From the NCBI GenBank assembly GCA_013390745.1, contig JACASX010000001.1:62001-126000 (forward strand): 64,000 nt of DNA, written 5' to 3'. Of the stretch, positions 1 to 64,000 are shown piece after piece; the first letter of the stretch is position 1; each line of letters starts with the position of its first letter. The notes below the pieces were generated by a model. It was not told the origin of the DNA. It saw nothing but the letters and a program-made list of their open reading frames with translations, and did not search any database. The translations under genes and the position numbers were made by a program. Origin of the DNA: Marine Group I thaumarchaeote (GTDB lineage: Archaea; Thermoproteota; Nitrososphaeria; Nitrososphaerales; Nitrosopumilaceae).

Positions 1-1
1 C

Positions 2-295
2 AAATACCACACAAGACTATCAAGGTTGCCAGCTGCGGCAGTTGGTGACTTTTGTAATGTTGTTGTAAAAAAAGGACCTGCGGAGTTAAGAAAACAAGTA
101 CATGGTGCAGTTATTATCAGACAAAAATACGCAATCAGAAGATTAAATGGAATAAGAGTATCATTCGAAGATAATGCAGCTGTGATAATTACAGCTGATG
201 GTGAACTTAAAGGAACTGACATTAAAGGACCTGTAGCTGTAGAAGCATCTGAAAAATGGCCAAGAATAGCTAATCTGGCATCAATGGTGATCTAG
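2..295 (+). CDS. rpl14: 50S ribosomal protein uL14 (L14), 5' partial
   Basis: This is the C-terminal part of ribosomal protein L14, which lies at the subunit interface of the large subunit and binds 23S rRNA. The reading frame is already open at base 2, so the gene begins before the window. RLPAAAVGD, VHGAVIIRQK and the ending WPRIANLASMVI fit the archaeal L14 family. The TTG at 26 lies inside the conserved RLPAAAVGD stretch and is not the true start. The stop codon is immediately followed by the ATG of L24, as expected in a ribosomal operon. Confidence 0.95.
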   Translation, partial: KYHTRLSRLPAAAVGDFCNVVVKKGPAELRKQVHGAVIIRQKYAIRRLNGIRVSFEDNAAVIITADGELKGTDIKGPVAVEASEKWPRIANLASMVI

Positions 296-784
296 ATGAA
301 ACCAACCAAAATTAGAAATAGGAAAATTTATCGAGCTATGAACCAAACTGTAAGTAAACAAATTTGTGCTGCATTATCAAAAGATCTACGTAAAAAATAC
401 CCACGTCGTAGTGCTAGAATTTTGATTAATGATACAGTCAAAGTGATACGTGGTGAATACAAGGGTCTTACTGGTAAAGTTGCTAAAATCTCAACTGAAA
501 GTAATAGTATTGCTATAGAAGGCAATAAAAAAGAAAAATTGAAAGGTGAAAAAATTGATGTGTATATTCATTCTACAAATATGATTATAACATCATTAAA
601 TACGGATGATAAATGGCGTCTCAAAATATTAGAAAAAAAATCAAAGTCAAATATTAAAGCAATGAAAGAAGAGGCTAAAAAGAAAAGTGAAGTTAAATCA
701 GCAGATGAAAAGAAAAGTGAAGTTAAATCAGCAGATAAAAAGAAAGATCTCAAAGATGGTATTAAGGACCGGGTGAAAAAATAA
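296..784 (+). CDS. rpl24: 50S ribosomal protein uL24 (L24)
   Basis: Large-subunit protein L24, an early assembly protein. The KOW motif is visible as VKVIRGEYKGLTGKVAKI around residues 48-65, preceded by the archaeal LRKKYPRRSARILINDTV segment. The protein is 162 residues, longer than usual, because of a lysine- and glutamate-rich tail from about residue 118 that contains a short internal duplication. The stop overlaps the S4e start (TAATG), suggesting translational coupling. Confidence 0.95.
   Translation: MKPTKIRNRKIYRAMNQTVSKQICAALSKDLRKKYPRRSARILINDTVKVIRGEYKGLTGKVAKISTESNSIAIEGNKKEKLKGEKIDVYIHSTNMIITSLNTDDKWRLKILEKKSKSNIKAMKEEAKKKSEVKSADEKKSEVKSADKKKDLKDGIKDRVKK
681..740 (+). repeat. 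30-bp tandem duplication in the L24 tail
   Basis: Two adjacent 30-bp units (681-710 and 711-740) differ at one base. They encode KSEVKSADEK followed by KSEVKSADKK-like residues in the charged C-terminal tail of L24, so the duplication keeps the frame. It probably arose by slippage and only lengthens a disordered tail. Confidence 0.85.
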
Positions 785-1500
785 TGGGTTCAATAGCGGG
801 TAGTAAAAAACTAAAGCGACAAATGGCTCCCATGTTTTGGGGGATAAATAGAAAGGAGAAAAGATTTGTTATTACAGTTAGACCTGGCTCACACGCAAAA
901 AATAATTCAATTCCTAGCGCTGTTTTATTACGTGACACATTAAAAAAAGTAAAAACACTAAGAGAGGCTAAATCTTCAATATATGGCGGTAAGGTAAAAG
1001 TTGATGGTGTTACACAAAAATCTCTTCATCATTCTATTGGTTTAATGGATACGATAGAATTAGAAGGAACCACAGATATGTATAGATTGGTACCCAAAGA
1101 TGGGCGTATACTTGTACCAATAAAAATTAATGCAACTGAAAAATCTAAAAAACTTGTTAAAGTAAAAAGTAAAACAAGTATTAAAGGTGGAAAAACACAA
1201 ATTGGATTTCATGATGGAAGAACGATAATTACTGATACAAATGTAAATGTTAATGATACATGCTTATTACAAATTCCTGAACAAAAAATTTTAGAAACGA
1301 TCAAGTTTGAAAAAAATTCTCAAGTAATTATAACAAATGGAACAAATGCTGGGCATATTGGACCTATTAATGAAATTAAGCAGGGTACATTTACACTGCC
1401 AAAAAGAATTAGCCTTCTTATAGATGATAAAGCGATTGAAATTCCTGCAAACATTACTATGGTGGTTGGAAAAGAAAAACCGCTAATACAAATTGAGTGA
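784..1500 (+). CDS. rps4e: 30S ribosomal protein eS4 (S4e)
   Basis: Archaeal/eukaryotic small-subunit protein S4e, 238 residues. The N-terminal KKLKRQMAPMFW segment, the S4-like RNA-binding part (GGKVKVDGVTQKS) and the central region ending in NGTNAGHIGPINEI, a KOW-like stretch, are all present. It overlaps the L24 stop by one base, and its stop lies just before the L5 start. Bacteria lack this protein, so it is strong evidence for an archaeon. Confidence 0.96.
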   Translation: MGSIAGSKKLKRQMAPMFWGINRKEKRFVITVRPGSHAKNNSIPSAVLLRDTLKKVKTLREAKSSIYGGKVKVDGVTQKSLHHSIGLMDTIELEGTTDMYRLVPKDGRILVPIKINATEKSKKLVKVKSKTSIKGGKTQIGFHDGRTIITDTNVNVNDTCLLQIPEQKILETIKFEKNSQVIITNGTNAGHIGPINEIKQGTFTLPKRISLLIDDKAIEIPANITMVVGKEKPLIQIE

Positions 1501-1504
1501 TAAT

Positions 1505-2023
1505 ATGTCTCAACAAACTCAAAATTTGATGAAAAAAATTTCAGTGGCTAAGGTTGTTTTAAACATGGGAGTTGGGAAATCGGGTGAACCAATAGAAATA
1601 GGAAAAAAAACCCTCGCCCAAATAACTGGAAAAAAACCAAATACAAGAAATGCAAAAAAATCACATAGGGATTGGGGAGTCAGAAAAGGAGAACCTATTG
1701 GTGTTGCTGTAACTGTTAGAGATAATGATGCAACAGAATTATTAAAAAAACTATTAGAAGTAAAAGACAATCAAATTGCAGAAAAAGCATTTGATAACGA
1801 AGGAAATTTATCATTTGGAATAAAGGAGCATATTGATATTTCTGGAATAAAATATGATCCTAAGATAGGTATTCTAGGTTTAGAAGTTTCAATATCATTA
1901 GCAAGACCTGGATTTAATATTAAATTTAATAAGCGTAAAGCAAAGGTTGGAAAAAATCATAGAATAACTAAAAATGATGCGATTAAATTTTTAACTGAAG
2001 AATTTGGGGTGAAAGTTGTATAA
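1505..2023 (+). CDS. rpl5: 50S ribosomal protein uL5 (L5)
   Basis: Large-subunit protein L5, which binds 5S r[37 protein letters not shown] and [16 protein letters not shown] are family signatures. A TTG at 1493 would add four residues and overlap the S4e stop. I prefer the ATG at 1505 because it follows the S4e stop closely and gives the usual N-terminus. The stop overlaps the S14 start (TAATG). Confidence 0.95.
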
Positions 2024-2217
2024 TGGTCAAAGATAGATCATTTGGAGATCGTGGAACCGGTTATACACCAAGAAATGAAAGAAAAATTGGAAGAGGTTCT
2101 AGATGGTGTAAAAGATGTGGTGATTATACAGCAGTTATTCAAAAGTATGACCTATACTTATGTAGACGTTGTTTCAGAGAGGTAGCAATTTCTTTAGGAT
2201 TTAAAAAAAATGGATAG
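2023..2217 (+). CDS. rps14: 30S ribosomal protein uS14 (S14), zinc-binding type
   Basis: Short, 64-residue S14 of the zinc-binding type. The [20 protein letters not shown] stretch continues to a second CxxC pair, giving four cysteines for one zinc ion. It overlaps the L5 stop by one base and is followed seven bases later by S8, the normal order of an archaeal spc operon. Confidence 0.96.
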
Positions 2218-2224
2218 ATGAAAT

Positions 2225-2617
2225 ATGCCAACAACTAATATTATAGCAAATCTATTTACAACATTATTCAATACTGAAGATCGAAGAAAGAATAATTGCG
2301 TTGTTATACCTACATCAAAACTTGGGATGGAAGTACTCAAAACTTTAAAGAATGAAGGATATATTGGAGACTTTGAATATATTGATGATAAGCGTGGAGG
2401 AAAATTTAAGATCCAACTTTTAGCAAAAATTACAAAGTGTGGAGCTATTACACCAAGATTTAAAGTGAAAAGAGATGAATACAGTACTTGGGAGCAACAA
2501 TTTCTTCCAGCGTACAATAGAGGAATATTACTTGTAACTACAAATCAGGGTGTGATGTCACATAAAGAAGCTGTAAATAAAAATATTGGAGGGTTTTTGA
2601 TAGGATATGTCTACTAA
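2225..2617 (+). CDS. rps8: 30S ribosomal protein uS8 (S8)
   Basis: Small-subunit protein S8, 130 residues, which binds the central domain of 16S rRNA. Family features are the N-terminal IIANLFTTLFN, the central YIGDFEYIDDKRGGKFKI and the C-terminal GILLVTTNQGVMSHKEA followed by GGFLIGYVY. Its 3' end overlaps the L6 start by 11 bases. Confidence 0.96.
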   Translation: MPTTNIIANLFTTLFNTEDRRKNNCVVIPTSKLGMEVLKTLKNEGYIGDFEYIDDKRGGKFKIQLLAKITKCGAITPRFKVKRDEYSTWEQQFLPAYNRGILLVTTNQGVMSHKEAVNKNIGGFLIGYVY

Positions 2618-3164
2618 GCAAATAGAAAACTCTGCAGTAGAAATTCAAATACCTAATGATGTTAAAGTAAATTTAAAGGGTAGTATGCTACATGTCCAAG
2701 GACCATTAGGTAATGTATATAAAAATTTTAAGAAAATTCCAGTTCTTATTGAAATAAATGATAGCAAAATACTTCTTAAAAAAACAGGTGAACGAAAAAA
2801 ATATCAAGCCATACTTAACACATCTAAATCATTAATCCAAACACTTTGTACAGGTGTTGTTGATGGATTTACAATAAAAATGAAAATTGTCTATTCACAT
2901 TTTCCTATCACTATTAAGGTAGAAGGCAAAAATGTTTTAATTGAAAATTTTCAAGGAGAAAGAGCACCAAGAATATCAATGATAAGGGGAGAGACAAAAG
3001 TTGCTGTGAAAGGAGATGATGTCATAATAACTGGACCGGTTTTAACAGATGTTTCACAAACCGCTGCAAATATTCAATTAAAATCAAAGGTAAAAAATAA
3101 AGATCATCGTGTGTTTCTAGATGGCATTTACAAATTTTCTCAATCAAAAGGAATTGAAAAATAA
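2607..3164 (+). CDS. rpl6: 50S ribosomal protein uL6 (L6)
   Basis: Large-subunit protein L6, 185 residues, with the two L6 repeats: VKVNLKGSMLHVQGPLG at the N-terminus and ITIKVEGKNVLIENFQGER in the second half, followed by RVFLDGIYKFSQ. It is the last ribosomal gene of this cluster. A tRNA gene follows instead of the L32e/L19e/L18/S5 genes that often come next in archaeal spc operons. Confidence 0.95.
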   Translation: MSTKQIENSAVEIQIPNDVKVNLKGSMLHVQGPLGNVYKNFKKIPVLIEINDSKILLKKTGERKKYQAILNTSKSLIQTLCTGVVDGFTIKMKIVYSHFPITIKVEGKNVLIENFQGERAPRISMIRGETKVAVKGDDVIITGPVLTDVSQTAANIQLKSKVKNKDHRVFLDGIYKFSQSKGIEK

Positions 3165-3229
3165 CACGATTTATTGTTTTTTCTTCTGATCATAAGGATT
3201 AAATCGCTTTTGACGAGGTTACAATCTAT

Positions 3230-3303
3230 GCCGCCCTAGCTCAGCGTGGTAGAGCGTCGGACTGTTAATCCGTTGGTCGTCAGTTCAAGTCTGACGGGCG
3301 GCG
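3230..3303 (+). tRNA. tRNA-Asn (anticodon GTT)
   Basis: A complete cloverleaf can be folded. The acceptor stem GCCGCCC (3230-3236) pairs perfectly with GGGCGGC (3296-3302), with discriminator G at 3303. The D stem GCTC/GAGC, the T stem GTCAG/CTGAC with loop TTCAAGT, and an anticodon loop CTGTTAA with GTT at 3264-3266 are all present. The first anticodon-stem pair (3257/3273) is a T-T mismatch. There is no intron and CCA is not encoded. The gene lies 65 bases after L6. Confidence 0.96.
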
Positions 3304-3306
3304 CCT

Positions 3307-3336
3307 AATATTTCTAAATTCGAATTTAGAAATATT
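3307..3336. repeat. 30-bp perfect palindrome, copy 1
   Basis: A perfect inverted repeat with half-site AATATTTCTAAATTC, starting four bases after the tRNA-Asn gene. An identical copy lies at 4556-4585. As RNA it would form a 15-bp AU-rich stem with almost no loop. It could be a processing or termination element, a protein-binding site or a small dispersed repeat. The exact identity of the two copies argues against chance. Confidence 0.9.
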
Positions 3337-3411
3337 GATCGATTGAACCTAAATGGTGTATGGAATTAGACTGTAACGATCTAATAGATGATCGCATATT
3401 AGTAATAATGC

Positions 3412-3418
3412 AGGAGGT
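3412..3418 (+). promoter_or_regulatory. strong Shine-Dalgarno site
   Basis: AGGAGGT lies five bases before the ATG at 3424. It fixes the start of the downstream zinc-finger protein and stands out because many genes in this window lack a recognisable ribosome-binding site and are probably leaderless. Confidence 0.8.
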
Positions 3419-3423
3419 TTACA

Positions 3424-3678
3424 ATGGCCAGAACTAAAAGGGCCAATCGTTATTGTGTTGATTGTGGTTCTAGGTTAGTTTACTACCCACGTTTATCAAA
3501 TCCAAAGGCTCCCAATGAATATAGGGTACTAGTTTATGCGTGTCCAGATTGTAGTAATGATTTTGATAGACCAAAAATGTTCTCAATAAAGAGAAACCAG
3601 GTTGAAAATCCTCTTGAAACGGTAGAAATTGAGATAAAACAAGTACAAAAACAACTTCAAAATAATCCAAAAAAATAA
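3424..3678 (+). CDS. small zinc-finger protein, unknown function
   Basis: An 84-residue protein with two CxxC pairs, CVDCGSRL at about residues 12-19 and CPDCSNDFDRP at about 39-49, which probably bind one zinc ion as a zinc ribbon. A coiled, Gln- and Lys-rich tail follows. The start is set by a strong Shine-Dalgarno sequence. The next gene begins ten bases after the stop, so the two may be co-transcribed. I do not recognise a named family. DNA or RNA binding is possible but not shown. Confidence 0.8.
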   Translation: MARTKRANRYCVDCGSRLVYYPRLSNPKAPNEYRVLVYACPDCSNDFDRPKMFSIKRNQVENPLETVEIEIKQVQKQLQNNPKK

Positions 3679-3688
3679 CAAAGTACGT

Positions 3689-3907
3689 ATGGAACCTGAA
3701 AGACAAAGAAGTAATTGGTGGTATCTCTTACCGATCTTTCTAGGAATAATTGGTGCTATAATTGCATATTTCGCATTAAGAAATGATGATCGGCAAAAGG
3801 CAAAAAATTGCCTTTATCTTGGGCTAATATTGGGTGCTATAGGAATCTTTTTTCAGATTTTATTTGCAGAAATTCCAATTGAAGAACAATTTGGTGTAAA
3901 TATCTAA
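3689..3907 (+). CDS. small membrane protein, two TM helices
   Basis: A 72-residue protein with an N-terminal WWYLLPIFLGIIGAIIAYFA helix, a charged loop RNDDRQKAKN, and a second helix LGLILGAIGIFFQILF. This layout is common among conserved thaumarchaeal small membrane proteins of unknown function. It starts ten bases after the zinc-finger gene and probably shares its transcript. Confidence 0.75.
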   Translation: MEPERQRSNWWYLLPIFLGIIGAIIAYFALRNDDRQKAKNCLYLGLILGAIGIFFQILFAEIPIEEQFGVNI

Positions 3908-4251
3908 AAATTTCCAAAATAATGCATACAAGGGGAATTATCCAATTTCATGCGTAAATGTTCAACCCCACCTATAGATCAAGTCATTTACGAATAATGT
4001 GATTTTATCAAAAACAGTGATTTTAGTGGGGGGTTGAGCATTTGTTCGTGGATATACGATCCAAACACAAAAACACCCTGCTGGACCATATACAAACCGG
4101 TCATTGTTTTTTGCTAGGAATAAACATTCAACCCCCCCTTTTTTTATGAAAAAACATGATCGAAGATGAAATTTTTGTCAAAAAAAGACAGTAATTAAGC
4201 AAAAATTGATGACTAGAGCTACATAAGACACAATGTTTTAGGGGGAAAATA
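3908..4251. other. 344-bp intergenic region with repeated C-rich motif
   Basis: No convincing ORF is seen. The region holds three related sites: AAATGTTCAACCCCACC (3956-3972), its imperfect inverse complement GTGGGGGGTTGAGCATTT (4026-4043), and AACATTCAACCCCCCC (4123-4138). The first two can pair across about 50 bases. A short inverted repeat CGTAAATG/CATTTACG (3953-3960 and 3985-3992) lies between them. Such C-rich runs are striking in AT-rich DNA. The region could carry a structured leader, a small RNA or binding sites ahead of the basic protein gene. Confidence 0.55.
4240..4245 (+). promoter_or_regulatory. Shine-Dalgarno-like purine run
   Basis: AGGGGG lies six bases before the ATG at 4252 and can pair with the 3' end of 16S rRNA. 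It supports that ATG as the start of the basic protein and suggests a transcript with a leader rather than a leaderless one. Confidence 0.6.
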
Positions 4252-4482
4252 ATGGCAACATCTAAAGCAAAACGTAGTGCTGCTGCTAAAAAGGCTGCAC
4301 GTACGAGAAAAAGAAACGCTGCCGCTAAAACTGCAAAAAGAAGTGCAGCTGCAAGGCGAAGAAAGCGCTCTACCGGTGGTAAGAAGAAAGGCGGAGCCAA
4401 GAGAAAAGCACCTAAGAGAAAAGGCGGAGCCAAGAGAAAAGCACCTAAGAGAAAAGGCGGCGCTAAGAAGCGAAAAAGATAA
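4252..4482 (+). CDS. histone H1-like Lys/Ala/Arg-rich basic protein
   Basis: A 76-residue, extremely basic protein built almost only of Lys, Arg, Ala and Gly. It starts MATSKAKRSAAAKKAARTRK and ends in repeats of GGAKRKAPKRK. It resembles the lysine-rich tails of eukaryotic histone H1 and bacterial H1-like proteins, which bind DNA or RNA through charge. There is no histone fold. The last part is encoded by 33-bp tandem repeats. It has its own leader and a T-rich downstream terminator, so it is probably monocistronic. A role in nucleoid packing is inferred from composition only. Confidence 0.8.
   Translation: MATSKAKRSAAAKKAARTRKRNAAAKTAKRSAAARRRKRSTGGKKKGGAKRKAPKRKGGAKRKAPKRKGGAKKRKR
4390..4475 (+). 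repeat. 33-bp tandem repeat in basic protein gene
   Basis: Units start at 4390, 4423 and 4456. The first two are identical over 33 bp and the third is partial and diverged. Each unit encodes GGAKRKAPKRK, so copy-number change would lengthen the basic tail in 11-residue steps without breaking the frame. Confidence 0.9.
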
Positions 4483-4504
4483 GCAATCTTTTACGTTGAT
4501 AGCC

Positions 4505-4520
4505 CCTTTTTTATTTTTTT
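4505..4520 (+). terminator. T-rich transcription terminator
   Basis: Two closely spaced T runs begin about 20 bases after the stop of the basic protein. Archaeal RNA polymerase terminates at such T tracts on the non-template strand without needing a hairpin. The 30-bp palindrome starts a further 35 bases downstream. Confidence 0.5.
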
Positions 4521-4555
4521 AATTAAATCTAAGAAGACTTACTGCCTTAACATGT

Positions 4556-4585
4556 AATATTTCTAAATTCGAATTTAGAAATATT
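4556..4585. repeat. 30-bp perfect palindrome, copy 2
   Basis: Identical in all 30 bases to the palindrome at 3307-3336. Here it lies between two converging genes, the basic protein (+) and a PPOX-family enzyme (-), and seven bases after the stop codon of the latter. Both copies are therefore 3' of a transcription unit, which fits a termination or RNA-end role. Confidence 0.9.
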
Positions 4586-4592
4586 GTAAATC

Positions 4593-5000
4593 TTACCCTT
4601 GATTCATGCTAATTGAAGGCAAAATGTATACATGCCCAGGCTTAATTTTAAAGATTATACGTTTTTCATTAATTCTTTTAAATGGATATTTTTCCAAATT
4701 CATGTATTTCTTGGCTAATTGATCAGCATGAGTATAATCATAATCTGGAATAATTTCTATGACTGTACCCCTAATGGTAGTCATATTAAGAGGATTATCA
4801 TGAGCCACTACACATACTGCTACACGTGAATCATGTAATACGTTTCTATGTTTTATTCTGCCTTCAGCAGTATTTACCAAAATATGACCATCCTGGTAAT
4901 CACCCCAAACAGGGGTAAGTTGAGGGGAACCATCTAAATTGATTGTTGCAATAAAAATAAGATTTTTTTCCTGAAATAACCTCTCGACTTTTTGATCCAT
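4593..5000 (-). CDS. PPOX-class flavin/F420-dependent oxidoreductase
   Basis: A 135-residue split-barrel protein of the pyridoxamine 5'-phosphate oxidase superfamily. IATINLDGSPQLTPVWGDYQ, followed by GHILVNTAEGRIKHRNVLHD and VAVCVVAHDNP, is the usual pattern. Archaeal members of this short type often use coenzyme F420, and thaumarchaea make F420, so F420 dependence is likely but cannot be shown here. The substrate is unknown. It stands alone and points toward the palindrome at 4556. Confidence 0.85.
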   Translation of the reverse strand: MDQKVERLFQEKNLIFIATINLDGSPQLTPVWGDYQDGHILVNTAEGRIKHRNVLHDSRVAVCVVAHDNPLNMTTIRGTVIEIIPDYDYTHADQLAKKYMNLEKYPFKRINEKRIIFKIKPGHVYILPSISMNQG

Positions 5001-5050
5001 AAATTAGTTAAAAAAATCTAGTATTTATTCGAGTATTTTTTTAGATCAAT

Positions 5051-5467
5051 ATGAAAATCGAGATTCCATTCAGTGGCCATAAAAATATACTCTCATTACA
5101 CAAAAAGACCATAGAAATCACAAAGGATAATGAATTGACAGTTAATGGTGATTGCATTGTTGGCACAAATTCTAGACTGGCATGCATAGATCTACCAAAA
5201 AAATTCAAAAAAAAGATACAAAACCCGAATACAACGATTACGTTTACTATTGTAGCTGATGACTATTCTTTTTCAATACACGGAAAGGGATCAGAAAAAC
5301 TAACGCTAAAACATCCAAATGATATAGTGCTACGTAAAAGTGCGTTCACATGTTCTAGAACAATTGCTATAAAATGTGACAAAGCTTCAGACGATATACC
5401 AAGAGAAATAATAAAAAAACTTCAAAACCCAAAAACTAGTGGAAAATTAGTTATAGAAATAAAATAA
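5051..5467 (+). CDS. DUF371 family protein
   Basis: A 138-residue protein whose N-terminus, IPFSGHKNILSLHKKTIEIT then LTVNGDCIVGTNS, matches the archaeal DUF371 family (a His-rich segment followed by a GDCIVG motif). The function is unknown. It is divergent from the PPOX gene, with a 50-bp gap that must carry both promoters, and converges with the wHTH regulator: its stop ends one base before that gene's stop. Confidence 0.75.
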   Translation: MKIEIPFSGHKNILSLHKKTIEITKDNELTVNGDCIVGTNSRLACIDLPKKFKKKIQNPNTTITFTIVADDYSFSIHGKGSEKLTLKHPNDIVLRKSAFTCSRTIAIKCDKASDDIPREIIKKLQNPKTSGKLVIEIK

Positions 5468-5962
5468 TTACTTTTTTTCTAACAAATTAGTCATAGCTCT
5501 ATTGATAATTTCCATAATGATGAAGTTGTTGTAATTAATTTGTTGTATTTTACGTGTTTTTGAAAAATTTTTTGAAAGTGAACTGACTAATTTATTGAGC
5601 TTTAACGATGTTTTTGATATAAGATTTGAATAATTTTTATCAAAATCTGATGGTAATGTAAAATCTAAAAGTTTAGTGGAAGAGCCATAATATTTTGTTA
5701 TTGCACCTCGAGCTTCTTCCATTTTGACTATTTCAATTAGGCCAGAATCTTTAAGGATTTCAACATGATGACGTATTGTTGTAACCGCTTTTTTGTAACC
5801 GAATTTTTTAAGACGACGAGTAATTTGTTCAACATTCAATTGTTTTTTATGCAACAACTGCACAATTTTTCCTCTAATTGGATCATTAAGCGCTTTGAAT
5901 ACATCATAATTCGCTAACATAATCCTATCAATCGTTATCTCTCTATCCATCAATATTGACAT
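5468..5962 (-). CDS. winged-helix (ArsR-like) transcriptional regulator
   Basis: A 164-residue protein with an N-terminal winged helix. FKALNDPIRGKIVQLLHKKQ is typical ArsR/helix-turn-helix sequence, followed by AVTTIRHHVEILKDSGLIEI as the recognition helix and wing. The C-terminal half is helical and may dimerise. An alternative ATG lies four codons downstream (5950). The upstream region contains a perfect 18-bp palindrome and other inverted repeats, so autoregulation is plausible. The ligand is unknown. Confidence 0.85.
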   Translation of the reverse strand: MSILMDREITIDRIMLANYDVFKALNDPIRGKIVQLLHKKQLNVEQITRRLKKFGYKKAVTTIRHHVEILKDSGLIEIVKMEEARGAITKYYGSSTKLLDFTLPSDFDKNYSNLISKTSLKLNKLVSSLSKNFSKTRKIQQINYNNFIIMEIINRAMTNLLEKK

Positions 5963-6010
5963 GTATTACGTAGAGATCTGTTGTTAAAAGAGAATTATGT
6001 TTATGTTTAC

Positions 6011-6080
6011 TAACCATTAGCAATAATTTATTAATGCTACTAATATTATTATTATATTACTAATATATTAGTAATGGTTA
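6011..6080. promoter_or_regulatory. candidate operator region of the wHTH gene
   Basis: TTACTAATATATTAGTAA (6057-6074) is a perfect palindrome. TAACCATTA (6011-6019) and its complement TAATGGTTA (6072-6080) form a second, spaced pair. All lie upstream of the minus-strand wHTH gene, where an autoregulator would bind. TATTAGTAATGGTT (6066-6079) recurs exactly at 13862-13875, upstream of another gene. Confidence 0.55.
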
Positions 6081-6104
6081 AATATTTTAAAAATAAAAAT
6101 TGAG

Positions 6105-6929
6105 CTAAAGCGTATTAGCAGTCAGTCGCTCATAAGCGGTGACATACCGTTTAGTCATTTTAGAAACCAAGTCAGATGGAATAGAAGGGGCGATAGGTTC
6201 TTCACCACATGAACGCGCGTCATCAAATTTTTTCTGATAGCCGTTTTCAATCAACCAATCACGTAAAAGCTGTTTATCGTATGCTTCTTGTGTTTCACCA
6301 ATCTTGTATGCATCTTTTGGCCATAAACGAAATTCATCTGGACCGATTGAATCAGCCAAAATTATTGCATTATTTTCTTTTCCAAATTCTAATTTTAGAT
6401 CCGCTAGAATGAATCCAGCATTATCAGCAATCCTAGCCATTTTTTCATAGATTTTGATTGATTCTTCTGATAACCAATCATATTCATCGTTAGTAACAAG
6501 TTTCTGCGAAATTACTTCTTCCCTATTTACTGGCATGTCATGCGCTGATTTAGTTGTAGGATCAAAAATTGGGCTTGGCAATTTAGCAGCAAGATCTGTT
6601 TGTGTACCATCTTCTAATGAAATTTTTCCATCCTTCCATCGTGAAACTAAACTACCATAAAAATAACCACGCACAACACACTCAATTGGAAGCATCTTAA
6701 GTTTTCTTACTACAATTTCTGTATCTGATTTTCTTTCTACAAAATGATTAGGCACACCAAGTTTCTTAAACCAATATTCAGCAAATTTGCAAAGAACTTC
6801 CCCTTTTTTTGGTATCTCATCTTTAAATTTTACATCATATGCTGAAACACGGTTACTGAATTTGAAAAGTAATTTATCATCTTCAGATTCGTAGATGTCT
6901 TTAACTTTACCAGAGGTTAAAAATTTCAA
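6105..6929 (-). CDS. purC: phosphoribosylaminoimidazole-succinocarboxamide synthase (SAICAR synthetase)
   Basis: PurC condenses CAIR with aspartate using ATP in purine synthesis. The 274 residues cover the family: N-terminal SGKVKDIYESEDDKLLFKFS, then IECVVRGYFYGSLVSRW, the substrate loop KLPSPIFDPTTKSA and LADLKLEFGKE. The start is a TTG at 6929, with no better codon nearby. It is separate from the purQLF operon 1.7 kb away but on the same strand. Confidence 0.96.
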   Translation of the reverse strand: MKFLTSGKVKDIYESEDDKLLFKFSNRVSAYDVKFKDEIPKKGEVLCKFAEYWFKKLGVPNHFVERKSDTEIVVRKLKMLPIECVVRGYFYGSLVSRWKDGKISLEDGTQTDLAAKLPSPIFDPTTKSAHDMPVNREEVISQKLVTNDEYDWLSEESIKIYEKMARIADNAGFILADLKLEFGKENNAIILADSIGPDEFRLWPKDAYKIGETQEAYDKQLLRDWLIENGYQKKFDDARSCGEEPIAPSIPSDLVSKMTKRYVTAYERLTANTL

Positions 6930-6969
6930 CTGTGATCAGTGTGTATTGATGTTATTCGTTATATGTAAA

Positions 6970-7389
6970 TTAAGAGCCCATCATTCCAGGCATTGCTATT
7001 GGTTCTCTATACGCTTTATACACATCAACATTGCCATCTGCAGTTACTCGTACAAATTGTAAGCTATTCCCATCTGGTGGTGACAGTATCATAGTTTTAC
7101 CAGGTTTTAATATTGAAATAAAATCTTTGTCGCCATCACCATAATCAATCGTAATATTTGTTAAAGGTTGATTACCTGTATTTTGTATCATAACACGAGC
7201 TATAACAAAAAGACTTTGCTTTTCTTTTGTGGGATCAACCAAAATTGAGTTATCAGAAGTTACAGTAGAACCAGGAAATGCCATAGTAATTACTAAAATT
7301 ATAACAGCAATAGCGCCACCAATGCCACATCCTATCAAAATATTTTTTTGTGATAAAATATTTGTTTGTGATTTTGCAGGAAATGTCAT
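6970..7389 (-). CDS. membrane-anchored extracytoplasmic protein, unknown
   Basis: A 139-residue protein with a short cytoplasmic N-terminus, one helix at about residues 18-38 (ILIGCGIGGAIAVIILVITM) and an outside domain of beta-strand character. RVMIQNTGNQPLTNITIDYG looks like an immunoglobulin-like fold. The C-terminus, PIAMPGMMGS, is Met-rich. It lies 39 bp downstream of another single-pass protein and could be co-transcribed with it. Function unknown. Confidence 0.65.
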   Translation of the reverse strand: MTFPAKSQTNILSQKNILIGCGIGGAIAVIILVITMAFPGSTVTSDNSILVDPTKEKQSLFVIARVMIQNTGNQPLTNITIDYGDGDKDFISILKPGKTMILSPPDGNSLQFVRVTADGNVDVYKAYREPIAMPGMMGS

Positions 7390-7427
7390 CCTGTTTCAGA
7401 AAACAATACTATCCTATAAGGTTAAAA

Positions 7428-7988
7428 TTAATCATAAAATTCCACAATGTTCATCATCTTTCTGGCTCCATCATTAAGAGGAATGATTTCTTCTGTCTCA
7501 ATATTCACATTCCAAATATACTCATGCACAGCATTGTATGTCTTGAATGTAAAATGAACTTCATAAAATGCATGACCTGCACTTCTTGCAGCCTCTTCCA
7601 CAGAAACTGTTAACATTGTATCATTATGTTTGAGTATTTTTTCGCTAGGATATGCATTTTCAATCTGTGTTATTATGGTATCAAATAAATTAAAACCATC
7701 ATCATCAGTACCCTTATACGATTTTATTATATTCCAAGAAGTATTTTGCTCGTCTGTAAGTTCTGAGACTGGTAATTCTAGTGGTGGCATCTCTGGTGCT
7801 GTTGACGGAATAACCCAAACAACAACTCCCACATCATTTTGTGCAATCATATCAGGAACAATAAAAACAACAAAAAAAACTGCAGCCATAAGATAAATGA
7901 AAGACCTCTTTTTTAGAAATTTTTTCAGAGCAGATTCTTTTTTGATTTTTTTGTCTTCCTCTCGTTTATCCTTTCGTTCTTCAACCAT
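7428..7988 (-). CDS. single-pass membrane protein, unknown
   Basis: A 186-residue protein with a highly charged N-terminus (KDKREEDKKIKKE), one helix near residues 30-48 (FIYLMAAVFFVVFIVPDMIA) and a soluble outside domain, with FYEVHFTFKTYNAVHEYIWN resembling a PepSY-like strand pattern. No enzymatic motif is visible. It seems to belong to a conserved set of thaumarchaeal envelope proteins. Confidence 0.65.
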   Translation of the reverse strand: MVEERKDKREEDKKIKKESALKKFLKKRSFIYLMAAVFFVVFIVPDMIAQNDVGVVVWVIPSTAPEMPPLELPVSELTDEQNTSWNIIKSYKGTDDDGFNLFDTIITQIENAYPSEKILKHNDTMLTVSVEEAARSAGHAFYEVHFTFKTYNAVHEYIWNVNIETEEIIPLNDGARKMMNIVEFYD

Positions 7989-8050
7989 ATTACAACTAAT
8001 TTATTAGAAATGATGCTAAAAAAACCTAACTTGAAAACACATTAAACTTA

Positions 8051-8176
8051 TTATTTGTTTTCCCGAATTTTTTCTGCGCATTCTTTCTGTTCCGTAAAGG
8101 AATGCTCTCTAAGTGGTTTGTGACAAATTTTGCATAATGGATCCTGTGGACTCCCAGACTTTGGTGGTTCATTCAT
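8051..8176 (-). CDS. 41-residue Cys-rich microprotein
   Basis: A short ORF encodes a protein starting MNEPPKSGSPQDPLCKICHK and ending CAEKIRENK. The CKIC pair with a nearby His and a later Cys suggests a small zinc site. It lies 62 bp upstream of the single-pass membrane protein on the same strand. It has ordinary codon use and a plausible ATG, but its small size limits certainty. Confidence 0.6.
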   Translation of the reverse strand: MNEPPKSGSPQDPLCKICHKPLREHSFTEQKECAEKIRENK

Positions 8177-8248
8177 CAATTTTGACCAATAATAATATCA
8201 CATAATATAAAATAAAGATAGATATTTGGTGGTTATTTACAAAATTCG

Positions 8249-8407
8249 ATGGTAAAGGCTGTCTGTAAAGATTATGGATTCGACTGTGATTTTGTTTGTG
8301 AAGGTGATCTTGATTCAGTTATAGATGACTTTGGGAAACATTGTACCGAAGAACATGGAATTGAATATCAACCAGAAACCCTAACAAAATTCTTGATGAA
8401 TAAGTAA
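8249..8407 (+). CDS. DUF1059-family small metal-binding protein
   Basis: A 52-residue protein, MVKAVCKDYGFDCDFVCEGD followed by HCTEEHGIEYQPE. The spacing of two N-terminal Cys with the HCxxEHG segment matches DUF1059, a family of predicted small metal-binding proteins common in archaea and actinobacteria. It is divergent from the 41-residue microprotein, with about 70 bp between the starts. Biochemical role unknown. Confidence 0.75.
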   Translation: MVKAVCKDYGFDCDFVCEGDLDSVIDDFGKHCTEEHGIEYQPETLTKFLMNK

Positions 8408-8422
8408 CTAGTCAACTAAAAA

Positions 8423-8668
8423 TTATAGATTTTCTTGCTCTGAAATTACAGAAAGAGTTGTAGTTGTGTTAACATTTTTAACTTTTCTTATTTTTTTTGT
8501 AATAATTTTTTCAATTTCCTTTTCTGATGCCGCTTCAATTTTTACAAGAATGTCATAATATCCAAAAGTACCTTTGGCTTCTTTAACTATGTCAAATTTT
8601 AGCAAATCACGCAATACTTCCATTTCATGACCAATAGTACTTTGAACCAGTACATACGCAATATTCAT
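8423..8668 (-). CDS. stand-alone Lrp/AsnC ligand-binding (RAM) domain protein
   Basis: An 81-residue protein that is only the effector-binding half of Lrp/AsnC regulators: MNIAYVLVQSTIGHEMEVLR, then GTFGYYDILVKIEAASEKE and VNTTTTLSVI. There is no helix-turn-helix, so it would sense an amino acid or pair with a full-length regulator. It overlaps the purF stop by ATGA and is the last gene of the purQ-purL-purF operon, hinting at a link to purine synthesis. Confidence 0.85.
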   Translation of the reverse strand: MNIAYVLVQSTIGHEMEVLRDLLKFDIVKEAKGTFGYYDILVKIEAASEKEIEKIITKKIRKVKNVNTTTTLSVISEQENL

Positions 8669-10101
8669 TTACTGTTCTCCGTCTGTAGCTTAGTTTTAAA
8701 AACTGGTTTTATCCCTAATGAAGAATAATCGCCCGTTACACATGTAAAACACATAGAATCTATTGGAATACCAATTGCACGTGAAAGATTTTCGGGATCA
8801 TTATAACCAAGAAAGTCAGCACCGATATCATTTCGCACTTTTTCTATAATCTGTACATCTGAATAATCCTTACCGTCAGTATATGTTGCAAGTTCTTCTT
8901 GTGACGGAAAATCTATACCAGCAAAGCATGGAAATTTAATCGGTGGATATGTTATAACAAGACTAATCTTACGTGCACCACCCTTTCGTAATGCGTTAAT
9001 AATTGCACGAGAGCTAGTACCACGAACTAAACTATCATCAACAACAACAACATGTTTATTCTCAATAATTTCTTGAATGGGAATAATCCATCTGTTGATT
9101 TCTATTCTATCAGCTTGATGTGGTTCAATAAAACTTCGAAGTGGACCTTTTTTACTATACCGGTCTTTTAATAATCCCTCATCAAAAGGAAGACCAAGTT
9201 CTTGCGCATAACCTAACGCAGCTGGTCTAGCTGAATCGGGAACAGGAATAACTAAATCAGCATCTTTGAACGGAAATTTTTTTGCAAGATATCGACCAAT
9301 ATTTTTTCTGGCCACGTATATGTTAGAACCTTCCATTTTACTTGCTGGGTGTGCAAAATATGTAAACTCGAAAGAACAATGAGCTCTAGATGTTTCAGTT
9401 GAAAACATTTCAGTTTCAATACCATTTTTACTTAATTTGATAAGCTCACCTGGTATGACATCACGTTCTAACTTAGCACCAATAGCAGACAACGCTGAAG
9501 ATTCGGATGCAATGATATGTGTTTTACCGTCTACTTTTTCTCCCATAACCATTGGTCTGAATCCTTTTGGGTCACGCGCTGCAAAAACAGAAGAATCGTC
9601 AGAAAGAAAAGTGAAACAGTATGATCCCACCATATCATTTTTTAAAATTGATAGTGCTTTACCAAGATTGCCTTTTTCAGAAATCAGAGAAACTAAACGT
9701 TGTGCTACAACTAAAGTATCACTTGCATGTTGTGGCGTAAACGAGCATCCACCGACCATATTGGAAAGTTCCTCTACATTGGAAATTGTTCCGTTATGTG
9801 CAATACATAGATCCTTTACTTTTAGTGGTTGGGCATTCTGTAAATTGCTTTTACCAATAGTAGAATATCTAACATGACCGATTGCAGCAAATGATGAATA
9901 TTCTTCAGAGATTTTCTTAAATTCAGAGGCAGATGAAGAAACTAAGCCTAATTTTTTTAAGGGCGTCTTATTAGGTACTGCAATTCCCCATGCTTCTTGT
10001 CCCCTATGTTGCAAAGCACGCAATGAATCAATAAGCATAGGAATAACATTAATTCCATCTTGGCTGAAAATTCCAACAACGCCACAATTTTCCTTAACCA
10101 T
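8665..10101 (-). CDS. purF: amidophosphoribosyltransferase
   Basis: PurF makes phosphoribosylamine from PRPP and glutamine, the first step of purine synthesis. The 478 residues contain an N-terminal Ntn glutaminase domain with catalytic Cys at residue 6 after a five-residue propeptide (MVKENCGVVGIF), ALQHRGQEAWG, and GHVRYST. The C-terminal PRTase domain has VVVVDDSLVRGTSSR. Two cysteines near the C-terminus (SMCFTCVTGD) may bind an iron-sulfur cluster as in some PurF. It overlaps purL by eight bases. Confidence 0.97.
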   Translation of the reverse strand: MVKENCGVVGIFSQDGINVIPMLIDSLRALQHRGQEAWGIAVPNKTPLKKLGLVSSSASEFKKISEEYSSFAAIGHVRYSTIGKSNLQNAQPLKVKDLCIAHNGTISNVEELSNMVGGCSFTPQHASDTLVVAQRLVSLISEKGNLGKALSILKNDMVGSYCFTFLSDDSSVFAARDPKGFRPMVMGEKVDGKTHIIASESSALSAIGAKLERDVIPGELIKLSKNGIETEMFSTETSRAHCSFEFTYFAHPASKMEGSNIYVARKNIGRYLAKKFPFKDADLVIPVPDSARPAALGYAQELGLPFDEGLLKDRYSKKGPLRSFIEPHQADRIEINRWIIPIQEIIENKHVVVVDDSLVRGTSSRAIINALRKGGARKISLVITYPPIKFPCFAGIDFPSQEELATYTDGKDYSDVQIIEKVRNDIGADFLGYNDPENLSRAIGIPIDSMCFTCVTGDYSSLGIKPVFKTKLQTENSK

Positions 10102-12262
10102 GTTTCAATAAATCCTCCAACCCATTGAAATACCTTTTTTGTGCCAGATCAATTCTAAATTTAACTAGATTTTTTGATTTATGCTTAATAATGATTTGAT
10201 CGCCAGAATATTTTCCTAAAACAGCAAATGCAATTTTTTTCTTAGAAAGAATGTGATTTACTTTTTCAATATTTTTTTTATTAATTACTAACAAATAACG
10301 AGAATGACTTTCCGAAAATAATATTTTCTCGGAACTAAGATTTTCTTCACATGGTATTTTTTCAATATCAATAGTACATCCAATGTTCCCAAAAATTGAA
10401 AGTTCGGATAGTGCTATAGAAAGTCCACCTTTTGAACAATCATGCACTGATTTCACAAGTTTATTTTTTATTAACGATAATACTGCAAGCATGTTAATTT
10501 TGGAATCCGTAAAATTAACTCTTGGACAAACTCCACCAATAAATCTGTGAATATACTCAAAATATTCAGAACCGCCAAGTTCGTCCTTTGTATCACCAAT
10601 AACTACCAAGTAATCATCATTATTTGGAGAGACGGACAAAAATGGAGTTTTGTCTTTAATCCCTAAAACACCAATAAGCGGCGTTGGTTTAATTGGACCT
10701 GAAGGAGTTTCATTGTAAAAACTTACTTTGCCGCCAACACATGGTATCCTAAGAAATTTTGCATATTCAGTCAATCCCTCAAGTGATTCCATAAATGTCC
10801 AAAATATTTCTGGATCCTCAGGATTGCCAAATTGAAGATGATCAACCATTCCAATTGGATTAGCACCGGTACAAATAACATTTCTGCATGCTTCCTCAAA
10901 ACAACCAATTGCACCTTGTCTAGGATCAAGATAACAATGTTTAGGATTACCATCAATTTTTGCTGAAAGAAATTTTCCATTATCTAATCTTAAAACAGAT
11001 GCATCAAAACCTGGTTTTACAACAGTTCTAATTCCAACCTCATGATCATATTGCTGAAAAACCCAGTGTTTACTTGCAATGTTTGGACTAGATAATAATT
11101 TCAGAATTATTTTTGAGTAATCCAAAGTTTTTTTTACCTTATTTTCTTTTTTAATTTGTAACAGATATTTTGGTTTAGTTTTTTTCCTATCAAGTAATGG
11201 TGCCCGTGCAACAAATTCCGCTGGGAGTAAAGCTAATGTCTTCTTAGCCTTCTTTACATGCATCATTTTATCATTCTTAACATGTCCAATTGTTGAGCAT
11301 GTTACTCTGAATTTGTTACAAATTTGCCTTAGTTTTGGTAGTTTTTGCTTGCTTGTAATTATTAACATTCTTTCCTGTGATTCGGAAATCATTATTTCGT
11401 CAGGTAACAATCCAGATTCTCTAGTATGTACATTGTTAACATCTAGTTCAATTCCAATTCCTAAACTTTCAGCAATTTCAGAAACTGCGCACGATAATCC
11501 ACCACCTCCCAAATCTTTCATTGCGTTAATGCAATTTTCGTTTCTTGCTTCAAGAATTGTTTCTATGATTAATTTTTCAATGAAAGGATCGGGAATTTGT
11601 ATTGCTGATCTATCCTCACCTTCCAAGGAATCAGATGCAAATTGTGATCCACCTATTCCATCACGACCTGTAGAACCTCCTATAAGAACAACCAAGTCTC
11701 CTTTACATGCATGATTTTTTATCAGTCTATTTTTTTTTCCAAACCCTATTGCAGCAACATCAACCAACGCATATCCTTTGTAACTATCATCAAATTCAAC
11801 TTCGCCACCAATAGTTGGAATGCCTAAACAATTTCCATAATCAGCAATTCCTGAAACTGCATTTTTAAAAAGCCAACGTGCATGCGTATCATTTTCAATA
11901 TCACCAAAACGCAATCCATCAAGTATTGCAATAGGTCTGGTTCCAGTTGACAAAATATCACGAATTACACCACCTACGCCTGTTGCTGCCCCACCAAATG
12001 GTTCAACAGCTGATGGATGATTATGACTTTCAATGTGTACAGTAACAACATAACCGCCACCAACATCTAAAACACCAGAATCATACCCCTTCTCAGATAT
12101 TACATTTAGACCTGTAGTTGGAAGCATCTTCAGGTGTTTTTTTGATGACTTGTATGAACAATGCTCTGACCATTCTGCTGCAATAATTTGTAATTCTGTT
12201 TTTGTTAATTTTCTTTTAAGTACATCTTGAATATGCTTAGTTTCGTGTTTTTGCAGACTCAA
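10094..12262 (-). CDS. purL: FGAM synthase subunit PurL
   Basis: The 722-residue small form of PurL, which works with PurQ and PurS to convert FGAR to FGAM. Recognisable parts are AAEWSEHCSYKSSKKHLK, VTVHIESHNHPSAVEPFGGA, the ATP-binding DLGGGGLSCAVSE and, in the second half, VGGKVSFYNE and VHDCSKGGLSIALSE. The start codon is TTG and overlaps the purQ stop (TTGA), so translation is coupled. Confidence 0.97.
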   Translation of the reverse strand: MSLQKHETKHIQDVLKRKLTKTELQIIAAEWSEHCSYKSSKKHLKMLPTTGLNVISEKGYDSGVLDVGGGYVVTVHIESHNHPSAVEPFGGAATGVGGVIRDILSTGTRPIAILDGLRFGDIENDTHARWLFKNAVSGIADYGNCLGIPTIGGEVEFDDSYKGYALVDVAAIGFGKKNRLIKNHACKGDLVVLIGGSTGRDGIGGSQFASDSLEGEDRSAIQIPDPFIEKLIIETILEARNENCINAMKDLGGGGLSCAVSEIAESLGIGIELDVNNVHTRESGLLPDEIMISESQERMLIITSKQKLPKLRQICNKFRVTCSTIGHVKNDKMMHVKKAKKTLALLPAEFVARAPLLDRKKTKPKYLLQIKKENKVKKTLDYSKIILKLLSSPNIASKHWVFQQYDHEVGIRTVVKPGFDASVLRLDNGKFLSAKIDGNPKHCYLDPRQGAIGCFEEACRNVICTGANPIGMVDHLQFGNPEDPEIFWTFMESLEGLTEYAKFLRIPCVGGKVSFYNETPSGPIKPTPLIGVLGIKDKTPFLSVSPNNDDYLVVIGDTKDELGGSEYFEYIHRFIGGVCPRVNFTDSKINMLAVLSLIKNKLVKSVHDCSKGGLSIALSELSIFGNIGCTIDIEKIPCEENLSSEKILFSESHSRYLLVINKKNIEKVNHILSKKKIAFAVLGKYSGDQIIIKHKSKNLVKFRIDLAQKRYFNGLEDLLKHG

Positions 12263-12939
12263 TTTTTAACTCCCAATGTATGTATCAACGATTCAAAAAT
12301 TAATGATGAAGGTTTGTTATCTAGTGGATTGATCAATTTTTCAGCCGCACGCTCAGGATGTGGCATCATCCCAACAACATTACCGTCCTCATTACATATG
12401 CCAGCAATTTGTTCTACAGAACCGTTAACATAATCTTCATATGCAAAAACAATTTGATTATGTTTTTTTAGATCATGCATTAATTGGGAATCAACATAAT
12501 ATCGTCCCTCGCCATTTGCAATTGGTATTGGTATTTTCTGATTCAATTGTAACTTATTTGTAAACGGGGTTTTGTTATTTTTTACAATTAAATTTGTCCA
12601 TTGACACATAAAATTTAGTGACTCATTTTTTAGCAAAACCCCTGGTAATAAATTAGATTCAACCAATATTTGAAATCCGTTACAAACTCCTAAAATTGGA
12701 ATTCCTTTATTGGCCAGTTTTTTAACATCATTAATTACTGGACTATGTGCTGCTATCACACCTGCACGCAATCTATCACCATATGAAAATCCGCCTGGTA
12801 AAACAACTGCATCAATATTATTCGGTAAACCTTTCTCATGCCAGTAATACTGTGTATTCAAATCAAAAACGTCAGATAAAACATGAAACATGTCACGGTC
12901 ACAATTACTGCCAGGAAAAACTATTACCCCGACTTTCAC
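12259..12939 (-). CDS. purQ: FGAM synthase glutaminase subunit PurQ
   Basis: A class I glutamine amidotransferase supplying ammonia to PurL. The family start KVGVIVFPGSNCDRD is preceded by a GTG at 12939, which I take as the start. A longer frame to 13065 would run into the divergent CBS gene and lacks family similarity. The nucleophile elbow is GVCNGFQIL and the catalytic His is in MMPHPERA. The protein has 226 residues. It heads the purQ-purL-purF-RAM operon. Confidence 0.95.
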   Translation of the reverse strand: MKVGVIVFPGSNCDRDMFHVLSDVFDLNTQYYWHEKGLPNNIDAVVLPGGFSYGDRLRAGVIAAHSPVINDVKKLANKGIPILGVCNGFQILVESNLLPGVLLKNESLNFMCQWTNLIVKNNKTPFTNKLQLNQKIPIPIANGEGRYYVDSQLMHDLKKHNQIVFAYEDYVNGSVEQIAGICNEDGNVVGMMPHPERAAEKLINPLDNKPSSLIFESLIHTLGVKN

Positions 12940-13014
12940 AATTATGTTAATTATTTCACCTATAAAATTGATACACATAACCATGTTTTTATTTTGGAAA
13001 ACATCAAGCCCAAC

Positions 13015-13431
13015 ATGGCACAAATTAGAGATATAATGGAAAAAAATGTTATAACTATTGAACATAATAAAACTGCATTAGATGCTGCACGCCTGATTTC
13101 TGAGAAAGATGTTAGTTTTCTAGTAATAATGAAAGACAACTCTCCAGTTGGTGTTTTATCTGAAAGTGATTTTGTTAAAAGATTAGCGGCAAATGACAAA
13201 AAGGCATCAGCTGTTATTATTTCTGAAATAATGTCAAGTAAATTCAGATGGGTGGAACCAGAAACAGAACTTGAGGATGCTATTCAAAAGATGCTTAATA
13301 ACAATATACGAAGATTGATTATCCTAGATAATAACAAACTAGTTGGTGTTATCACACAAACCGATTTAACTGGATTTCTTAGAGACAAGTTATTAGTAGA
13401 TAAAACAATACAAAATATTCAGAAAAACTAG
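13015..13431 (+). CDS. CBS-domain pair protein
   Basis: A 138-residue protein consisting of two CBS motifs: IRDIMEKNVITIEHNKTALD followed by VSFLVIMKDNSPVGVLSESD, and MSSKFRWVEPETELEDAIQK followed by GVITQTDLTG. CBS pairs bind adenine nucleotides and act as energy sensors. I chose the ATG at 13015. The upstream in-frame codons would overlap purQ. It sits between purQ and purS on the opposite strand, and its stop overlaps the purS stop. Confidence 0.9.
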   Translation: MAQIRDIMEKNVITIEHNKTALDAARLISEKDVSFLVIMKDNSPVGVLSESDFVKRLAANDKKASAVIISEIMSSKFRWVEPETELEDAIQKMLNNNIRRLIILDNNKLVGVITQTDLTGFLRDKLLVDKTIQNIQKN

Positions 13432-13688
13432 TTTGTTTTAGTTTCGATTACGATATTACTTACAAGCGGATTAAATATCCTTAATTCTTGGCAAATATTC
13501 TCAACAGTTTTTTCTGCCTTTTTTTTGTCAGTTGCTTCTATCGTAAATTTTAGTATTTTTCCAACACGGATTTTTTTTATTGAATAATTTTTACTTTTTA
13601 ATACTAAATCATTCAAAATTGTGTCACCCTCTGGATCACTGATATTAGGCTTATTTTCGATTATCACATGTACAACATACGTTGACAT
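13428..13688 (-). CDS. purS: FGAM synthase subunit PurS
   Basis: An 86-residue PurS, the small subunit bridging PurL and PurQ. VHVIIENKPNISDPEGDTIL, VRVGKILKF-like residues (KKIRVGKILKFTIEA) and ENICQELRIFNPLVSN follow the family closely. It is separated from purQ by the CBS gene on the other strand, so it cannot be simply co-transcribed with purQLF unless the transcript reads through antisense. Confidence 0.93.
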   Translation of the reverse strand: MSTYVVHVIIENKPNISDPEGDTILNDLVLKSKNYSIKKIRVGKILKFTIEATDKKKAEKTVENICQELRIFNPLVSNIVIETKTN

Positions 13689-13737
13689 GATGAAACTTCA
13701 AGTCAAAACGTAATATGTGTACTGCCGTAATAAAATA

Positions 13738-13812
13738 TCATGCCGAACGGCTTCTAGACCTACCTTTTTTTCTTTTATACTGTCTAGCCTTCCTTTGTTT
13801 CTTTGATGCCAT
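13738..13812 (-). CDS. 24-residue basic microprotein
   Basis: A tiny ORF, MASKKQRKARQYKRKKGRSR plus SRSA, of which more than half is Lys or Arg. It lies 49 bp upstream of purS on the same strand. The size and charge recall ribosomal protein L41e, though the sequence does not match its usual RKWRKKRMRRLKRKR pattern. It could be a ribosomal or RNA-binding microprotein, or a leader peptide for purS. The ORF is too short to be certain. Confidence 0.5.
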   Translation of the reverse strand: MASKKQRKARQYKRKKGRSRSRSA

Positions 13813-13861
13813 ACTAAAATTCCAGATAACTAGTTTTTGAACCTATACGTCAACAAAAATG

Positions 13862-13875
13862 TATTAGTAATGGTT
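13862..13875 (+). promoter_or_regulatory. shared 14-bp motif upstream of 13893 gene
   Basis: TATTAGTAATGGTT occurs here, 17 bases before the next start codon, and again at 6066-6079 in the control region of the wHTH regulator. An exact 14-bp match between two intergenic regions may mark a common regulator, possibly that wHTH protein. Confidence 0.4.
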
Positions 13876-13892
13876 GATATGAAATTGGTTAC

Positions 13893-14357
13893 ATGACTCG
13901 ATTTAGATATTGGAAACTAACCAGTGATGATGCTAAAAAATTAACGCATGATGTGGAAAAAATTCTTAATTGGGAAATTAAGGGTGTGAGAAAACCTGAA
14001 AGTGATGCAAAGTTCATTGGTGTGTTTCTATATCGTAATGGAACACCATACAATTACGAAACGATAAATGGGATTGTTTACTATCATAACAATATTGATA
14101 GAAATGAATTACCAGATATAACAAAATTTCTTAAAAACCGATTTGGAGGTGAAGTAGTAGAAAAGGATGATAGAATATTCTTAAAAAATTCAAAAGAGAT
14201 CTATTCTGGTAAAGAAATTGGGGAATTAGCAGAAGAATGTGACGCAAAATTCAACATAAAATCTGTTATATCAATTGAATTAGCAGACGTTACACAAGAC
14301 GATCTAAATAAATGGGGCTATCCTAATTCTAAGCTTCTTCCTATCCCTGGTAAATAA
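13893..14357 (+). CDS. conserved hypothetical protein, 154 residues
   Basis: A soluble, charged protein beginning MTRFRYWKLTSDDAKKLTHD, with ITKFLKNRFGGEVVEKDDRI in the middle and a C-terminal domain ending in LADVTQDDLNKWGYPNSKLL. No domain is recognised. It precedes tatC by 30 bp on the same strand and may share its transcript. Confidence 0.7.
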   Translation: MTRFRYWKLTSDDAKKLTHDVEKILNWEIKGVRKPESDAKFIGVFLYRNGTPYNYETINGIVYYHNNIDRNELPDITKFLKNRFGGEVVEKDDRIFLKNSKEIYSGKEIGELAEECDAKFNIKSVISIELADVTQDDLNKWGYPNSKLLPIPGK

Positions 14358-14387
14358 TTATTAATGAAAAACATAATAAGAATTTAG

Positions 14388-15179
14388 ATGTCAGAGCTAG
14401 ATGGAATTTATGAACATTTAAACGAACTCAGAACACGAGTTTTACGAGTAGTAATTGTAGTTGGAATTATAGCTGTATTTCTGATGACATTTCATCTTGA
14501 ATCTATTTCATACAATGAAGTTATACTCTATTACCCTATCCCGGAACCTCTTGATAATATTGCTGCACAACTTACTAACTATTTCAAGATTAATTTGGTA
14601 CCAGATGGTGTACAATTAATACAAACTGCACCAGGTCAAGCATTTTTTTCACAAATCTATATTGCTGCACTAGTTGGTCTTGTTGCCGGTACGCCAGTAA
14701 TTATTAGAGAAATTGTAAGCTTTCTAAAACCTGCATTAAAGGAAAATGAGATAAACATTGGAAGGACAATTACTGCTCCTATCATGGGTCTTTTTATTTC
14801 TGGCTGCCTATTCGCGTATTTTGTTGTTATACCATTCATGTTAGAATTTTTGTACAAATATGGCGCATCATCAGGTCTTGTTACATTTTTGAATATAATG
14901 GATTTTGTCACATTCGTATTACAATTTCTATTAGCATTTGGATTATCATTTCAGTTACCTGTGATAATGTATGCTATTAGTCAGGCTGGTATGACTGATG
15001 CAAAATTTTGGCGAAAAAACATACGATATGCAATTATTGTCATTGTAATTTTTGGCGCACTAGTAACCCCTGATGGTAGTGGAGTAACAATGTGGTTTAT
15101 AGCTGGTCCAATGATTGGATTGTATATAGCAGGCATGATTCTAGTAGAGCGTAAAGAAAAACAAACACTGAAGACTTAA
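14388..15179 (+). CDS. tatC: Sec-independent protein translocase TatC
   Basis: The 263-residue multi-spanning core of the twin-arginine translocase, which recognises RR signal peptides of folded proteins. The N-terminal region HLNELRTRVLRVVIVVGII is the TatC signature (HLxELR). Six hydrophobic helices follow, with FLKPALKENE in the first cytoplasmic loop and ALVTPDGSGVTMWFIAGPM near the end. tatA follows 26 bp downstream. Confidence 0.96.
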   Translation: MSELDGIYEHLNELRTRVLRVVIVVGIIAVFLMTFHLESISYNEVILYYPIPEPLDNIAAQLTNYFKINLVPDGVQLIQTAPGQAFFSQIYIAALVGLVAGTPVIIREIVSFLKPALKENEINIGRTITAPIMGLFISGCLFAYFVVIPFMLEFLYKYGASSGLVTFLNIMDFVTFVLQFLLAFGLSFQLPVIMYAISQAGMTDAKFWRKNIRYAIIVIVIFGALVTPDGSGVTMWFIAGPMIGLYIAGMILVERKEKQTLKT

Positions 15180-15205
15180 ATCTGCAATTTAGTAAATGAG
15201 ATCAA

Positions 15206-15391
15206 ATGCTTGGTGGAATGGAACTGGTAATACTTGTGGTTGTAATTGGTGTCTTAATCTTTGGTGCCGCAAAAATCCCTCAGCTTGCAAAGACGTTTGG
15301 TAAGGCAAAATCTGAATATAGAAAGGGTGAAATTGAAGGCGATAATGAATTGAAAGACTTCAAAGAAAAAAAGAATAACGAAACTTCTTAA
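15206..15391 (+). CDS. tatA: Sec-independent protein translocase TatA
   Basis: A 61-residue TatA with the usual layout: a short N-terminal helix ELVILVVVIGVLIFGAAKIP, the hinge GAAKIPQLAKTFGKAKSEYR and an amphipathic, charged tail. It oligomerises to form the Tat pore with TatC. The pair forms a minimal TatAC system, and no separate TatB is seen. Confidence 0.95.
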   Translation: MLGGMELVILVVVIGVLIFGAAKIPQLAKTFGKAKSEYRKGEIEGDNELKDFKEKKNNETS

Positions 15392-15401
15392 CTATACAAT
15401 T

Positions 15402-15962
15402 TTAATTTTTTGAACCCCATCTAGTAAAAAGTTCATGTTCAATGTCAAACTGATCTAAACATTTACCTACAATATGATTTATCATATCATCAATTCCTTT
15501 AGGTTTTGTGTAAAATTCTGTAACCGGTGGAAGTATTACAACCCCCAGTCGTGCTAATTTCAGCATATTTTCTAAGTTGATAGCAGTTAACGGTGTTTCA
15601 CGCACAACAAGAATCAATTTGCGTGACTCTTTTAACATTACACTAGCTGCGCGTGCAACTAATGTCTCATCGTATCCATTTGCAACACTTGATAATGTTT
15701 TCATGCTGCATGGAATAACTATCATTCCATCAGTTTTATGGGTTCCACTTGAAATGCTAGCAGCCATATTTGCTTCATCAGAACTTTCTGTTGCAAGGGA
15801 TTTTACGTAATTAAGATCATGGTTAGTTTCCATTGAAATGCATTTTTCAGCCCATTGTGATATTACTAAATGAGTTTCAATGTTTAATTGTTTGAGTATT
15901 TCAAGTAATCTTATTCCATAAATAACACCAGTACTACCAGTTATTCCAACCACTAATTTCAT
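15402..15962 (-). CDS. ubiX: flavin prenyltransferase UbiX-like
   Basis: A 186-residue flavoprotein of the UbiX family, which prenylates FMN to make the cofactor of UbiD-type decarboxylases. KLVVGITGSTGVIYGIRLLE, VIPCSMKTLSSVANGYDETL and LVVRETPLTAINLENMLKLA are classical signatures. In this genome it could serve the decarboxylation step of menaquinone synthesis, along with mqnD, mqnE and the UbiA prenyltransferase in this window. Confidence 0.93.
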   Translation of the reverse strand: MKLVVGITGSTGVIYGIRLLEILKQLNIETHLVISQWAEKCISMETNHDLNYVKSLATESSDEANMAASISSGTHKTDGMIVIPCSMKTLSSVANGYDETLVARAASVMLKESRKLILVVRETPLTAINLENMLKLARLGVVILPPVTEFYTKPKGIDDMINHIVGKCLDQFDIEHELFTRWGSKN

Positions 15963-16009
15963 ACATTCACTTGAATACCAGATAATTTTAATGAATATGT
16001 AATAAGTGG

Positions 16010-16132
16010 TTAAATATTAGAATCAAGCATGTCCGTTTCTTTTTCCTTACGCTTGTTAAGCCAAATTTTTACTCCGCCAGCAGCCATACCTGAAAATAAA
16101 ATTAATCCTACAAGAATCATTTCAATATTCAT
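16010..16132 (-). CDS. 40-residue single-TM microprotein
   Basis: A short ORF starting MNIEMILVGLILFSGMAAGG, followed by VKIWLNKRKEKETDMLDSNI. It has one N-terminal helix and a charged tail. It lies upstream of ubiX on the same strand and is divergent from the PurP-like gene. Function unknown. Confidence 0.6.
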   Translation of the reverse strand: MNIEMILVGLILFSGMAAGGVKIWLNKRKEKETDMLDSNI

Positions 16133-16202
16133 GTTATATTTTAGAAATGTGTTGGCTAAAAATATGCTCAACTTCATATTATGGCTACAATATAATTAAA
16201 AT

Positions 16203-17294
16203 GTGATTAGAAGACCTGAGATTCAAAAAATTGTTAATGGTTATGATGATCTTAGAATCGCAGTTCTTGGAAGCCATTCTGCACTAGAAATAATGGATGG
16301 TGCAAAAGATGAAGGATTAGACACTATTGTTTTTTGCCAGAAAGGTAGAGAAACACCTTATCAACGATTTGATAGAATTGCCGACGAAATTAAGATCTTG
16401 AAAAAATTTAGTGAAATGTCATCAGCAAAAAATCAAAAAATGTTAAGGGATACTAGTACGATAATTGTTCCACATCGTTCCTTGACTGCATATCTTGGCT
16501 ACAGCGTGATTGAAAATTCACTTAAGGTTCCAATATTTGGTAATAGGGCTTTATTTCAGGCTGAGGAGCGTAACAATAAAAAAAATCAATACTATCTACT
16601 AAAAAAAGCCAGGATAAAATACCCAAAAATTTTTAAAAATCCTAGAGACATTAACAAACCTGCTATAGTAAAAGTGCAAGAAAAAAAACGTAAATTGGAA
16701 AGAGCGTTTTTTACTGTATCATCATTTTCTGATTATAAGAAAAAATCTGAGAGTAAAATTAAACAGGGTATAATCTCAAAAAATGACTTAAAAAATGCTG
16801 TTATTGAACAGCTTGCCATAGGAACGTATCTTAATTTTAATTACTTCCATACCCCAATTTCGAAAAATGTTGACTTTCTTGGAATAGAAAGACGGCTTCA
16901 AACAAACATACATGACTATAATGCTCTTCCCGCAAAGCTGCAATTAGAACTAGATATTGATTTACAAAATATAGAAGTTGGACATACACCAGCTAGTATT
17001 CGAGAATCTCTGCTTGAAAAGGTAATCACTATTGGTGACAGATTTGTCGCTGCTGTAAAAAAAGAATATTCGCCAGGAATCATTGGACCATTTTCACTAC
17101 AAAGTGTGATCACAAAAGATTTAGAAATCATTGTTTATGATGTATCACTTAGGGTTCCAGGAAATCCTATCCTTGCAACAACTAGCCCTTATACAAAATA
17201 TCAGTATGGTCAAACTTTTGGTGTTGGACGTAGAATTGCCATGGAAATTAAAAAAGCATATGAAGATGACGCTTTAAGTAAAATTGTTACCTAG
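16203..17294 (+). CDS. purP: PurP-like formate-dependent FAICAR synthetase family (ATP-grasp)
   Basis: A 363-residue ATP-grasp enzyme. LRIAVLGSHSALEIMDGAKD, then GRETPYQRFDRIADE, IVPHRSLTAYLGY and VIEQLAIGTYLNFNYFHTPI match the PurP family, which converts AICAR, formate and ATP to FAICAR in archaea. The start is GTG at 16203, since the overlapping ATG at 16201 is followed by a stop. PurP paralogues of unclear activity exist in archaea, so the exact reaction is inferred. Confidence 0.85.
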   Translation: MIRRPEIQKIVNGYDDLRIAVLGSHSALEIMDGAKDEGLDTIVFCQKGRETPYQRFDRIADEIKILKKFSEMSSAKNQKMLRDTSTIIVPHRSLTAYLGYSVIENSLKVPIFGNRALFQAEERNNKKNQYYLLKKARIKYPKIFKNPRDINKPAIVKVQEKKRKLERAFFTVSSFSDYKKKSESKIKQGIISKNDLKNAVIEQLAIGTYLNFNYFHTPISKNVDFLGIERRLQTNIHDYNALPAKLQLELDIDLQNIEVGHTPASIRESLLEKVITIGDRFVAAVKKEYSPGIIGPFSLQSVITKDLEIIVYDVSLRVPGNPILATTSPYTKYQYGQTFGVGRRIAMEIKKAYEDDALSKIVT

Positions 17295-17758
17295 GCTTTC
17301 ATTGTTTCCTGTAACAAATTTTTTCTAACCAATATTGGTATTTTATAAAATACAGCAAGTGCAATTGCATCAGATGCTCGATAATTTCTTAATACCAGAT
17401 CTGTTTTACCTGTAAAGTAAAGATTTGCTCTAAGTGCTTGACCACTTTCATAGATTTTCACTTTAACGAGGAATATTTCATTTTCTTCACAAATTTCTTC
17501 AAGCATCTTGTAAATAGTAGGAACGGATTGCTCACCAGAATGGAAGGTTGATATGTGTTTAGCCACTTCGCCTGAAAACGCATGCATATGAAACTCTTTT
17601 CCATCATCAGATTTTAACAAAAGTAACCCCTCAATGCCATATTCATCAACAAAACCAATGTGAGTGATTTTCACTATATCATAATCCTTCTCTTGATTAT
17701 CATTAATTTTCAAGACAGAAATCCTCATTTGATAGGGAAATGGCTTTCTAATAAGCAT
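17291..17758 (-). CDS. bifunctional nuclease domain (DUF151) protein
   Basis: A 155-residue protein of the DUF151/bifunctional nuclease family. GIEGLLLLKSDDGKEFHMHA, AFSGEVAKHIS, VKVKIYESGQALRANLYFTG and NYRASDAIALAVFYKIPILV are family-specific. Some members show nuclease activity, while in archaea the role is unknown. It converges with the PurP-like gene, overlapping it by four bases. Confidence 0.88.
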   Translation of the reverse strand: MLIRKPFPYQMRISVLKINDNQEKDYDIVKITHIGFVDEYGIEGLLLLKSDDGKEFHMHAFSGEVAKHISTFHSGEQSVPTIYKMLEEICEENEIFLVKVKIYESGQALRANLYFTGKTDLVLRNYRASDAIALAVFYKIPILVRKNLLQETMKA

Positions 17759-17789
17759 AAATTATAGTTTGTAAAAATTTTTGTTATAG

Positions 17790-18611
17790 ATGGAAAAACA
17801 TAAAACAAAAACAAATGATAGAGCGTTTATAATTATTGGTTTCGTTGTGATCGGTATAATTTTTGTATTGTATTCAAATACAAATGATTTTTCAATAACA
17901 ACAGATTCGGTACAGGCTATTGAAAGACTAGCAATTGGGTTCTATGCTATTTTATTGATGTCATTTGGTACAATTGGATATGGTATTTATCGTTACCACC
18001 AACGAAAAGCTATAGAAAATACCAATGGAATTTTAACCATTATTGCTAAAACTACTATGAATTCTAAATCAAGAAAAATATTTGTTGCAACATTCATTGC
18101 TTATGGCATGTTTTTTTCCCTAACGGCAGGATTAATTGTATATCAACCTGACGTAATATTTTCATATCATTATGATGCAGTTGTTCCATCAGCACACATG
18201 AATGCATGTTGCGGAGAGCCGGGATATATGCCAACAATTATTGTGTATCTGACGGAGCATATTGGTCTACAAATAATTCCGATAAACTTGGTACTTGTTG
18301 TAGTTGTTTCATATCTTGTTGGCCTAAACACAGCACTTGCGATAAAAGCGATATCAATAACAAAAAGAAGTGGTGGTTTGACAAGTATTGGTGCTACAAC
18401 TGGTTTGTTTATTGCTTGCCCGACATGTGTGAGCACATTTTTTGCTATTTTTATAGGCTCATCTAGTGCAGTTACATTTACAGTTATACTTACCCAGCTT
18501 CAAACACTGTTTGTTGGTATCACTATACCAATCCTTTTACTAACACCGATATTAATTGCAAAAAAAATGCAAAAAAAAGATGATGGTTGTACGTTAGACC
18601 CTAAAATATGA
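17790..18611 (+). CDS. polytopic membrane protein, unknown
   Basis: A 273-residue protein with about six hydrophobic helices. A conserved-looking LFIACPTCVSTFFAIFIGSS segment places a CxxC in a membrane helix, which could bind metal or be redox active. A cysteine pair also occurs in the loop HMNACCGEPGYMP. No family is recognised. It is divergent from the DUF151 gene, with a 31-bp gap. Confidence 0.7.
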   Translation: MEKHKTKTNDRAFIIIGFVVIGIIFVLYSNTNDFSITTDSVQAIERLAIGFYAILLMSFGTIGYGIYRYHQRKAIENTNGILTIIAKTTMNSKSRKIFVATFIAYGMFFSLTAGLIVYQPDVIFSYHYDAVVPSAHMNACCGEPGYMPTIIVYLTEHIGLQIIPINLVLVVVVSYLVGLNTALAIKAISITKRSGGLTSIGATTGLFIACPTCVSTFFAIFIGSSSAVTFTVILTQLQTLFVGITIPILLLTPILIAKKMQKKDDGCTLDPKI

Positions 18612-18637
18612 CAAATCGTGTCTTAGTCACAATTAAA

Positions 18638-18925
18638 TTAAAATTTACGAAGATTATCTAAAACTATTTTAAAAATTTCATCGGCGTCAAGTAGAATACA
18701 AGGAATATCATTTTCATTACATGCCTCACCACTTTCAGTATCACGAGTTACCAAAATCATTTTGTTTTTCTTTGCGTAACTGATCACAGAAAAATCAGTA
18801 TGAAGATTCAATCCTTCAGCCCGTAATTTTTTTACACTATATGCCTCAAAACCAACTTTTGTTAGCTTTTCATCCATTCCATCGTCCATTTCATCAACTA
18901 GAATTTTTAATGGTTTTTTTACCAT
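18638..18925 (-). CDS. PIN-like (DUF5615/Mut7-C type) protein
   Basis: A 95-residue protein with the pattern of PIN-like nucleases: ILVDEMDDGMDEKLTKVGFE near the start and the second acidic site in MILVTRDTESGEACN. The spacing of DEM and TRD suggests the DUF5615-like group, often linked to RNA cleavage or toxin-antitoxin systems. No antitoxin partner is evident next to it. Assignment by motif only. Confidence 0.6.
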   Translation of the reverse strand: MVKKPLKILVDEMDDGMDEKLTKVGFEAYSVKKLRAEGLNLHTDFSVISYAKKNKMILVTRDTESGEACNENDIPCILLDADEIFKIVLDNLRKF

Positions 18926-18972
18926 ATTATTATCAACTTGAAGTATGATGATTTATTGGTTTATGATTAATA

Positions 18973-19353
18973 TCAAAGGTGTGTAGACATTTTTTTAATT
19001 TTTGTTATAATTTGTAATTTTTTATTAACAGATAATTCTGGTTCCATTGTAATAAAAATAGTATATTTTTTAATATACACAGTGATTTGAGTGACATTTT
19101 CTCTTTCTGTGTGTACATAACGAACCTTACCAAGTTTCTTATCATATGCTTCACGCATTTTTCGTGCCTTAGCAGCATCCTTACAAAATTTTTCCTGTTG
19201 TTTTTGAGACTCCAATGAGGTTTTACGATCTTTCATAATTCCTTCAATTATGTTTCCTTTTAAATCAAGAATTGAAGCAAATCGCATTGCATTATTTAGT
19301 GCTAAAATATTTTCAGCTACATTGAGTAGTTGTTCGTCTTTAGTTTGGTTCAT
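18973..19353 (-). CDS. thaumarchaeal DUF6659-like protein
   Basis: A 126-residue protein starting MNQTKDEQLLNVAENILALN, with FASILDLKGNIIEGIMKDR in the middle and a beta-rich YTIFITMEPELSVNKK near the end. The ASILDLKGNIIEG stretch recalls roadblock-like folds. A TTG four codons upstream (19365) is possible, but the ATG at 19353 is preferred. Many paralogues of this kind occur in thaumarchaea with no assigned role. Confidence 0.6.
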   Translation of the reverse strand: MNQTKDEQLLNVAENILALNNAMRFASILDLKGNIIEGIMKDRKTSLESQKQQEKFCKDAAKARKMREAYDKKLGKVRYVHTERENVTQITVYIKKYTIFITMEPELSVNKKLQIITKIKKMSTHL

Positions 19354-19390
19354 AGTACAACACAAAAATTAGACTATATAATTGAATAAC

Positions 19391-20254
19391 CTAATTTACT
19401 TTTATACATTTTATTAGTAAATAATCAATCAATTTTTCATGCGATGTTTTTTTCATTTTCAATAACGATTTGAATAATAAATTTTCGACATATGATGGAT
19501 ATTGTGTTAATATGTTATTTCTTAATCTACGTCTATTTTTAATATAATAATTAGATAATGGTTCAAAAACATCGTGACCGATTTCGATTTTTTTGATTAT
19601 TTTAAATTTTTTGGTTACTTTTGAGATAACAAAATCCTGCTTATAGTGTTCTGATGACCAAGTTAACGCTAAGATTCCAAGTTTTTTTACGCTTGAATTA
19701 TTCTTGATTACAGGTATTGCGAATGTAAGAATGCCATTTTTTTTTAGAACACGATATGATTCAGAAATAAAATGATGAAATGGCTTAAAATGTTGTGCAG
19801 ATTCAAGTGCAATTACTCTTTCCAGAGAGTTTGTTGAAAATGGTAACATTGTAGATGTAGAATTGATTTCATTAATCATGGAATTCGGTGTTTTTTTCTC
19901 AACGATTTTCTTAGCAAGTTGTAACTGAATATAATTAATATTTAGACATGAAATATTAACACCTGGATATAACTTAGCCCATATTATTGCTGGTGCAGAC
20001 AAACCACTTCCAATGTCAAGTAACGAATTTGCAGATTCTAATTCTGCAAGTTCTCCAATCTTATTACATAATCTATTTTGTGCGTTAACGGGTGATACGT
20101 CTTCTTTATGCCAATATCCAAAATTCAGCATATTACCACCAGTAGCTAATTGCATTACTGGAGATAATGTATTGTAAAGATTCACAACGTCGTTCTCATT
20201 TCTTCTAAATGTCCATAGAGCTATCTCCAATGGATTGATTTTAAACAATAACAA
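19391..20254 (-). CDS. class I SAM-dependent methyltransferase
   Basis: A 287-residue methyltransferase. Motif I is SLLDIGSGLSAPAIIWAKLY, motif II is around VISCLNIN-type residues (VNISCLNINYIQLQLAKKI), and motif IV/V lies at ERVIALESAQHFKPF and FISESYRVLKKNGILTFAIP. The arrangement resembles Erg6/UbiE and tocopherol or phosphoethanolamine methyltransferases, so a lipid or quinone substrate is possible. The start is TTG. Confidence 0.82.
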   Translation of the reverse strand: MLLFKINPLEIALWTFRRNENDVVNLYNTLSPVMQLATGGNMLNFGYWHKEDVSPVNAQNRLCNKIGELAELESANSLLDIGSGLSAPAIIWAKLYPGVNISCLNINYIQLQLAKKIVEKKTPNSMINEINSTSTMLPFSTNSLERVIALESAQHFKPFHHFISESYRVLKKNGILTFAIPVIKNNSSVKKLGILALTWSSEHYKQDFVISKVTKKFKIIKKIEIGHDVFEPLSNYYIKNRRRLRNNILTQYPSYVENLLFKSLLKMKKTSHEKLIDYLLIKCIKVN

Positions 20255-20298
20255 AATTAACAGATTTGGACTATATACGATTTAACGAATAACCAAAA

Positions 20299-20430
20299 TT
20301 ACGGTATTTCTAATATTTCGTTTGCACAATGTTTGTGTACCCAATTCTCATCTTCATTTTTCACAATTTCTTTTCCTTTTTCTATAAATGCATCACAAAC
20401 ACTACATTTTGTTGAAAATCTTGCTTTCAT
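20299..20430 (-). CDS. 43-residue zinc-finger microprotein
   Basis: A short ORF, MKARFSTKCSVCDAFIEKGK followed by WVHKHCANEILEIP. The CxxC plus HxxC spacing resembles a treble-clef or ribbon zinc site. It lies 45 bp upstream of the methyltransferase on the same strand. Function unknown. Confidence 0.65.
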   Translation of the reverse strand: MKARFSTKCSVCDAFIEKGKEIVKNEDENWVHKHCANEILEIP

Positions 20431-20607
20431 GATTAATTATGTAACAAAATGACTAAAAAGATGATTATTCGATATGTGTAAACCATTGATTAGCTGAAAT
20501 TCGATTAATTAACTATATGCAGACGGAAAGGATCAAATTTTTTGAGCATTTAGGTAAAGCAAAAGAGGCAAACTTGGTATTATAATATAATTTTGATAGT
20601 CACTGAA

Positions 20608-20739
20608 ATGATGTCAACGGAACCTACTGAATTTTGGGGCGATGCTCATAAGTATGCATTTACTACAGGTGAAGAACAATTTGTTAGTGAGATTGCATAT
20701 ATTATGACTACATTGCATGAAGAAGGTTATGATAACTAG
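20608..20739 (+). CDS. 43-residue acidic microprotein
   Basis: A short ORF, MMSTEPTEFWGDAHKYAFTT followed by VSEIAYIMTTLHEEGYDN. It has a double ATG start and is acidic. Its stop overlaps the convergent FMN reductase stop by four bases. No family is recognised. A TATA-like AT run lies about 25 bases upstream, so a leaderless transcript is possible. Confidence 0.5.
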   Translation: MMSTEPTEFWGDAHKYAFTTGEEQFVSEIAYIMTTLHEEGYDN

Positions 20740-21272
20740 TCGTTAGAAACTTTTCGTGCTAACTCCAAAGTTTCATCTACTAGCTGTTTTAATCTAGATT
20801 TTACATCTTCGCTAGTTATTTGGGCATCTTTTACTGTATCAGCCGTAACAAATACAGACCTTGGATTTGTGATGACATTGAAATAAGACATTAGCTGAGT
20901 TAGCAAAGTCTGAACATCCGTAAAACCACTATTACCAGATGCGACAATAATTAACCCTGCTGTTTTTCCTGCTGTTTTTTTGTAATCAATATATTCAAAC
21001 AGATTTTTCAATGCTGAGCTAAAAAATGAGTTATAAATCGGAGTTCCTATAATCCAGACATCAGCTTCAGTAATATCCTTGATTGCCTGTTTAGTAGTAT
21101 TACTAAATGTTCCATCACCAGTATAGTAATCAACTCCGCCTTCTGAAAGATTGATGAATATCATTTTATCATTCTCAAAGTTTGTTTTGTTAATATACTT
21201 GGTAACATATTCCATGAAAACTTGTGTTTTACCCGTCTTTCTGGGACTTGCAGAAATTACAACAACCTTCAT
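20736..21272 (-). CDS. NAD(P)H-dependent FMN reductase / flavodoxin-fold protein
   Basis: A 178-residue flavodoxin-like protein. KVVVISASPRKTGKTQVFME is the FMN phosphate-binding start, and DVWIIGTPIYNSFFSSALKN with GLIIVASGNSG completes the NADPH-dependent FMN reductase pattern. It would reduce FMN or quinones in the cytoplasm. It is divergent from the aldo/keto reductase gene, with a 34-bp shared promoter region. Confidence 0.88.
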   Translation of the reverse strand: MKVVVISASPRKTGKTQVFMEYVTKYINKTNFENDKMIFINLSEGGVDYYTGDGTFSNTTKQAIKDITEADVWIIGTPIYNSFFSSALKNLFEYIDYKKTAGKTAGLIIVASGNSGFTDVQTLLTQLMSYFNVITNPRSVFVTADTVKDAQITSEDVKSRLKQLVDETLELARKVSND

Positions 21273-21306
21273 ATGAGAATTTTTTTCTTAGGATATTTAA
21301 ATTAAA

Positions 21307-22407
21307 ATGATCACTGGATATGCTACACCTAAAGGAACAAAAAAGTTTGCGGAAAGACAAAATCAAAATTCACAAAAGAATTACAACAATGTTCACAATC
21401 TTACACTATCCAATGTTGGTATTGGTACTTATCTTGGAAACCCGGATACTGAGACAGATTATCTTGTTCAAGATGCCGTTAAAAAATCAATTCTAGGTGG
21501 GATCAATGTTATAGATTCTGCTATTAATTATCGTGCACAAAAAGCGGAGCGTTCTGTAGGAAATGCAATATCACAATTGATTGATAATAATGATATTTCG
21601 AGGGAAGAGATTTTTGTTAGTACAAAAAATGGATACGTCACAAATGATGGTGACATTAAGGAAGATCTAATGCAATATGTGATGAGGGAATATGGTAAAA
21701 CTGGAATTGTAAAAGAAGGTGATATTTCTCCTGGTTATCATTGTATGACTATACCGTATCTGAATGATCAACTTGAAAGAAGTCTGAAAAACCTCGGAAT
21801 GGACTGTATTGATCTTATGTATCTACACAACTCTGTAGAAGGACAGACTCACCTTCCTAGAGAACAATTCTTGAAAAACCTAAAGGATGTTTTTGAATTT
21901 TATGAAAAAAAGCGAAAGGAAGGCAAAATTAGATTTTATGGTATGGCAACGTGGGAATGCTTTAGGACAACGCCAGAAAACCCTTTGTTTTTGCAGTTAG
22001 CAGAGGTAATGGATCTTGCTGTGCAAGCAGGTGGAAAGGAACATGGATTTAGGTTTATACAATTACCATACAACTTGATGCTAGACCAAGCATACATGAC
22101 AAAAAATCATAATGTAGGTGGAAAAACTGTTTCTGTATTGGAAGCTGCTCAAGAATTCAATCTTGGCGTATTTACAAGTGTACCAATAATGCAAGGAAAA
22201 CTGTTAGCGACAAATGCGATTCCCGAGCTTGGAAATTTTAGTGCATCTGTTCGCCTATTGCAGTTTGTGAGGTCTACTCCTGGGATAACTGCTCCTTTGA
22301 TTGGTCATAAGCTAGAGTCACATGTTAAAGAAAACATGAATGTAATGAAAATCCCTCCGTTATCAGAATTAGAGTTTAATAATTTGGTAAAAAGGATGAT
22401 TAAGTGA
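21307..22407 (+). CDS. aldo/keto reductase family protein
   Basis: A 366-residue aldo/keto reductase. INVIDSAINYRAQKAERSVG carries the catalytic Asp and Tyr, EIFVSTKNGYV the Lys, and DCIDLMYLHN the His. PGITAPLIGHKLESHVKEN is the C-terminal NADP-binding side. It is longer than typical members because of an insertion after the Lys motif. Substrate unknown. Confidence 0.9.
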   Translation: MITGYATPKGTKKFAERQNQNSQKNYNNVHNLTLSNVGIGTYLGNPDTETDYLVQDAVKKSILGGINVIDSAINYRAQKAERSVGNAISQLIDNNDISREEIFVSTKNGYVTNDGDIKEDLMQYVMREYGKTGIVKEGDISPGYHCMTIPYLNDQLERSLKNLGMDCIDLMYLHNSVEGQTHLPREQFLKNLKDVFEFYEKKRKEGKIRFYGMATWECFRTTPENPLFLQLAEVMDLAVQAGGKEHGFRFIQLPYNLMLDQAYMTKNHNVGGKTVSVLEAAQEFNLGVFTSVPIMQGKLLATNAIPELGNFSASVRLLQFVRSTPGITAPLIGHKLESHVKENMNVMKIPPLSELEFNNLVKRMIK

Positions 22408-22425
22408 TCATCTATTACACATGAT

Positions 22426-24621
22426 TTACTCTTTGTCGATAAATTCGCTAGCTTGTGGAGGTTCAGGACTCAATCCTTTTCTTTTTCTAATTTCTTGTAA
22501 TAATGTTGCACCAATTGATTTTGGCACTGGTGTCCATGCCTTAAAGTGACTGTTCCATATCGCTTTGCCTGCAGTCTGGCCTCTCATCTTCTCAGATATA
22601 TCAAAAGTTTCAACAGCTGGGACCTCTCCAATAACAATACTACTTGCACCCTTTTGCTGCATATCAAGTACCTTCCCACGTTTGGCTTGTAAAACACTTG
22701 ACACGTTACCTATTAGATCAGTTGGAACACGTACTTCAATTGCTAACATTGGCTCTAAAATTATTGGCTCGGCTGATAAAAATGCACCCAAACATGCTCG
22801 TCTTGATGCTGGACCCAATTGAGATAAACCTCTATGCGCTGTATCCTCGTGTGGGACAAAGTGAGTGAATGTAAATTTGCAGTTTCTTACCTGTTCTTTT
22901 GCAAGTCCACCTTCATTAATTAAATCATCAAAACCAGACAAAAGTGAATCTGTAGATTCATCTACAAACTGTACACCTTTAGTGCCATTAATCATTACGT
23001 TTCCACGAGAATCAAATCTCATTACTTTCTTTGCAACATCTGGTTCCCAACCATGATCACGAAGGATCTGCGTAGTTTCCTTCTTATCCTTCATCTCGCT
23101 AAGTGTTCCATCTCTGCACATTTCAGCAATTTCAGGCTCCAAAGGTTCAACTCTCATGAAAATCTTATTGTGACGGTTAGGTGATTTTGCCATAACAACC
23201 TCAGATGAACCAAGAATGGTTTCTCTGTAATTAATTAATGGTTCAGATGTAATGATATCAATTTTAGCATCTTTAATCAAATTTACTGAGACATCAAGAT
23301 GCAATACGCCCATTCCAGCCATGATTGTCTCGCCAGTTTCTTCATCAATTTTAATAACAAGATTTGGGTCTTCTATTGTAAGCTTACGTAATGTTTCTAC
23401 AAGCTGTGGAAGATCCTTTGGATGTTTCGGCTCTATTGCCATCTGAATTACTGGTTCAGAAACATATTTTGATGGCTCAAACAATGCAATACCCTTTACA
23501 CTAGAAATTGTTTGTCCTGCACGAGCTTCAGTTAATCCCAAAAGCGCTGGTATATTTCCAGCTCCAAGCTCACCAACTTGTTCCCTAATGTTTGACATGA
23601 AAAAGTTTACTGATTGTACTCTTCCTTCACGCTTTGTGTCAATGATATGGATAGTTTGCCCATCTTTTATCGTTCCAGAAAACAGGCGACCTATAGCTAC
23701 TGGACCTGCTGCAGGATCAATTGTCATGTTTACAATCATCATTACAGTTGGTCCATTATCATCACAATTCAAAATAGCTTTTCCTATATCTGACTCTAGG
23801 TCTCCCTTCCAAATCTTTGGCACTCTGTATTTTTGTGCTACATGTGGTGGAGGATGATGTTTAACAACCATTCCCAATACTGCGTCTGCAAGTGGTGCCT
23901 TTTCAACCAAGTCTTCAACTTTACCAGAATCTGAATATGCATCAATGACATCCTTGAAGGTTACACCTTTTTTCTTCATTATATCAACATTAATTGCCCA
24001 TCTATCTTTGGCAGACCCAAAAGTTACACTTCCATCCTGAATGGAAACTTTCCACTTTTCTTTGTATTCTTCTTCAGCGTACGTATCAATCAAGTCATTA
24101 AAGTCAGATACAACATTTGCAAGAGTTTCTTGCATTTTTTCAGGTGTCAATCTTAACTCTTTAATCAACCTGTCAATCTTGTTAATGTATAACACAGGTC
24201 TCACTCTTTCCTCTAATGACATTCTAGTAACAGTCTCAGTCTGTGTCATAATTCCCTCTACTGCATCACATACTACTACAGACCCATCAATTGCTCTAAG
24301 ACTTCTAATTACACGACCAGAAAAATCAACGTGCCCAGGTGTATCAATCATATTAATTACATAATCATTTTCTCCTTCCTGATAGTGTAAAGTAACATTT
24401 GCTTGAACAATAGTAATTCCTCTTTCTTGCTCAGCTTTCATAGAATCCATCGCGAGTGCAGAACCTGCAGAAGATGGCGAAATAATTCCAGAATGTGCCA
24501 AAAGGCTGTCACTCATTGTAGTTTTTCCATGATCTACGTGAGCAATAACACCAAAATTTCTAATCTTGTTTTTGTCACTGATGATCTTCATTACTTGTTC
24601 AGTTGATTTGTACTTCGTCAT
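22426..24621 (-). CDS. fusA: translation elongation factor EF-2
   Basis: The 731-residue archaeal EF-2, the GTPase that translocates tRNA on the ribosome. The P loop is in AHVDHGKTTMSDSLLAHSG, with DTPGHVDFSGRV and NKIDRL as G motifs. The domain IV tip, HEDTAHRGLSQLGPASRR, contains the His in HRG expected to be modified to diphthamide. It faces the aldo/keto reductase gene (convergent). Confidence 0.97.
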   Translation of the reverse strand: MTKYKSTEQVMKIISDKNKIRNFGVIAHVDHGKTTMSDSLLAHSGIISPSSAGSALAMDSMKAEQERGITIVQANVTLHYQEGENDYVINMIDTPGHVDFSGRVIRSLRAIDGSVVVCDAVEGIMTQTETVTRMSLEERVRPVLYINKIDRLIKELRLTPEKMQETLANVVSDFNDLIDTYAEEEYKEKWKVSIQDGSVTFGSAKDRWAINVDIMKKKGVTFKDVIDAYSDSGKVEDLVEKAPLADAVLGMVVKHHPPPHVAQKYRVPKIWKGDLESDIGKAILNCDDNGPTVMMIVNMTIDPAAGPVAIGRLFSGTIKDGQTIHIIDTKREGRVQSVNFFMSNIREQVGELGAGNIPALLGLTEARAGQTISSVKGIALFEPSKYVSEPVIQMAIEPKHPKDLPQLVETLRKLTIEDPNLVIKIDEETGETIMAGMGVLHLDVSVNLIKDAKIDIITSEPLINYRETILGSSEVVMAKSPNRHNKIFMRVEPLEPEIAEMCRDGTLSEMKDKKETTQILRDHGWEPDVAKKVMRFDSRGNVMINGTKGVQFVDESTDSLLSGFDDLINEGGLAKEQVRNCKFTFTHFVPHEDTAHRGLSQLGPASRRACLGAFLSAEPIILEPMLAIEVRVPTDLIGNVSSVLQAKRGKVLDMQQKGASSIVIGEVPAVETFDISEKMRGQTAGKAIWNSHFKAWTPVPKSIGATLLQEIRKRKGLSPEPPQASEFIDKE

Positions 24622-24675
24622 AATGCGATTCCATTTTGAACTGGTATTAAATCTTATGAGAAAAAATCCGTTAGA

Positions 24676-24777
24676 TCATTTTTCATTGATCCAAGTATAG
24701 CAAAAAATCTTGTGCGATTTTTCTTTATCACGTTCTATCATCTCTCCACACTTTTCACACCTAAACAGTTTACTCAT
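24676..24777 (-). CDS. 33-residue zinc-finger microprotein
   Basis: A short ORF, MSKLFRCEKCGEMIERDKEK followed by SHKIFCYTWINEK. CEKC plus a later His and Cys suggest a zinc site like that of one-finger C2HC proteins. It lies 54 bp upstream of the EF-2 start on the same strand. Conservation is unknown. Confidence 0.6.
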   Translation of the reverse strand: MSKLFRCEKCGEMIERDKEKSHKIFCYTWINEK

Positions 24778-24827
24778 ATTAGAATGTAAACTGAATATTA
24801 TTTATAGTGAATTTTTGATGATAAATA

Positions 24828-25649
24828 ATGGAACTTTCTGTTGGTCATACTCCAGATGCAGATGATGCATTCATGTTTTATGGTATGTTTACAGGAAAAG
24901 TAACTTCACCTGATTTTACGGTAACACATGTAATTGAAGATATTGAGAATCTCAACCGTAAGGCTACATCACCTGAGCTAGATGTAACAGCGATTTCAGT
25001 TCATGCTTGTGCGTATATACCAGGATATACAATTTTACGAAGCGGTGGAAGTTTTGGAATCGGTTATGGTCCAATTGTTACTGCAACAAAAGAAATGTCG
25101 ATTAAGGAATTGCAAAATGCAAAAATTGCAATTCCAGGAAAAATGACATCTGCATTTTTACTTTTACAATTAATGATTGGAAAGTTTGATTATGTTGAAA
25201 TGAATTTCAGTGACATACCAATGGCAGTAAAAAATGGAAAAGTTGATGCTGGTTTGGTCATACATGAAACACAATTATCATATTCCCAAGAAGGTATTAT
25301 CAAAATTTTGGATGTTGGTGAATGGTGGGATAAAACAACTAATGGGCTCCCTGTTCCATTAGGAATCAATGTCATGAGGGATAGTTTTGGTTTAGAAACC
25401 ATAAGAAAATTTGATAAATTTTTGCAAGAATCTATTCAATTCGGTCTTAATCATAATGATGATGCAATAGAATATGCAATGGGATATGGAAGAGGAAAAC
25501 CAAGAGACTTGATTGAGAAATTCGTAAAAATGTACGTAAATGATGTAACGATTAACATGGGTGAAAATGGGGAAAAATCTATCAGAAGATTATTTGAAAT
25601 GGCATTACAAAAAAACCTAGTTCCAAAATTTAATCTAAAAATTGCATAA
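24828..25649 (+). CDS. mqnD: 1,4-dihydroxy-6-naphthoate synthase-like protein (MqnD)
   Basis: A 273-residue MqnD-family protein: VGHTPDADDAFMFYGMFTGK at the start is the family signature, and SFGIGYGPIVTATKE and IAIPGKMTSAFLLLQLMIGK follow. MqnD releases dihydroxy-naphthoate from cyclic dehypoxanthinyl futalosine in the menaquinone pathway. The radical SAM gene mqnE lies 0.8 kb downstream on the opposite strand, which supports the pathway assignment. Confidence 0.88.
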   Translation: MELSVGHTPDADDAFMFYGMFTGKVTSPDFTVTHVIEDIENLNRKATSPELDVTAISVHACAYIPGYTILRSGGSFGIGYGPIVTATKEMSIKELQNAKIAIPGKMTSAFLLLQLMIGKFDYVEMNFSDIPMAVKNGKVDAGLVIHETQLSYSQEGIIKILDVGEWWDKTTNGLPVPLGINVMRDSFGLETIRKFDKFLQESIQFGLNHNDDAIEYAMGYGRGKPRDLIEKFVKMYVNDVTINMGENGEKSIRRLFEMALQKNLVPKFNLKIA

Positions 25650-25862
25650 TTTTTCATTAGACAAAAATGGATAATTTATTCGCGCGGCTTATATCTAAAA
25701 TCTATGTTTAAGCATTATTGGAACAAAAATTTGATCTTCAAAACTCTTCGATCCATGATTTTGCTGGACTATTATCTATAATTGATGGCGATTCAACCGA
25801 GTGATCTTTAACAGGATCATTTCAATCGAGATACTTATTAATAATTTCAAATTATTGCGTAT

Positions 25863-26081
25863 ATGAAATTATTTCTTGATTTTGAACTATGTGAAGAATG
25901 TAATTCATTCATAGCAGATCTCACACGTGAGGATTCATTGCTGTTAGATGAGATTGCAAGAAATGAAATTTCTACCAAGTTTATGCGACACCTTACATAC
26001 AACCACCCAGAAGTAATACAGGCTATAATTAAAGAAGTCAAAATTCAAAAACGAAAGCCTGAATTTGATTTATACAAATAA
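25863..26081 (+). CDS. conserved hypothetical protein, 72 residues
   Basis: A small soluble protein, MKLFLDFELCEECNSFIADL followed by MRHLTYNHPEVIQAIIKEVK. The CEEC pair may bind metal. No family is recognised. The 213-bp gap before it has no ORF, only weak hairpins. Confidence 0.65.
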   Translation: MKLFLDFELCEECNSFIADLTREDSLLLDEIARNEISTKFMRHLTYNHPEVIQAIIKEVKIQKRKPEFDLYK

Positions 26082-26126
26082 TTTTTACTAAATTATATTA
26101 TAGTATATTGAAAAATAATCATATTG

Positions 26127-26402
26127 TTGATTGACAAAAGAATGATTATTGTTGGTATAATTATGATTATTGCCGGTACTGTTATTTTATTATATCTTAC
26201 AGAAATTACGCCAATCGGTAAAACTGGTATGACTGAAGACGAAAAATTAAATCTATTACTTGCAGAACGAGAAAACGCTGATTATAAAACACTGTCGGGA
26301 ATATTAATTGGATTTGGATTTTTATTGGTGTTAATCAGTTTTGGTGCAAGGCGAAAACGTAAAGGTGGTGCTAAAAAGATTGAAAAAAAACCGTCGCAAT
26401 AA
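26127..26402 (+). CDS. two-helix small membrane protein
   Basis: About 91 residues with helices at RMIIVGIIMIIAGTVILLYL and SGILIGFGFLLVLISFGARR, and a basic C-terminus. The start is uncertain: TTG codons at 26124 and 26127 and an ATG at 26142 are all in frame. I chose 26127 because it keeps the charged IDKR before the first helix. Function unknown. It faces mqnE. Confidence 0.6.
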   Translation: MIDKRMIIVGIIMIIAGTVILLYLTEITPIGKTGMTEDEKLNLLLAERENADYKTLSGILIGFGFLLVLISFGARRKRKGGAKKIEKKPSQ

Positions 26403-26404
26403 AA

Positions 26405-27511
26405 TCAAAATGTTCGAATAATATTAAAAAATGTGTCACGTTGTGCTGGCTTCCTTTTTATTTCTTTGACTAGATTTACAAGATCTAATAGTGATGAATT
26501 GGTAGATTTTCCTGCAGCACGATATACTTCTTCAGAAAATGCTGTACCTACAAGATCATTCCCGCCATGAGATAATGCAACCTGTGCAAGTTTTTTCCCA
26601 TCTGCAACCCAATATACTGAAATGTTGTTCAAAAAACCAGACAGCATTAACCGTGATAATGCAATTACTTTCAAATCATAAATTGATGAGCATTCCTGAC
26701 TTATCATATTCTTTTGTTCAAGTTCAGTATTTTCCAAACTAAATTTGAGCGGAATTAATGTTAAAAATCCACCAGTTTTTTTCTGTAAACTTCTAATCTT
26801 TAGTAAATGGTCAACAATATGTTCCGGCCTCTCAATGTGTCCATATAGCATTGTGGCGTTACTTTTAATGCCAAGATTATGAGCCTGTTCCATAGTATCT
26901 AACCATTCATCACCACTACATTTTCCACGTGCAATTTTTTCCCTAATTTCTGGATGAAATAATTCTGCACCACCACCAGGTAAAGAATCAAGTCCAGAAT
27001 CCTTTAATCTAGATAATACCTCTTTTACAGAATTTTTTGTTAATTTAGCAAAGAAAAAAATTTCTGCTGCAGTAAATGCTTTGATTTTTAATTCAGGATG
27101 ATTTTTTTTGATGATCTTCATCATGGATTCATAATAATCTAGTGATAATTTTGGATGAAATCCACCAACAATGTGCATTTCAGTAGCACCCATCATCTTT
27201 GCAGCTGACACCCTGCCCTCAATTTGTTCTGGCGTTAGAGTATAAGCATCATTATCATTTTCCTTTCTATAAAATGCACATATTTGACAGCTGGCAGCAC
27301 AAACATTAGTATAATTCAGATATGATGACGCAGTAAAAGTGACTTTGTCGCCAACAAGTTTTTTGCGTATTGCATCAGCAACAGCTCCAATCATATAATG
27401 ATCGTCAGATTTCATTAATTCTATTCCATCTTGTGCATTTAGATCCTCACCAGCAATAGCACGTTCTAATACCTTAGATTCTCCAATTAGTTTTTCCAGC
27501 ATATTTTCCAT
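26405..27511 (-). CDS. mqnE: aminofutalosine synthase (radical SAM), MqnE
   Basis: A 368-residue radical SAM enzyme. The cluster motif is CAASCQICAFYR, preceded by SSYLNYTNV. GATEMHIVGGFHPKLSLDYY, KAFTAAEIFFFAKLTKNS, GLDSLPGGGAELFHPEIR and SNATMLYGHIERPEH fit MqnE, which joins SAM and an enolpyruvyl-benzoate in the futalosine pathway. CofH and MqnC are close relatives, but the GGFHP and PGGGAE stretches favour MqnE. Confidence 0.88.
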   Translation of the reverse strand: MENMLEKLIGESKVLERAIAGEDLNAQDGIELMKSDDHYMIGAVADAIRKKLVGDKVTFTASSYLNYTNVCAASCQICAFYRKENDNDAYTLTPEQIEGRVSAAKMMGATEMHIVGGFHPKLSLDYYESMMKIIKKNHPELKIKAFTAAEIFFFAKLTKNSVKEVLSRLKDSGLDSLPGGGAELFHPEIREKIARGKCSGDEWLDTMEQAHNLGIKSNATMLYGHIERPEHIVDHLLKIRSLQKKTGGFLTLIPLKFSLENTELEQKNMISQECSSIYDLKVIALSRLMLSGFLNNISVYWVADGKKLAQVALSHGGNDLVGTAFSEEVYRAAGKSTNSSLLDLVNLVKEIKRKPAQRDTFFNIIRTF

Positions 27512-27539
27512 AAATTATATCTAAATAAATAGATAAGTA

Positions 27540-27707
27540 GTGGATAACCGAAAGCATGCCAGTTTGGTTCTCCCATTAATTGATGAAAATAAACCGAAAT
27601 GCTACCTATGCCATGAACAATTTGAAAACATGGATGAATTAAAAAAGCATCAAGAATTGAGACATAAGGAATTTTTTGCTAAATTTGAAAAAGACACTAC
27701 TTCGTAA
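27540..27707 (+). CDS. 55-residue C2H2 zinc-finger protein
   Basis: A short ORF starting with GTG that encodes one classical C2H2 finger, CYLCHEQFENMDELKKHQEL followed by RH. The spacing C-x2-C-x12-H-x4-H is like that of eukaryotic fingers. The GTG at 27540 lies just after an in-frame stop, and a TATA-like TTATAT lies about 25 bases upstream, so a leaderless transcript is likely. It overlaps the convergent TPR gene by 11 bases. DNA or RNA binding is inferred. Confidence 0.7.
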   Translation: MDNRKHASLVLPLIDENKPKCYLCHEQFENMDELKKHQELRHKEFFAKFEKDTTS

Positions 27708-28164
27708 TACCTTTTGCAGTAGCAAGGCTAATTTCTGCCAATTCACATTCATTATCAATTGACAACGCTTTTTTGAAATATTTTATTGCCAATCGAATAT
27801 TTCCAGTCTCTCCAATACAAAGTCCTTTGTACGCAAGAACAATAGGATTGTTTTTGTCAATGTTTAATGCAATATTATAACAAGAAAGTGCTTCAGAGTA
27901 TTTTTCTAATGTATGTAGAACTGAACCTTTGTTAATTAATGCATTCATGTTTTTTGGTTGAAGATTTAAGGCTCTATCATACATTGCTAATGCTTGGTTA
28001 TAACGTTCTAAATTTTGTAATGTAACTCCATAATCAATAATAACTCCAATACTATCAGGTTCAACTTGTAAAATATTTTCATAATATTTTAGTGCCTGTG
28101 TATATTTTTCATCCTCACATAATTTAGAAGCAATCTCTAACATTTTTGATAGTTCATGATTCAA
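27697..28164 (-). CDS. tetratricopeptide repeat (TPR) protein
   Basis: A 155-residue protein made of about four TPR units, e.g. ALKYYENILQVEPDSIGVII, ALAMYDRALNLQPKNMNALI and ALSCYNIALNIDKNNPIVLA. TPR proteins serve as protein-binding scaffolds. No other domain is present. Another short TPR gene lies 0.6 kb away at 28803, beyond the DedA gene. Confidence 0.9.
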   Translation of the reverse strand: MNHELSKMLEIASKLCEDEKYTQALKYYENILQVEPDSIGVIIDYGVTLQNLERYNQALAMYDRALNLQPKNMNALINKGSVLHTLEKYSEALSCYNIALNIDKNNPIVLAYKGLCIGETGNIRLAIKYFKKALSIDNECELAEISLATAKGITK

Positions 28165-28272
28165 TGTTTGTTACCAGTGTGTTGAGATAATAAATTCTAA
28201 CTTTAGTCAATAATTGACAAAAGCTTCAGAAGGTATAAACCAAGCCAAAATTTGATAGATTTGGTAGTGTTT

Positions 28273-28797
28273 ATGCCCCTTGAATCTCTTGTTGAATTTA
28301 TAACTACATTAATGACAGATTATCTATATGCGGGAGTATTTCTTGCTGCATTAATTGAAACAATAATTCCGCCAATACCAACAATGGCCGTATTTCCAAC
28401 TGCAGGATTTATTGCGGCACAGAACGGTCTTGAGCTACATGAATTGTTTTTGTTAGGAATTGTAGGAGGACTTGGTGCGTCTATTGGTTCAACTGTAATT
28501 TATTTAATCGCTTTAAAATTAGGTAGAACAGTGTTGTTAAAATATCTAAAATATGTGAAAGTTTCTGAAAAAAAATTATCGAGAGTAGAATCTTGGTTTC
28601 AAAAATATGGAGACAAAGCAGTTTTGTTTGGAAGAATGGTTCCAATCTTCAGAGAAATGATTTCCGTACCAGCGGGATTGCTTAAAATGAAATTTCCAAA
28701 ATTTCTTGCATATACAATTTTAGGTTCTTGTGGATGGAGTATTACGTTGATTTTCATTGGATATTATTTTGGAATCGCATCACTTGAATTTTTATAA
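28273..28797 (+). CDS. DedA-family membrane protein
   Basis: About 174 residues with several helices and the DedA/SNARE-associated signatures FLAALIETIIPPIPTMAVFP and VLFGRMVPIFREMISVPAGL. DedA proteins act in lipid scrambling and envelope maintenance. The ATG at 28273 is preferred. A TTG at 28252 would add seven residues. It converges with the TPR gene at 28803. Confidence 0.88.
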   Translation: MPLESLVEFITTLMTDYLYAGVFLAALIETIIPPIPTMAVFPTAGFIAAQNGLELHELFLLGIVGGLGASIGSTVIYLIALKLGRTVLLKYLKYVKVSEKKLSRVESWFQKYGDKAVLFGRMVPIFREMISVPAGLLKMKFPKFLAYTILGSCGWSITLIFIGYYFGIASLEFL

Positions 28798-28802
28798 TTT
28801 TA

Positions 28803-29030
28803 TCATGATGCATTTTTATCACGAGGATCAATTTCTAGCGATTTGTTAAAGCATTCTATCGCTTCATTGTATCGTCCAAGGCTTCTTAACGCAATTCCCT
28901 TTAAGTTCCATAAATCTGGATCATTTCGGTTAAGCAATATAGCTTTTTGAAATAAATTTAATGCGTCATCATACTGTCCGTCTTCTAATTGTTTTTTTCC
29001 CATCTTAATCAATTCATCAATCGAATCCAA
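28803..29030 (-). CDS. short TPR protein
   Basis: A 75-residue protein with two TPR units: ALNLFQKAILLNRNDPDLWN and ALRSLGRYNEAIECFNKSLE. The start is TTG at 29030. It may be a relative of the TPR gene at 27697. Confidence 0.8.
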   Translation of the reverse strand: MDSIDELIKMGKKQLEDGQYDDALNLFQKAILLNRNDPDLWNLKGIALRSLGRYNEAIECFNKSLEIDPRDKNAS

Positions 29031-29061
29031 ATTTCATTCCGAATTGAATGGTGTTAATTGT

Positions 29062-29310
29062 CTATTTAACAAATTTCCCACACTGACAATCAATGATAGT
29101 GCATGTATTCTGATTTTTTATATGATCGTAAGACAGATGACCACATCTGCTATCTTTACAAACATAACGTTCAAGTTCTCGTGTAATTACGCTCTGCGCA
29201 ATTTTATTAGCATCCGCTTTTGAGACTCCCTTTTTATCTATATAGTAATGAACGATATGATTGTAAAGGCGTTCTGCATTGAAAGTCTTTTCTAAACTCA
29301 CATAATACAA
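29062..29310 (-). CDS. small Cys/His-rich protein, unknown
   Basis: An 82-residue protein with a helical N-terminus, LYNHIVHYYIDKKGVSKADA, and a C-terminal cluster CKDSRCGHLSYDHIKN followed by CTIIDCQCGKFVK. Five Cys and two His probably bind zinc. It is conserved-looking but not assigned to a family. It lies 31 bp upstream of the short TPR gene on the same strand. Confidence 0.7.
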   Translation of the reverse strand: MYYVSLEKTFNAERLYNHIVHYYIDKKGVSKADANKIAQSVITRELERYVCKDSRCGHLSYDHIKNQNTCTIIDCQCGKFVK

Positions 29311-29366
29311 TGGATGAAAATATACTTAAATTTTAACAAAAATTTCTTGTTTTTGTACAAATATCA

Positions 29367-30215
29367 CTATTTTTTAGAAAAATGTTGGTCATACATCTTT
29401 CTACGTTCTGTATTTGAGAGAACTTCATATGCCATGTTTATTTGAGCCATTTTCTTCTCAGCATCATCACTTTGCTTCCTATCTGGATGCCATTTTTTTG
29501 CAAGACTCCTAAACTGGTTTTTTATCTCGTTCTGGCTAGCAGTTTTTTGTATTTGTAAAATTGCATAATAGTCAGGAATATTCTTGCTTAGTAGTGATTT
29601 TCTAAAATCTTCATCACTAAGTTTGTTTTTTCCTTTACGTTCAAAACTAATTTCATCACTCATCCACTCGGAGTGATATTTTTCATAGTCTCGATTCTTT
29701 TTTGATTCCCACTCACCAGTATCATATTCATTTTTTTTTCTGAATATTGAACCCCGTGCAAGAAAAATTAACACGCTAATAATTATAGCAGCTGCAGACG
29801 CAAATACAATTATTTGATCAGATTCTGTTAAACTTTCTAATGCACCATCTACTTTCATTGGATTGACGTTATGTTCTGAATCATAGAAGAACTGTTCTGT
29901 AATTTTTGATTTATCATGTACCACAGATATGTAATAGTGCCCGCTGCGATTTAGATCATAATCACCAACTAGAATATCATATGTAAAATCTCCAGCTGGT
30001 ATCGTGATATCTTCATTCAGTATAACTATTTCATCGGGATCAGTAATCATTACTTGTAGTGTGGTCTCAGTTGAAACATTACCAAAGATCACAATTTTAT
30101 CAGCGTCTGTGAATATGGGAAGATCCACTGAAATGTTTACAGAGTCACCAAACACATTTGCTGGTATCAACAAGATCAAAATGATGGAAAAATATTGAAT
30201 TGCTCTGTATTTCAT
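29367..30215 (-). CDS. membrane-anchored J-domain protein
   Basis: A 282-residue protein with a signal peptide (residues 1-23), an extracytoplasmic beta-rich domain (about 25-120), a TM helix at about 134-153 and a C-terminal cytoplasmic J domain at 215-278 with HPD at 243-245 (KKWHPDRKQSD). It would recruit DnaK/Hsp70 to the membrane. The J domain at the C-terminus, after a secreted domain, is an unusual order. Confidence 0.88.
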   Translation of the reverse strand: MKYRAIQYFSIILILLIPANVFGDSVNISVDLPIFTDADKIVIFGNVSTETTLQVMITDPDEIVILNEDITIPAGDFTYDILVGDYDLNRSGHYYISVVHDKSKITEQFFYDSEHNVNPMKVDGALESLTESDQIIVFASAAAIIISVLIFLARGSIFRKKNEYDTGEWESKKNRDYEKYHSEWMSDEISFERKGKNKLSDEDFRKSLLSKNIPDYYAILQIQKTASQNEIKNQFRSLAKKWHPDRKQSDDAEKKMAQINMAYEVLSNTERRKMYDQHFSKK

Positions 30216-30372
30216 GGATATTTCAGTTAGTTAGTTAGGTTTTATTTGATTATTTGCTAATTGATCTCTTTATTGGTGCCAAAATTGGTTAATTCTATGT
30301 TAATCACAGTCACAATTATGTTAAATCTCATTAACAAAGTCATGCTAATACTTCTGTTTACCTACTCATCAC

Positions 30373-30519
30373 ATGACAACAGGTTATTGTGTGAAGTGCA
30401 GAACGAAAAGAGAGATTCAGGGTGCAACTGCTGTAACTCTCAAAAATGGCAAGCCTGCAACAAAGGGTACTTGTCCAGAGTGTAGCACAAAGATGTTCCG
30501 AATAGGTAAGAGTAGTTAG
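30373..30519 (+). CDS. DUF5679-like zinc-ribbon microprotein
   Basis: A 48-residue protein, MTTGYCVKCRTKREIQGATA then GTCPECSTKMFRIGK. Two CxxC pairs in this arrangement fit DUF5679, a small zinc-ribbon family widespread in thaumarchaea and some bacteria. It has its own promoter region, divergent from the J-domain gene. Role unknown, probably nucleic-acid or ribosome related. Confidence 0.8.
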   Translation: MTTGYCVKCRTKREIQGATAVTLKNGKPATKGTCPECSTKMFRIGKSS

Positions 30520-30557
30520 GAACATTCATCACTTTTTTAATTGTAAGTATAGTAGTA

Positions 30558-32267
30558 TTATTTAGTGTGAATCTTATCATGAATCTGCGCAAGAATTAAT
30601 TTTGCTTTTTCTTTGTTTTCATATGTATCATGACTTTCATCCATTATGGCATCTATCTCATAACTTTTATTAACTAAAATATTAGCAACGTGCTCATCAA
30701 GTGTTCTCTTACCAATCAGATAGTAAGCAAAAACAGTATTCTTTTGTCCAATTCTATGTAATCTGTCTTCGGCTTGACGATGTATTGCAGGACTCCAATC
30801 CAATTCAGCAAATATAACATACTTTGCACGTGTTAGATTTATTCCAAGATTACCAGCACGCAGTCCAACAACAATCAACTTGGTACCTCCATTTTGAAAA
30901 TTATCTATATTTTCTTGTCGTACTTTATCAGTTTGACCACCAATAATTGCTGCAGGATTGAATTCCTGTAAACTTTCATGTAATAATTTATGAATGGATT
31001 TATGATGACAGAAAACAACTACACTTTCCTCAATTTCCATTATATTTTTCACAAAATCAATCACATGGTGAAGTTTTGCCACACCAGCGGCTTGTCTCTC
31101 ACTTTGAATTGCTCTCTGATATGAAGCAACCTTGCTAAATTCAGTTTCTGCGTTTTTTTGCTCTTCTTCAAGTTTGTTCCAAATTTTATTTAATTCATTT
31201 TTATAGTAAGTTTCATCAGCATCAATTGTTTCCTTGTATCTGACTTTATCCTTTAATTCTTTTAATACATCTGATTTTTTTCTGCGAAGCATAACATCTC
31301 TTTGTAGTACATGACGTAAACCATCACGCTTGCTAGGAACAACAATTGCCCTACCCCTTTCATCCTGATAACAGAAATATTCACAAAATTCTTTGTAATT
31401 ACCTAGCAATCCTGGTTTTAAGATATCTACTATTGGCCATATTTCAGAACCGTGATTATAAATTGGTGTACCTGAAAGACCAACCCTATATTTGATTGAT
31501 TTCATTCCTGCCAATTTTTTAATTGCTTTATACTTTTTGGTTGTTTTAGAACGAAGATGTTGTACTTCATCACATACAAGTGTCCGAATTTTTAATTTTG
31601 ACAGATCAATTTGGCGTTTATAAAGTAACTCGTAATTGATAAGATAGAAATCATAATCAGAAATTACTTTTTGTTTGCCTGAACGTATACTTGTTATAGT
31701 TGGCACACCATCCTCAACAATACGTCCATTTCTACTCTTTTTTTTCATGAATCTTTCTATTTCACGCTGCCAATTAGTTAGTGTAACAAGCGGAGCTACT
31801 ACAAGAACCGGCGATGCTTGTTTCTCTGATGCAATATACGCTAACGTTTGTACAGTTTTACCAAGACCCATATCATCAGCAAGTAATGCATTACCCGAAG
31901 ATTTCAAAAGAAAATCTAGACCCATTTTCTGAAAGTTTAACAGTTTTCCACGAAATTGTTTTTTTGGTATAGCTTTTGAAAGTTTTTCAATTTTTGTTTT
32001 AGTTGGTTTTTTAATAATTTTTGCACGTGCTTTTCGTTGCCAAACAGATTTTGATAATATTTCCAATGGATATCTTTCCAAAATAAGTCTGATTTGTTTA
32101 ACATTATTTTCATTATCAGGAATAATAACCTCGTTAGGACCACTACCATACCATAACTCCGGTATGAGCTTTGAAACCATCATTATAGCTCTAACGCCAG
32201 TAATTTTCCAGGTCCATGATCCCGAATACTTGTCAATTGCATACTCAAGTGTTCCAAATGTTTTCAT
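30558..32267 (-). CDS. SNF2-family DNA helicase/ATPase
   Basis: A 569-residue SWI2/SNF2 ATPase. Walker A is ALLADDMGLGKTVQTLAYIA, the DEAD-equivalent is VCDEVQHLRS, motif III is VGLSGTPIYNHGSEIWPIVD, and the second RecA domain contains VGLRAGNLGINLTRA and RLHRIGQKNTVFAYYLIG. It translocates on double-stranded DNA to remodel protein-DNA complexes. The N-terminal 110 residues are less conserved and may position substrate. Confidence 0.93.
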   Translation of the reverse strand: MKTFGTLEYAIDKYSGSWTWKITGVRAIMMVSKLIPELWYGSGPNEVIIPDNENNVKQIRLILERYPLEILSKSVWQRKARAKIIKKPTKTKIEKLSKAIPKKQFRGKLLNFQKMGLDFLLKSSGNALLADDMGLGKTVQTLAYIASEKQASPVLVVAPLVTLTNWQREIERFMKKKSRNGRIVEDGVPTITSIRSGKQKVISDYDFYLINYELLYKRQIDLSKLKIRTLVCDEVQHLRSKTTKKYKAIKKLAGMKSIKYRVGLSGTPIYNHGSEIWPIVDILKPGLLGNYKEFCEYFCYQDERGRAIVVPSKRDGLRHVLQRDVMLRRKKSDVLKELKDKVRYKETIDADETYYKNELNKIWNKLEEEQKNAETEFSKVASYQRAIQSERQAAGVAKLHHVIDFVKNIMEIEESVVVFCHHKSIHKLLHESLQEFNPAAIIGGQTDKVRQENIDNFQNGGTKLIVVGLRAGNLGINLTRAKYVIFAELDWSPAIHRQAEDRLHRIGQKNTVFAYYLIGKRTLDEHVANILVNKSYEIDAIMDESHDTYENKEKAKLILAQIHDKIHTK

Positions 32268-32336
32268 TGTTCTTTCGTGATTCTCGAAAATTGTTTTGGT
32301 ACCTTATGAATCTTGATTATTTCAAAATAGTGATAT

Positions 32337-32444
32337 ATGAGTAAAATGATTTGGTATGGCTACATAGGTTTTCTTGTATTAATCATGTTTATGCTGAGTA
32401 TTATGACAATCGCAATTGCAAAGACTGGTTTTGTGATCGTTTAA
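32337..32444 (+). CDS. 35-residue single-TM microprotein (overlaps antisense ORF)
   Basis: A short ORF, MSKMIWYGYIGFLVLIMFML then SIMTIAIAKTGFVIV, which is a single membrane helix. It resembles the tiny subunits of membrane complexes. It overlaps on the opposite strand an ORF for a Cys/His-rich protein (32379-32495), and probably only one of the two is real. I cannot tell which from sequence alone. Confidence 0.4.
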   Translation: MSKMIWYGYIGFLVLIMFMLSIMTIAIAKTGFVIV

Positions 32445-32495
32445 ACAATCAATACACTCAAAATGTTTGTGGTTTTCACAATTAGCGCATATCAT
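32379..32495 (-). CDS. 38-residue Cys/His-rich microprotein (overlaps sense ORF)
   Basis: A short ORF, MICANCENHKHFECIDCLND followed by HKTSLCNCDCHNTQHKHD. Seven Cys and five His in 38 residues, spaced CxxC and CxCxC, make a plausible metal-binding protein. Such a regular Cys pattern is unlikely by chance in a shadow frame. It overlaps the TM microprotein at 32337-32444 on the other strand. Confidence 0.5.
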   Translation of the reverse strand: MICANCENHKHFECIDCLNDHKTSLCNCDCHNTQHKHD

Positions 32496-32568
32496 GAATA
32501 TAATTTAGATATTAGCCTTTGAAAAGTTTTTGCTAGAAGTTATAAGGTAAATTTTCTTAACTTACCCA

Positions 32569-33621
32569 TTGAGTCTGAAAAGATACATCGCTACTAGATG
32601 TATTACTATGTTTGGCGTTCTGATGATAACTCTGCTATTAACGATCGCATTAGTTGGATCCAATATGGACATTATTTTAAAACAAGGTATAGTTTACCAG
32701 GTAAGAGCAGAAATTACAGAAAATCCTGCTATAGCTAAAAGTTTTGCAACTGTTGAAGAATTTGATAAGTTTGTGCAGGTGCAAATTGATCAGAGAATTG
32801 AAACACTTGGATTAGATAACCCGTGGTATTCTCCTCAGAGAATTGGATTTACTATGTATAAGATATTAATTCTAGATTTTGGAAATGCGACGTTTCTTAC
32901 AAGTGATTCTGGTTCTTCCAATGTTGGCGACATACTATTAGAAAAGATTCCAAGAACTGTTTTACTCTTCACTACAGCAACCATAATCATTTCCATAATT
33001 GGGATATTTTTGGGTGCATTAGCAGGAAGCAAGGTAGGTTCAGTTATTGATAGAATAACTTCAATGTTTGCAGTAGTTAGTAGTAGTTTTCCCGTTTGGT
33101 GGATAGGAATGCTTATGATCTTTCTATTTGCATTTACATATCATATTTTTCCCGCAAGGGCAACACCATCAATACTTCCAACGGAGCCTGATTACATTAT
33201 TGCATTGCTTTACCATATGACACTGCCACTGATTACAATTGTAATGATTGGATTTGGTGCATGGGCATATCTTGTACGCAATTTTATGGTAGGAACACTA
33301 CAAGAAGATTTTATCACTGCAAAAAAGGCGATCGGCATTGATAAAAAAAAGATTATCTATAAACATGCTTTAAAAAATGCCGCACCGCCAATTGTTACAA
33401 TTCTGGCACTAAGTCTTTCAGGTTCACTCGGTGGCGCAATAATTACAGAGGCGGTATTTGATTGGCCAGGAATGGGACGGCTTTATTTTGAGGCTATCAG
33501 TGTCATGGATTTACCAATCATAATTGGTGCTACATATGTGCTTACGGTGTTATTTTTGATCAGTATCCTTGTTGCAGATTTACTTTATGGTTATTTTGAT
33601 CCGAGGGTGAAAACACAATGA
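32569..33621 (+). CDS. dipeptide/oligopeptide ABC transporter permease (DppB/OppB type)
   Basis: A 350-residue permease with six helices. The EAA loop is around FITAKKAIGIDKKKIIYKHA followed by LKNAAPPIVTILALSLSGSL. The family end is DWPGMGRLYFEAISVMDLPI. The start is TTG at 32569. It overlaps the second permease by ATGA. No ATPase or binding-protein gene is present beside the pair, so they must be elsewhere. The substrate may be a peptide, nickel or another small ligand. Confidence 0.92.
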   Translation: MSLKRYIATRCITMFGVLMITLLLTIALVGSNMDIILKQGIVYQVRAEITENPAIAKSFATVEEFDKFVQVQIDQRIETLGLDNPWYSPQRIGFTMYKILILDFGNATFLTSDSGSSNVGDILLEKIPRTVLLFTTATIIISIIGIFLGALAGSKVGSVIDRITSMFAVVSSSFPVWWIGMLMIFLFAFTYHIFPARATPSILPTEPDYIIALLYHMTLPLITIVMIGFGAWAYLVRNFMVGTLQEDFITAKKAIGIDKKKIIYKHALKNAAPPIVTILALSLSGSLGGAIITEAVFDWPGMGRLYFEAISVMDLPIIIGATYVLTVLFLISILVADLLYGYFDPRVKTQ

Positions 33622-34979
33622 GTAGTGTAAGTTCATCGGAAATAAAACGAGAATTTGTTAAGAGTAAAATCGGTCTTATTGGTATTGGGATTTTGGCAAG
33701 CCTTATCATTTTATCGATGATAGCCATTATCACAATTCCTATAGATACATTCAAGCAATGGAATAATCCAGGTAGCTGGATTTCATATCCAAAGACATCG
33801 GTACCAGCATGGGTAAACTATTTCACTACAGAAAAAATCCCAGAACATCTTATAATGGATAAGCCGATAGTAATAACTAAAGAGGATGTTATATCATTAG
33901 CATCGCATCAATTCGGTATACAATATCACTATGATGATTTTCCAAGTGATTTTATTTATGAATTTAATGCTGAGTATTCAGGCTCACAACTGTTACAAAT
34001 TTCTGTAATTAGACCAGATCAGTCACAAATACTTCTTTTGTCTAGATCATTACCACACTCAGACACAAAAGTTGTACATCATGAACGAATTTTTTCAACT
34101 GATAACAGTATTAAAAAAAATATTCAAATTCATTTTTCTGAAATGGATTTCTATAATCAAAACACAGCAAGTGAAGATATGATCTTTGCAGACAGAGATG
34201 GAAAAGTGTTGAAGGGAGATTATATATTTTTAGTAAATATCTATGGTGTTGATAAAAAAGTAAGTATTATTGATTCCAAATTAATTATTGGTGGAAAAGC
34301 ATATGGAATGATGGGAACGGATGAATTACGAAGAGACCTTGCAGTCGGTCTTTTATGGGGAACCCCACTTGCTTTGTTTATTGGTATTTCTGTGGCTATT
34401 GGTTCTGTAACAGCTGGTTTAATTTATGGTGTATATTCTGGCTTTAAGGGAAAAAAAACAGACGAAGCTATGATGAGGTTTAATGACGTTATCTACGCAC
34501 TTCCAGCACTACCTTTTTTGATAATTCTTGCCGTGACTATTAGTAATAGTATATTTTTGCTAGTAGGATTCCTGATGATCTTTGGTTGGGTTGGTGTTGC
34601 AAAGGTTTCACGCAGTATGGCACTTCAAATCAAAACTAGACAATATGTAGAGGCATCACAAATGATGGGACAAAAAAACTCAAAAATAGTTTTTAAACAT
34701 ATTATTCCACAATTACTGCCTTATGCTTTTGCCAGTATTGCAATTTCAGTCCCTGCTGCGATTACAACAGAGGCTGGCATAAGTTTTTTGGGTCTTGGTG
34801 ATCCAACATTTCCCACGTGGGGACAAATACTACATGATGCAAATACATATGGTGCTGCAGCAAGAGGATTATGGTGGTGGATTGCTCCACCTGGAATAAT
34901 GATTGCGATTACAGGTCTTGCGTTTGTTTTCATTGGTAATGCATTAGATGCAATTGTAAATCCAAAATTGAGAAAATAA
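33618..34979 (+). CDS. dipeptide/oligopeptide ABC transporter permease (DppC/OppC type)
   Basis: A 453-residue permease partner. The first helix (about residues 17-38) is followed by a long extracytoplasmic insertion of roughly 190 residues, then TDELRRDLAVGLLWGTPLAL and the remaining helices. The EAA loop is YVEASQMMGQKNSKIVFKHI. The C-terminus SFLGLGDPTFPTWGQILHDA is the OppC signature. The extra loop makes it longer than the usual 300-residue DppC. Confidence 0.92.
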   Translation: MSSVSSSEIKREFVKSKIGLIGIGILASLIILSMIAIITIPIDTFKQWNNPGSWISYPKTSVPAWVNYFTTEKIPEHLIMDKPIVITKEDVISLASHQFGIQYHYDDFPSDFIYEFNAEYSGSQLLQISVIRPDQSQILLLSRSLPHSDTKVVHHERIFSTDNSIKKNIQIHFSEMDFYNQNTASEDMIFADRDGKVLKGDYIFLVNIYGVDKKVSIIDSKLIIGGKAYGMMGTDELRRDLAVGLLWGTPLALFIGISVAIGSVTAGLIYGVYSGFKGKKTDEAMMRFNDVIYALPALPFLIILAVTISNSIFLLVGFLMIFGWVGVAKVSRSMALQIKTRQYVEASQMMGQKNSKIVFKHIIPQLLPYAFASIAISVPAAITTEAGISFLGLGDPTFPTWGQILHDANTYGAAARGLWWWIAPPGIMIAITGLAFVFIGNALDAIVNPKLRK

Positions 34980-35002
34980 CTAATTTTAAAATATGTATGT
35001 AA

Positions 35003-35329
35003 TTAGGATTTGAATTCTCTGATAATATTCATTGCAGTATCATTTAGTTTAATGGTGTAAACTGCACTATTTTCATCGTTTGATTCTGAAAGTTTCTCAC
35101 CAAATTCTGTCTTATCATGTCCTCGCTCAAAATTTCCACCGGATTCCTTAATGCATAATGGAAATTTTTTCATGGTCAATTTTGTTTGCAATAAATAAGC
35201 AATGAATTTTTTGTACGTTTCTGTGTCACTCCAATCAACATTATGTTCTTGACACATTGCAATCCAAATATCAACTGTATTCTGATAAGATACTTTTTTT
35301 CGTATATCATCCAATGCGAGATCTGGCAT
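35003..35329 (-). CDS. hypothetical protein, 108 residues
   Basis: A soluble, charged protein, MPDLALDDIRKKVSYQNTVD followed by YKKFIAYLLQTKLTMKKFPL and a short acidic tail. No motif is recognised. It converges with the OppC-type permease. Codon use matches its neighbours. Confidence 0.6.
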   Translation of the reverse strand: MPDLALDDIRKKVSYQNTVDIWIAMCQEHNVDWSDTETYKKFIAYLLQTKLTMKKFPLCIKESGGNFERGHDKTEFGEKLSESNDENSAVYTIKLNDTAMNIIREFKS

Positions 35330-35413
35330 TTAATTACTATATCTAAAAACAATATATGGTTTTGTAAAAAAGTAAATAGCCAGGAAGCATTGATTTTATA
35401 AAAAATATCAATA

Positions 35414-35845
35414 CTATCGTCTGACGTTTCCTCTTCCTGATCTAGTACTTGGTTTTCTTCTGGCAGTTTTCTTATATGATCCTGCAGATGATCTACTAAT
35501 AGTTCCTCTACCAGATCTCATACTTGGTTTTGCCGCTTTTCTTTTAGTAGCCTTACTGCTTGCTGCAATGTATCCTCGTCCGGAGCGTTTTACTTTACCA
35601 GATGCTCTGGCAGCCCTCATACCTATTGCGCGAGATTTGGATCTTTTTCCGCCACTTCTGCTAACAGTTCCCCGACCAGATCTTGTACTTGCACTTACAC
35701 TTCGCTTTTTTCCATATGATCCAGAAGATGACCTACTAACAGTTCCCCGACCAGATCTCATACTTGGTTTTGCTCTCCTAGATTTTGACCTGCCGGATTT
35801 TACATTTCTTGTACTAGTTCCTCTGTTTGTAGTTACTCTTACCAT
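35414..35845 (-). CDS. Arg/Ser/Gly-rich basic repeat protein
   Basis: A 143-residue protein built from repeats of SMRSGRGTVSRSS and similar units (KPSMRSGRGTISRSSAGSYK, STRSGRGTVSRSGG, KPSTRSGRGNVRR). It is very basic, with no hydrophobic core, so it is probably disordered and binds nucleic acid. The SRSGRG pattern resembles RGG/RS regions of RNA-binding proteins and protamine-like tails. Together with the 4252 protein it gives the window two unrelated basic repeat proteins. Function unknown. Confidence 0.75.
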   Translation of the reverse strand: MVRVTTNRGTSTRNVKSGRSKSRRAKPSMRSGRGTVSRSSSGSYGKKRSVSASTRSGRGTVSRSGGKRSKSRAIGMRAARASGKVKRSGRGYIAASSKATKRKAAKPSMRSGRGTISRSSAGSYKKTARRKPSTRSGRGNVRR

Positions 35846-35930
35846 GATTATGCGAAGTTATCATGATTTTTAATACTTACTATAGCTACAGAAAATATGA
35901 TTTAAACAGGGATAACTTGATCCATACTTT

Positions 35931-36332
35931 ATGAACTCATACTTTTCTGTAAATCAAGCCAACGAAATTCTTCCTACAGTAATTAAGAAATTTGATCATG
36001 CAAAAAAAATGAAGGTTGAAGTTATGAAAATGGAGCAACAGTTAACTTCTGGCCTCACACCTACAACTTCTTTAGAAGAATATACTACTATCAAAAAGAA
36101 ACTTAATTCTCTAGTCACAAAATTTTATCAGTCAATAGAAGACCTAGAAAGTACAGGTGTGTTGTTGAAGGGGCTAGATGAAGGCTTACTTAACTTTCCT
36201 GCAAAGCGTTTTGATGAAGAAATTTGGCTTTGTTGGAAAGAAGGGGAAACTGAGATTAAATTTTGGCATGAAAAAGATACAGGTTTTATTGGAAGAAAAC
36301 CAATTAGTGTAAGTAATGAATCGTTAGTGTAA
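35931..36332 (+). CDS. DUF2203 family protein
   Basis: A 133-residue helical protein. YFSVNQANEILPTVIKKFDH at the N-terminus and VLLKGLDEGLLNFPAKRFDE followed by EIWLCWKEGETEIKFWHEKD at the C-terminus are hallmarks of DUF2203. The family function is unknown. The stop overlaps the UbiA start (TAATG), so the two are coupled. Confidence 0.88.
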   Translation: MNSYFSVNQANEILPTVIKKFDHAKKMKVEVMKMEQQLTSGLTPTTSLEEYTTIKKKLNSLVTKFYQSIEDLESTGVLLKGLDEGLLNFPAKRFDEEIWLCWKEGETEIKFWHEKDTGFIGRKPISVSNESLV

Positions 36333-37219
36333 TGATATCTACGTGGTTACGCGTAATACGTGTTCGTTTTTTACTAGCATCAGTAATAGCTGTATCCGTA
36401 GGTTTAGCAATTACTTGGTGGCATACTAGCAGTATCACTATATTTGATGCCATACTTACAATGTGTGGTGTACTAGCCCTTCATGCTAGTGTGGATTTAC
36501 TTAATGATTATTGGGATTTCAAACGTGGAATAGATACTGCAACAAATAGAACAAAAATGAGTGGTGGTTCCGGTGTTCTTCCAGAGGGCTTACTAAAGCC
36601 TACTCAAGTCTATGCAGCCGGTATTGCCTTTTTGATAATCGGCACTGTAATTGGCATATACTTTGTTGCAACCGATGGTATTATTATAGGAATAATTCTT
36701 GCCTTTGCGGTAATATCGATCTACTTTTACTCAACCAAAATTATTGACTGGGGATTAGCAGAAGTTTTTGTTGCAATTAAAGGAAGTATGATTGTAATGG
36801 GAACATATTTTGTACAAACGTCACAAATTACCGAGCAATCAGTGCTAGGTGGAATTGTTATCGGTGTATTATCTTCACTAGTCTTGTTCATTACATCATT
36901 TCCTGATCATGATGCAGATAAAGCAAAAGGAAGAAAAACACTTGTTATCAGTCTGGGAATGCAAAAAGCTTGCTCCATTTTATGGATATTCCCTGCGATT
37001 GCTTACGGAATAACTATAATTGCTGTAGTTTTTGAAATTTTTCCAATTTTATGTTTAATTATTTTAGCAACAATCCCTCTAATAATAAAATCTGGGCAAA
37101 AATTAAAACAAAATTATGATGAACTAACCAATCTAATTCCAGTTATGAGTTCAACATTATATTTTAGTAGAGTAACCGGTGCATTACTTGTTGTGGGTTT
37201 TCTTGTAAGCGTGATTTAA
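36332..37219 (+). CDS. UbiA-family prenyltransferase (MenA-like)
   Basis: A 295-residue polytopic enzyme with the first Asp-rich motif in LLNDYWDFKRGIDTATN and the second in FPDHDADKAKGRKTL. These bind the prenyl diphosphate through magnesium. The MenA-like placing of both motifs suggests attachment of a prenyl chain to a naphthoate, as in menaquinone synthesis. Other UbiA members make archaeal lipids or haem, so the substrate is inferred. Confidence 0.88.
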   Translation: MISTWLRVIRVRFLLASVIAVSVGLAITWWHTSSITIFDAILTMCGVLALHASVDLLNDYWDFKRGIDTATNRTKMSGGSGVLPEGLLKPTQVYAAGIAFLIIGTVIGIYFVATDGIIIGIILAFAVISIYFYSTKIIDWGLAEVFVAIKGSMIVMGTYFVQTSQITEQSVLGGIVIGVLSSLVLFITSFPDHDADKAKGRKTLVISLGMQKACSILWIFPAIAYGITIIAVVFEIFPILCLIILATIPLIIKSGQKLKQNYDELTNLIPVMSSTLYFSRVTGALLVVGFLVSVI

Positions 37220-37262
37220 AAAACTCGATAACATACTTATACATTAAATTGATAATGATATT

Positions 37263-37403
37263 ATGCCAGTCGATCCTGTTTGTGGAATAGAAATGGACGA
37301 ATCTCTAGCTCTTATTCATGAGCATGATGGTAAAAAATATTATTTTTGTTGTAATGGATGCAAAAAGATCTTTATAAAAAAGCCAAAAAAATATAAAAAT
37401 TAA
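37263..37403 (+). CDS. YHS-domain microprotein
   Basis: A 46-residue protein, MPVDPVCGIEMDESLALIHE then KYYFCCNGCKKIFIKKPKKY. DPVCGM-like DPVCGIEM followed by FCCxxCxxxF is the YHS/TRASH metal-binding motif, found in copper and other heavy-metal proteins. It stands alone after the UbiA gene. The metal is likely copper by family analogy. Confidence 0.85.
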   Translation: MPVDPVCGIEMDESLALIHEHDGKKYYFCCNGCKKIFIKKPKKYKN

Positions 37404-37405
37404 CT

Positions 37406-38353
37406 TTAGATCGGAAACCTTCCACACATCCCACAAAATTTTGAATTACTAACTATCTCAGCATTACAATCTGAACATTGATTGTTTCCATTCGTACATT
37501 CAGGAATTTTAAAATTTTCTTTATAGAATTCATAATAATGTAATGATTCTTTTGTTCTGATTGTTACATTGTCCTCACTTTTTATTTTTTTTGTCTTTTC
37601 CTTAAAAATATCATCTGTAATTACCGAATCAAACATCTTAATCAAGCCAACTGTGCCTGAACCATCTTGCATCGGTGTTTTTTCTCTCCATATAACGCTG
37701 GATGGTAAGTCATTTTCAAAGGACTTCCGTAGAATCCATTTACCAAATTTGATGCCATCATTTTGATTTACTAGCAGATTAACTGGTAAAGTTTCAACAA
37801 ACTTGATAACGCTTTCATCAATGAACGGCATCTGAACCGATATGCCTAATTCGTTGGCAATTTTTTGTGATGTAAAATGCATTATTTTTTTCATTCTTTT
37901 TAATTCCTTTTGCAGTTCATCATGATCTTTTTTTACTAAGAAATTGTATCCTGCAAAGATTTCATCTGCACCGTCACCAGTAATAATTTTAGTCACATTT
38001 TTTTTCTTTAGTGCATTCAAATAAATATATGAAACAATTGAGTTTCTAATCTCAATATCGTTAAAGTTTTTTAAGATTCTAATTGTTCCTTTTATCGCAT
38101 CTAACATCTCGTCAATACTTACATATTTTAATTCTAAAGGAATGCCAATATGTTTTCCTACAATTTGTGAATATGATAAATCAGTTCCAATAAAATCTTT
38201 GGCGATAATTGTCAAGGCGTTCAGATCTTTATCTTTTTTTATCTGTCCTAGAATACTGCTATCAAGACCGCCTGAGAATGCAATCCAATTTGCATCACAC
38301 TGCATAGTGATCTTTTCTAGTAACACTCTACAATTTTCTATGAACTTATCCAT
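37406..38353 (-). CDS. AsnB-like synthase domain with C-terminal zinc ribbon
   Basis: A 315-residue protein holding an asparagine-synthase-type ATP pyrophosphatase domain (P loop WIAFSGGLDSSILGQIKKDK, TGDGADEIFAGYNFL) but no glutaminase domain. The C-terminal 25 residues have CSDCNAEIVSNSKFCGMCGR, a zinc ribbon. It could amidate or adenylate another substrate using free ammonia, or act in tRNA or coenzyme modification. The true substrate is unknown. Confidence 0.82.
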   Translation of the reverse strand: MDKFIENCRVLLEKITMQCDANWIAFSGGLDSSILGQIKKDKDLNALTIIAKDFIGTDLSYSQIVGKHIGIPLELKYVSIDEMLDAIKGTIRILKNFNDIEIRNSIVSYIYLNALKKKNVTKIITGDGADEIFAGYNFLVKKDHDELQKELKRMKKIMHFTSQKIANELGISVQMPFIDESVIKFVETLPVNLLVNQNDGIKFGKWILRKSFENDLPSSVIWREKTPMQDGSGTVGLIKMFDSVITDDIFKEKTKKIKSEDNVTIRTKESLHYYEFYKENFKIPECTNGNNQCSDCNAEIVSNSKFCGMCGRFPI

Positions 38354-38441
38354 GGAATCTCAAAAATTCTATATGAGTTATGAGTAAATAGTTATAGCTA
38401 ATTTTAATCGGATTTTTATATCATTGGTAATGTGTTTGATT

Positions 38442-38858
38442 ATGCTATTACCTGCAGAAATAGAATCAAAATCACTGATTCCTGCACTACGTGCAATTAT
38501 AGCAAAAGATCTTGCTAAAAAACATAACATATGTGAAGATAAAATATCACAAATGTTGGGTGTTACTCAAGCTGCGATTAGTAACTATATTCGTGGAATA
38601 CGTGGCAATCCTGAACTAATAGAGAAACTTCTAGCAGAAAAGCAGGTTGCAAGTATGATTACTGATATATGCGATAATTTAGCTTCTGATAATGCATATA
38701 CTCCATCAAGCTTATCAAAATTCATTGGGTTATGTAATTACATAAAATCTAGCTTGATTATCTGTGACATTCATCATAATCTTGAGTCTAACATTGATGA
38801 TAAGGTATGTAAGGAATGTGAAAATATGTTACTCAAAGGTCCAGGCAGTGTCTATTAG
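38442..38858 (+). CDS. COG2522-type HTH transcriptional regulator
   Basis: A 138-residue protein with an N-terminal helix-turn-helix: MLLPAEIESKSLIPALRAII and MLGVTQAAISNYIRGIRGNP (recognition helix). The C-terminal part carries CDIHHNLESNIDDKVCKEC, which may bind metal or a cluster. This layout matches archaeal COG2522 regulators. The ATG at 38442 is preferred over one six codons upstream. Its 3' end overlaps the Alba-like gene by four bases. Confidence 0.82.
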   Translation: MLLPAEIESKSLIPALRAIIAKDLAKKHNICEDKISQMLGVTQAAISNYIRGIRGNPELIEKLLAEKQVASMITDICDNLASDNAYTPSSLSKFIGLCNYIKSSLIICDIHHNLESNIDDKVCKECENMLLKGPGSVY

Positions 38859-39157
38859 TTACTAATTTTTGTTATTATAATTTCAATTGTTGAAATCATA
38901 CGTCCATCATCTGAGATTTCACTGCTTAAAGAAATTTTATCAGTTTTTGTAGTGCCATTTAGCACATTTTGGGTAATTATATTGGCAACAGATACTGTGG
39001 CTGGACAAGATTCATCTTTTCCCTTGATTGTTATTTTACCAATTTTATTTAATACTTCTAATACATTCATCGCTAATTCCATCACAGGTTCATTAGTAAT
39101 TAGAAATTTTTCAACTGTGTAATCAATTGTTTTTTCGATCATTTTGGCATCAAACAC
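38855..39157 (-). CDS. Alba-superfamily nucleic-acid-binding protein
   Basis: A 100-residue protein. NEPVMELAMNVLEVLNKIGK, ITIKGKDESCPATVSVANII and GRMISTIEIIITK reproduce the Alba fold's order, with the loop Lys residues. Alba proteins coat DNA or bind RNA in archaea. The helix regions are more diverged than in typical Alba, so a specialised role is possible. Confidence 0.8.
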   Translation of the reverse strand: MFDAKMIEKTIDYTVEKFLITNEPVMELAMNVLEVLNKIGKITIKGKDESCPATVSVANIITQNVLNGTTKTDKISLSSEISDDGRMISTIEIIITKISN

Positions 39158-39209
39158 TATTTATTAACAAATGAAATCTTAATTGTTTTAAATTTTATAG
39201 ATGATTGAT

Positions 39210-39716
39210 CTACTCAAATTGATCTATTGGAATATGCTGATAATCCCCATTTGGTAATGTTCTTTTAATTACAATTGGTATTACTCTTTGTTTTAATTCT
39301 TCCATTGCGATTTCAAGTGATGATGTTGCATTTTTTGGAATTTCAATGAATACAGGCGCACCAAGAGATAGCTGAAGTGCCCGTGCACCCATGATTCTAG
39401 CCCGTTCAAATCTAGTTAACGTTGGTGGTCCAGTAACAATTTTGCCACCCTTATCAATAATTTCTGTCGGTTTGTGTTCTAAGTCTTTAGTTATTACTTC
39501 ACGATTTCTAATAATCTCACATTCTTTATCAATCTCTGCAATTTCTTTTTCAGTAAGATCCACATTACCGCCTTCACGTATTTTTCTAAATAATTCAATT
39601 GCTTTTTCAACAGCATCATCCAATGGTTTAACACCGTTTTCCTCAATTGAGTTAGACTGATCTTCTGAATCGATGTCTTTGTGTGTTTTATCCGTATTTG
39701 CTTTTAATTCAGACAA
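39210..39716 (-). CDS. rpoK: DNA-directed RNA polymerase subunit Rpo6 (RpoK) with N-terminal extension
   Basis: A 168-residue protein whose C-terminal 70 residues are the archaeal RpoK/Rpb6: [20 protein letters not shown], then [20 protein letters not shown] and [15 protein letters not shown]. Rpb6 assembles the polymerase clamp. About 95 residues of acidic, helix-rich N-terminal sequence precede the core, longer than usual archaeal RpoK. The start is TTG. Confidence 0.92.
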
Positions 39717-39768
39717 TCATTAAATAATCTGAAAGCGGTTATATATTCTACGAGCTGGATAACGAGAA

Positions 39769-40149
39769 ATGGACTCTGGAACAGTTTCTAAAGTTGATGC
39801 CACTTTAGAAATTAATGGGAATACAAAAATATCCTGTCAATTAAAACGTCATCTTTCTCCAATTACTGTTGGACTGATTACACGTATGTTACCTTTGAAG
39901 GGAAATGCACATCAAATGAGTCAATCTGTTGTATATTTTGAGACAAAAATTAATTCTGGAGTAGAACGCAAAAGAACAGATTTTAAAAAAGGAGATATTG
40001 CGTTTTTGCCAGCTGAAGGTAGTATTTGCTTTTATCTTGATGATGTATTTGCTGGAAAACAAATGACAATTATTGGTAAAATGACAGATGGTGTTGACAA
40101 ATTAAAAACAGTAAAGCCTAGCGATGTTTTATCACTTTCCAGAAACTGA
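39769..40149 (+). CDS. cyclophilin-like fold protein (COG2164/DUF369)
   Basis: A 126-residue protein: LEINGNTKISCQLKRHLSPI, SVVYFETKINSGVERKRTDF, KGDIAFLPAEGSICFYLDDV and MTIIGKMTDGVDKLKTVKPS. These match the archaeal cyclophilin-like family COG2164. A peptidyl-prolyl isomerase activity is not established. It overlaps the convergent S25e gene by 18 bases. Confidence 0.8.
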   Translation: MDSGTVSKVDATLEINGNTKISCQLKRHLSPITVGLITRMLPLKGNAHQMSQSVVYFETKINSGVERKRTDFKKGDIAFLPAEGSICFYLDDVFAGKQMTIIGKMTDGVDKLKTVKPSDVLSLSRN

Positions 40150-40446
40150 TTTGTATAAATGATGACCACTAAAACCACCTATTCTTTCGACTGTTCCATC
40201 TTTGAGTAATTTTTGCAAGTATGAATTAGCCGCAGAAATTTTAACTTCAGTCTGTCTTGCTAAATCCTGCACAGTGATTACTTTGGCAGCATTGATGTAT
40301 TTTATTGCCTTAGATTCATCGATAATTACTGAAGTAGTAGTCTTTGCTGCATTACTCTTTTCAGATTTTTTAGACTTTTTTTGCTCTGCATCTTTACTTT
40401 GTGATTTATCTTTTTGTGCTGGAGATTTATTTTTTGATCCACCCAT
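40132..40446 (-). CDS. rps25e: 30S ribosomal protein eS25 (S25e)
   Basis: A 104-residue S25e with a long Lys-rich N-terminus and the winged-helix core IKYINAAKVITVQDLARQTE, VKISAANSYLQKLLKDGTVE and RIGGFSGHHLYKS. It is a eukaryote-like small-subunit protein found in thaumarchaea and Crenarchaeota. The gene is divergent from the 70-residue protein at 40564. Confidence 0.95.
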   Translation of the reverse strand: MGGSKNKSPAQKDKSQSKDAEQKKSKKSEKSNAAKTTTSVIIDESKAIKYINAAKVITVQDLARQTEVKISAANSYLQKLLKDGTVERIGGFSGHHLYKSVSGK

Positions 40447-40515
40447 TTAATTCAAAAATAGAATTCCTACTTATAAACGAATAATTAATTAATTATGTAA
40501 ATATTTTTTATAATT

Positions 40516-40531
40516 TATCATTGTAATGATA
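40516..40531. promoter_or_regulatory. inverted repeat in the S25e divergent promoter region
   Basis: TATCATTGTAATGATA is a 7-bp inverted repeat with a two-base centre, flanked by direct copies of ATAATTTAT. It lies in the 117-bp region between divergent start codons and may be a protein-binding site or overlap the TATA boxes. Either function would be shared by both genes. Confidence 0.4.
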
Positions 40532-40563
40532 TAATTTATTATCTATAAGAACATAAAAATTTT

Positions 40564-40776
40564 ATGGGAATAATTGCAAAAGGTGTAAAATGTAACGTGT
40601 CTGATTGCAACAACGATGGATTTCGTTCTCTTAATACCAAAAAAGTTGAAGAAGCTGGTTTACGTGTATCAGTTAGTGGTAAGAAGACTGCTCTTTGTAA
40701 AGAACATTACAAAGAATGGAAAAAAGAAACTAAAGAAGATAGATCTTTAGATCGTGCAAGATTTGATATTTATTAA
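40564..40776 (+). CDS. small Cys-containing protein, unknown
   Basis: A 70-residue protein, MGIIAKGVKCNVSDCNNDGF and later TALCKEHYKEWKKETKEDRS. The CxxxxC pair and the CKEH segment may coordinate zinc. No Shine-Dalgarno precedes the ATG, and AT-rich DNA lies at about -26, so it is probably leaderless. Function unknown. Confidence 0.7.
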   Translation: MGIIAKGVKCNVSDCNNDGFRSLNTKKVEEAGLRVSVSGKKTALCKEHYKEWKKETKEDRSLDRARFDIY

Positions 40777-40794
40777 AAAATATTAATACAATGT

Positions 40795-41874
40795 TTATTT
40801 ATCATAATATTTTCCAGCATTTTGAAAAAATCCTTTTTTCAGATTGTCATAATATGAATTAAGTTTTTTGTAAAGACGTTTTGGTTTTCTTGATTTTTGG
40901 TTACTAATCACATACAGCGCAAGAATAGGAAACGCTATAGTTACATCAGCGTAAACAGTTACCATATCATGATGCGCATCTTGTATCTTACCCCAGCTTT
41001 TTCCTTCTTCTAGTGTGGCACCTGATAATCCACCAGTATCAGGTCTTGCATCTGTGATTTGTATTATGTAGTCTTGACCACCAACGTTTTGTCGAAGTAT
41101 TTGATCAAGAAGTGGACCTGTCTGTTGGGCAGTATTTTTTGGAACCCCACCACCTAATTCAACTATTCCAGATTTCTGGGAGTTGTATAAAATTGATGCT
41201 TGCTCCAAAATTTCTCTTACAAAATCTAGGCTGTATGTCTTCTCTCTTAATCTATGAATTGCTAAATTAAGCGCAAGAGAAGAATCCTTTAGTGTTGATA
41301 TGTAAATTGGTACATCATAATTATATGCTGTTGTAACAAAACTTTTTTCAGGATACTTTGAGTTCTCACTACTAATTTTGCCTAAAAAATTACAAAACTC
41401 AGCAGTAGTGAATGGTTTATCAACAAAATTATTTTTGAATGCCTTTTGAATAACTTGGTCTTGTGCTTCTAACGTTTCATAAAATTTGATAAACACGTCT
41501 CTAATCCTAACTATTTCCATATCGTATAGTTTCATGTCATCAACCTGAAAATCACCTTGTTTTACTGGTAATCCCCATGCAAAATGATCTTCGTGATACA
41601 CATTGGCACCAGTTGTGACTATCCAATCTACAAAACCTCTTTCAATTAGAGTCTTAAAAATTCCACCAAAACCAACTGGAGTCAAAGCTCCAGAAGCTGT
41701 TAAACAGATTGTTGCGTCTTCTTTTATCATTTTTGCATAAACCTTTGCAGCCTCACCGAGTTTTCTCCCGTTAAATCCTGACTCTGAATAAATCTTAACC
41801 AAATCTTCTATCGACATATTAGGGTCAAGTTTGATATGCGGAATATCATTGCCCTTAAAATGATGATGATCCAT
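40795..41874 (-). CDS. dys: deoxyhypusine synthase
   Basis: A 359-residue enzyme that transfers the aminobutyl group of spermidine to a lysine of aIF5A. Family parts are the N-terminal MSIEDLVKIYSESGFNGRKL, ICLTASGALTPVGFG and VELGGGVPKNTAQQTGPLLD; the catalytic Lys should be in LEEGKSWGKIQ. It fits with an agmatinase-family gene at 45377, which could supply polyamines. It is divergent from a small hypothetical gene over a hairpin-rich region. Confidence 0.94.
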   Translation of the reverse strand: MDHHHFKGNDIPHIKLDPNMSIEDLVKIYSESGFNGRKLGEAAKVYAKMIKEDATICLTASGALTPVGFGGIFKTLIERGFVDWIVTTGANVYHEDHFAWGLPVKQGDFQVDDMKLYDMEIVRIRDVFIKFYETLEAQDQVIQKAFKNNFVDKPFTTAEFCNFLGKISSENSKYPEKSFVTTAYNYDVPIYISTLKDSSLALNLAIHRLREKTYSLDFVREILEQASILYNSQKSGIVELGGGVPKNTAQQTGPLLDQILRQNVGGQDYIIQITDARPDTGGLSGATLEEGKSWGKIQDAHHDMVTVYADVTIAFPILALYVISNQKSRKPKRLYKKLNSYYDNLKKGFFQNAGKYYDK

Positions 41875-41900
41875 TACATGAAGTTGAATATTGGTGAATA

Positions 41901-41949
41901 AACCTGTTTTGGAGCAATCATTTAGAAAAATCTAAATTCAAAACAGGTT
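41901..41949. promoter_or_regulatory. nested inverted repeats between divergent genes
   Basis: AACCTGTTTTG (41901-41911) and CAAAACAGGTT (41939-41949) form an 11-bp perfect inverted repeat around an inner hairpin TTTAGA-AAAA-TCTAAA (41921-41936). The site lies between the starts of deoxyhypusine synthase (-) and a 109-residue protein (+). It may be a dimeric operator controlling both, or a structured leader of the plus-strand gene. Confidence 0.6.
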
Positions 41950-41959
41950 AAGAATCAAT

Positions 41960-42289
41960 ATGAAGTATATCGATATTGCAGATTCGAATAGAGTAAACCG
42001 TTCTCCTGATAAAATTATTCAAGTACTTTCTGATGGAACAATTGTTGAGAAAGGCTATAAAATAAAAAATATACAATTACGATTATACACTGAAAAAAAT
42101 GACAAAAAACTAGGACTGTATTCTCTAATTACATCATTGGTTGAAACTGACAAAGGATCCGTGGAAATGATTTATGATGAAGGATTTCGTGGTAATAATG
42201 CATTAGAAAAATCTAGCAAATTTTTGACTGAAAGTTTGGGAATTTCTGGTTTAATACTTCGTTCCTTAATATTTTTAGATGGAAAATGA
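41960..42289 (+). CDS. conserved hypothetical protein, 109 residues
   Basis: A soluble alpha/beta protein, MKYIDIADSNRVNRSPDKII then YTEKNDKKLGLYSLITSLVE. No motif is recognised. Its stop overlaps the ATG of a 49-residue zinc protein (ATGA), and an 83-residue protein follows, so the three are likely an operon. Confidence 0.65.
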   Translation: MKYIDIADSNRVNRSPDKIIQVLSDGTIVEKGYKIKNIQLRLYTEKNDKKLGLYSLITSLVETDKGSVEMIYDEGFRGNNALEKSSKFLTESLGISGLILRSLIFLDGK

Positions 42290-42435
42290 CAAACACCTCA
42301 TATCATCAAAAACTATCTTTAGATGACAAAAAGCCAATTTGTTCACTGTGTAACGAAGAGTCACTTTACTATTGTACAATGAATGATGAATATTACTGCA
42401 TTAAACATGTTTTAGGTCATGATGAAAACGAATAA
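42286..42435 (+). CDS. 49-residue Cys-rich microprotein
   Basis: A short ORF, MTNTSYHQKLSLDDKKPICS then LCNEESLYYCTMNDEYYCIK followed by HVLGHDENE. The CSLC, YYC and CIKH elements are consistent with a treble-clef zinc site. It overlaps the previous gene by four bases (ATGA), which is good evidence that it is translated. Confidence 0.7.
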   Translation: MTNTSYHQKLSLDDKKPICSLCNEESLYYCTMNDEYYCIKHVLGHDENE

Positions 42436-42473
42436 TTAACATATTTTTTAAAAGACCGTTACTTGAATTATCT

Positions 42474-42725
42474 ATGGAAGAAGCTGAACATAATTCAAGA
42501 ATTGAAAAAATTGCTGAAATGATTTTGTCTGACAATATTTCTCTCGACGAGCAAGAACAAAATAAACTAAAAAAATATCATGATTTTGCAAAGCAAAATT
42601 ATGGGCTTAAGCAGGATGCTGCATCTGAACTAGTTAATGAGGCATTTTTGTATCTAAAATTAAAACAGGCGCCAGATATCGACCCATTGACCAAGGGTGA
42701 TGAATTTGGCGCTGGATTTAGTTAA
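42474..42725 (+). CDS. small helical protein, unknown
   Basis: An 83-residue helical protein, MEEAEHNSRIEKIAEMILSD followed by YGLKQDAASELVNEAFLYLK. It has no Cys and no recognised domain. It follows the 49-residue microprotein by 38 bp on the same strand. Confidence 0.65.
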   Translation: MEEAEHNSRIEKIAEMILSDNISLDEQEQNKLKKYHDFAKQNYGLKQDAASELVNEAFLYLKLKQAPDIDPLTKGDEFGAGFS

Positions 42726-42840
42726 TCATGTGTATATCAAATTGATAACACGCCATTGCGTAAAATTTACTAAGTAAAACCCATCAAAAAAATTATAATT
42801 GTTGAATTAATTAGCTGAAATCTAACTAATTTCTGTTAGA

Positions 42841-42882
42841 TATGGTTAGCTATGCGTACTAACTATGATCAGCTATGGGTAC
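42841..42882 (+). repeat. 19-bp imperfect direct repeats
   Basis: TATGGTTAGCTATGCGTAC (42841-42859) and TATGATCAGCTATGGGTAC (42864-42882) match at 16 of 19 positions with a 23-bp period. They lie next to the possible start of the small zinc protein and 200 bp from an integrase fragment, so an old attachment or recombination site is possible. A simple regulatory repeat is equally plausible. Confidence 0.45.
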
Positions 42883-43095
42883 ACACAAAAACAAAAAGAA
42901 AAAGATAGGAAAAACAGCAGGAAAAAGCTCAGGTCGTTAATGACAAAATTTACTCCACCATATTATCTGTCTCCGTCTATTTGTGCTGCATGCAAAAATT
43001 CTTTTGGTTTAAGAAAACAGTATAAAGTCTTTGATTTGACTGTCTGTGAAATCTGTGCCAATGAAATAAGATTAAAAATATTACAAGATAATTAG
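42865..43095 (+). CDS. small two-CxxC zinc protein
   Basis: A 76-residue frame with CAACKNSFGLRKQ and CEICANEIRLKIL, a likely zinc ribbon, after a Lys-rich N-terminus. The start is uncertain: ATG at 42865 lies in the direct repeat, while ATG at 42940 would give a 51-residue protein starting MTKFTPPYYLSPSIC. Its stop overlaps the integrase fragment's stop by four bases. Confidence 0.6.
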   Translation: MISYGYTQKQKEKDRKNSRKKLRSLMTKFTPPYYLSPSICAACKNSFGLRKQYKVFDLTVCEICANEIRLKILQDN

Positions 43096-43367
43096 TTAGA
43101 TTTTAGAATCACGTCATTCATTGAAAAGAACAAATCAAGCGCTGAAAGTGAATGACTAAGACTGGACCTCTCGACTTTACCCTTTCTTTGCATTATGTAA
43201 TCTTCAATCATCATCTGAAGTTTTTTAGGATCCATAGTCGTTAACGAATCATAATCTCTAATTTTGTAAAATTCCTTAAACCGTTTTAGTTCATTTAGAT
43301 AGCACTTCTTAGTAGCTTCTGACGATATCGCATGATTAAAGATAATAATGGACCTTTGAGAAGTCAT
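43092..43367 (-). pseudogene. tyrosine recombinase (integrase) N-terminal fragment
   Basis: A 91-residue product resembling the SAM-like N-terminal domain of thaumarchaeal tyrosine recombinases: FNHAISSEATKKCYLNELKR, FYKIRDYDSLTTMDPKKLQM and MIEDYIMQRKGKVERSSLSH. The catalytic domain with the RHRY residues is missing. It ends at 43092, where the zinc protein's frame begins on the other strand. It may be a remnant left by deletion or excision of a mobile element. It has an intact ORF, so a residual DNA-binding role cannot be excluded. Confidence 0.65.
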
Positions 43368-43521
43368 AAAATAATGACCTCGTTTTTGGGTTTAAACAAA
43401 AGGACTAGGACTAGTTCTAGTACCGATTTTTCACTCATAGATTTCTTGGGTATACCGTATTATATTGCGAATAGTAGTCAATACCTAACACTTAATTCAA
43501 TAATTCAATCTGTGTGAAATT

Positions 43522-45372
43522 ATGCGTATTTTACAATTACATTGTGACAGTATAGAATATACACCAACAAAGAAGGAAATAAAATCTGCAGAGGAAATAG
43601 AACCCAAAAAAACTCGTATAGAAGAGGTTGTAGTGTGTTTTACTGCAATTGAGGAGGGCGACGATTCAAGTGTTGCAAAAAATGCAATCATTGATATTCA
43701 AAAATCAATGAAGCAAATTGGTTGCAATAAATTACTGCTTTATCCATATGCGCATTTAAGCTCTAATCTTGCATCACCTGGCACTGGTCTTAAAATTTTA
43801 AAAGAAATGCAAGAAGCATCTACTGGAATTGAAACAACGCATGCGCCATTTGGATGGACAAAAGCTTTTAGTATTCAAGTTAAAGGACACCCACTTGCAG
43901 AAAGTTCCAAAGTTTTTTCTAAGGATTCAACTAAAGAAAAAACATCTACAGCATTAGAATCTGAATCCAAGATCAAATCATATTGGTACATAATGACACC
44001 TGACGGTAAAATGGAGGAGATTGAAAAATTCAATTTCTCTAATCATAAACAGCTAGAAATACTTGCAAAGTATGAATCTGCAAAAAAAAGAAGTGTTGAT
44101 GAGCCTCCACCACATGTAAACCTGATGAAAAAACTTGCAATTGCTGATTATGAACCTGCATCTGATTCAGGAAATATGAGATTTTATCCAAATGGTAGGC
44201 TAATTAAATCTCAAATTGAGCAGTATGTTACAGATAAAATTCATGATTATGGTGGTATTGAAGTTGAAACTCCAATCATGTATGACTCACATCATCCAAG
44301 TATGGAAAGTTACTTTAACAGATTTCCTGCTAGGCAATACAGTATAGATTCAGAAGGCAAGCGTCTTTTCTTAAGATTTGCAGCATGTTTTGGGCAATTT
44401 TTAATGGCAAGTGACTTTCAATTGTCATACAAAAATCTACCATACAAACTCTATGAACTTACTCGTTATAGTTTTAGAAGGGAACAATCCGGTGAACTTG
44501 TCGGTCTAAGAAGACTAAGAGCATTTACTATGCCTGACTGCCATGCGTTTTGTAAAGACATGCCACAGGCCATCGATGAATTTAGAAAAAGATTTGATCT
44601 TTCTCGTGAAGTTTTGTCAGGATTAGGAATTGAAGAAAATGATTATGAAGTTGGTATCAGATTCACTGAGGATTTTTACAATGAAAATAAAGAGTTAGTC
44701 AAAGAGATGGTTTCAAAAGTAGGTAAACCAGTTTTAGTTGAAATGTGGAAAGAGAAATTCTTTTACTTCGTACTAAAATGGGAATTTAACTTCATTGATA
44801 ATTTAGGTAAGGCTAGCGCATTATCAACTGATCAAATAGATGTTGAAAACGGTAAACGTTACGGAATTACATTTACCGATGAAAAAAATGAGCAGCAACA
44901 TCCAATCATTTTACATAACTCTCCATCTGGCGCAGTAGAACGTGTGATTTACGCATTATTAGAAAAGTTTGCTAAACAAGTAAAAGATGGTAAAAGACCA
45001 CAATTCCCACTTTGGTTGGCACCTATACAAGTAAGACTAATTCCTATCAAAGATGATTTTCTAGAATTTGCTAGTAATCTTGCTAGCAAGTTAACTGAAC
45101 AAAATATACGAGTTGATATTGATGATAGAAATGATACAATCAGTAAAAGAATTAGAGATGCCGAAAAAGAATGGATTAACTATGTGCTAGTCATTGGAGA
45201 AAAAGAAATAAATTCACCTAGTTTGAGTGTTCGTGATAGAACAACTGGCGACGTTCGTCAACTTTCTACTGAGAACTTTGTAAAGGAGATTCAGGATGCA
45301 ACAAGAGGTAAACCAATTTCAAAATTAAACTCACCAATATTGTTATCACAAAGACCACAGATAATGGTGTAA
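43522..45372 (+). CDS. thrS: threonyl-tRNA synthetase (archaeal type)
   Basis: A 616-residue archaeal ThrRS. The N-terminal ~140 residues are the archaeal editing domain related to D-aminoacyl-tRNA deacylase (MRILQLHCDSIEYTPTKKEI). The catalytic core shows IETTHAPFG-adjacent linker sequence, YSIDSEGKRLFLRFAACFGQ, ELTRYSFRREQSGELVGLRR (motif 2) and FTMPDCHAFC. The C-terminal ~110 residues, WLAPIQVRLIPIKDDFLEFA, bind the anticodon. It is followed four bases later by the agmatinase-family gene. Confidence 0.96.
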   Translation: MRILQLHCDSIEYTPTKKEIKSAEEIEPKKTRIEEVVVCFTAIEEGDDSSVAKNAIIDIQKSMKQIGCNKLLLYPYAHLSSNLASPGTGLKILKEMQEASTGIETTHAPFGWTKAFSIQVKGHPLAESSKVFSKDSTKEKTSTALESESKIKSYWYIMTPDGKMEEIEKFNFSNHKQLEILAKYESAKKRSVDEPPPHVNLMKKLAIADYEPASDSGNMRFYPNGRLIKSQIEQYVTDKIHDYGGIEVETPIMYDSHHPSMESYFNRFPARQYSIDSEGKRLFLRFAACFGQFLMASDFQLSYKNLPYKLYELTRYSFRREQSGELVGLRRLRAFTMPDCHAFCKDMPQAIDEFRKRFDLSREVLSGLGIEENDYEVGIRFTEDFYNENKELVKEMVSKVGKPVLVEMWKEKFFYFVLKWEFNFIDNLGKASALSTDQIDVENGKRYGITFTDEKNEQQHPIILHNSPSGAVERVIYALLEKFAKQVKDGKRPQFPLWLAPIQVRLIPIKDDFLEFASNLASKLTEQNIRVDIDDRNDTISKRIRDAEKEWINYVLVIGEKEINSPSLSVRDRTTGDVRQLSTENFVKEIQDATRGKPISKLNSPILLSQRPQIMV

Positions 45373-45376
45373 TAAA

Positions 45377-46252
45377 ATGAGTTTTCTGGATCTTCACATG
45401 ACAAAATCACCATTAATTATGAATCCTAATGATAATTCTGAATCAGTGGCTGTTATTTTTGGCGTACCGTTTGATTCAACACACTCATACAAACCTGGCT
45501 GCCGGTTTGGACCTGACGTAATACGTGACGCATTTAATAACATTGAAATTTTCCAGCCAGAGTTTGGTATCGACCTAGAGACAGTAAATATCAATGATCT
45601 TGGCAATACAAAACACACAGTTGTTGCAGCAGAAATGTTACAAATGGTTGAAAATATCACTTCCGAATTAAAAAAACAAAACAAACAACTGATAATTTTA
45701 GGCGGAGAACATTTGATTACTTTAGGAAGCTTCACATGTTTTCCAAAGGATACGGGATATGTAGTGTTTGATGCACATTATGATCTAAGAGATCAATACG
45801 CAGATACCAAACTTAGTCATGCTGCTTATCTAAGAAGAATAATTGAAAAACGTGGTTCTGAAAATATTGTTCATGTTGGTGCAAGGGCGTTTGTCAAGGA
45901 AGAACTTGCATTTCTAAAAGAACATAATATTGCAACAGTGTCAGATAAAGAAATTCGTGATGGCAATGGTCCTAAATTACTCAAAGATATCACATCTACT
46001 TTTGACAGTATTTATCTGAGTATAGACTTGGATGTATTAGATCCTGCATTTGCACCAGGCGTCGGCAATCCTGAGGCTGTTGGAATTTCATCTAGGGAAT
46101 TATATGATTTAGTTACAACACTGCAAAACAAAAAGATAGTATCTGCGGACATAGTAGAGCTAAATCCAACTTATGATAATGGTGCAACTGCATCCATGGC
46201 TGCAAAAATGATATCAACAATAATTGCAATGAACCTAAGCAGGTCAAACTGA
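45377..46252 (+). CDS. speB: agmatinase/arginase family protein
   Basis: A 291-residue ureohydrolase. Manganese ligands are in GGEHLITLG, VVFDAHYDLRDQY and SIDLDVLDPAFAPGVGNPEA. PFDSTHSYKPGCRFGPDVIR is the family start. It probably hydrolyses agmatine to putrescine and urea, though other guanidino substrates are possible. It is coupled to the CDP-alcohol transferase by TGATG. Confidence 0.92.
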   Translation: MSFLDLHMTKSPLIMNPNDNSESVAVIFGVPFDSTHSYKPGCRFGPDVIRDAFNNIEIFQPEFGIDLETVNINDLGNTKHTVVAAEMLQMVENITSELKKQNKQLIILGGEHLITLGSFTCFPKDTGYVVFDAHYDLRDQYADTKLSHAAYLRRIIEKRGSENIVHVGARAFVKEELAFLKEHNIATVSDKEIRDGNGPKLLKDITSTFDSIYLSIDLDVLDPAFAPGVGNPEAVGISSRELYDLVTTLQNKKIVSADIVELNPTYDNGATASMAAKMISTIIAMNLSRSN

Positions 46253-46824
46253 TGTTAAATAATTTACGTGATTTATTACAGCCACATCTTGAAAAAATAG
46301 GCAAGGGTTTTGCATCAACTGGAATTTCACCAAACGGATGGTCATGCATCGGTTTAGTCTTTGCGTTTGCATCTGCATTCATTTATGGATGGAATGTTGA
46401 ATTTTCACTAATTATTGGTGGGATAGTTCTACTTGTTGCAGGTTTTTTTGACATTGTAGATGGACAGGTTGCCAGAGTATCTCAAAAAATTACTAAATCT
46501 GGGGGTTTTCTTGATTCAGTATTCGATAAGATAGCGGAGGTTGCTATATTTCTTGGAATATTAGTTGGTGGTTTTGCGGAACCATATTTAGTATTTTTAG
46601 CTATCACATTTTCATTACTTGTAAGCTACACACGCTCAAAGGCTGAATCTTTAGGGATAAAGTTACAGGGTATTGGAATTGGTGAGCGTGCTGAAAGACT
46701 TCTTGTAATTGCTATTATTGGAATTATTGGTTTTATGGAATATGCGATAATCATTGTAATAATAATTGCAGGTATTACATTCATTCAAAGAATTCTTGTC
46801 ACTACAAAAGCATTAAGAGAATAA
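46252..46824 (+). CDS. CDP-alcohol phosphatidyltransferase (archaetidylinositol phosphate synthase-like)
   Basis: A 190-residue membrane enzyme with the motif DxxDGxxAR...GxxxDxxxD, seen as DIVDGQVARVSQK and GGFLDSVFDKIAE. It transfers an alcohol phosphate to a CDP-activated archaeal lipid. The archaetidylinositol phosphate synthase assignment follows from the family and is likely but not proven. Several helices follow. Confidence 0.88.
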   Translation: MLNNLRDLLQPHLEKIGKGFASTGISPNGWSCIGLVFAFASAFIYGWNVEFSLIIGGIVLLVAGFFDIVDGQVARVSQKITKSGGFLDSVFDKIAEVAIFLGILVGGFAEPYLVFLAITFSLLVSYTRSKAESLGIKLQGIGIGERAERLLVIAIIGIIGFMEYAIIIVIIIAGITFIQRILVTTKALRE

Positions 46825-46825
46825 T

Positions 46826-47113
46826 CTATCTAAGTTTAGTGTGCTCTCTTCTTTTTGCAGATGAACGAATTTTTAAAATCTTAAAGTGAATTGCACAAGA
46901 TATGCAATACCATTTTAGAATTTTAGGAGATGCGATATATGTTCCCTGAGCTCTAAGCTCCTTAGCAAGTTGATGTTCAACAAGACTAAGACGCGATGTT
47001 ACTTTTTTTGCCTTGTCCTTTGGTACTGTCTGCCCACAATTGGTACACTGAATTACACCTGTGGAACCTTTTCCACCTTTTTTGCGACCTCTACTAACAC
47101 GTTTAGATGGCAT
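46826..47113 (-). CDS. rps26e: 30S ribosomal protein eS26 (S26e)
   Basis: A 95-residue S26e: RGRKKGGKGSTGVIQCTNCG, then KGTYIASPKI-like AQGTYIASPKILKWYCISCA and HFKILKIRSSAKRREH. Two CxxC pairs bind zinc. S26e sits near the mRNA exit of the small subunit. It converges with the CDP-alcohol transferase gene. Confidence 0.95.
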   Translation of the reverse strand: MPSKRVSRGRKKGGKGSTGVIQCTNCGQTVPKDKAKKVTSRLSLVEHQLAKELRAQGTYIASPKILKWYCISCAIHFKILKIRSSAKRREHTKLR

Positions 47114-47165
47114 ACAGATGAATAATTATCCCCATTTATAATCCTGAGGATAAAATCAGAATTAA

Positions 47166-48038
47166 ATGAAATTAGATGTCATCTCACATTGTACTATTGA
47201 CACAATAGAGATCAATGATTCAAAATTTGTTGTTCCTGGAGGTCCTGGTTGTTATTGTAGTCTAACTGCTAGATCTTTAAAATTTGATGTTAAACTGCAT
47301 ACAAAATTTGGCTCTGATTTTCCACTTGTTAATTATTTAGTTGAACAGAAGATTGCATTTGAAGATGCAGTATCAACAAAACATACAACACAGTTTATAC
47401 TAAATTTAGCAAATTCAGAAAGAACATTATTTTTGCAAAACAAATGTGAACCCATTAACAATATTACGTTGGATAGTGATAGTGTCATAATCAGTCCGTT
47501 ATTTGATGAAATTTCAATTGAATTATTTGAAAAAATTAAAAAGAATGCGAATTTTGTTTTATTGGATCCTCAGGGGTTTTTGAGGCGAAATAATTCAGAA
47601 AACAAAATATATCTTGAACAAACTGATCTAAATCTATCTAACGTTTCAGCGATAAAAGTAAATCAAGATGAACTAAAATGTCTTACAGGCGCATCCAATG
47701 TTGATGGAATAAAAATTCTTCAAAAAAAAGGAATTGATAGTGTAATTCTAACTGATAAACAAAACATTTCACTGTTATCTGAAAATAGGATTTATTCTAT
47801 AACATTACCTAATCTTGAACTTAATGATACTACAGGAATTGGTGACATTTTTTGTGCAGCGTTTGGCTGTACCATGTTAAAGGAAAAAGATATTCTTTGG
47901 GCACTTAGTTTTGGAGGAGGAGCTGCACAGGCTGCATTAGAAAGTAAGCAAATAGGTCTGGAAAAGATTCCATCAAAAGGCGCTATAGAATCAAATGCAT
48001 ATTATTTTTATAATACAGTAAAATTCAAAGAGATTTAA
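47166..48038 (+). CDS. PfkB-family carbohydrate kinase
   Basis: A 290-residue ribokinase-fold kinase. The C-terminal anion hole and catalytic base are in LNDTTGIGDIFCAAFGCTML (DTTGxGD). The N-terminal FVVPGGPGCYCSLTARSLKF matches the substrate side. It phosphorylates a sugar or a nucleoside; the substrate is unknown. Its start is shortly after the divergent S26e. Confidence 0.87.
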   Translation: MKLDVISHCTIDTIEINDSKFVVPGGPGCYCSLTARSLKFDVKLHTKFGSDFPLVNYLVEQKIAFEDAVSTKHTTQFILNLANSERTLFLQNKCEPINNITLDSDSVIISPLFDEISIELFEKIKKNANFVLLDPQGFLRRNNSENKIYLEQTDLNLSNVSAIKVNQDELKCLTGASNVDGIKILQKKGIDSVILTDKQNISLLSENRIYSITLPNLELNDTTGIGDIFCAAFGCTMLKEKDILWALSFGGGAAQAALESKQIGLEKIPSKGAIESNAYYFYNTVKFKEI

Positions 48039-48067
48039 TTTTTATTATACGCTGAAAATTGTCTATT

Positions 48068-49069
48068 ATGCGTATCGGTATAGCGGGGATACAGACTACT
48101 GAACTAGTAGCTAAATCAATTAAAGAAACACTCTCTGATGCAGGTTTTGAATCGTTTTATTTTAAAAATAATTCTAATGTTACGCTGGCTGATTTAATAA
48201 TTGTTTTAGGTGGTGATCGTGGAGTACGAAATTATTTACACAGTGCGATAGATGTAGATACACCGGTTTTAGGAATAAGTGAGTCAGAGTCTAACGGAGT
48301 TTTAGCTCAAATTGAATTGAAAGAGCTTCCTTCTTATCTTAATCGTATAAAAAAGCATGATTATGTTATTGAAGATGTTCCAAGAATTGGTGTAACAGTC
48401 GATGGTAAAAGTACCTACCCTGTTCTTAATGACGTATCTGTTTTTACATCAAAAAGCGCTACATTGATGGAATATATTTTACGAGTTAATGGTGAGGAAG
48501 TATGGCATGATAGTAGTGATGGTGTAATTATCTCTACCCCAACTGGTTCTTCTGCGTATTCCTTGTCTGCTGGCGGGCCTGTTATTTTTCAGGCTTCAAA
48601 TGTATTTGGAATTATTTCAGTTAACTCGTTAGACATAACCAGAAGACCAATCATAGTTTCTGATAACAGTATCATAGAAATTGATGAAATTTCATCACGT
48701 TTGCACTGTGATGTAGTTTTAGATGGAATAGATAGATTCAAAATTAACAATAAACTTGAGGCAACAAAGTTTGCACCACCAGCAAGGATAATTCGTATGA
48801 AATCTAATTCTACAGCTGTATCTGCGCTTGCAAACAAAGTAAAACTAGCGGAAGAATTACTGTCTATGCCACCGAGTTCTAAGCTTTTATTAAAAATATT
48901 AGAATATGAAGGTTCAATGACACAAAAAGAGCTTGCATCAAAAACATTACTTCCTGATAGAACAGTCAGATTGGCTATGAAGCATTTAATGGATAAGGGA
49001 TATGTAAAAAGAAAAGTTTCGATGCAGGATGCCAGACAAAAAATTTACGAGATCACAAAACTAGATTAA
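48068..49069 (+). CDS. nadK: NAD kinase with C-terminal winged-helix domain
   Basis: A 333-residue protein. Residues ~1-265 are an NAD kinase: IIVLGGDRGVRNYLH, VFTSKSATLMEYILRVNGEE and DGVIISTPTGSSAYSLSAGG. It makes NADP from NAD. The last ~65 residues form a MarR/ArsR-like winged helix, KILEYEGSMTQKELASKTLL and RTVRLAMKHLMDKGYVKRKV, so it may also bind DNA or sense its product. The ATG at 48068 is preferred to a TTG three codons upstream. Confidence 0.88.
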   Translation: MRIGIAGIQTTELVAKSIKETLSDAGFESFYFKNNSNVTLADLIIVLGGDRGVRNYLHSAIDVDTPVLGISESESNGVLAQIELKELPSYLNRIKKHDYVIEDVPRIGVTVDGKSTYPVLNDVSVFTSKSATLMEYILRVNGEEVWHDSSDGVIISTPTGSSAYSLSAGGPVIFQASNVFGIISVNSLDITRRPIIVSDNSIIEIDEISSRLHCDVVLDGIDRFKINNKLEATKFAPPARIIRMKSNSTAVSALANKVKLAEELLSMPPSSKLLLKILEYEGSMTQKELASKTLLPDRTVRLAMKHLMDKGYVKRKVSMQDARQKIYEITKLD

Positions 49070-50667
49070 TTTTGTGATGCAACAGTAACAAATGCTTTGA
49101 ATGCATCCTCTGGAAATCCAGGCCTACTGTTAAACTCTGGATGATATTGTACGCCTAAAAAGAATTTGTGTGTTGGAACTTCTAAAATTTCCATTCTTTT
49201 TTCATCATCGCTTTCTCCTGAAAAAATCATTCCTTTTTCTAGGAACTCTTCACGATATTTAGTATTGAATTCATATCTGTGTCTATGCCTTTTAAAAATT
49301 TTATCAGAATTGTATATTTTATACGCCAACGAGTCTTGATTAATTTTAATTTCATTTGCACCCAACCGTAACGAACCACCCATATCCGTTTCATCCTTTT
49401 GTTCAGGCAAAAGATCAATAATTGGATTTTTTGTATCAGCAACAATCTCAGTAGAGTTTGCATTTTCAAGATTACACATTTTACGACCAAATGCAATTGC
49501 TGCTAGCTGAAACCCAAAACAAATTCCAAGATAAGGTATGTTTTTCTCCAGCGCGTATGTAGCTGTATCTATTATTCCTTCAGAACCACGCGTTCCAAAT
49601 CCACCAGGTACTAACACACCATCAAAATTATCAAATTGCTTCAGATTTCCATTGAGTGTTTCCGAGTCAATCCAATCAATATTAACAGATTTTCCAATTG
49701 ATGCAGAAGCATGTTTGAGTGCCTCATTAACACTAACATAACTATCTGCTAATGTGACATATTTTCCAACCATTGCAATTTTAATTGCATCATCTGTTTT
49801 TTGCAATGAGTTGACGATCGTATTCCAGTTATCCCAATTTTTTGATGTATTGACAAATCCCACATTTCCAAATTTCTTAAAAACCACATCAACCAATCCC
49901 TGCTCATACAACATTTGTGGTATCATGAAAATTGATTTGGCATCATGGCATGAAAACACATCCTCCTCAATTACGTTTGTAAACATCGAAATCTTTTTTC
50001 TAGTTTTTTCCAGTAGTGGTGTTGTACAACGGACACATAACAGATCTGGCTGAATGCCTATTCTTCTTAATTCTTGGACACTATGTTGCGTGGGTTTTGT
50101 CTTTTGTTCTCCAACAACGTCCAATGAGGGAGCCAATGTCACATGGACAAAAATAACATTTTCAGAACCATCCTCTAACCTAATTTGTCTTAATGCTTCA
50201 AGGAACGGAAGGCTTTCTATATCACCGACAGTGCCACCACATTCCACAATTAACACGTCAAGCTGCTCATCATCTGCAATTGCCCTGATACGGTTTTTTA
50301 TCTCATCAGTAATGTGTGGAATGATCTGAACGCATGCGCCCAAATATTTTCCCTTTCGTTCGGCCTCAATGACACTGGAATAAATCTGCGCAGTTGTAAT
50401 ATTATGAGACTTTGGAATGTCCTTGTTAAGATATCTTTCATAACTTCCAATATCCATGTCACATTCGCCGCCATCCTCTGTGACAAACACTTCGCCATGG
50501 GCAATTGGATTCATTGTCCCAGCATCAAAATTCAGATATGGATCAATTTTCACACATGAAACTTTTTGATCTGATAATTGTAAGAGTTTTGAGATTGAGG
50601 CTGAAACTACACCTTTGCCAAGACCGGACATTACTCCGCCTGTAACGAAAATAAACTTCGTCTGCAT
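49066..50667 (-). CDS. pyrG: CTP synthase
   Basis: A 533-residue CTP synthase, converting UTP to CTP with glutamine. The N-terminal synthetase part has [20 protein letters not shown] and [20 protein letters not shown]. The C-terminal glutaminase has [18 protein letters not shown] (nucleophile Cys) and [18 protein letters not shown] (His/Glu). It overlaps the NAD kinase stop by four bases (convergent). Confidence 0.97.
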
Positions 50668-50716
50668 AGATGTGTAAGTATTTTCCCATTTATGTAGCTT
50701 TTCCTAGTTGCGGAGT

Positions 50717-52273
50717 TTATCCTGTAAATGATGCAGTAGAAACGTCCCATGCTGTAGTTAACTTGTATACATTTACGTCGTCACCAGCGTTTCCCACGAT
50801 AAACATAGTTTTCCCGGTAGAATCAAACCAGATTGTATTTGGTGCAGTCTCCTGACTATTAACACTAAAAGAGTCTACAAATGATGCGGTGGAAACGTTC
50901 CATGCTGTAGCTAACGTGTATTCATTTACGTCGTTACCGTCGTTTCCCGTGATAAACATTTTCGTTCCAGACTTGCTGAACGCGATTCCTGTTGGGCTTT
51001 GGTCCTGACCTTGAACACTAAAAGTGGCTACATATGATGCGGTGAGAACGTTCCATGCTGTAGCTAACGTGTATTCAACTACTGTGTTATCAGCTCCAGC
51101 TGTATCCGTGATAAACATTTTCGTTCCAGACTTGTTGAACGCGAGTCCTGTTATTGTTTGTGTCTGACTTAAAATATCAAAAGAGCCTACTAATGATGCA
51201 GTGGAAACGTCCCATGGTACAGTTAACGTGTATTCATGTACAGCGTCCTTGTTGTTTCCCGCGATAAACATTTTCGTTCCAGACTTGTTGAACGCGAGTC
51301 CTCGTGGATCAGCCTCCTGACTATTAATATTAAGAGCGTCTACAAATGATGCTGTACCTATACAATATGCGCCGGTTAACGTGTATTCATATATTTTATC
51401 ATTGGCATCTTTGTTTCCAACGATAAACATTTTCGTTCCAGACTTGCTGAACGCGATTCCTTGTGGATCAGTCATCTGACTTGAAATACTTAGTGGAGAC
51501 ACATGAGCACAACTCCCAGCACTTGCTCCGGAACCTCCCGGCCTACTACTATTATCTTTAAACACATCAAACTCTTTTTCTATAGTTTTTTCAACACCAT
51601 AGTATTCGCCAGTAACGGAAAGTATGTTTTCAGCGTACCAGTCCATGCTAGGTATGATTATGCTATTTTTGTAAACACCATCTTCGGTTGTCACTTCGCC
51701 AAAGTCGTGCCTTAACTCGCCGCCATTAGAAATAATTTTTGCGCTTATCTCAACACCATCAATATATTTTCCATGTTGTTCATCATACGTTTCTATCTGA
51801 ATTTTGTATTCCTCCCCAACATAGGCCCAATTAAAGCAGCAATTACCGCCGTTAATTTCCATGTAAAAATTCTTTATTTCGACAACCTCCTCCACTGATT
51901 CCTCAACTTCTACCTCTTGCTCAACAACTATGATTCCTTTACCGATGAGGTATTTTATTCCCGCAACAAATGTAGTGTCATGAATTTTATCATCAGCCCA
52001 CCAGCCAGCAGTGTTTTTAACCCAACCAGGAACTTCTTCCGCAGCTTCTGAATCAATTTCAGTGGGAATTTCTACAACAATTATTCCTTCTTTAATCAAA
52101 TACTGAATTCCCTGTAGGAATGCTGAATCAGGAATCTGTTCCGAAGCCCACCAGCCGACTGTATTTTTAACCCAGTCTGGAACGGTGGACTCTCCACGTA
52201 TGACTTCAGCTGAAACAATTGGAACAGTTGAAATGATAATCAAAATGGTTAGGATTGAAAGAAACCTATACAT
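50717..52273 (-). CDS. secreted beta-propeller protein with WVKNTxGWWA repeats
   Basis: A 518-residue protein with a signal peptide (residues 1-22), two thaumarchaeal repeats, VPDWVKNTVGWWASEQIPDS (~30-72) and VPGWVKNTAGWWADDKIHDT (~80-120), an Ig-like middle region (~130-245) with one Cys pair (NGGNCCFNWAYV), and a propeller from ~265. At least four blades contain AFNKSGTKMFI. It is probably exported and cell-surface attached. The blade DNA is highly repetitive. Confidence 0.83.
   Translation of the reverse strand: MYRFLSILTILIIISTVPIVSAEVIRGESTVPDWVKNTVGWWASEQIPDSAFLQGIQYLIKEGIIVVEIPTEIDSEAAEEVPGWVKNTAGWWADDKIHDTTFVAGIKYLIGKGIIVVEQEVEVEESVEEVVEIKNFYMEINGGNCCFNWAYVGEEYKIQIETYDEQHGKYIDGVEISAKIISNGGELRHDFGEVTTEDGVYKNSIIIPSMDWYAENILSVTGEYYGVEKTIEKEFDVFKDNSSRPGGSGASAGSCAHVSPLSISSQMTDPQGIAFSKSGTKMFIVGNKDANDKIYEYTLTGAYCIGTASFVDALNINSQEADPRGLAFNKSGTKMFIAGNNKDAVHEYTLTVPWDVSTASLVGSFDILSQTQTITGLAFNKSGTKMFITDTAGADNTVVEYTLATAWNVLTASYVATFSVQGQDQSPTGIAFSKSGTKMFITGNDGNDVNEYTLATAWNVSTASFVDSFSVNSQETAPNTIWFDSTGKTMFIVGNAGDDVNVYKLTTAWDVSTASFTG
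50951..51465 (-). repeat. near-identical propeller-blade repeats
   Basis: The segment GATAAACATTTTCGTTCCAG and its continuation recurs at 50951, 51110, 51263 and 51422, spaced 159, 153 and 159 bp. Such nucleotide-level identity between blades implies recent duplication or ongoing homogenisation. The next blade toward lower coordinates (near 50800) is more diverged. Confidence 0.8.
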
Positions 52274-52298
52274 GCTTTCTAATTTGAATATTGATCTA

Positions 52299-53105
52299 CT
52301 AATTAACTCTAGTACTTTTCTTCAACGTTTTTGTGTAATTTACAATCTTTCTTTGTAATTTTGATGGTGCTGTATTCTCAATAATCTTGAGATTAGCACT
52401 ACCAACAATTACTGCATCTACGCCTACCGAAACATACTTTTTCACGTCAGCAGGAGTTGATACTCCAAATCCAATTCCTATAGGTATTTTCTTACCAACA
52501 ATCTTTTTGGCATTTTTTATTGCGTCTATAGTATATTTGTGAATTTTTGTCTGTACACCGGTTGTTCCAAAGACGGCAACCATATACAAAAAGCCAGTGC
52601 TGGCTCTTGCTATCTTTTTGAGTCTATCATTCTTTGTGTTCGGTGAAACCAGAAAGATTGTATCAAGGTTATTTTTTTTAGCAGACTTCAGATATTCCTT
52701 TGATTCTTCAATGGACATGTCCGGTAGGATTAGGCCATCGATACCCACACTTTTGGCTTTTGACATAAATGCAGAATATCCATGTGTATAAAGGACATTC
52801 GTATACGTCATTAAAACAAGAGGAATGTCTGTCTCTTTTCTAATTTTTTTCACAAGGCTGAAAAATTTCTCAATCTTTGCACCCTTGTTTAATGATACAG
52901 TACTTGCGTTTTGTATGACAGGGCCATCTGCTATAGGATCAGAGAATGGAAACCCTAACTCAATGATATCTGCACCGCCTCTAACAAGACCTCTAACTAT
53001 TGTTAGGGTTGTATTTTCATTTGGAAATCCTGTCATAATGTACGAAATGAGTGCTTTTTCGTTCTTGGATTTTAATTCCTTGAACTTATCTTGAATTTTT
53101 GACAT
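52299..53105 (-). CDS. trpA: tryptophan synthase alpha subunit
   Basis: A 268-residue TrpA, which cleaves indole-3-glycerol phosphate. [20 protein letters not shown] contains the catalytic Glu and SDPIADGP, and [11 protein letters not shown] and [20 protein letters not shown] are typical. It overlaps trpB by 20 bases at the end of the trp operon. Confidence 0.97.
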
Positions 53106-54276
53106 TTTTCCTTAGATATTGTTTTACGATGTCAATGTCCTTGTCCCCACGTCCAGACAGTGTAACTACTATTGAATCAGATTTTGATCTAGTCTTAGCG
53201 ATTTTAATTGCATGTGAAATTGCATGAGCAGATTCTAATGCAGGGATGATGCCCTCGGTTTTTGTCAGTGCCAAAAATGCATTAATCACTTCGTTGTCTG
53301 TCGCGCTTTTGTATTTCACGTTGCCAGCATCCTTCAAGAATGCATGCTCTGGACCAACTCCTGGATAATCTAGTCCCGCCGAAATGCTGTGCGTTTCCTT
53401 GATCTGTCCATCATTGTCCTGTAATAGATAAGTCATCATACCATGTAGTACACCTTTTTTTCCCGCATTAAGTGTGGCAGAATGCATGCCTGTCTTCAAT
53501 CCTTTTCCTGCGGCTTCGACACCAATCATCTCCACACCATCATCAATCATTGGATAAAACGTACCGATTGCATTTGAACCTCCACCAACGCACGCAATTA
53601 CTGTGTCAGGAACATTTTTCATCTGTTTTTTTATTTCCTTTCCAATTACGGATTGAAAGTCACGTACCATCACAGGATATGGATGTGGACCAACAGCAGA
53701 ACCAAGCAGATAGTACGTTGTATCAACATTAGTTATCCAGTCACGAATTGCTTCATTAATTGCATCTTTAAGAGTCTGTGAACCTGATTTTACAGGATAC
53801 ACTTTACAACCAAGCAAATCCATTCTGAAAACATTTTGCTGCTGTCTGACTGTGTCCTTGTATCCCATGTAAACCTCTGATGGTAACCCTAAGCAGGAGC
53901 AAGCCATTGCCGTTGCAACGCCATGTTGCCCCGCACCAGTTTCCGCAATGATTCGTTTCTTCTTCATTTTTTTTGCAAGTAAAGCCTGACCAAGTGTATT
54001 GTTGATTTTATGTGCTCCTCCATGTAGCAAATCCTCTCGCTTGAGGTAGATTTTTGCACCACCGACAGATTTTGTTAGATTTTCTGCAAAATAAAGTGGA
54101 GTTGGTCTTCCAGCGTAATTTTTTAAGTAATAGTCAAGTTCATTTTGGAAGCTTTTGTCACTTTTAATTTTTTGATAATTCTCCTCAAGCTCTTCAACAG
54201 CTGGAACTAGTGTTTCCGGAATGTATTTTCCTCCAAAATCTCCAAACCTTCCATCTTTTGGCATTCCTATTTTCAT
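53086..54276 (-). CDS. trpB: tryptophan synthase beta subunit
   Basis: A 396-residue TrpB1, joining indole and serine with [23 protein letters not shown] carries the PLP lysine, [20 protein letters not shown] and [20 protein letters not shown] bind the cofactor, and [12 protein letters not shown] is the end. The true start is the ATG at 54276 ([16 protein letters not shown]), which overlaps the trpC stop (ATGA). An upstream in-frame region is not part of the family. Confidence 0.96.
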
Positions 54277-55049
54277 ATTGCATTCACCAATTCTGACACT
54301 CTCTTTTGTATATCTGAGCTTTTCATTATACTTGTACCTACAAGAAATGCATCTGCACCACAATCATGTAAAAATTTTACATCTTCTGCTGACTTGATTC
54401 CACTTTCGGATAATATTATTTTAGATTTCTGGAAATTTTCTAAAAGTTGCTTTGTGGTTTCAAGATTAATTTTAAGAGTATCTAAGTTTCTATTATTGAT
54501 TCCAATAATGTCTGCATCGGTTTTTAATGCATTTTCAAATTCTGTCTTTGTGTGCGCCTCTAGTAAAATTTTCAGATCTTTTTCATGACCGTAATCAATC
54601 AGTTTGTCAATATCACTGACAAAACCGTTATCAAATAATCCCTGAATAAGTAAAAAATAGTCTGCACCCATTTTTTTTGCTGCATCTATCTGTATTTTGT
54701 CAATCATAATGTCTTTCATTAATAATGGAATTTTCACGTTTTTTCTGATTTTGATAAAATATTCTGGTGAACCGTTGAATAGATATGGTTGTGTTAAAAT
54801 GGAAAGCGCCTGTGCACCACCTGATATCATAGATTTTGCTATTTGTATTGGGTCAGAAATTTGCCTTATATCACCTTCAGCAGGTGATGAAAATTTTATT
54901 TCGGTAATAAGAGATGCATGGCTGTTATTCTTTATTGATTCCTGTAAATCAATTTCTGATTTAGGTAATGTTTCAGTAATATCATAAATGCCATCATCAA
55001 TTGCATTTTGTGAGTTTTCAACTAATTTTTGTAGTATATTTTCTATGAT
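54273..55049 (-). CDS. trpC: indole-3-glycerol phosphate synthase (non-ATG start)
   Basis: About 258 residues of [24 protein letters not shown] carries the conserved Glu and Lys of the active site, and [55 protein letters not shown] and [13 protein letters not shown] follow. The first ATG (54830) lies well after the catalytic Lys, and no ATG, GTG or TTG occurs upstream in frame before a stop at 55053-55055. A GGAGGT sits six bases before ATC (55049) and nine before ATA (55046), so translation probably starts at one of them, giving [14 protein letters not shown] or [13 protein letters not shown]. It overlaps the trpD stop. Confidence 0.8.
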
Positions 55050-56089
55050 CTTTCAACCTCCTCTAATTTTTCTATGTCACCACAATTTTTTACAAAGTTT
55101 TTTAGTTTATCAAATGCCTTACCACTATGAATTGTATCCAATGCTAGTTCAACTGCTTCGTCAAAACTATTAGCAATATCTGATACAATTAATCCGCCAG
55201 CTGCATTTAATGCGGTTATCTCAATTTTTGTTTTATTTGCTGTATCATTCAGCACATCTACAAATGACTTTATCGCATCTTCCTTTGTGTTTATTTGAAT
55301 ATCAGAGATGTTACCCCTTTGCAAACCAACATCTTGAGGATCAATAACCATGTTTGTAATGATGTTATTTTTTAGTAAACAAATTTTGTTTTTGGATGTG
55401 GTTGATAACTCATCCATTCCATCATCTGATCTAACTGTCATAATTGTTTCCGCATTTTTCCTTTGTAAAATTTTTACAATTCTTTCTTGATAGTCATCTG
55501 AAAAAACACCAATTAGCTGATTTTTCACCATTGCTGGATTGGTTAATGGTCCAAGAAGATTAAATGCAGTTCTACCGCCAACAACCTTTCTAGCGTTTGC
55601 AACATTTTTCATTGCAGGATGAAATTTTTGTGCAAACATGAAACCTATGCCAAATTTTTCTATTATTTCATTTACTTTGCTTGGTTCCGAATTCAAATCA
55701 AATCCAAAATATTCAAAAATATCTGCACTTCCTGATACGCCTGATATTGAACGGTTACCATGTTTAGCAACATTTCCACCAGCCCCAGCAATTACAAAAG
55801 AAGCTGCAGTTGAGATGTTGAATGTTTTTAATTTATCACCACCTGTGCCACACACATCAATAATTTTGCCTTGGCAATTTGGAGATATGTGTAATGCAAA
55901 TTCTTCCATTTTGTTTAGCATAGCCAAAAGTTCATCGTCAGATTCACCTTTTTCCGTCAAATTTTTTAAAAATTCTGCTACATCTTCGTCGTTTTGTGTG
56001 CCGGTGAGTATTTCATCCATCACGTTAGTCATTTGATCAGTTGTTAGGTTATTTCCGTGGGAAAGCTGCTCTGCTAACTCTTTAATCAT
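55043..56089 (-). CDS. trpD: anthranilate phosphoribosyltransferase
   Basis: A 348-residue TrpD. DVCGTGGDKLKTFNISTAAS is the PRPP motif, and AKHGNRSISGVSGSADIFEY, MFAQKFHPAMKNVANARKVV and GGRTAFNLLGPLTNPAMVKN follow. The C-terminal end overlaps the unusual trpC start. It overlaps trpG by eight bases. Confidence 0.97.
   Translation of the reverse strand: MIKELAEQLSHGNNLTTDQMTNVMDEILTGTQNDEDVAEFLKNLTEKGESDDELLAMLNKMEEFALHISPNCQGKIIDVCGTGGDKLKTFNISTAASFVIAGAGGNVAKHGNRSISGVSGSADIFEYFGFDLNSEPSKVNEIIEKFGIGFMFAQKFHPAMKNVANARKVVGGRTAFNLLGPLTNPAMVKNQLIGVFSDDYQERIVKILQRKNAETIMTVRSDDGMDELSTTSKNKICLLKNNIITNMVIDPQDVGLQRGNISDIQINTKEDAIKSFVDVLNDTANKTKIEITALNAAGGLIVSDIANSFDEAVELALDTIHSGKAFDKLKNFVKNCGDIEKLEEVERS
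55056..55061 (-). promoter_or_regulatory. Shine-Dalgarno site of trpC
   Basis: GGAGGT on the minus strand lies inside the end of trpD, with AGAGGAGGTTGAAAGATC around it. Its spacing points to the ATC at 55049 (6 bases) or the ATA at 55046 (9 bases) as start codon of trpC. It is one of the strongest ribosome-binding sites seen in this window. Confidence 0.7.
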
Positions 56090-56672
56090 TTTTAACCCTC
56101 ATGATGAAATTTTTTAGAATTTTTTTGCCCTCATCTGTCATTATTGATTCTGGATGGAATTGTACACCCTCAATTAGATATTTCTTATGACTTACACCCA
56201 TAATCTCTCCATCATCTTCAGCTACTGCAGTAATTTTCAATGAATCTGGGATTATTGTTTTATCACCAACTAGTGAATGATAGCGTGTAGCTCTAAACGG
56301 GTTTTTCACTCCATTGAAAAGAGAATCACCATAATGTTTGATCAGACTAGTCTTGCCATGTCTGACATTACCAGCGTTAACAACTTTTCCGCCAAAGCAA
56401 TCAATAATTCCCTGATGGCCCAAGCAAACTCCCAAGATTGGTGTTGTGCTCCCAAGTTCCATTATTACATCCTTACATACACCAAAATATTTTTTGTCTT
56501 CTGGGGTTCCTGGTCCTGGCGAAATAATTATTGCACTATAATCTCTTTTCCTTATTTCGTCAATTGTAATTTGGTCATTTCTTATAACGTCAGAACTTAT
56601 TCCCAACTCTCCTAATCTTTGTGCAATGTTGTAAACAAATGAATCGTAATTATCTATAATCAAAAACTTCAT
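56082..56672 (-). CDS. trpG: anthranilate synthase glutaminase subunit
   Basis: A 196-residue class I glutamine amidotransferase. IIDNYDSFVYNIAQRLGELG, the nucleophile site PILGVCLGHQGIIDCFGGKV, and the His/Glu in GVQFHPESIMT are present. It passes ammonia to TrpE. Its start overlaps the trpE stop (ATGA). Confidence 0.97.
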   Translation of the reverse strand: MKFLIIDNYDSFVYNIAQRLGELGISSDVIRNDQITIDEIRKRDYSAIIISPGPGTPEDKKYFGVCKDVIMELGSTTPILGVCLGHQGIIDCFGGKVVNAGNVRHGKTSLIKHYGDSLFNGVKNPFRATRYHSLVGDKTIIPDSLKITAVAEDDGEIMGVSHKKYLIEGVQFHPESIMTDEGKKILKNFIMRVKND

Positions 56673-58024
56673 TTTGATGCCTCCATTAGAGCAGTTATCA
56701 TTGCGTTTGCCTTATGTTCAGTCTCTTTTAGTTCATTATCAGATATTGAATCAAAAACAATTCCTGCTCCAGCTTGTACAAAACCACCATTATCATCTGC
56801 AAAGATACTTCTAATTGCTATTGCAAAATCACAGCATCCGTTGAATGAAAAATAGCCAACTGCACCAGCGTATGGACCCCTTGATTCCGGTTCTAGCTCA
56901 TCAATTATTTCCATCGCTCTAACTTTTGGTGCACCAGAAACAGTACCAGCTGGAAAAACTGCCTTAAACGCGTCATACATATCATAATTTTTATTTAGTT
57001 TTCCAACAACATGCGTTACCATATGTTGAACATGACTGAATTGTTTTACTTCCATAAGCTTATTGACACGAACTGTTCCATAATCACACACTTTTCCAAT
57101 ATCATTACGTCCAAGATCTACAAGCATTGTATGCTCTGCTAATTCTTTTTCATCATTAACTAATTCTTGTCGTAGTTTCTCGTTTTTTGCCTCATCATCT
57201 GTAATTTTTCTTGTTCCAGCTATTGGAAATGTTTCAACTTGATCATTCGTAACACGTAAAAGCATTTCAGGACTAGAGCCGATTGTTATTTTTTTACCCA
57301 TTTTTAGATGGTAGAGATATGGTGATGGGTTTAGTGACCGAAGTTTTCCGTAAACTTTTAGATAATCACCATGTGCTTCAAATGAAAATTTTCGTGATAA
57401 TACAACTTGAAAGACATCTCCGTCATAGATGTATTTTTTTGCGCTTTCAACTATTTTAGAAAATTCATCCTTGTCTAAATTAGTTGAAATTTTTGACATT
57501 TTGAAATCGTCAAAAACTGGTTCAGATGTTTTTATTTCGTCTACTCTATTTTCTTCATAATAGAAATATAGAGATTTTTTTTGTTTGTTGTCAAACAGTA
57601 TGCCGTCGTTGTAAATTCCAAATTCCATTATAGGTTCCGTTGTATTGTGGCGTTTTGGAATTTTTTCCCACAATCTTACTGCATCGTAATTAATTACGCC
57701 TACAGCGCCGCCAAGATAGCGATACGTTTGATCATCTGTTTTTTTGACTAAATTTTTTATTACTACAAGTGGCTCGTCTGTTACAATTGTTTCAATTGAG
57801 CCATCTCTACCTTGTATCGTCACCTTGTCATAGTATCCCTTTACGACAAATTCTGGGTCAAAGCCCATAATCGAGGTTTCTGAGAGTTCTTCTGGGCCTG
57901 TTAAAGATTCGAATAGAAAAGAGTATTCATAATTTCGGGATATCTTGTTATAAATTTCAAATTGGGTGCCAGTATAATCTAGAGAAATAATCCTAGGAAT
58001 GCAAGTGTGTCCAAATATGTCCAC
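56669..58024 (-). CDS. trpE: anthranilate synthase component I
   Basis: A 451-residue chorismate-binding enzyme. The feedback-site stretch [75 protein letters not shown] and [20 protein letters not shown] are all present. It heads the trpEGDCBA operon. The start is GTG at 58024. The tryptophan-sensing LLES-like motif suggests end-product inhibition. Confidence 0.97.
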
Positions 58025-58256
58025 CCATGAAATTGAACAAAATTGAACTTATTTAAACCATGATTTTGGTATCAGCAAAATTAGTGATAAAATATGGGTT
58101 TTTGAGTGTTAAATTGAGGTTTTTTAATATAAAAAATGGATTACTGAGTTTAAAAAACACGCATAAACTGTATAATTCAATAGAAAATACAAATTTAGCA
58201 GTTAATCAATGAAAATCGATCGATCACCTCTTTGATCTATTTCTCGCATTAATTGT

Positions 58257-58355
58257 ATGAGTTCAATAGGAGTTGGAATGCAAAAGATAGCCATACATTC
58301 ACAGATAATTGGTCTTAAGGCAGCGTTGAAAATTTCGGATATTATCAAGAAATAA
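58257..58355 (+). CDS. possible 32-residue micro-ORF
   Basis: An ORF starting MSSIGVGMQKIAIHSQIIGL and ending LKISDIIKK. It is helical in character but has no supporting motif or clear upstream signal. It may be chance. Confidence 0.25.
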   Translation: MSSIGVGMQKIAIHSQIIGLKAALKISDIIKK

Positions 58356-58442
58356 TCTATTCTGAATCAACAACTAGACTAATTTAACAATATTACGGTA
58401 ATGTACGGTACACTTATTAGGTAATTGCGCCTATAATAGGAT

Positions 58443-58550
58443 GTGAGTAAGACGTGTCATAGATGTGGTACAACTGATTTAAGCTGGAATCAACCATATC
58501 ATCAATTAACAGGCAAGTGGAAACTTGAGAATCACAAAGAATGCAAATAA
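58443..58550 (+). CDS. 35-residue zinc-finger microprotein
   Basis: An ORF from GTG at 58443: MSKTCHRCGTTDLSWNQPYH followed by KWKLENHKECK. CxxC and HxxxC are spaced like a small zinc finger, as in other microproteins of this window. AT-rich DNA about 25 bases upstream may serve a leaderless promoter. Confidence 0.6.
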   Translation: MSKTCHRCGTTDLSWNQPYHQLTGKWKLENHKECK

Positions 58551-58588
58551 CAGTTAGTGCTCTGAAAATCTTTTCTGAAGATAGTCTG

Positions 58589-60274
58589 TCATTTTAAGAA
58601 ATTACTTGGGTCAGTTATTGCACCGTTTGCTGCAGAACCTACTAGGAGTGCATATTTGGCAAGTGCGCCTGACTTGTAGTTTGGTTTGGGCATCATCCAT
58701 TTCTTGCTTCTTTGCTCTAGTTCCTTTTCTGATACATGTAGATTGACGCTATTATCCTCAATATTGATGCTAATTTCATCACCATCTTTAACGAGGGCGA
58801 TTGGTCCGCCAACAAATGCTTCAGGGGCAACATGCCCAACCATGAAACCACGTGTTCCACCAGAGAATCTACCATCAGTTATCATTGCGACTTTCTTACC
58901 TAAACCATGTCCTACTAGTGCAGCAGTTGTTGCAAGCATTTCTCTCATTCCTGGACCACCCTTTGGTCCTTCATATCTAATAACTAAGACATCTCCTTCA
59001 TTGATCTCACCGTTCGCAACAGAGTCAAATGCAGATTCTTCGCCGTCAAATACTCTTGCATTACCAGTGAATTTTGTCATTTCTATACCTGCGGTTTTAA
59101 TTACGGCCCCTTCGGGAGCCAAAGTTCCCTTCAGTATTACAGCAGTTCCAACTCCATGTAACGGATTTTTAATTTCTCTTACAATTTGTTGCTCAGCAGT
59201 ACTTGATATTTTATACTGTTTGATATTTTCCTCGATTGTTTTCCCAGTGACAGTTAGTACGTTACCATGAATTAAGTTATTATCTAATAATTTTTTCATT
59301 ATCAGTGGTATCCCGCCTATTTTATCTAGACTGTTCATAACATAACCGCCGCCGGGTTTCATATCTGCTATGTGTGGTGTTTTTTTCCTTATTCTTTCAA
59401 AGTCATCATATGATAATTCTATTCTTGATTCATTTGCTAATGCAAGTAAATGTAAAATACCATTAGTTGATCCACCAACAGCATTTAACATTGTAATAGC
59501 ATTTTCAAATGATTCAAATGTTAAGATATCACGTGGTTTGATATTAAGCTCCAGTAACTGTGTACATGCTTTACCTGTTTCATATACTATCTTTTCTCTT
59601 CTGTCATCTTCAGCTGGTGGACTTGCACTTCCAGGTAATGCAATACCCATTGCCTCAGAAATTGATGCCATTGTATTAGCTGTAAACATTCCACCACATG
59701 AACCAGCATTTGGACATGCAGTATTTTCTATGTTTTTTAATTCTTCTAGTGAAATCTTCCCCGCATCATACGAGCCCACTGCTTCATAAACATCAACAAC
59801 TGTTAGTTCCTTTCCATCCAGCATTCCAGGCATAATTGTTCCACCGTAAACAAAAACTGAAGGAATGTTCAGTCTTGCCATAGCCATCATTGTACCTGGT
59901 AAACTTTTGTCACAACCAGCAATACCAACTAATGCATCATATTGGTGTGCCCTTACCATTAATTCGATTGAATCGGCAATAACTTCCCTGCTAACTAACG
60001 ATGATTTCATGCCTTCATGGCCCATCGCAATTCCATCGCTTACTGCAATAGTACTAAATTCTCTTGGTGTAGCACCCGCATCCTTTACACCATCTTTTGC
60101 TTTTTGAGCAAGTCCAGATAAATGTATGTTACAAGGAGTAGCTTCATTTCCTGTGTGGCAAACACCAACGAATGATTTTGCAAGATCATCATCAGTCAAG
60201 CCCATGGCTTTATACATCGCTCTATGCGGAGCTCTTGCTGTTCCCTCTACTACATTCCTGCTTGATATTTCCAT
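58589..60274 (-). CDS. ilvD: dihydroxy-acid dehydratase
   Basis: A 561-residue DHAD, third step of valine and isoleucine synthesis, using an iron-sulfur cluster. [32 protein letters not shown] and [20 protein letters not shown] supply the cluster Cys residues, and [19 protein letters not shown] is near the end. The start is uncertain: ATG codons at 60274 (MEISSRN) and 60283 (MFKMEISS) and a TTG at 60292 are all in frame. Confidence 0.95.
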
Positions 60275-60355
60275 TTTAAACATCTTCAACACACGTTACT
60301 ATAATTTAAATTCTAGAAATGTAAATTTCATAAACTAGTGTTAAATACAAGAAAC

Positions 60356-60652
60356 ATGGATTCTAATGAACTTCAAACCTTTATCCAGGATGTAAGGGAC
60401 GATTTAAACAATTTAGATAGCCTAATTGATTATTATGATTTTTTAGGCCATCATAATATTAGAACCATTGTTTTCAATCCTGAAGATGAACCCAGTTTTT
60501 TTGAAGGATCTGTAATCACAGTTTTAGATCAGAGATATCGTGAATTTTTTAAAAGCAAATTTAATTGTGAAATTGATGAATTAACACGTGTAGATGTTCT
60601 TGAAATTATTAGAGCACAATTACCATATATTAGAAAAAGATTGTCTGAATAA
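60356..60652 (+). CDS. conserved hypothetical protein, ~98 residues
   Basis: A soluble acidic helical protein, MDSNELQTFIQDVRDDLNNL, with YYDFLGHHNIRTIVFNPEDE and a helical end VLEIIRAQLPYIRKRL. An in-frame GTG at 60338 would add six residues. It is divergent from ilvD. Function unknown. Confidence 0.65.
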   Translation: MDSNELQTFIQDVRDDLNNLDSLIDYYDFLGHHNIRTIVFNPEDEPSFFEGSVITVLDQRYREFFKSKFNCEIDELTRVDVLEIIRAQLPYIRKRLSE

Positions 60653-60686
60653 TTATAAACAAAATTGTTTTGGGTCTATTAGTAAT

Positions 60687-61289
60687 TCATCCTTTAATCA
60701 TTTGTGAATCAAGTTCAATTAATTGCACTTCAATTTCTTCAGGTGTTTCAGGACCAAATGAAATTAAAATTCGAGCATCATCTTCAAGAACATAATCATA
60801 GATATTGCCTACAGATTTGTGGTTAATGTAATACTTGAGTGAATAATCTTCGTTAGTACAAAATTCTCTTCCATCTGGAAATGCAAAACATTCATCGTTA
60901 ACAGTAAAACCCATACTGTCAAACAAATCACCAAGCGTTACTCCTGATGAGTGTCTATGAATGGTAGTACCATCACTATCCTCAAAGTGGATCCAACTAC
61001 TTTTGATTTGGTAGGCTGGACTAGCAAAGTCAAGTTTATCGCCAAAAATTCTTACAAGTAAGGAAGCATGTTCATGCTCATCACCCAATCTTCCTGCACC
61101 GTCTGGCGCACCAAGTGCACCACTAGTATCAACTTGTGTCATGAAGACAAATACTGAATATCCAACAATTACTGCAATTACTGCTAAAATTCCAGTAGCC
61201 ATGAGATTGGTTTTACGCTTATTCTTAGATATTTTAGCAGCCTTATCTTCTCGTTTTTCTTGTCTCTCTTCTCTTGCTCTTCTTCCCAT
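60687..61289 (-). CDS. single-pass membrane protein with His-rich outside domain
   Basis: A 200-residue protein: a charged N-terminus (MGRRAREERQEKREDKAAK), one helix near residues 30-50 (ATGILAVIAVIVGYSVFVFM) and an extracytoplasmic domain with DEHEHASLLVRIFGDKLDFA and DGTTIHRHSSGVTLGDLFDS. The HxH pairs (HEH and HRH) could bind metal such as copper. There is one Cys pair, DECFAFPDGREFC. No family is recognised. It is conserved-looking for the group. Confidence 0.7.
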   Translation of the reverse strand: MGRRAREERQEKREDKAAKISKNKRKTNLMATGILAVIAVIVGYSVFVFMTQVDTSGALGAPDGAGRLGDEHEHASLLVRIFGDKLDFASPAYQIKSSWIHFEDSDGTTIHRHSSGVTLGDLFDSMGFTVNDECFAFPDGREFCTNEDYSLKYYINHKSVGNIYDYVLEDDARILISFGPETPEEIEVQLIELDSQMIKG

Positions 61290-61383
61290 TGACGGTCAGA
61301 TTCATATTTTTGCCCTATATAACATATGAAATTACTAACATTACTTTTCATAATGATATATTGGAGAATATGAAAACATTTTC

Positions 61384-61896
61384 GTGCCAACACAGTTTGA
61401 AAGACCATCATGGGATGAATATTTCATGCTACAAGCTGAATTGGCTAAATTACGTTCAAACTGCATGACACGAAAGGTTGGTGCGGTAATAGTTCGGAAC
61501 CACAGACAAATTGCTACGGGCTATAATGGAACACCACCTGGAATCAAAAATTGTTTTGAGGGTGGATGTAAAAGATGTCAAGATAGGATGGATGGAAAAA
61601 TTGAATCTGGCGCTTCTCTCGATCGATGTCTTTGCAATCATGCCGAATCTAACGCAATAATGCACTGTGCAATTTTAGGCATTGAAGCAGGTAACAAGGA
61701 TGCAATTTTGTATAGCACATTTGTTCCATGCTTAGAATGCAGTAAAATGGCAATTACCATTGGAATTAAAAAAATAATATGCCTTGATACTTATCCTGAG
61801 ACTGATTTTGATCTGATTAAGGAATCAGGTATTTCTATTGAAATGCTGGATAAAAATAAAATTCAATACTGGACAAAATCATTACTAAATTTGTAA
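61384..61896 (+). CDS. dCMP/cytidine deaminase family protein
   Basis: A 170-residue zinc hydrolase. HAESNAIMHCAILGIEAG contains the catalytic Glu and zinc His, and FVPCLECSKMAI the zinc Cys pair. The start is GTG. RSNCMTRKVGAVIVRNHRQI and GYNGTPPGIKNC match the deoxycytidylate deaminase family, which makes dUMP for thymidylate. It lies one base before the DNA polymerase gene and could be co-transcribed. Confidence 0.9.
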   Translation: MPTQFERPSWDEYFMLQAELAKLRSNCMTRKVGAVIVRNHRQIATGYNGTPPGIKNCFEGGCKRCQDRMDGKIESGASLDRCLCNHAESNAIMHCAILGIEAGNKDAILYSTFVPCLECSKMAITIGIKKIICLDTYPETDFDLIKESGISIEMLDKNKIQYWTKSLLNL

Positions 61897-61897
61897 A

Positions 61898-64000
61898 ATG
61901 TCAAACCAACAGGAAGAAAATAAAACGGAAAATATGCCGTATGGATTATTAATCTCTGCTGCATACAATAGCCAAAAAAATGTAGCAATTTTAAAATTCT
62001 ATGAACCAGTATCTCAAAGAATTTTTTTATGGGCAGACAAATCAGGGCACAAGCCATACTGTTATTCCAAATTATCACCAGATGAGATACCAACTGAAAT
62101 TTCTGAGCGGGATGACGTTATTGAGATAAAACAAGTTAAACTGCTGGACATATTACATGATAAACCAATTGATGTATCAAAAATATTAGTCAAGGATCCA
62201 TTAGCAATTGGTGGCACACAAACAAGCAAAAGTATTAGAAACTTAATCGATACTTGGGAATCTGATATAAAATATTATGAAAGTTATCTTTACGATAGTT
62301 CACTGATTGTTGGTAAATATTACAAAATTGAGAATGATGCTGTTGTTCCATATGATTTAGAAATTTCTGATGAAACTAAATTATCATTAAAGAGTATGTT
62401 ATTAGATAAACAGAGTGATACCAACTTACCAGACCCAAAACAATTTGATGAACATGTATCACAGTGGGCAAACCTTCTCAATCAGCCCATACCAAAGATC
62501 AAGAGGATTAGTCTAGATATTGAAGTCGAATCAGAGATTGGTCGTATCCCAGATCCAAAAATTGCGGAAAAAAGAATCACAGCTGTAGGTTTTGAGGGTA
62601 GTGATGGATTAAAACAAGTTTTCGTTTTACGGAAAAGTGGAATTGAAGAAGGTGTAAATGAACTATTACCAGGTGTCAAGATCGTATTTTATGAAGAAAC
62701 AAAAGAAAAGGAAATGATATCAGATACATTTGAACTGATGAAAAAATATCCATTACTTATCACATACAATGGCGACGGATTTGATTTACCGTATCTGTAT
62801 AATCGTGCTAGCAGACTTGGAATTGACAGACAAAAAAATCCACTATACATGATGAGGGACTCAGCTACACTAACTGATGGTGTACATCTTGATTTGTATA
62901 GAACTATGTCCAACCGAGCATTTCAAATCTATGCTTTTGGTCAAAAGTATAGTGATTTTTCGCTCAACAGTGTATCAAAAGGCTTACTTGGTGAGAAGAA
63001 AATCGATTATGGCGTTGAACTTAATGATTTAACGTTATATCAAACTGCAAACTATTGCCAAAATGATGCTAGGTTAACGTACAACCTAACTGCCTTTAAT
63101 AATGATTTGTTGATGAATTTGCTTATTGTAATTAGCAGAATTGCAAGAATGCCAATTGATGACATATCTAGGATGGGTGTATCACAATGGATTCGTAGCT
63201 TACTATATTATGAACACAGACAGAATGGAATTTTAATTCCAAGAAGGCAAGAACTTGACAATAGATCATCTAATGTAGTAAATGAGGCAATAATAAAAGA
63301 CAAGAAATTTCGAGGCGGTTTAGTAATTGAGCCAGTAGAGGGAATACATTTTGACGTTACAGTTATGGATTTTGCAAGCCTGTACCCCAGTATTATAAAA
63401 GTGAAAAATCTATCATATGAAACTGTAAGATGCTCACATGATGCGTGTAAGAAAAATACTATACCTCAAACAAATCACTGGGTCTGCACCAAAAAAAATG
63501 GTTTAACATCTGTACTAATTGGCTCATTGAGGGATTTGAGAGTAAACTATTACAAAAATATGGCAAAAAAGGATACACTCACGGTTGAGGAGAAGCAACT
63601 TTTTACTGTTGTAAGCCAAGCGCTTAAGGTAATACTAAATGCAAGCTATGGAGTTATGGGCGCAGAGATTTTTCCATTATACTTTTTGCCTGCGGCAGAG
63701 GCAACAACTGCAACAGGCAGGCATATCATTCTGGACACTATTAACAATTGCAAAGAATCTGGAATTGATGTTCTATATGGCGATACTGATTCACTGTTTG
63801 TGAAGAAACCTACTCCAAAGCAGATTGAGGATATAATTGCTAAAGCAAAGATGGACCATAATGTGGAATTAGAAATTGAGAAAGAGTACAGATATGTTGT
63901 GTTAAGCGGAAGAAAGAAGAATTATCTTGGTGTTACAAAAAATGGTAAAGTAGATGTTAAGGGTCTAACGGGAAAGAAATCACACACACCGCCATTTATC
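61898..64000 (+). CDS. polB: DNA polymerase family B, 3' partial
   Basis: The first 701 codons of a family-B replicative polymerase; the gene is cut by the window edge. The exonuclease domain has RISLDIEVE (D207, E209), ITYNGDGFDLPYLYNR and YCQNDARLTYNL. The polymerase domain has motif A VMDFASLYPSIIKVKN (D491), motif B KVILNASYGVMGAE and motif C YGDTDSLFV (D629 and D631). A zinc-type insertion, CSHDACKKNTIPQTNHWVCT, lies after motif A. Start ATG at 61898. Confidence 0.95.
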   Translation, partial: MSNQQEENKTENMPYGLLISAAYNSQKNVAILKFYEPVSQRIFLWADKSGHKPYCYSKLSPDEIPTEISERDDVIEIKQVKLLDILHDKPIDVSKILVKDPLAIGGTQTSKSIRNLIDTWESDIKYYESYLYDSSLIVGKYYKIENDAVVPYDLEISDETKLSLKSMLLDKQSDTNLPDPKQFDEHVSQWANLLNQPIPKIKRISLDIEVESEIGRIPDPKIAEKRITAVGFEGSDGLKQVFVLRKSGIEEGVNELLPGVKIVFYEETKEKEMISDTFELMKKYPLLITYNGDGFDLPYLYNRASRLGIDRQKNPLYMMRDSATLTDGVHLDLYRTMSNRAFQIYAFGQKYSDFSLNSVSKGLLGEKKIDYGVELNDLTLYQTANYCQNDARLTYNLTAFNNDLLMNLLIVISRIARMPIDDISRMGVSQWIRSLLYYEHRQNGILIPRRQELDNRSSNVVNEAIIKDKKFRGGLVIEPVEGIHFDVTVMDFASLYPSIIKVKNLSYETVRCSHDACKKNTIPQTNHWVCTKKNGLTSVLIGSLRDLRVNYYKNMAKKDTLTVEEKQLFTVVSQALKVILNASYGVMGAEIFPLYFLPAAEATTATGRHIILDTINNCKESGIDVLYGDTDSLFVKKPTPKQIEDIIAKAKMDHNVELEIEKEYRYVVLSGRKKNYLGVTKNGKVDVKGLTGKKSHTPPFI

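Follow-up and report, generated by a model that had tools for sequence, protein, structure and literature searches.

The terminus of the E. coli chromosome is organised by MatP/matS together with ZapB, through sites dispersed over hundreds of kb, and RTP/Ter of Bacillus and Tus/Ter are fork traps, the Ter sites of B. subtilis being paired. Ammonia-oxidising archaea, which rank with the most abundant microbes on Earth, use ESCRT-III-related proteins to divide. Archaeal chromosome dimers are resolved by XerA at dif (PMC2958812), a site defined as 28 bp long with two 11-nt inverted repeats and a 6-nt spacer (PMC8371274). Cortez et al. described Thaumarchaea as being without xerA and as possibly using another tyrosine recombinase, and archaea were reported to be without FtsK (PMC2958812). 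Archaeal partition systems include SegAB and AspA-ParBA (PMC5120986). Here, comparative sequence analysis gives good support for a conserved array of sites, of a protein-binding type, at the terminus of ammonia-oxidising archaea. No earlier description of this site array was found in the open-access literature searched, the coverage of which is incomplete.

Two identical palindromes in a Marine Group I thaumarchaeote

The window, that is, the whole stretch of 64,000 nucleotides analysed, comes from a 1.08 Mb MAG of the family Nitrosopumilaceae. An earlier note on this window had described two identical, perfect 30-bp palindromes at 3307-3336 and 4556-4585, each just after a 3' end. The exact match was confirmed, and the full extent of identity between both copies is 32 bp (TAATATTTC...GAAATATTG). 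The placement was also borne out. Site 1 (3307..3336, no strand assigned; conserved unit 3308-3335) starts 2 bp past the end of tRNA-Asn(gtt) (3230..3305, plus strand), the conserved, syntenic left flank at the end of the ribosomal-protein operon, and lies 102 bp upstream of a gene for an 84-aa zinc-ribbon-like protein (3424..3678, plus strand), for which zinc-ribbon matches were weak only; the same relative position is occupied in many Nitrosopumilaceae. Site 2 (4556..4585, no strand assigned; conserved unit 4557-4584) lies 7 bp past the stop codon of a PPOX-type (PNPOx_N) gene (4593..5000, minus strand; PF01243, E 4e-13), in the convergent gap between this conserved right flank and a gene for a 76-aa Lys/Ala-rich, histone-H1-tail-like protein (4252..4482, plus strand), and almost all relatives that share the synteny have it at this place, immediately 3' of PPOX. 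The duplication had been judged unlikely to arise by chance, and 100 dinucleotide shuffles gave no palindrome match, even at three mismatches. When the whole genome was scanned at up to three mismatches, only these two copies were recovered.

The zinc-ribbon-like gene and a gene for a 72-aa predicted small membrane protein (3689..3907, plus strand) are conserved neighbours within the family, while the Lys/Ala-rich gene between the sites is variable cargo, being present, absent or replaced among relatives. Also between both sites, a separate repeat, TCAACCCC, occurs with G/C runs in three copies, one of them inverted, at window positions 3962, 4030 and 4128; its conservation is limited to close relatives, namely G002 and, in part, G007. 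At two loci of other genomes, L068 and L074, a DUF2299 gene between the sites is inverted relative to the remaining genomes, and at L074 the Lys-rich gene is inverted too.

Distribution of the motif

What is conserved among relatives is a 28-bp unit with the consensus ATRTTTCWAAAYTCGARTTTWGAAAYAT derived from 281 sites, a symmetric logo and an 11-6-11 layout. It was found in 26 of the 31 genomes of the genus, usually in two copies separated by 0.6-1.4 kb; the remaining five genomes are incomplete. Across a phylum sample of 398 genomes, all 63 Nitrosopumilaceae (here f1) carried 2-5 copies, at one locus with few exceptions, and the 28-bp version of the motif was present in all four genomes of a second family (f2) and all six of a Nitrososphaeraceae-type family (f3). 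The copies of one cluster span about 0.6-10 kb. The other 325 genomes of the phylum gave only single chance-like matches, in five outgroup genomes, the one genome of a fourth family (f4) gave none, and a reversed-pattern control gave near zero matches. The copies sought beyond the window were thus absent from the genome itself and found in its relatives at one locus, and the dispersed small repeat family that the earlier note had considered was rejected since copies are confined to a single locus per genome.

The same core was recovered from a collection of named genomes in Nitrosopumilus, Nitrosarchaeum, Nitrosotenuis, Nitrosotalea, Nitrosopelagicus, Nitrososphaera, Nitrosocosmicus and Nitrosocaldus; these named carriers are ammonia-oxidising archaea. 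Scattered core matches in unrelated bacteria within this collection mostly lacked the outer AT pairs. A mobile element or att site was rejected as well: the exact degenerate pattern was absent from viral contigs, the protein family f23 (see below) was absent from plasmid and phage records, and the sites are conserved across families. As a separate observation, the Deltaproteobacteria MAG ALJrbin.12 (L154, L169, L177, L184) carries several copies of an unrelated palindrome, TTTCGAAATTCGAATTTCGAAA.

The sites resemble protein-binding DNA rather than an RNA element

Both palindromes follow a 3' end, and as RNA they would form hairpins of -12 and -9.8 kcal/mol (z -2.9 and -4.3), in keeping with the transcription terminator or RNA-processing element that had been suggested for them. 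This reading is nevertheless highly improbable. The stem is not followed by a T-run, no terminator-like or Rfam match was obtained at the sites, some sites lie upstream of genes, and a terminator gives no reason for the location at the terminus described below. Moreover, the central TCGA, which would be the loop of an RNA hairpin, is nearly invariant across sites, and the two halves are largely independent, the outer positions of the half-sites varying nearly independently and three inner positions co-varying modestly. An RNA element was thus rejected by Rfam search, folding and half-site independence.

Pairs of sites 59-82 bp apart are common among the genomes, with spacing peaks at 60, 69-71 and 80-82 bp. 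These close pairs are in phase with the DNA helix (R=0.81 at a period of 10.5 bp for 49 de-duplicated pairs, a value reached by 0 of 20,000 uniform draws and still inflated by relatedness). Because the halves are nearly independent, the TCGA is invariant or nearly so and the pairs are helically phased, the sites fit a protein dimer on DNA, with adjacent dimers on one face, rather than an RNA stem. A site for a palindrome-binding protein, the remaining suggestion of the earlier note, was thereby supported by the symmetric motif, the near-independence of its halves and the helical phasing of pairs.

The locus lies opposite cdc6

Each of the 16 single-contig chromosomes tested has the sites at a folded distance of 0.397-0.481 (mean 0.454) from cdc6; these chromosomes are not independent of one another, and three families with different neighbours agree. 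Within f1 the order of the syntenic block is ribosomal-protein operon, tRNA-Asn, sites, PPOX and purine genes, the genes between the sites being variable. In two f1 genomes, G340 and G395, the ribosomal-protein flank is gone and the sites are still opposite cdc6, and among f1, f2 and f3 the genes beside the sites differ while the position opposite cdc6 holds.

Repeats resembling archaeal origin boxes were seen beside cdc6 in the two genomes inspected, as two copies of GCCTAGACTGGAAATTAGGGGGTA in G001 (at a contig junction, L304 end / L293 start) and three copies of CTCCAGTGGAAGTGATGGTGTC in G226 (L078 142-256). The flanking genes converge on this locus: over 400-kb stretches, the cumulative coding-strand value reaches its maximum within the cluster in G132, at a site in G419, and at a distance from the sites of 1 kb in G001 and of 18 kb in G395. 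GC skew extremes occur near the sites in several genomes with a sign that differs between lineages, a minimum lying near the sites in G001 and G395 and a maximum at a site in G419; the identity of the terminus is thus based on cdc6, the origin boxes and gene orientation. A single mapped origin for N. maritimus is cited in PMC4010727. Taken together, the opposite cdc6, the origin-box-like repeats, the gene convergence and the skew extremes give good support, at the level of genome sequence, to the locus being the replication terminus region. An origin at the locus was rejected on the same grounds, as cdc6 is opposite and flanked by the origin-box-like repeats (in two genomes) and genes converge on the sites.

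A position at the terminus, gene convergence on the sites and clustered inverted repeats of ~28 bp with pairs 60-82 bp apart could also be seen as the marks of a replication fork barrier, at which f23, the candidate binding protein described below, would arrest forks as in RTP/Ter of Bacillus or Tus/Ter of E. coli. We consider such a barrier unlikely, as the site logo is symmetric, whereas Ter polarity needs asymmetry, and f23 showed no detected homology to either RTP or Tus.

A candidate binding protein, f23

The gene beside the sites in f2 and f3 encodes a protein of ~110 aa, the family f23; an adjacent ArsR-like HTH gene had been considered as the binder, and the gene next to the f2 and f3 sites is f23 instead. 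Exactly one match to f23 was found in each of the f1 (63/63) and f2 (4/4) genomes and in five of the six f3 genomes, and none in the other 325 genomes of the phylum. Searches with f23 against Pfam (above cut-off), NCBIfam, PDB sequences and PDB folds gave no match, and in the structure search its fold did not match that of any DNA-binding protein. The AF2 model is all-helical (pLDDT 89, pTM 0.54), and its last two helices flank an invariant GYSYPTI..RI motif, so that the C-terminal end is predicted to form a helix-turn-helix-like pair around this motif. A variable residue of the motif tracks bases 4-5 of the half-site (Ser with TA, His with AG or AT, Tyr with AA or AT), a correspondence that is confounded with lineage.

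On these comparisons, f23 is the likely binder of the palindromes. The co-occurrence of f23 and the sites amounts to one clade-level event, and this is the main weakness of the assignment beside its basis in sequence. In most f1 genomes f23 lies ~11 kb from the sites, and the genome studied here has it outside the window, on contig C1 at about 54.7-55.1 kb. Two genomes, G340 and G395, have the f23 gene far from the sites, which are still at the terminus; this arrangement is compatible with action in trans, yet weakens the linkage of f23 to the sites.

The f2 and f3 loci that carry f23 usually have a palindrome whose centre lies 33-46 bp ahead of the f23 start, and in some f1 genomes a palindrome overlaps its start codon, other f1 genomes having a degraded version or nothing visible there. 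No intact palindrome was seen at the f23 promoter in most f1 genomes, that of the window included. These promoter sites, together with site 1 upstream of the zinc-ribbon gene, might suggest ordinary operators: f23, or another regulator, would act through them on its own gene and on a few neighbours of the sites, and conserved synteny alone would account for the position at the terminus. This is improbable, since site 2, like its orthologues, is flanked by convergent 3' ends, a setting in which a promoter would not be expected, and the position opposite cdc6 is kept while the neighbours differ among the three families.

A possible link to cell division

A simple motif test placed a CdvB-like ORF close to f23 in 18 of 20 loci, most often in tail-to-tail orientation, and in a nineteenth locus (G132) such an ORF lies about 2.3 kb from f23. 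Its match is to the CdvB1/B2 family, with E 1e-37 to 1e-40, and falls short of the curated NCBI cut-off. In a genome of N. maritimus size, the CdvB near f23 is 216 aa long with a single cysteine, Cys123, matching Nmar_0816. Nmar_0816 is a CdvB paralogue that polymerises in yeast (PMC3684127).

We envisage the palindromes as cis-acting binding sites that mark out where replication ends in ammonia-oxidising archaea. Dimers of f23 would probably bind them, and in many genomes f23 would probably also use this palindrome to regulate its own gene. Since a CdvB gene is the usual neighbour of f23, the f23-DNA complex may act in chromosome segregation or division, a link drawn solely from gene neighbourhood; it might hold or position the terminus and couple it to the Cdv (ESCRT-III) machinery, by analogy to MatP with ZapB in E. 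coli. We regard the case for a terminus site array bound by f23 that couples the terminus to segregation and division as evenly balanced, and the exact role of the complex, as anchor, fork barrier or in dimer resolution, is one that we can only infer. The site array may be how ammonia-oxidising archaea mark the chromosome end for segregation, and together with its candidate protein it opens to concrete testing the question of how these archaea complete replication, separate chromosome dimers and coordinate segregation with cell division.

Comparison with known systems

With its dif-like 11-6-11 layout and terminus location, the array could be a dif- or res-like dimer-resolution site, at which some recombinase would recombine sister chromosomes, the Nitrososphaeraceae using a serine recombinase encoded at the locus. 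The reported absence of XerA in Thaumarchaea (PMC2958812) and the inverted inter-site genes at L068 and L074 are in keeping with this. A serine recombinase of ~200 aa (PF00239 + HTH_7) does occur at the f3 site locus (L285-L289, L292, L117, L129), single in most genomes, and 6/6 f3 genomes have one such gene at the sites or close to them. Against this, no serine recombinase was found in any of 15 f1 genomes tested, and no tyrosine recombinase (PF00589, E<=0.001) in G001, G221, G155 or G395, which are 97-99% complete; recombination by these enzymes is thus not the shared function of the sites. XerA/dif was rejected since these four carriers gave no PF00589 match, and the serine recombinase was set aside as a general binder, being at the locus in f3 only. 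Furthermore, 2-5 close symmetric copies would delete or invert the intervening DNA, and f23 has no recognised recombinase domain. Dimer resolution is thus, in our view, an improbable function.

The likeness to XerA/dif is one of size, layout and place, both being 28-bp inverted repeats with the 11-6-11 arrangement and, in 16 of 16 chromosomes, a terminus location. The palindromes differ in being present in 2-5 copies as opposed to a single copy per chromosome, in the perfect symmetry of their centre and in that a tyrosine recombinase was not detected in carriers. RTP/Ter and Tus/Ter share with the array clustered inverted repeats of ~30 bp at the terminus, with paired copies ~60 bp apart; the palindromes are symmetric and hence, unlike Ter, non-polar, and f23 is unrelated to these systems by sequence or fold. 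The partition systems SegAB and AspA-ParBA likewise have a small site-specific protein that binds palindromes, one of which is upstream of its own gene. In contrast, the sites described here are far from the origin, f23 has no sequence or fold match to solved structures in the PDB, SegB, AspA and ParB included, and no ParA-type partner was seen beside f23.

MatP/matS offers palindromic terminus sites, a dedicated small protein, the counterpart of which would be f23, and possibly a link to the divisome. It differs in that no MatP homology was found for f23, that the archaeal sites form one cluster of 2-5 copies within a few kb and that division is by Cdv and not FtsZ. It is conceivable, although we hold this tentatively and think it somewhat doubtful, that a dedicated system for terminus segregation exists in ammonia-oxidising archaea, in which a new family of DNA sites and a new protein family tie the terminus to ESCRT-III division, and which has no relation to Xer/dif, MatP, fork traps or ParABS.
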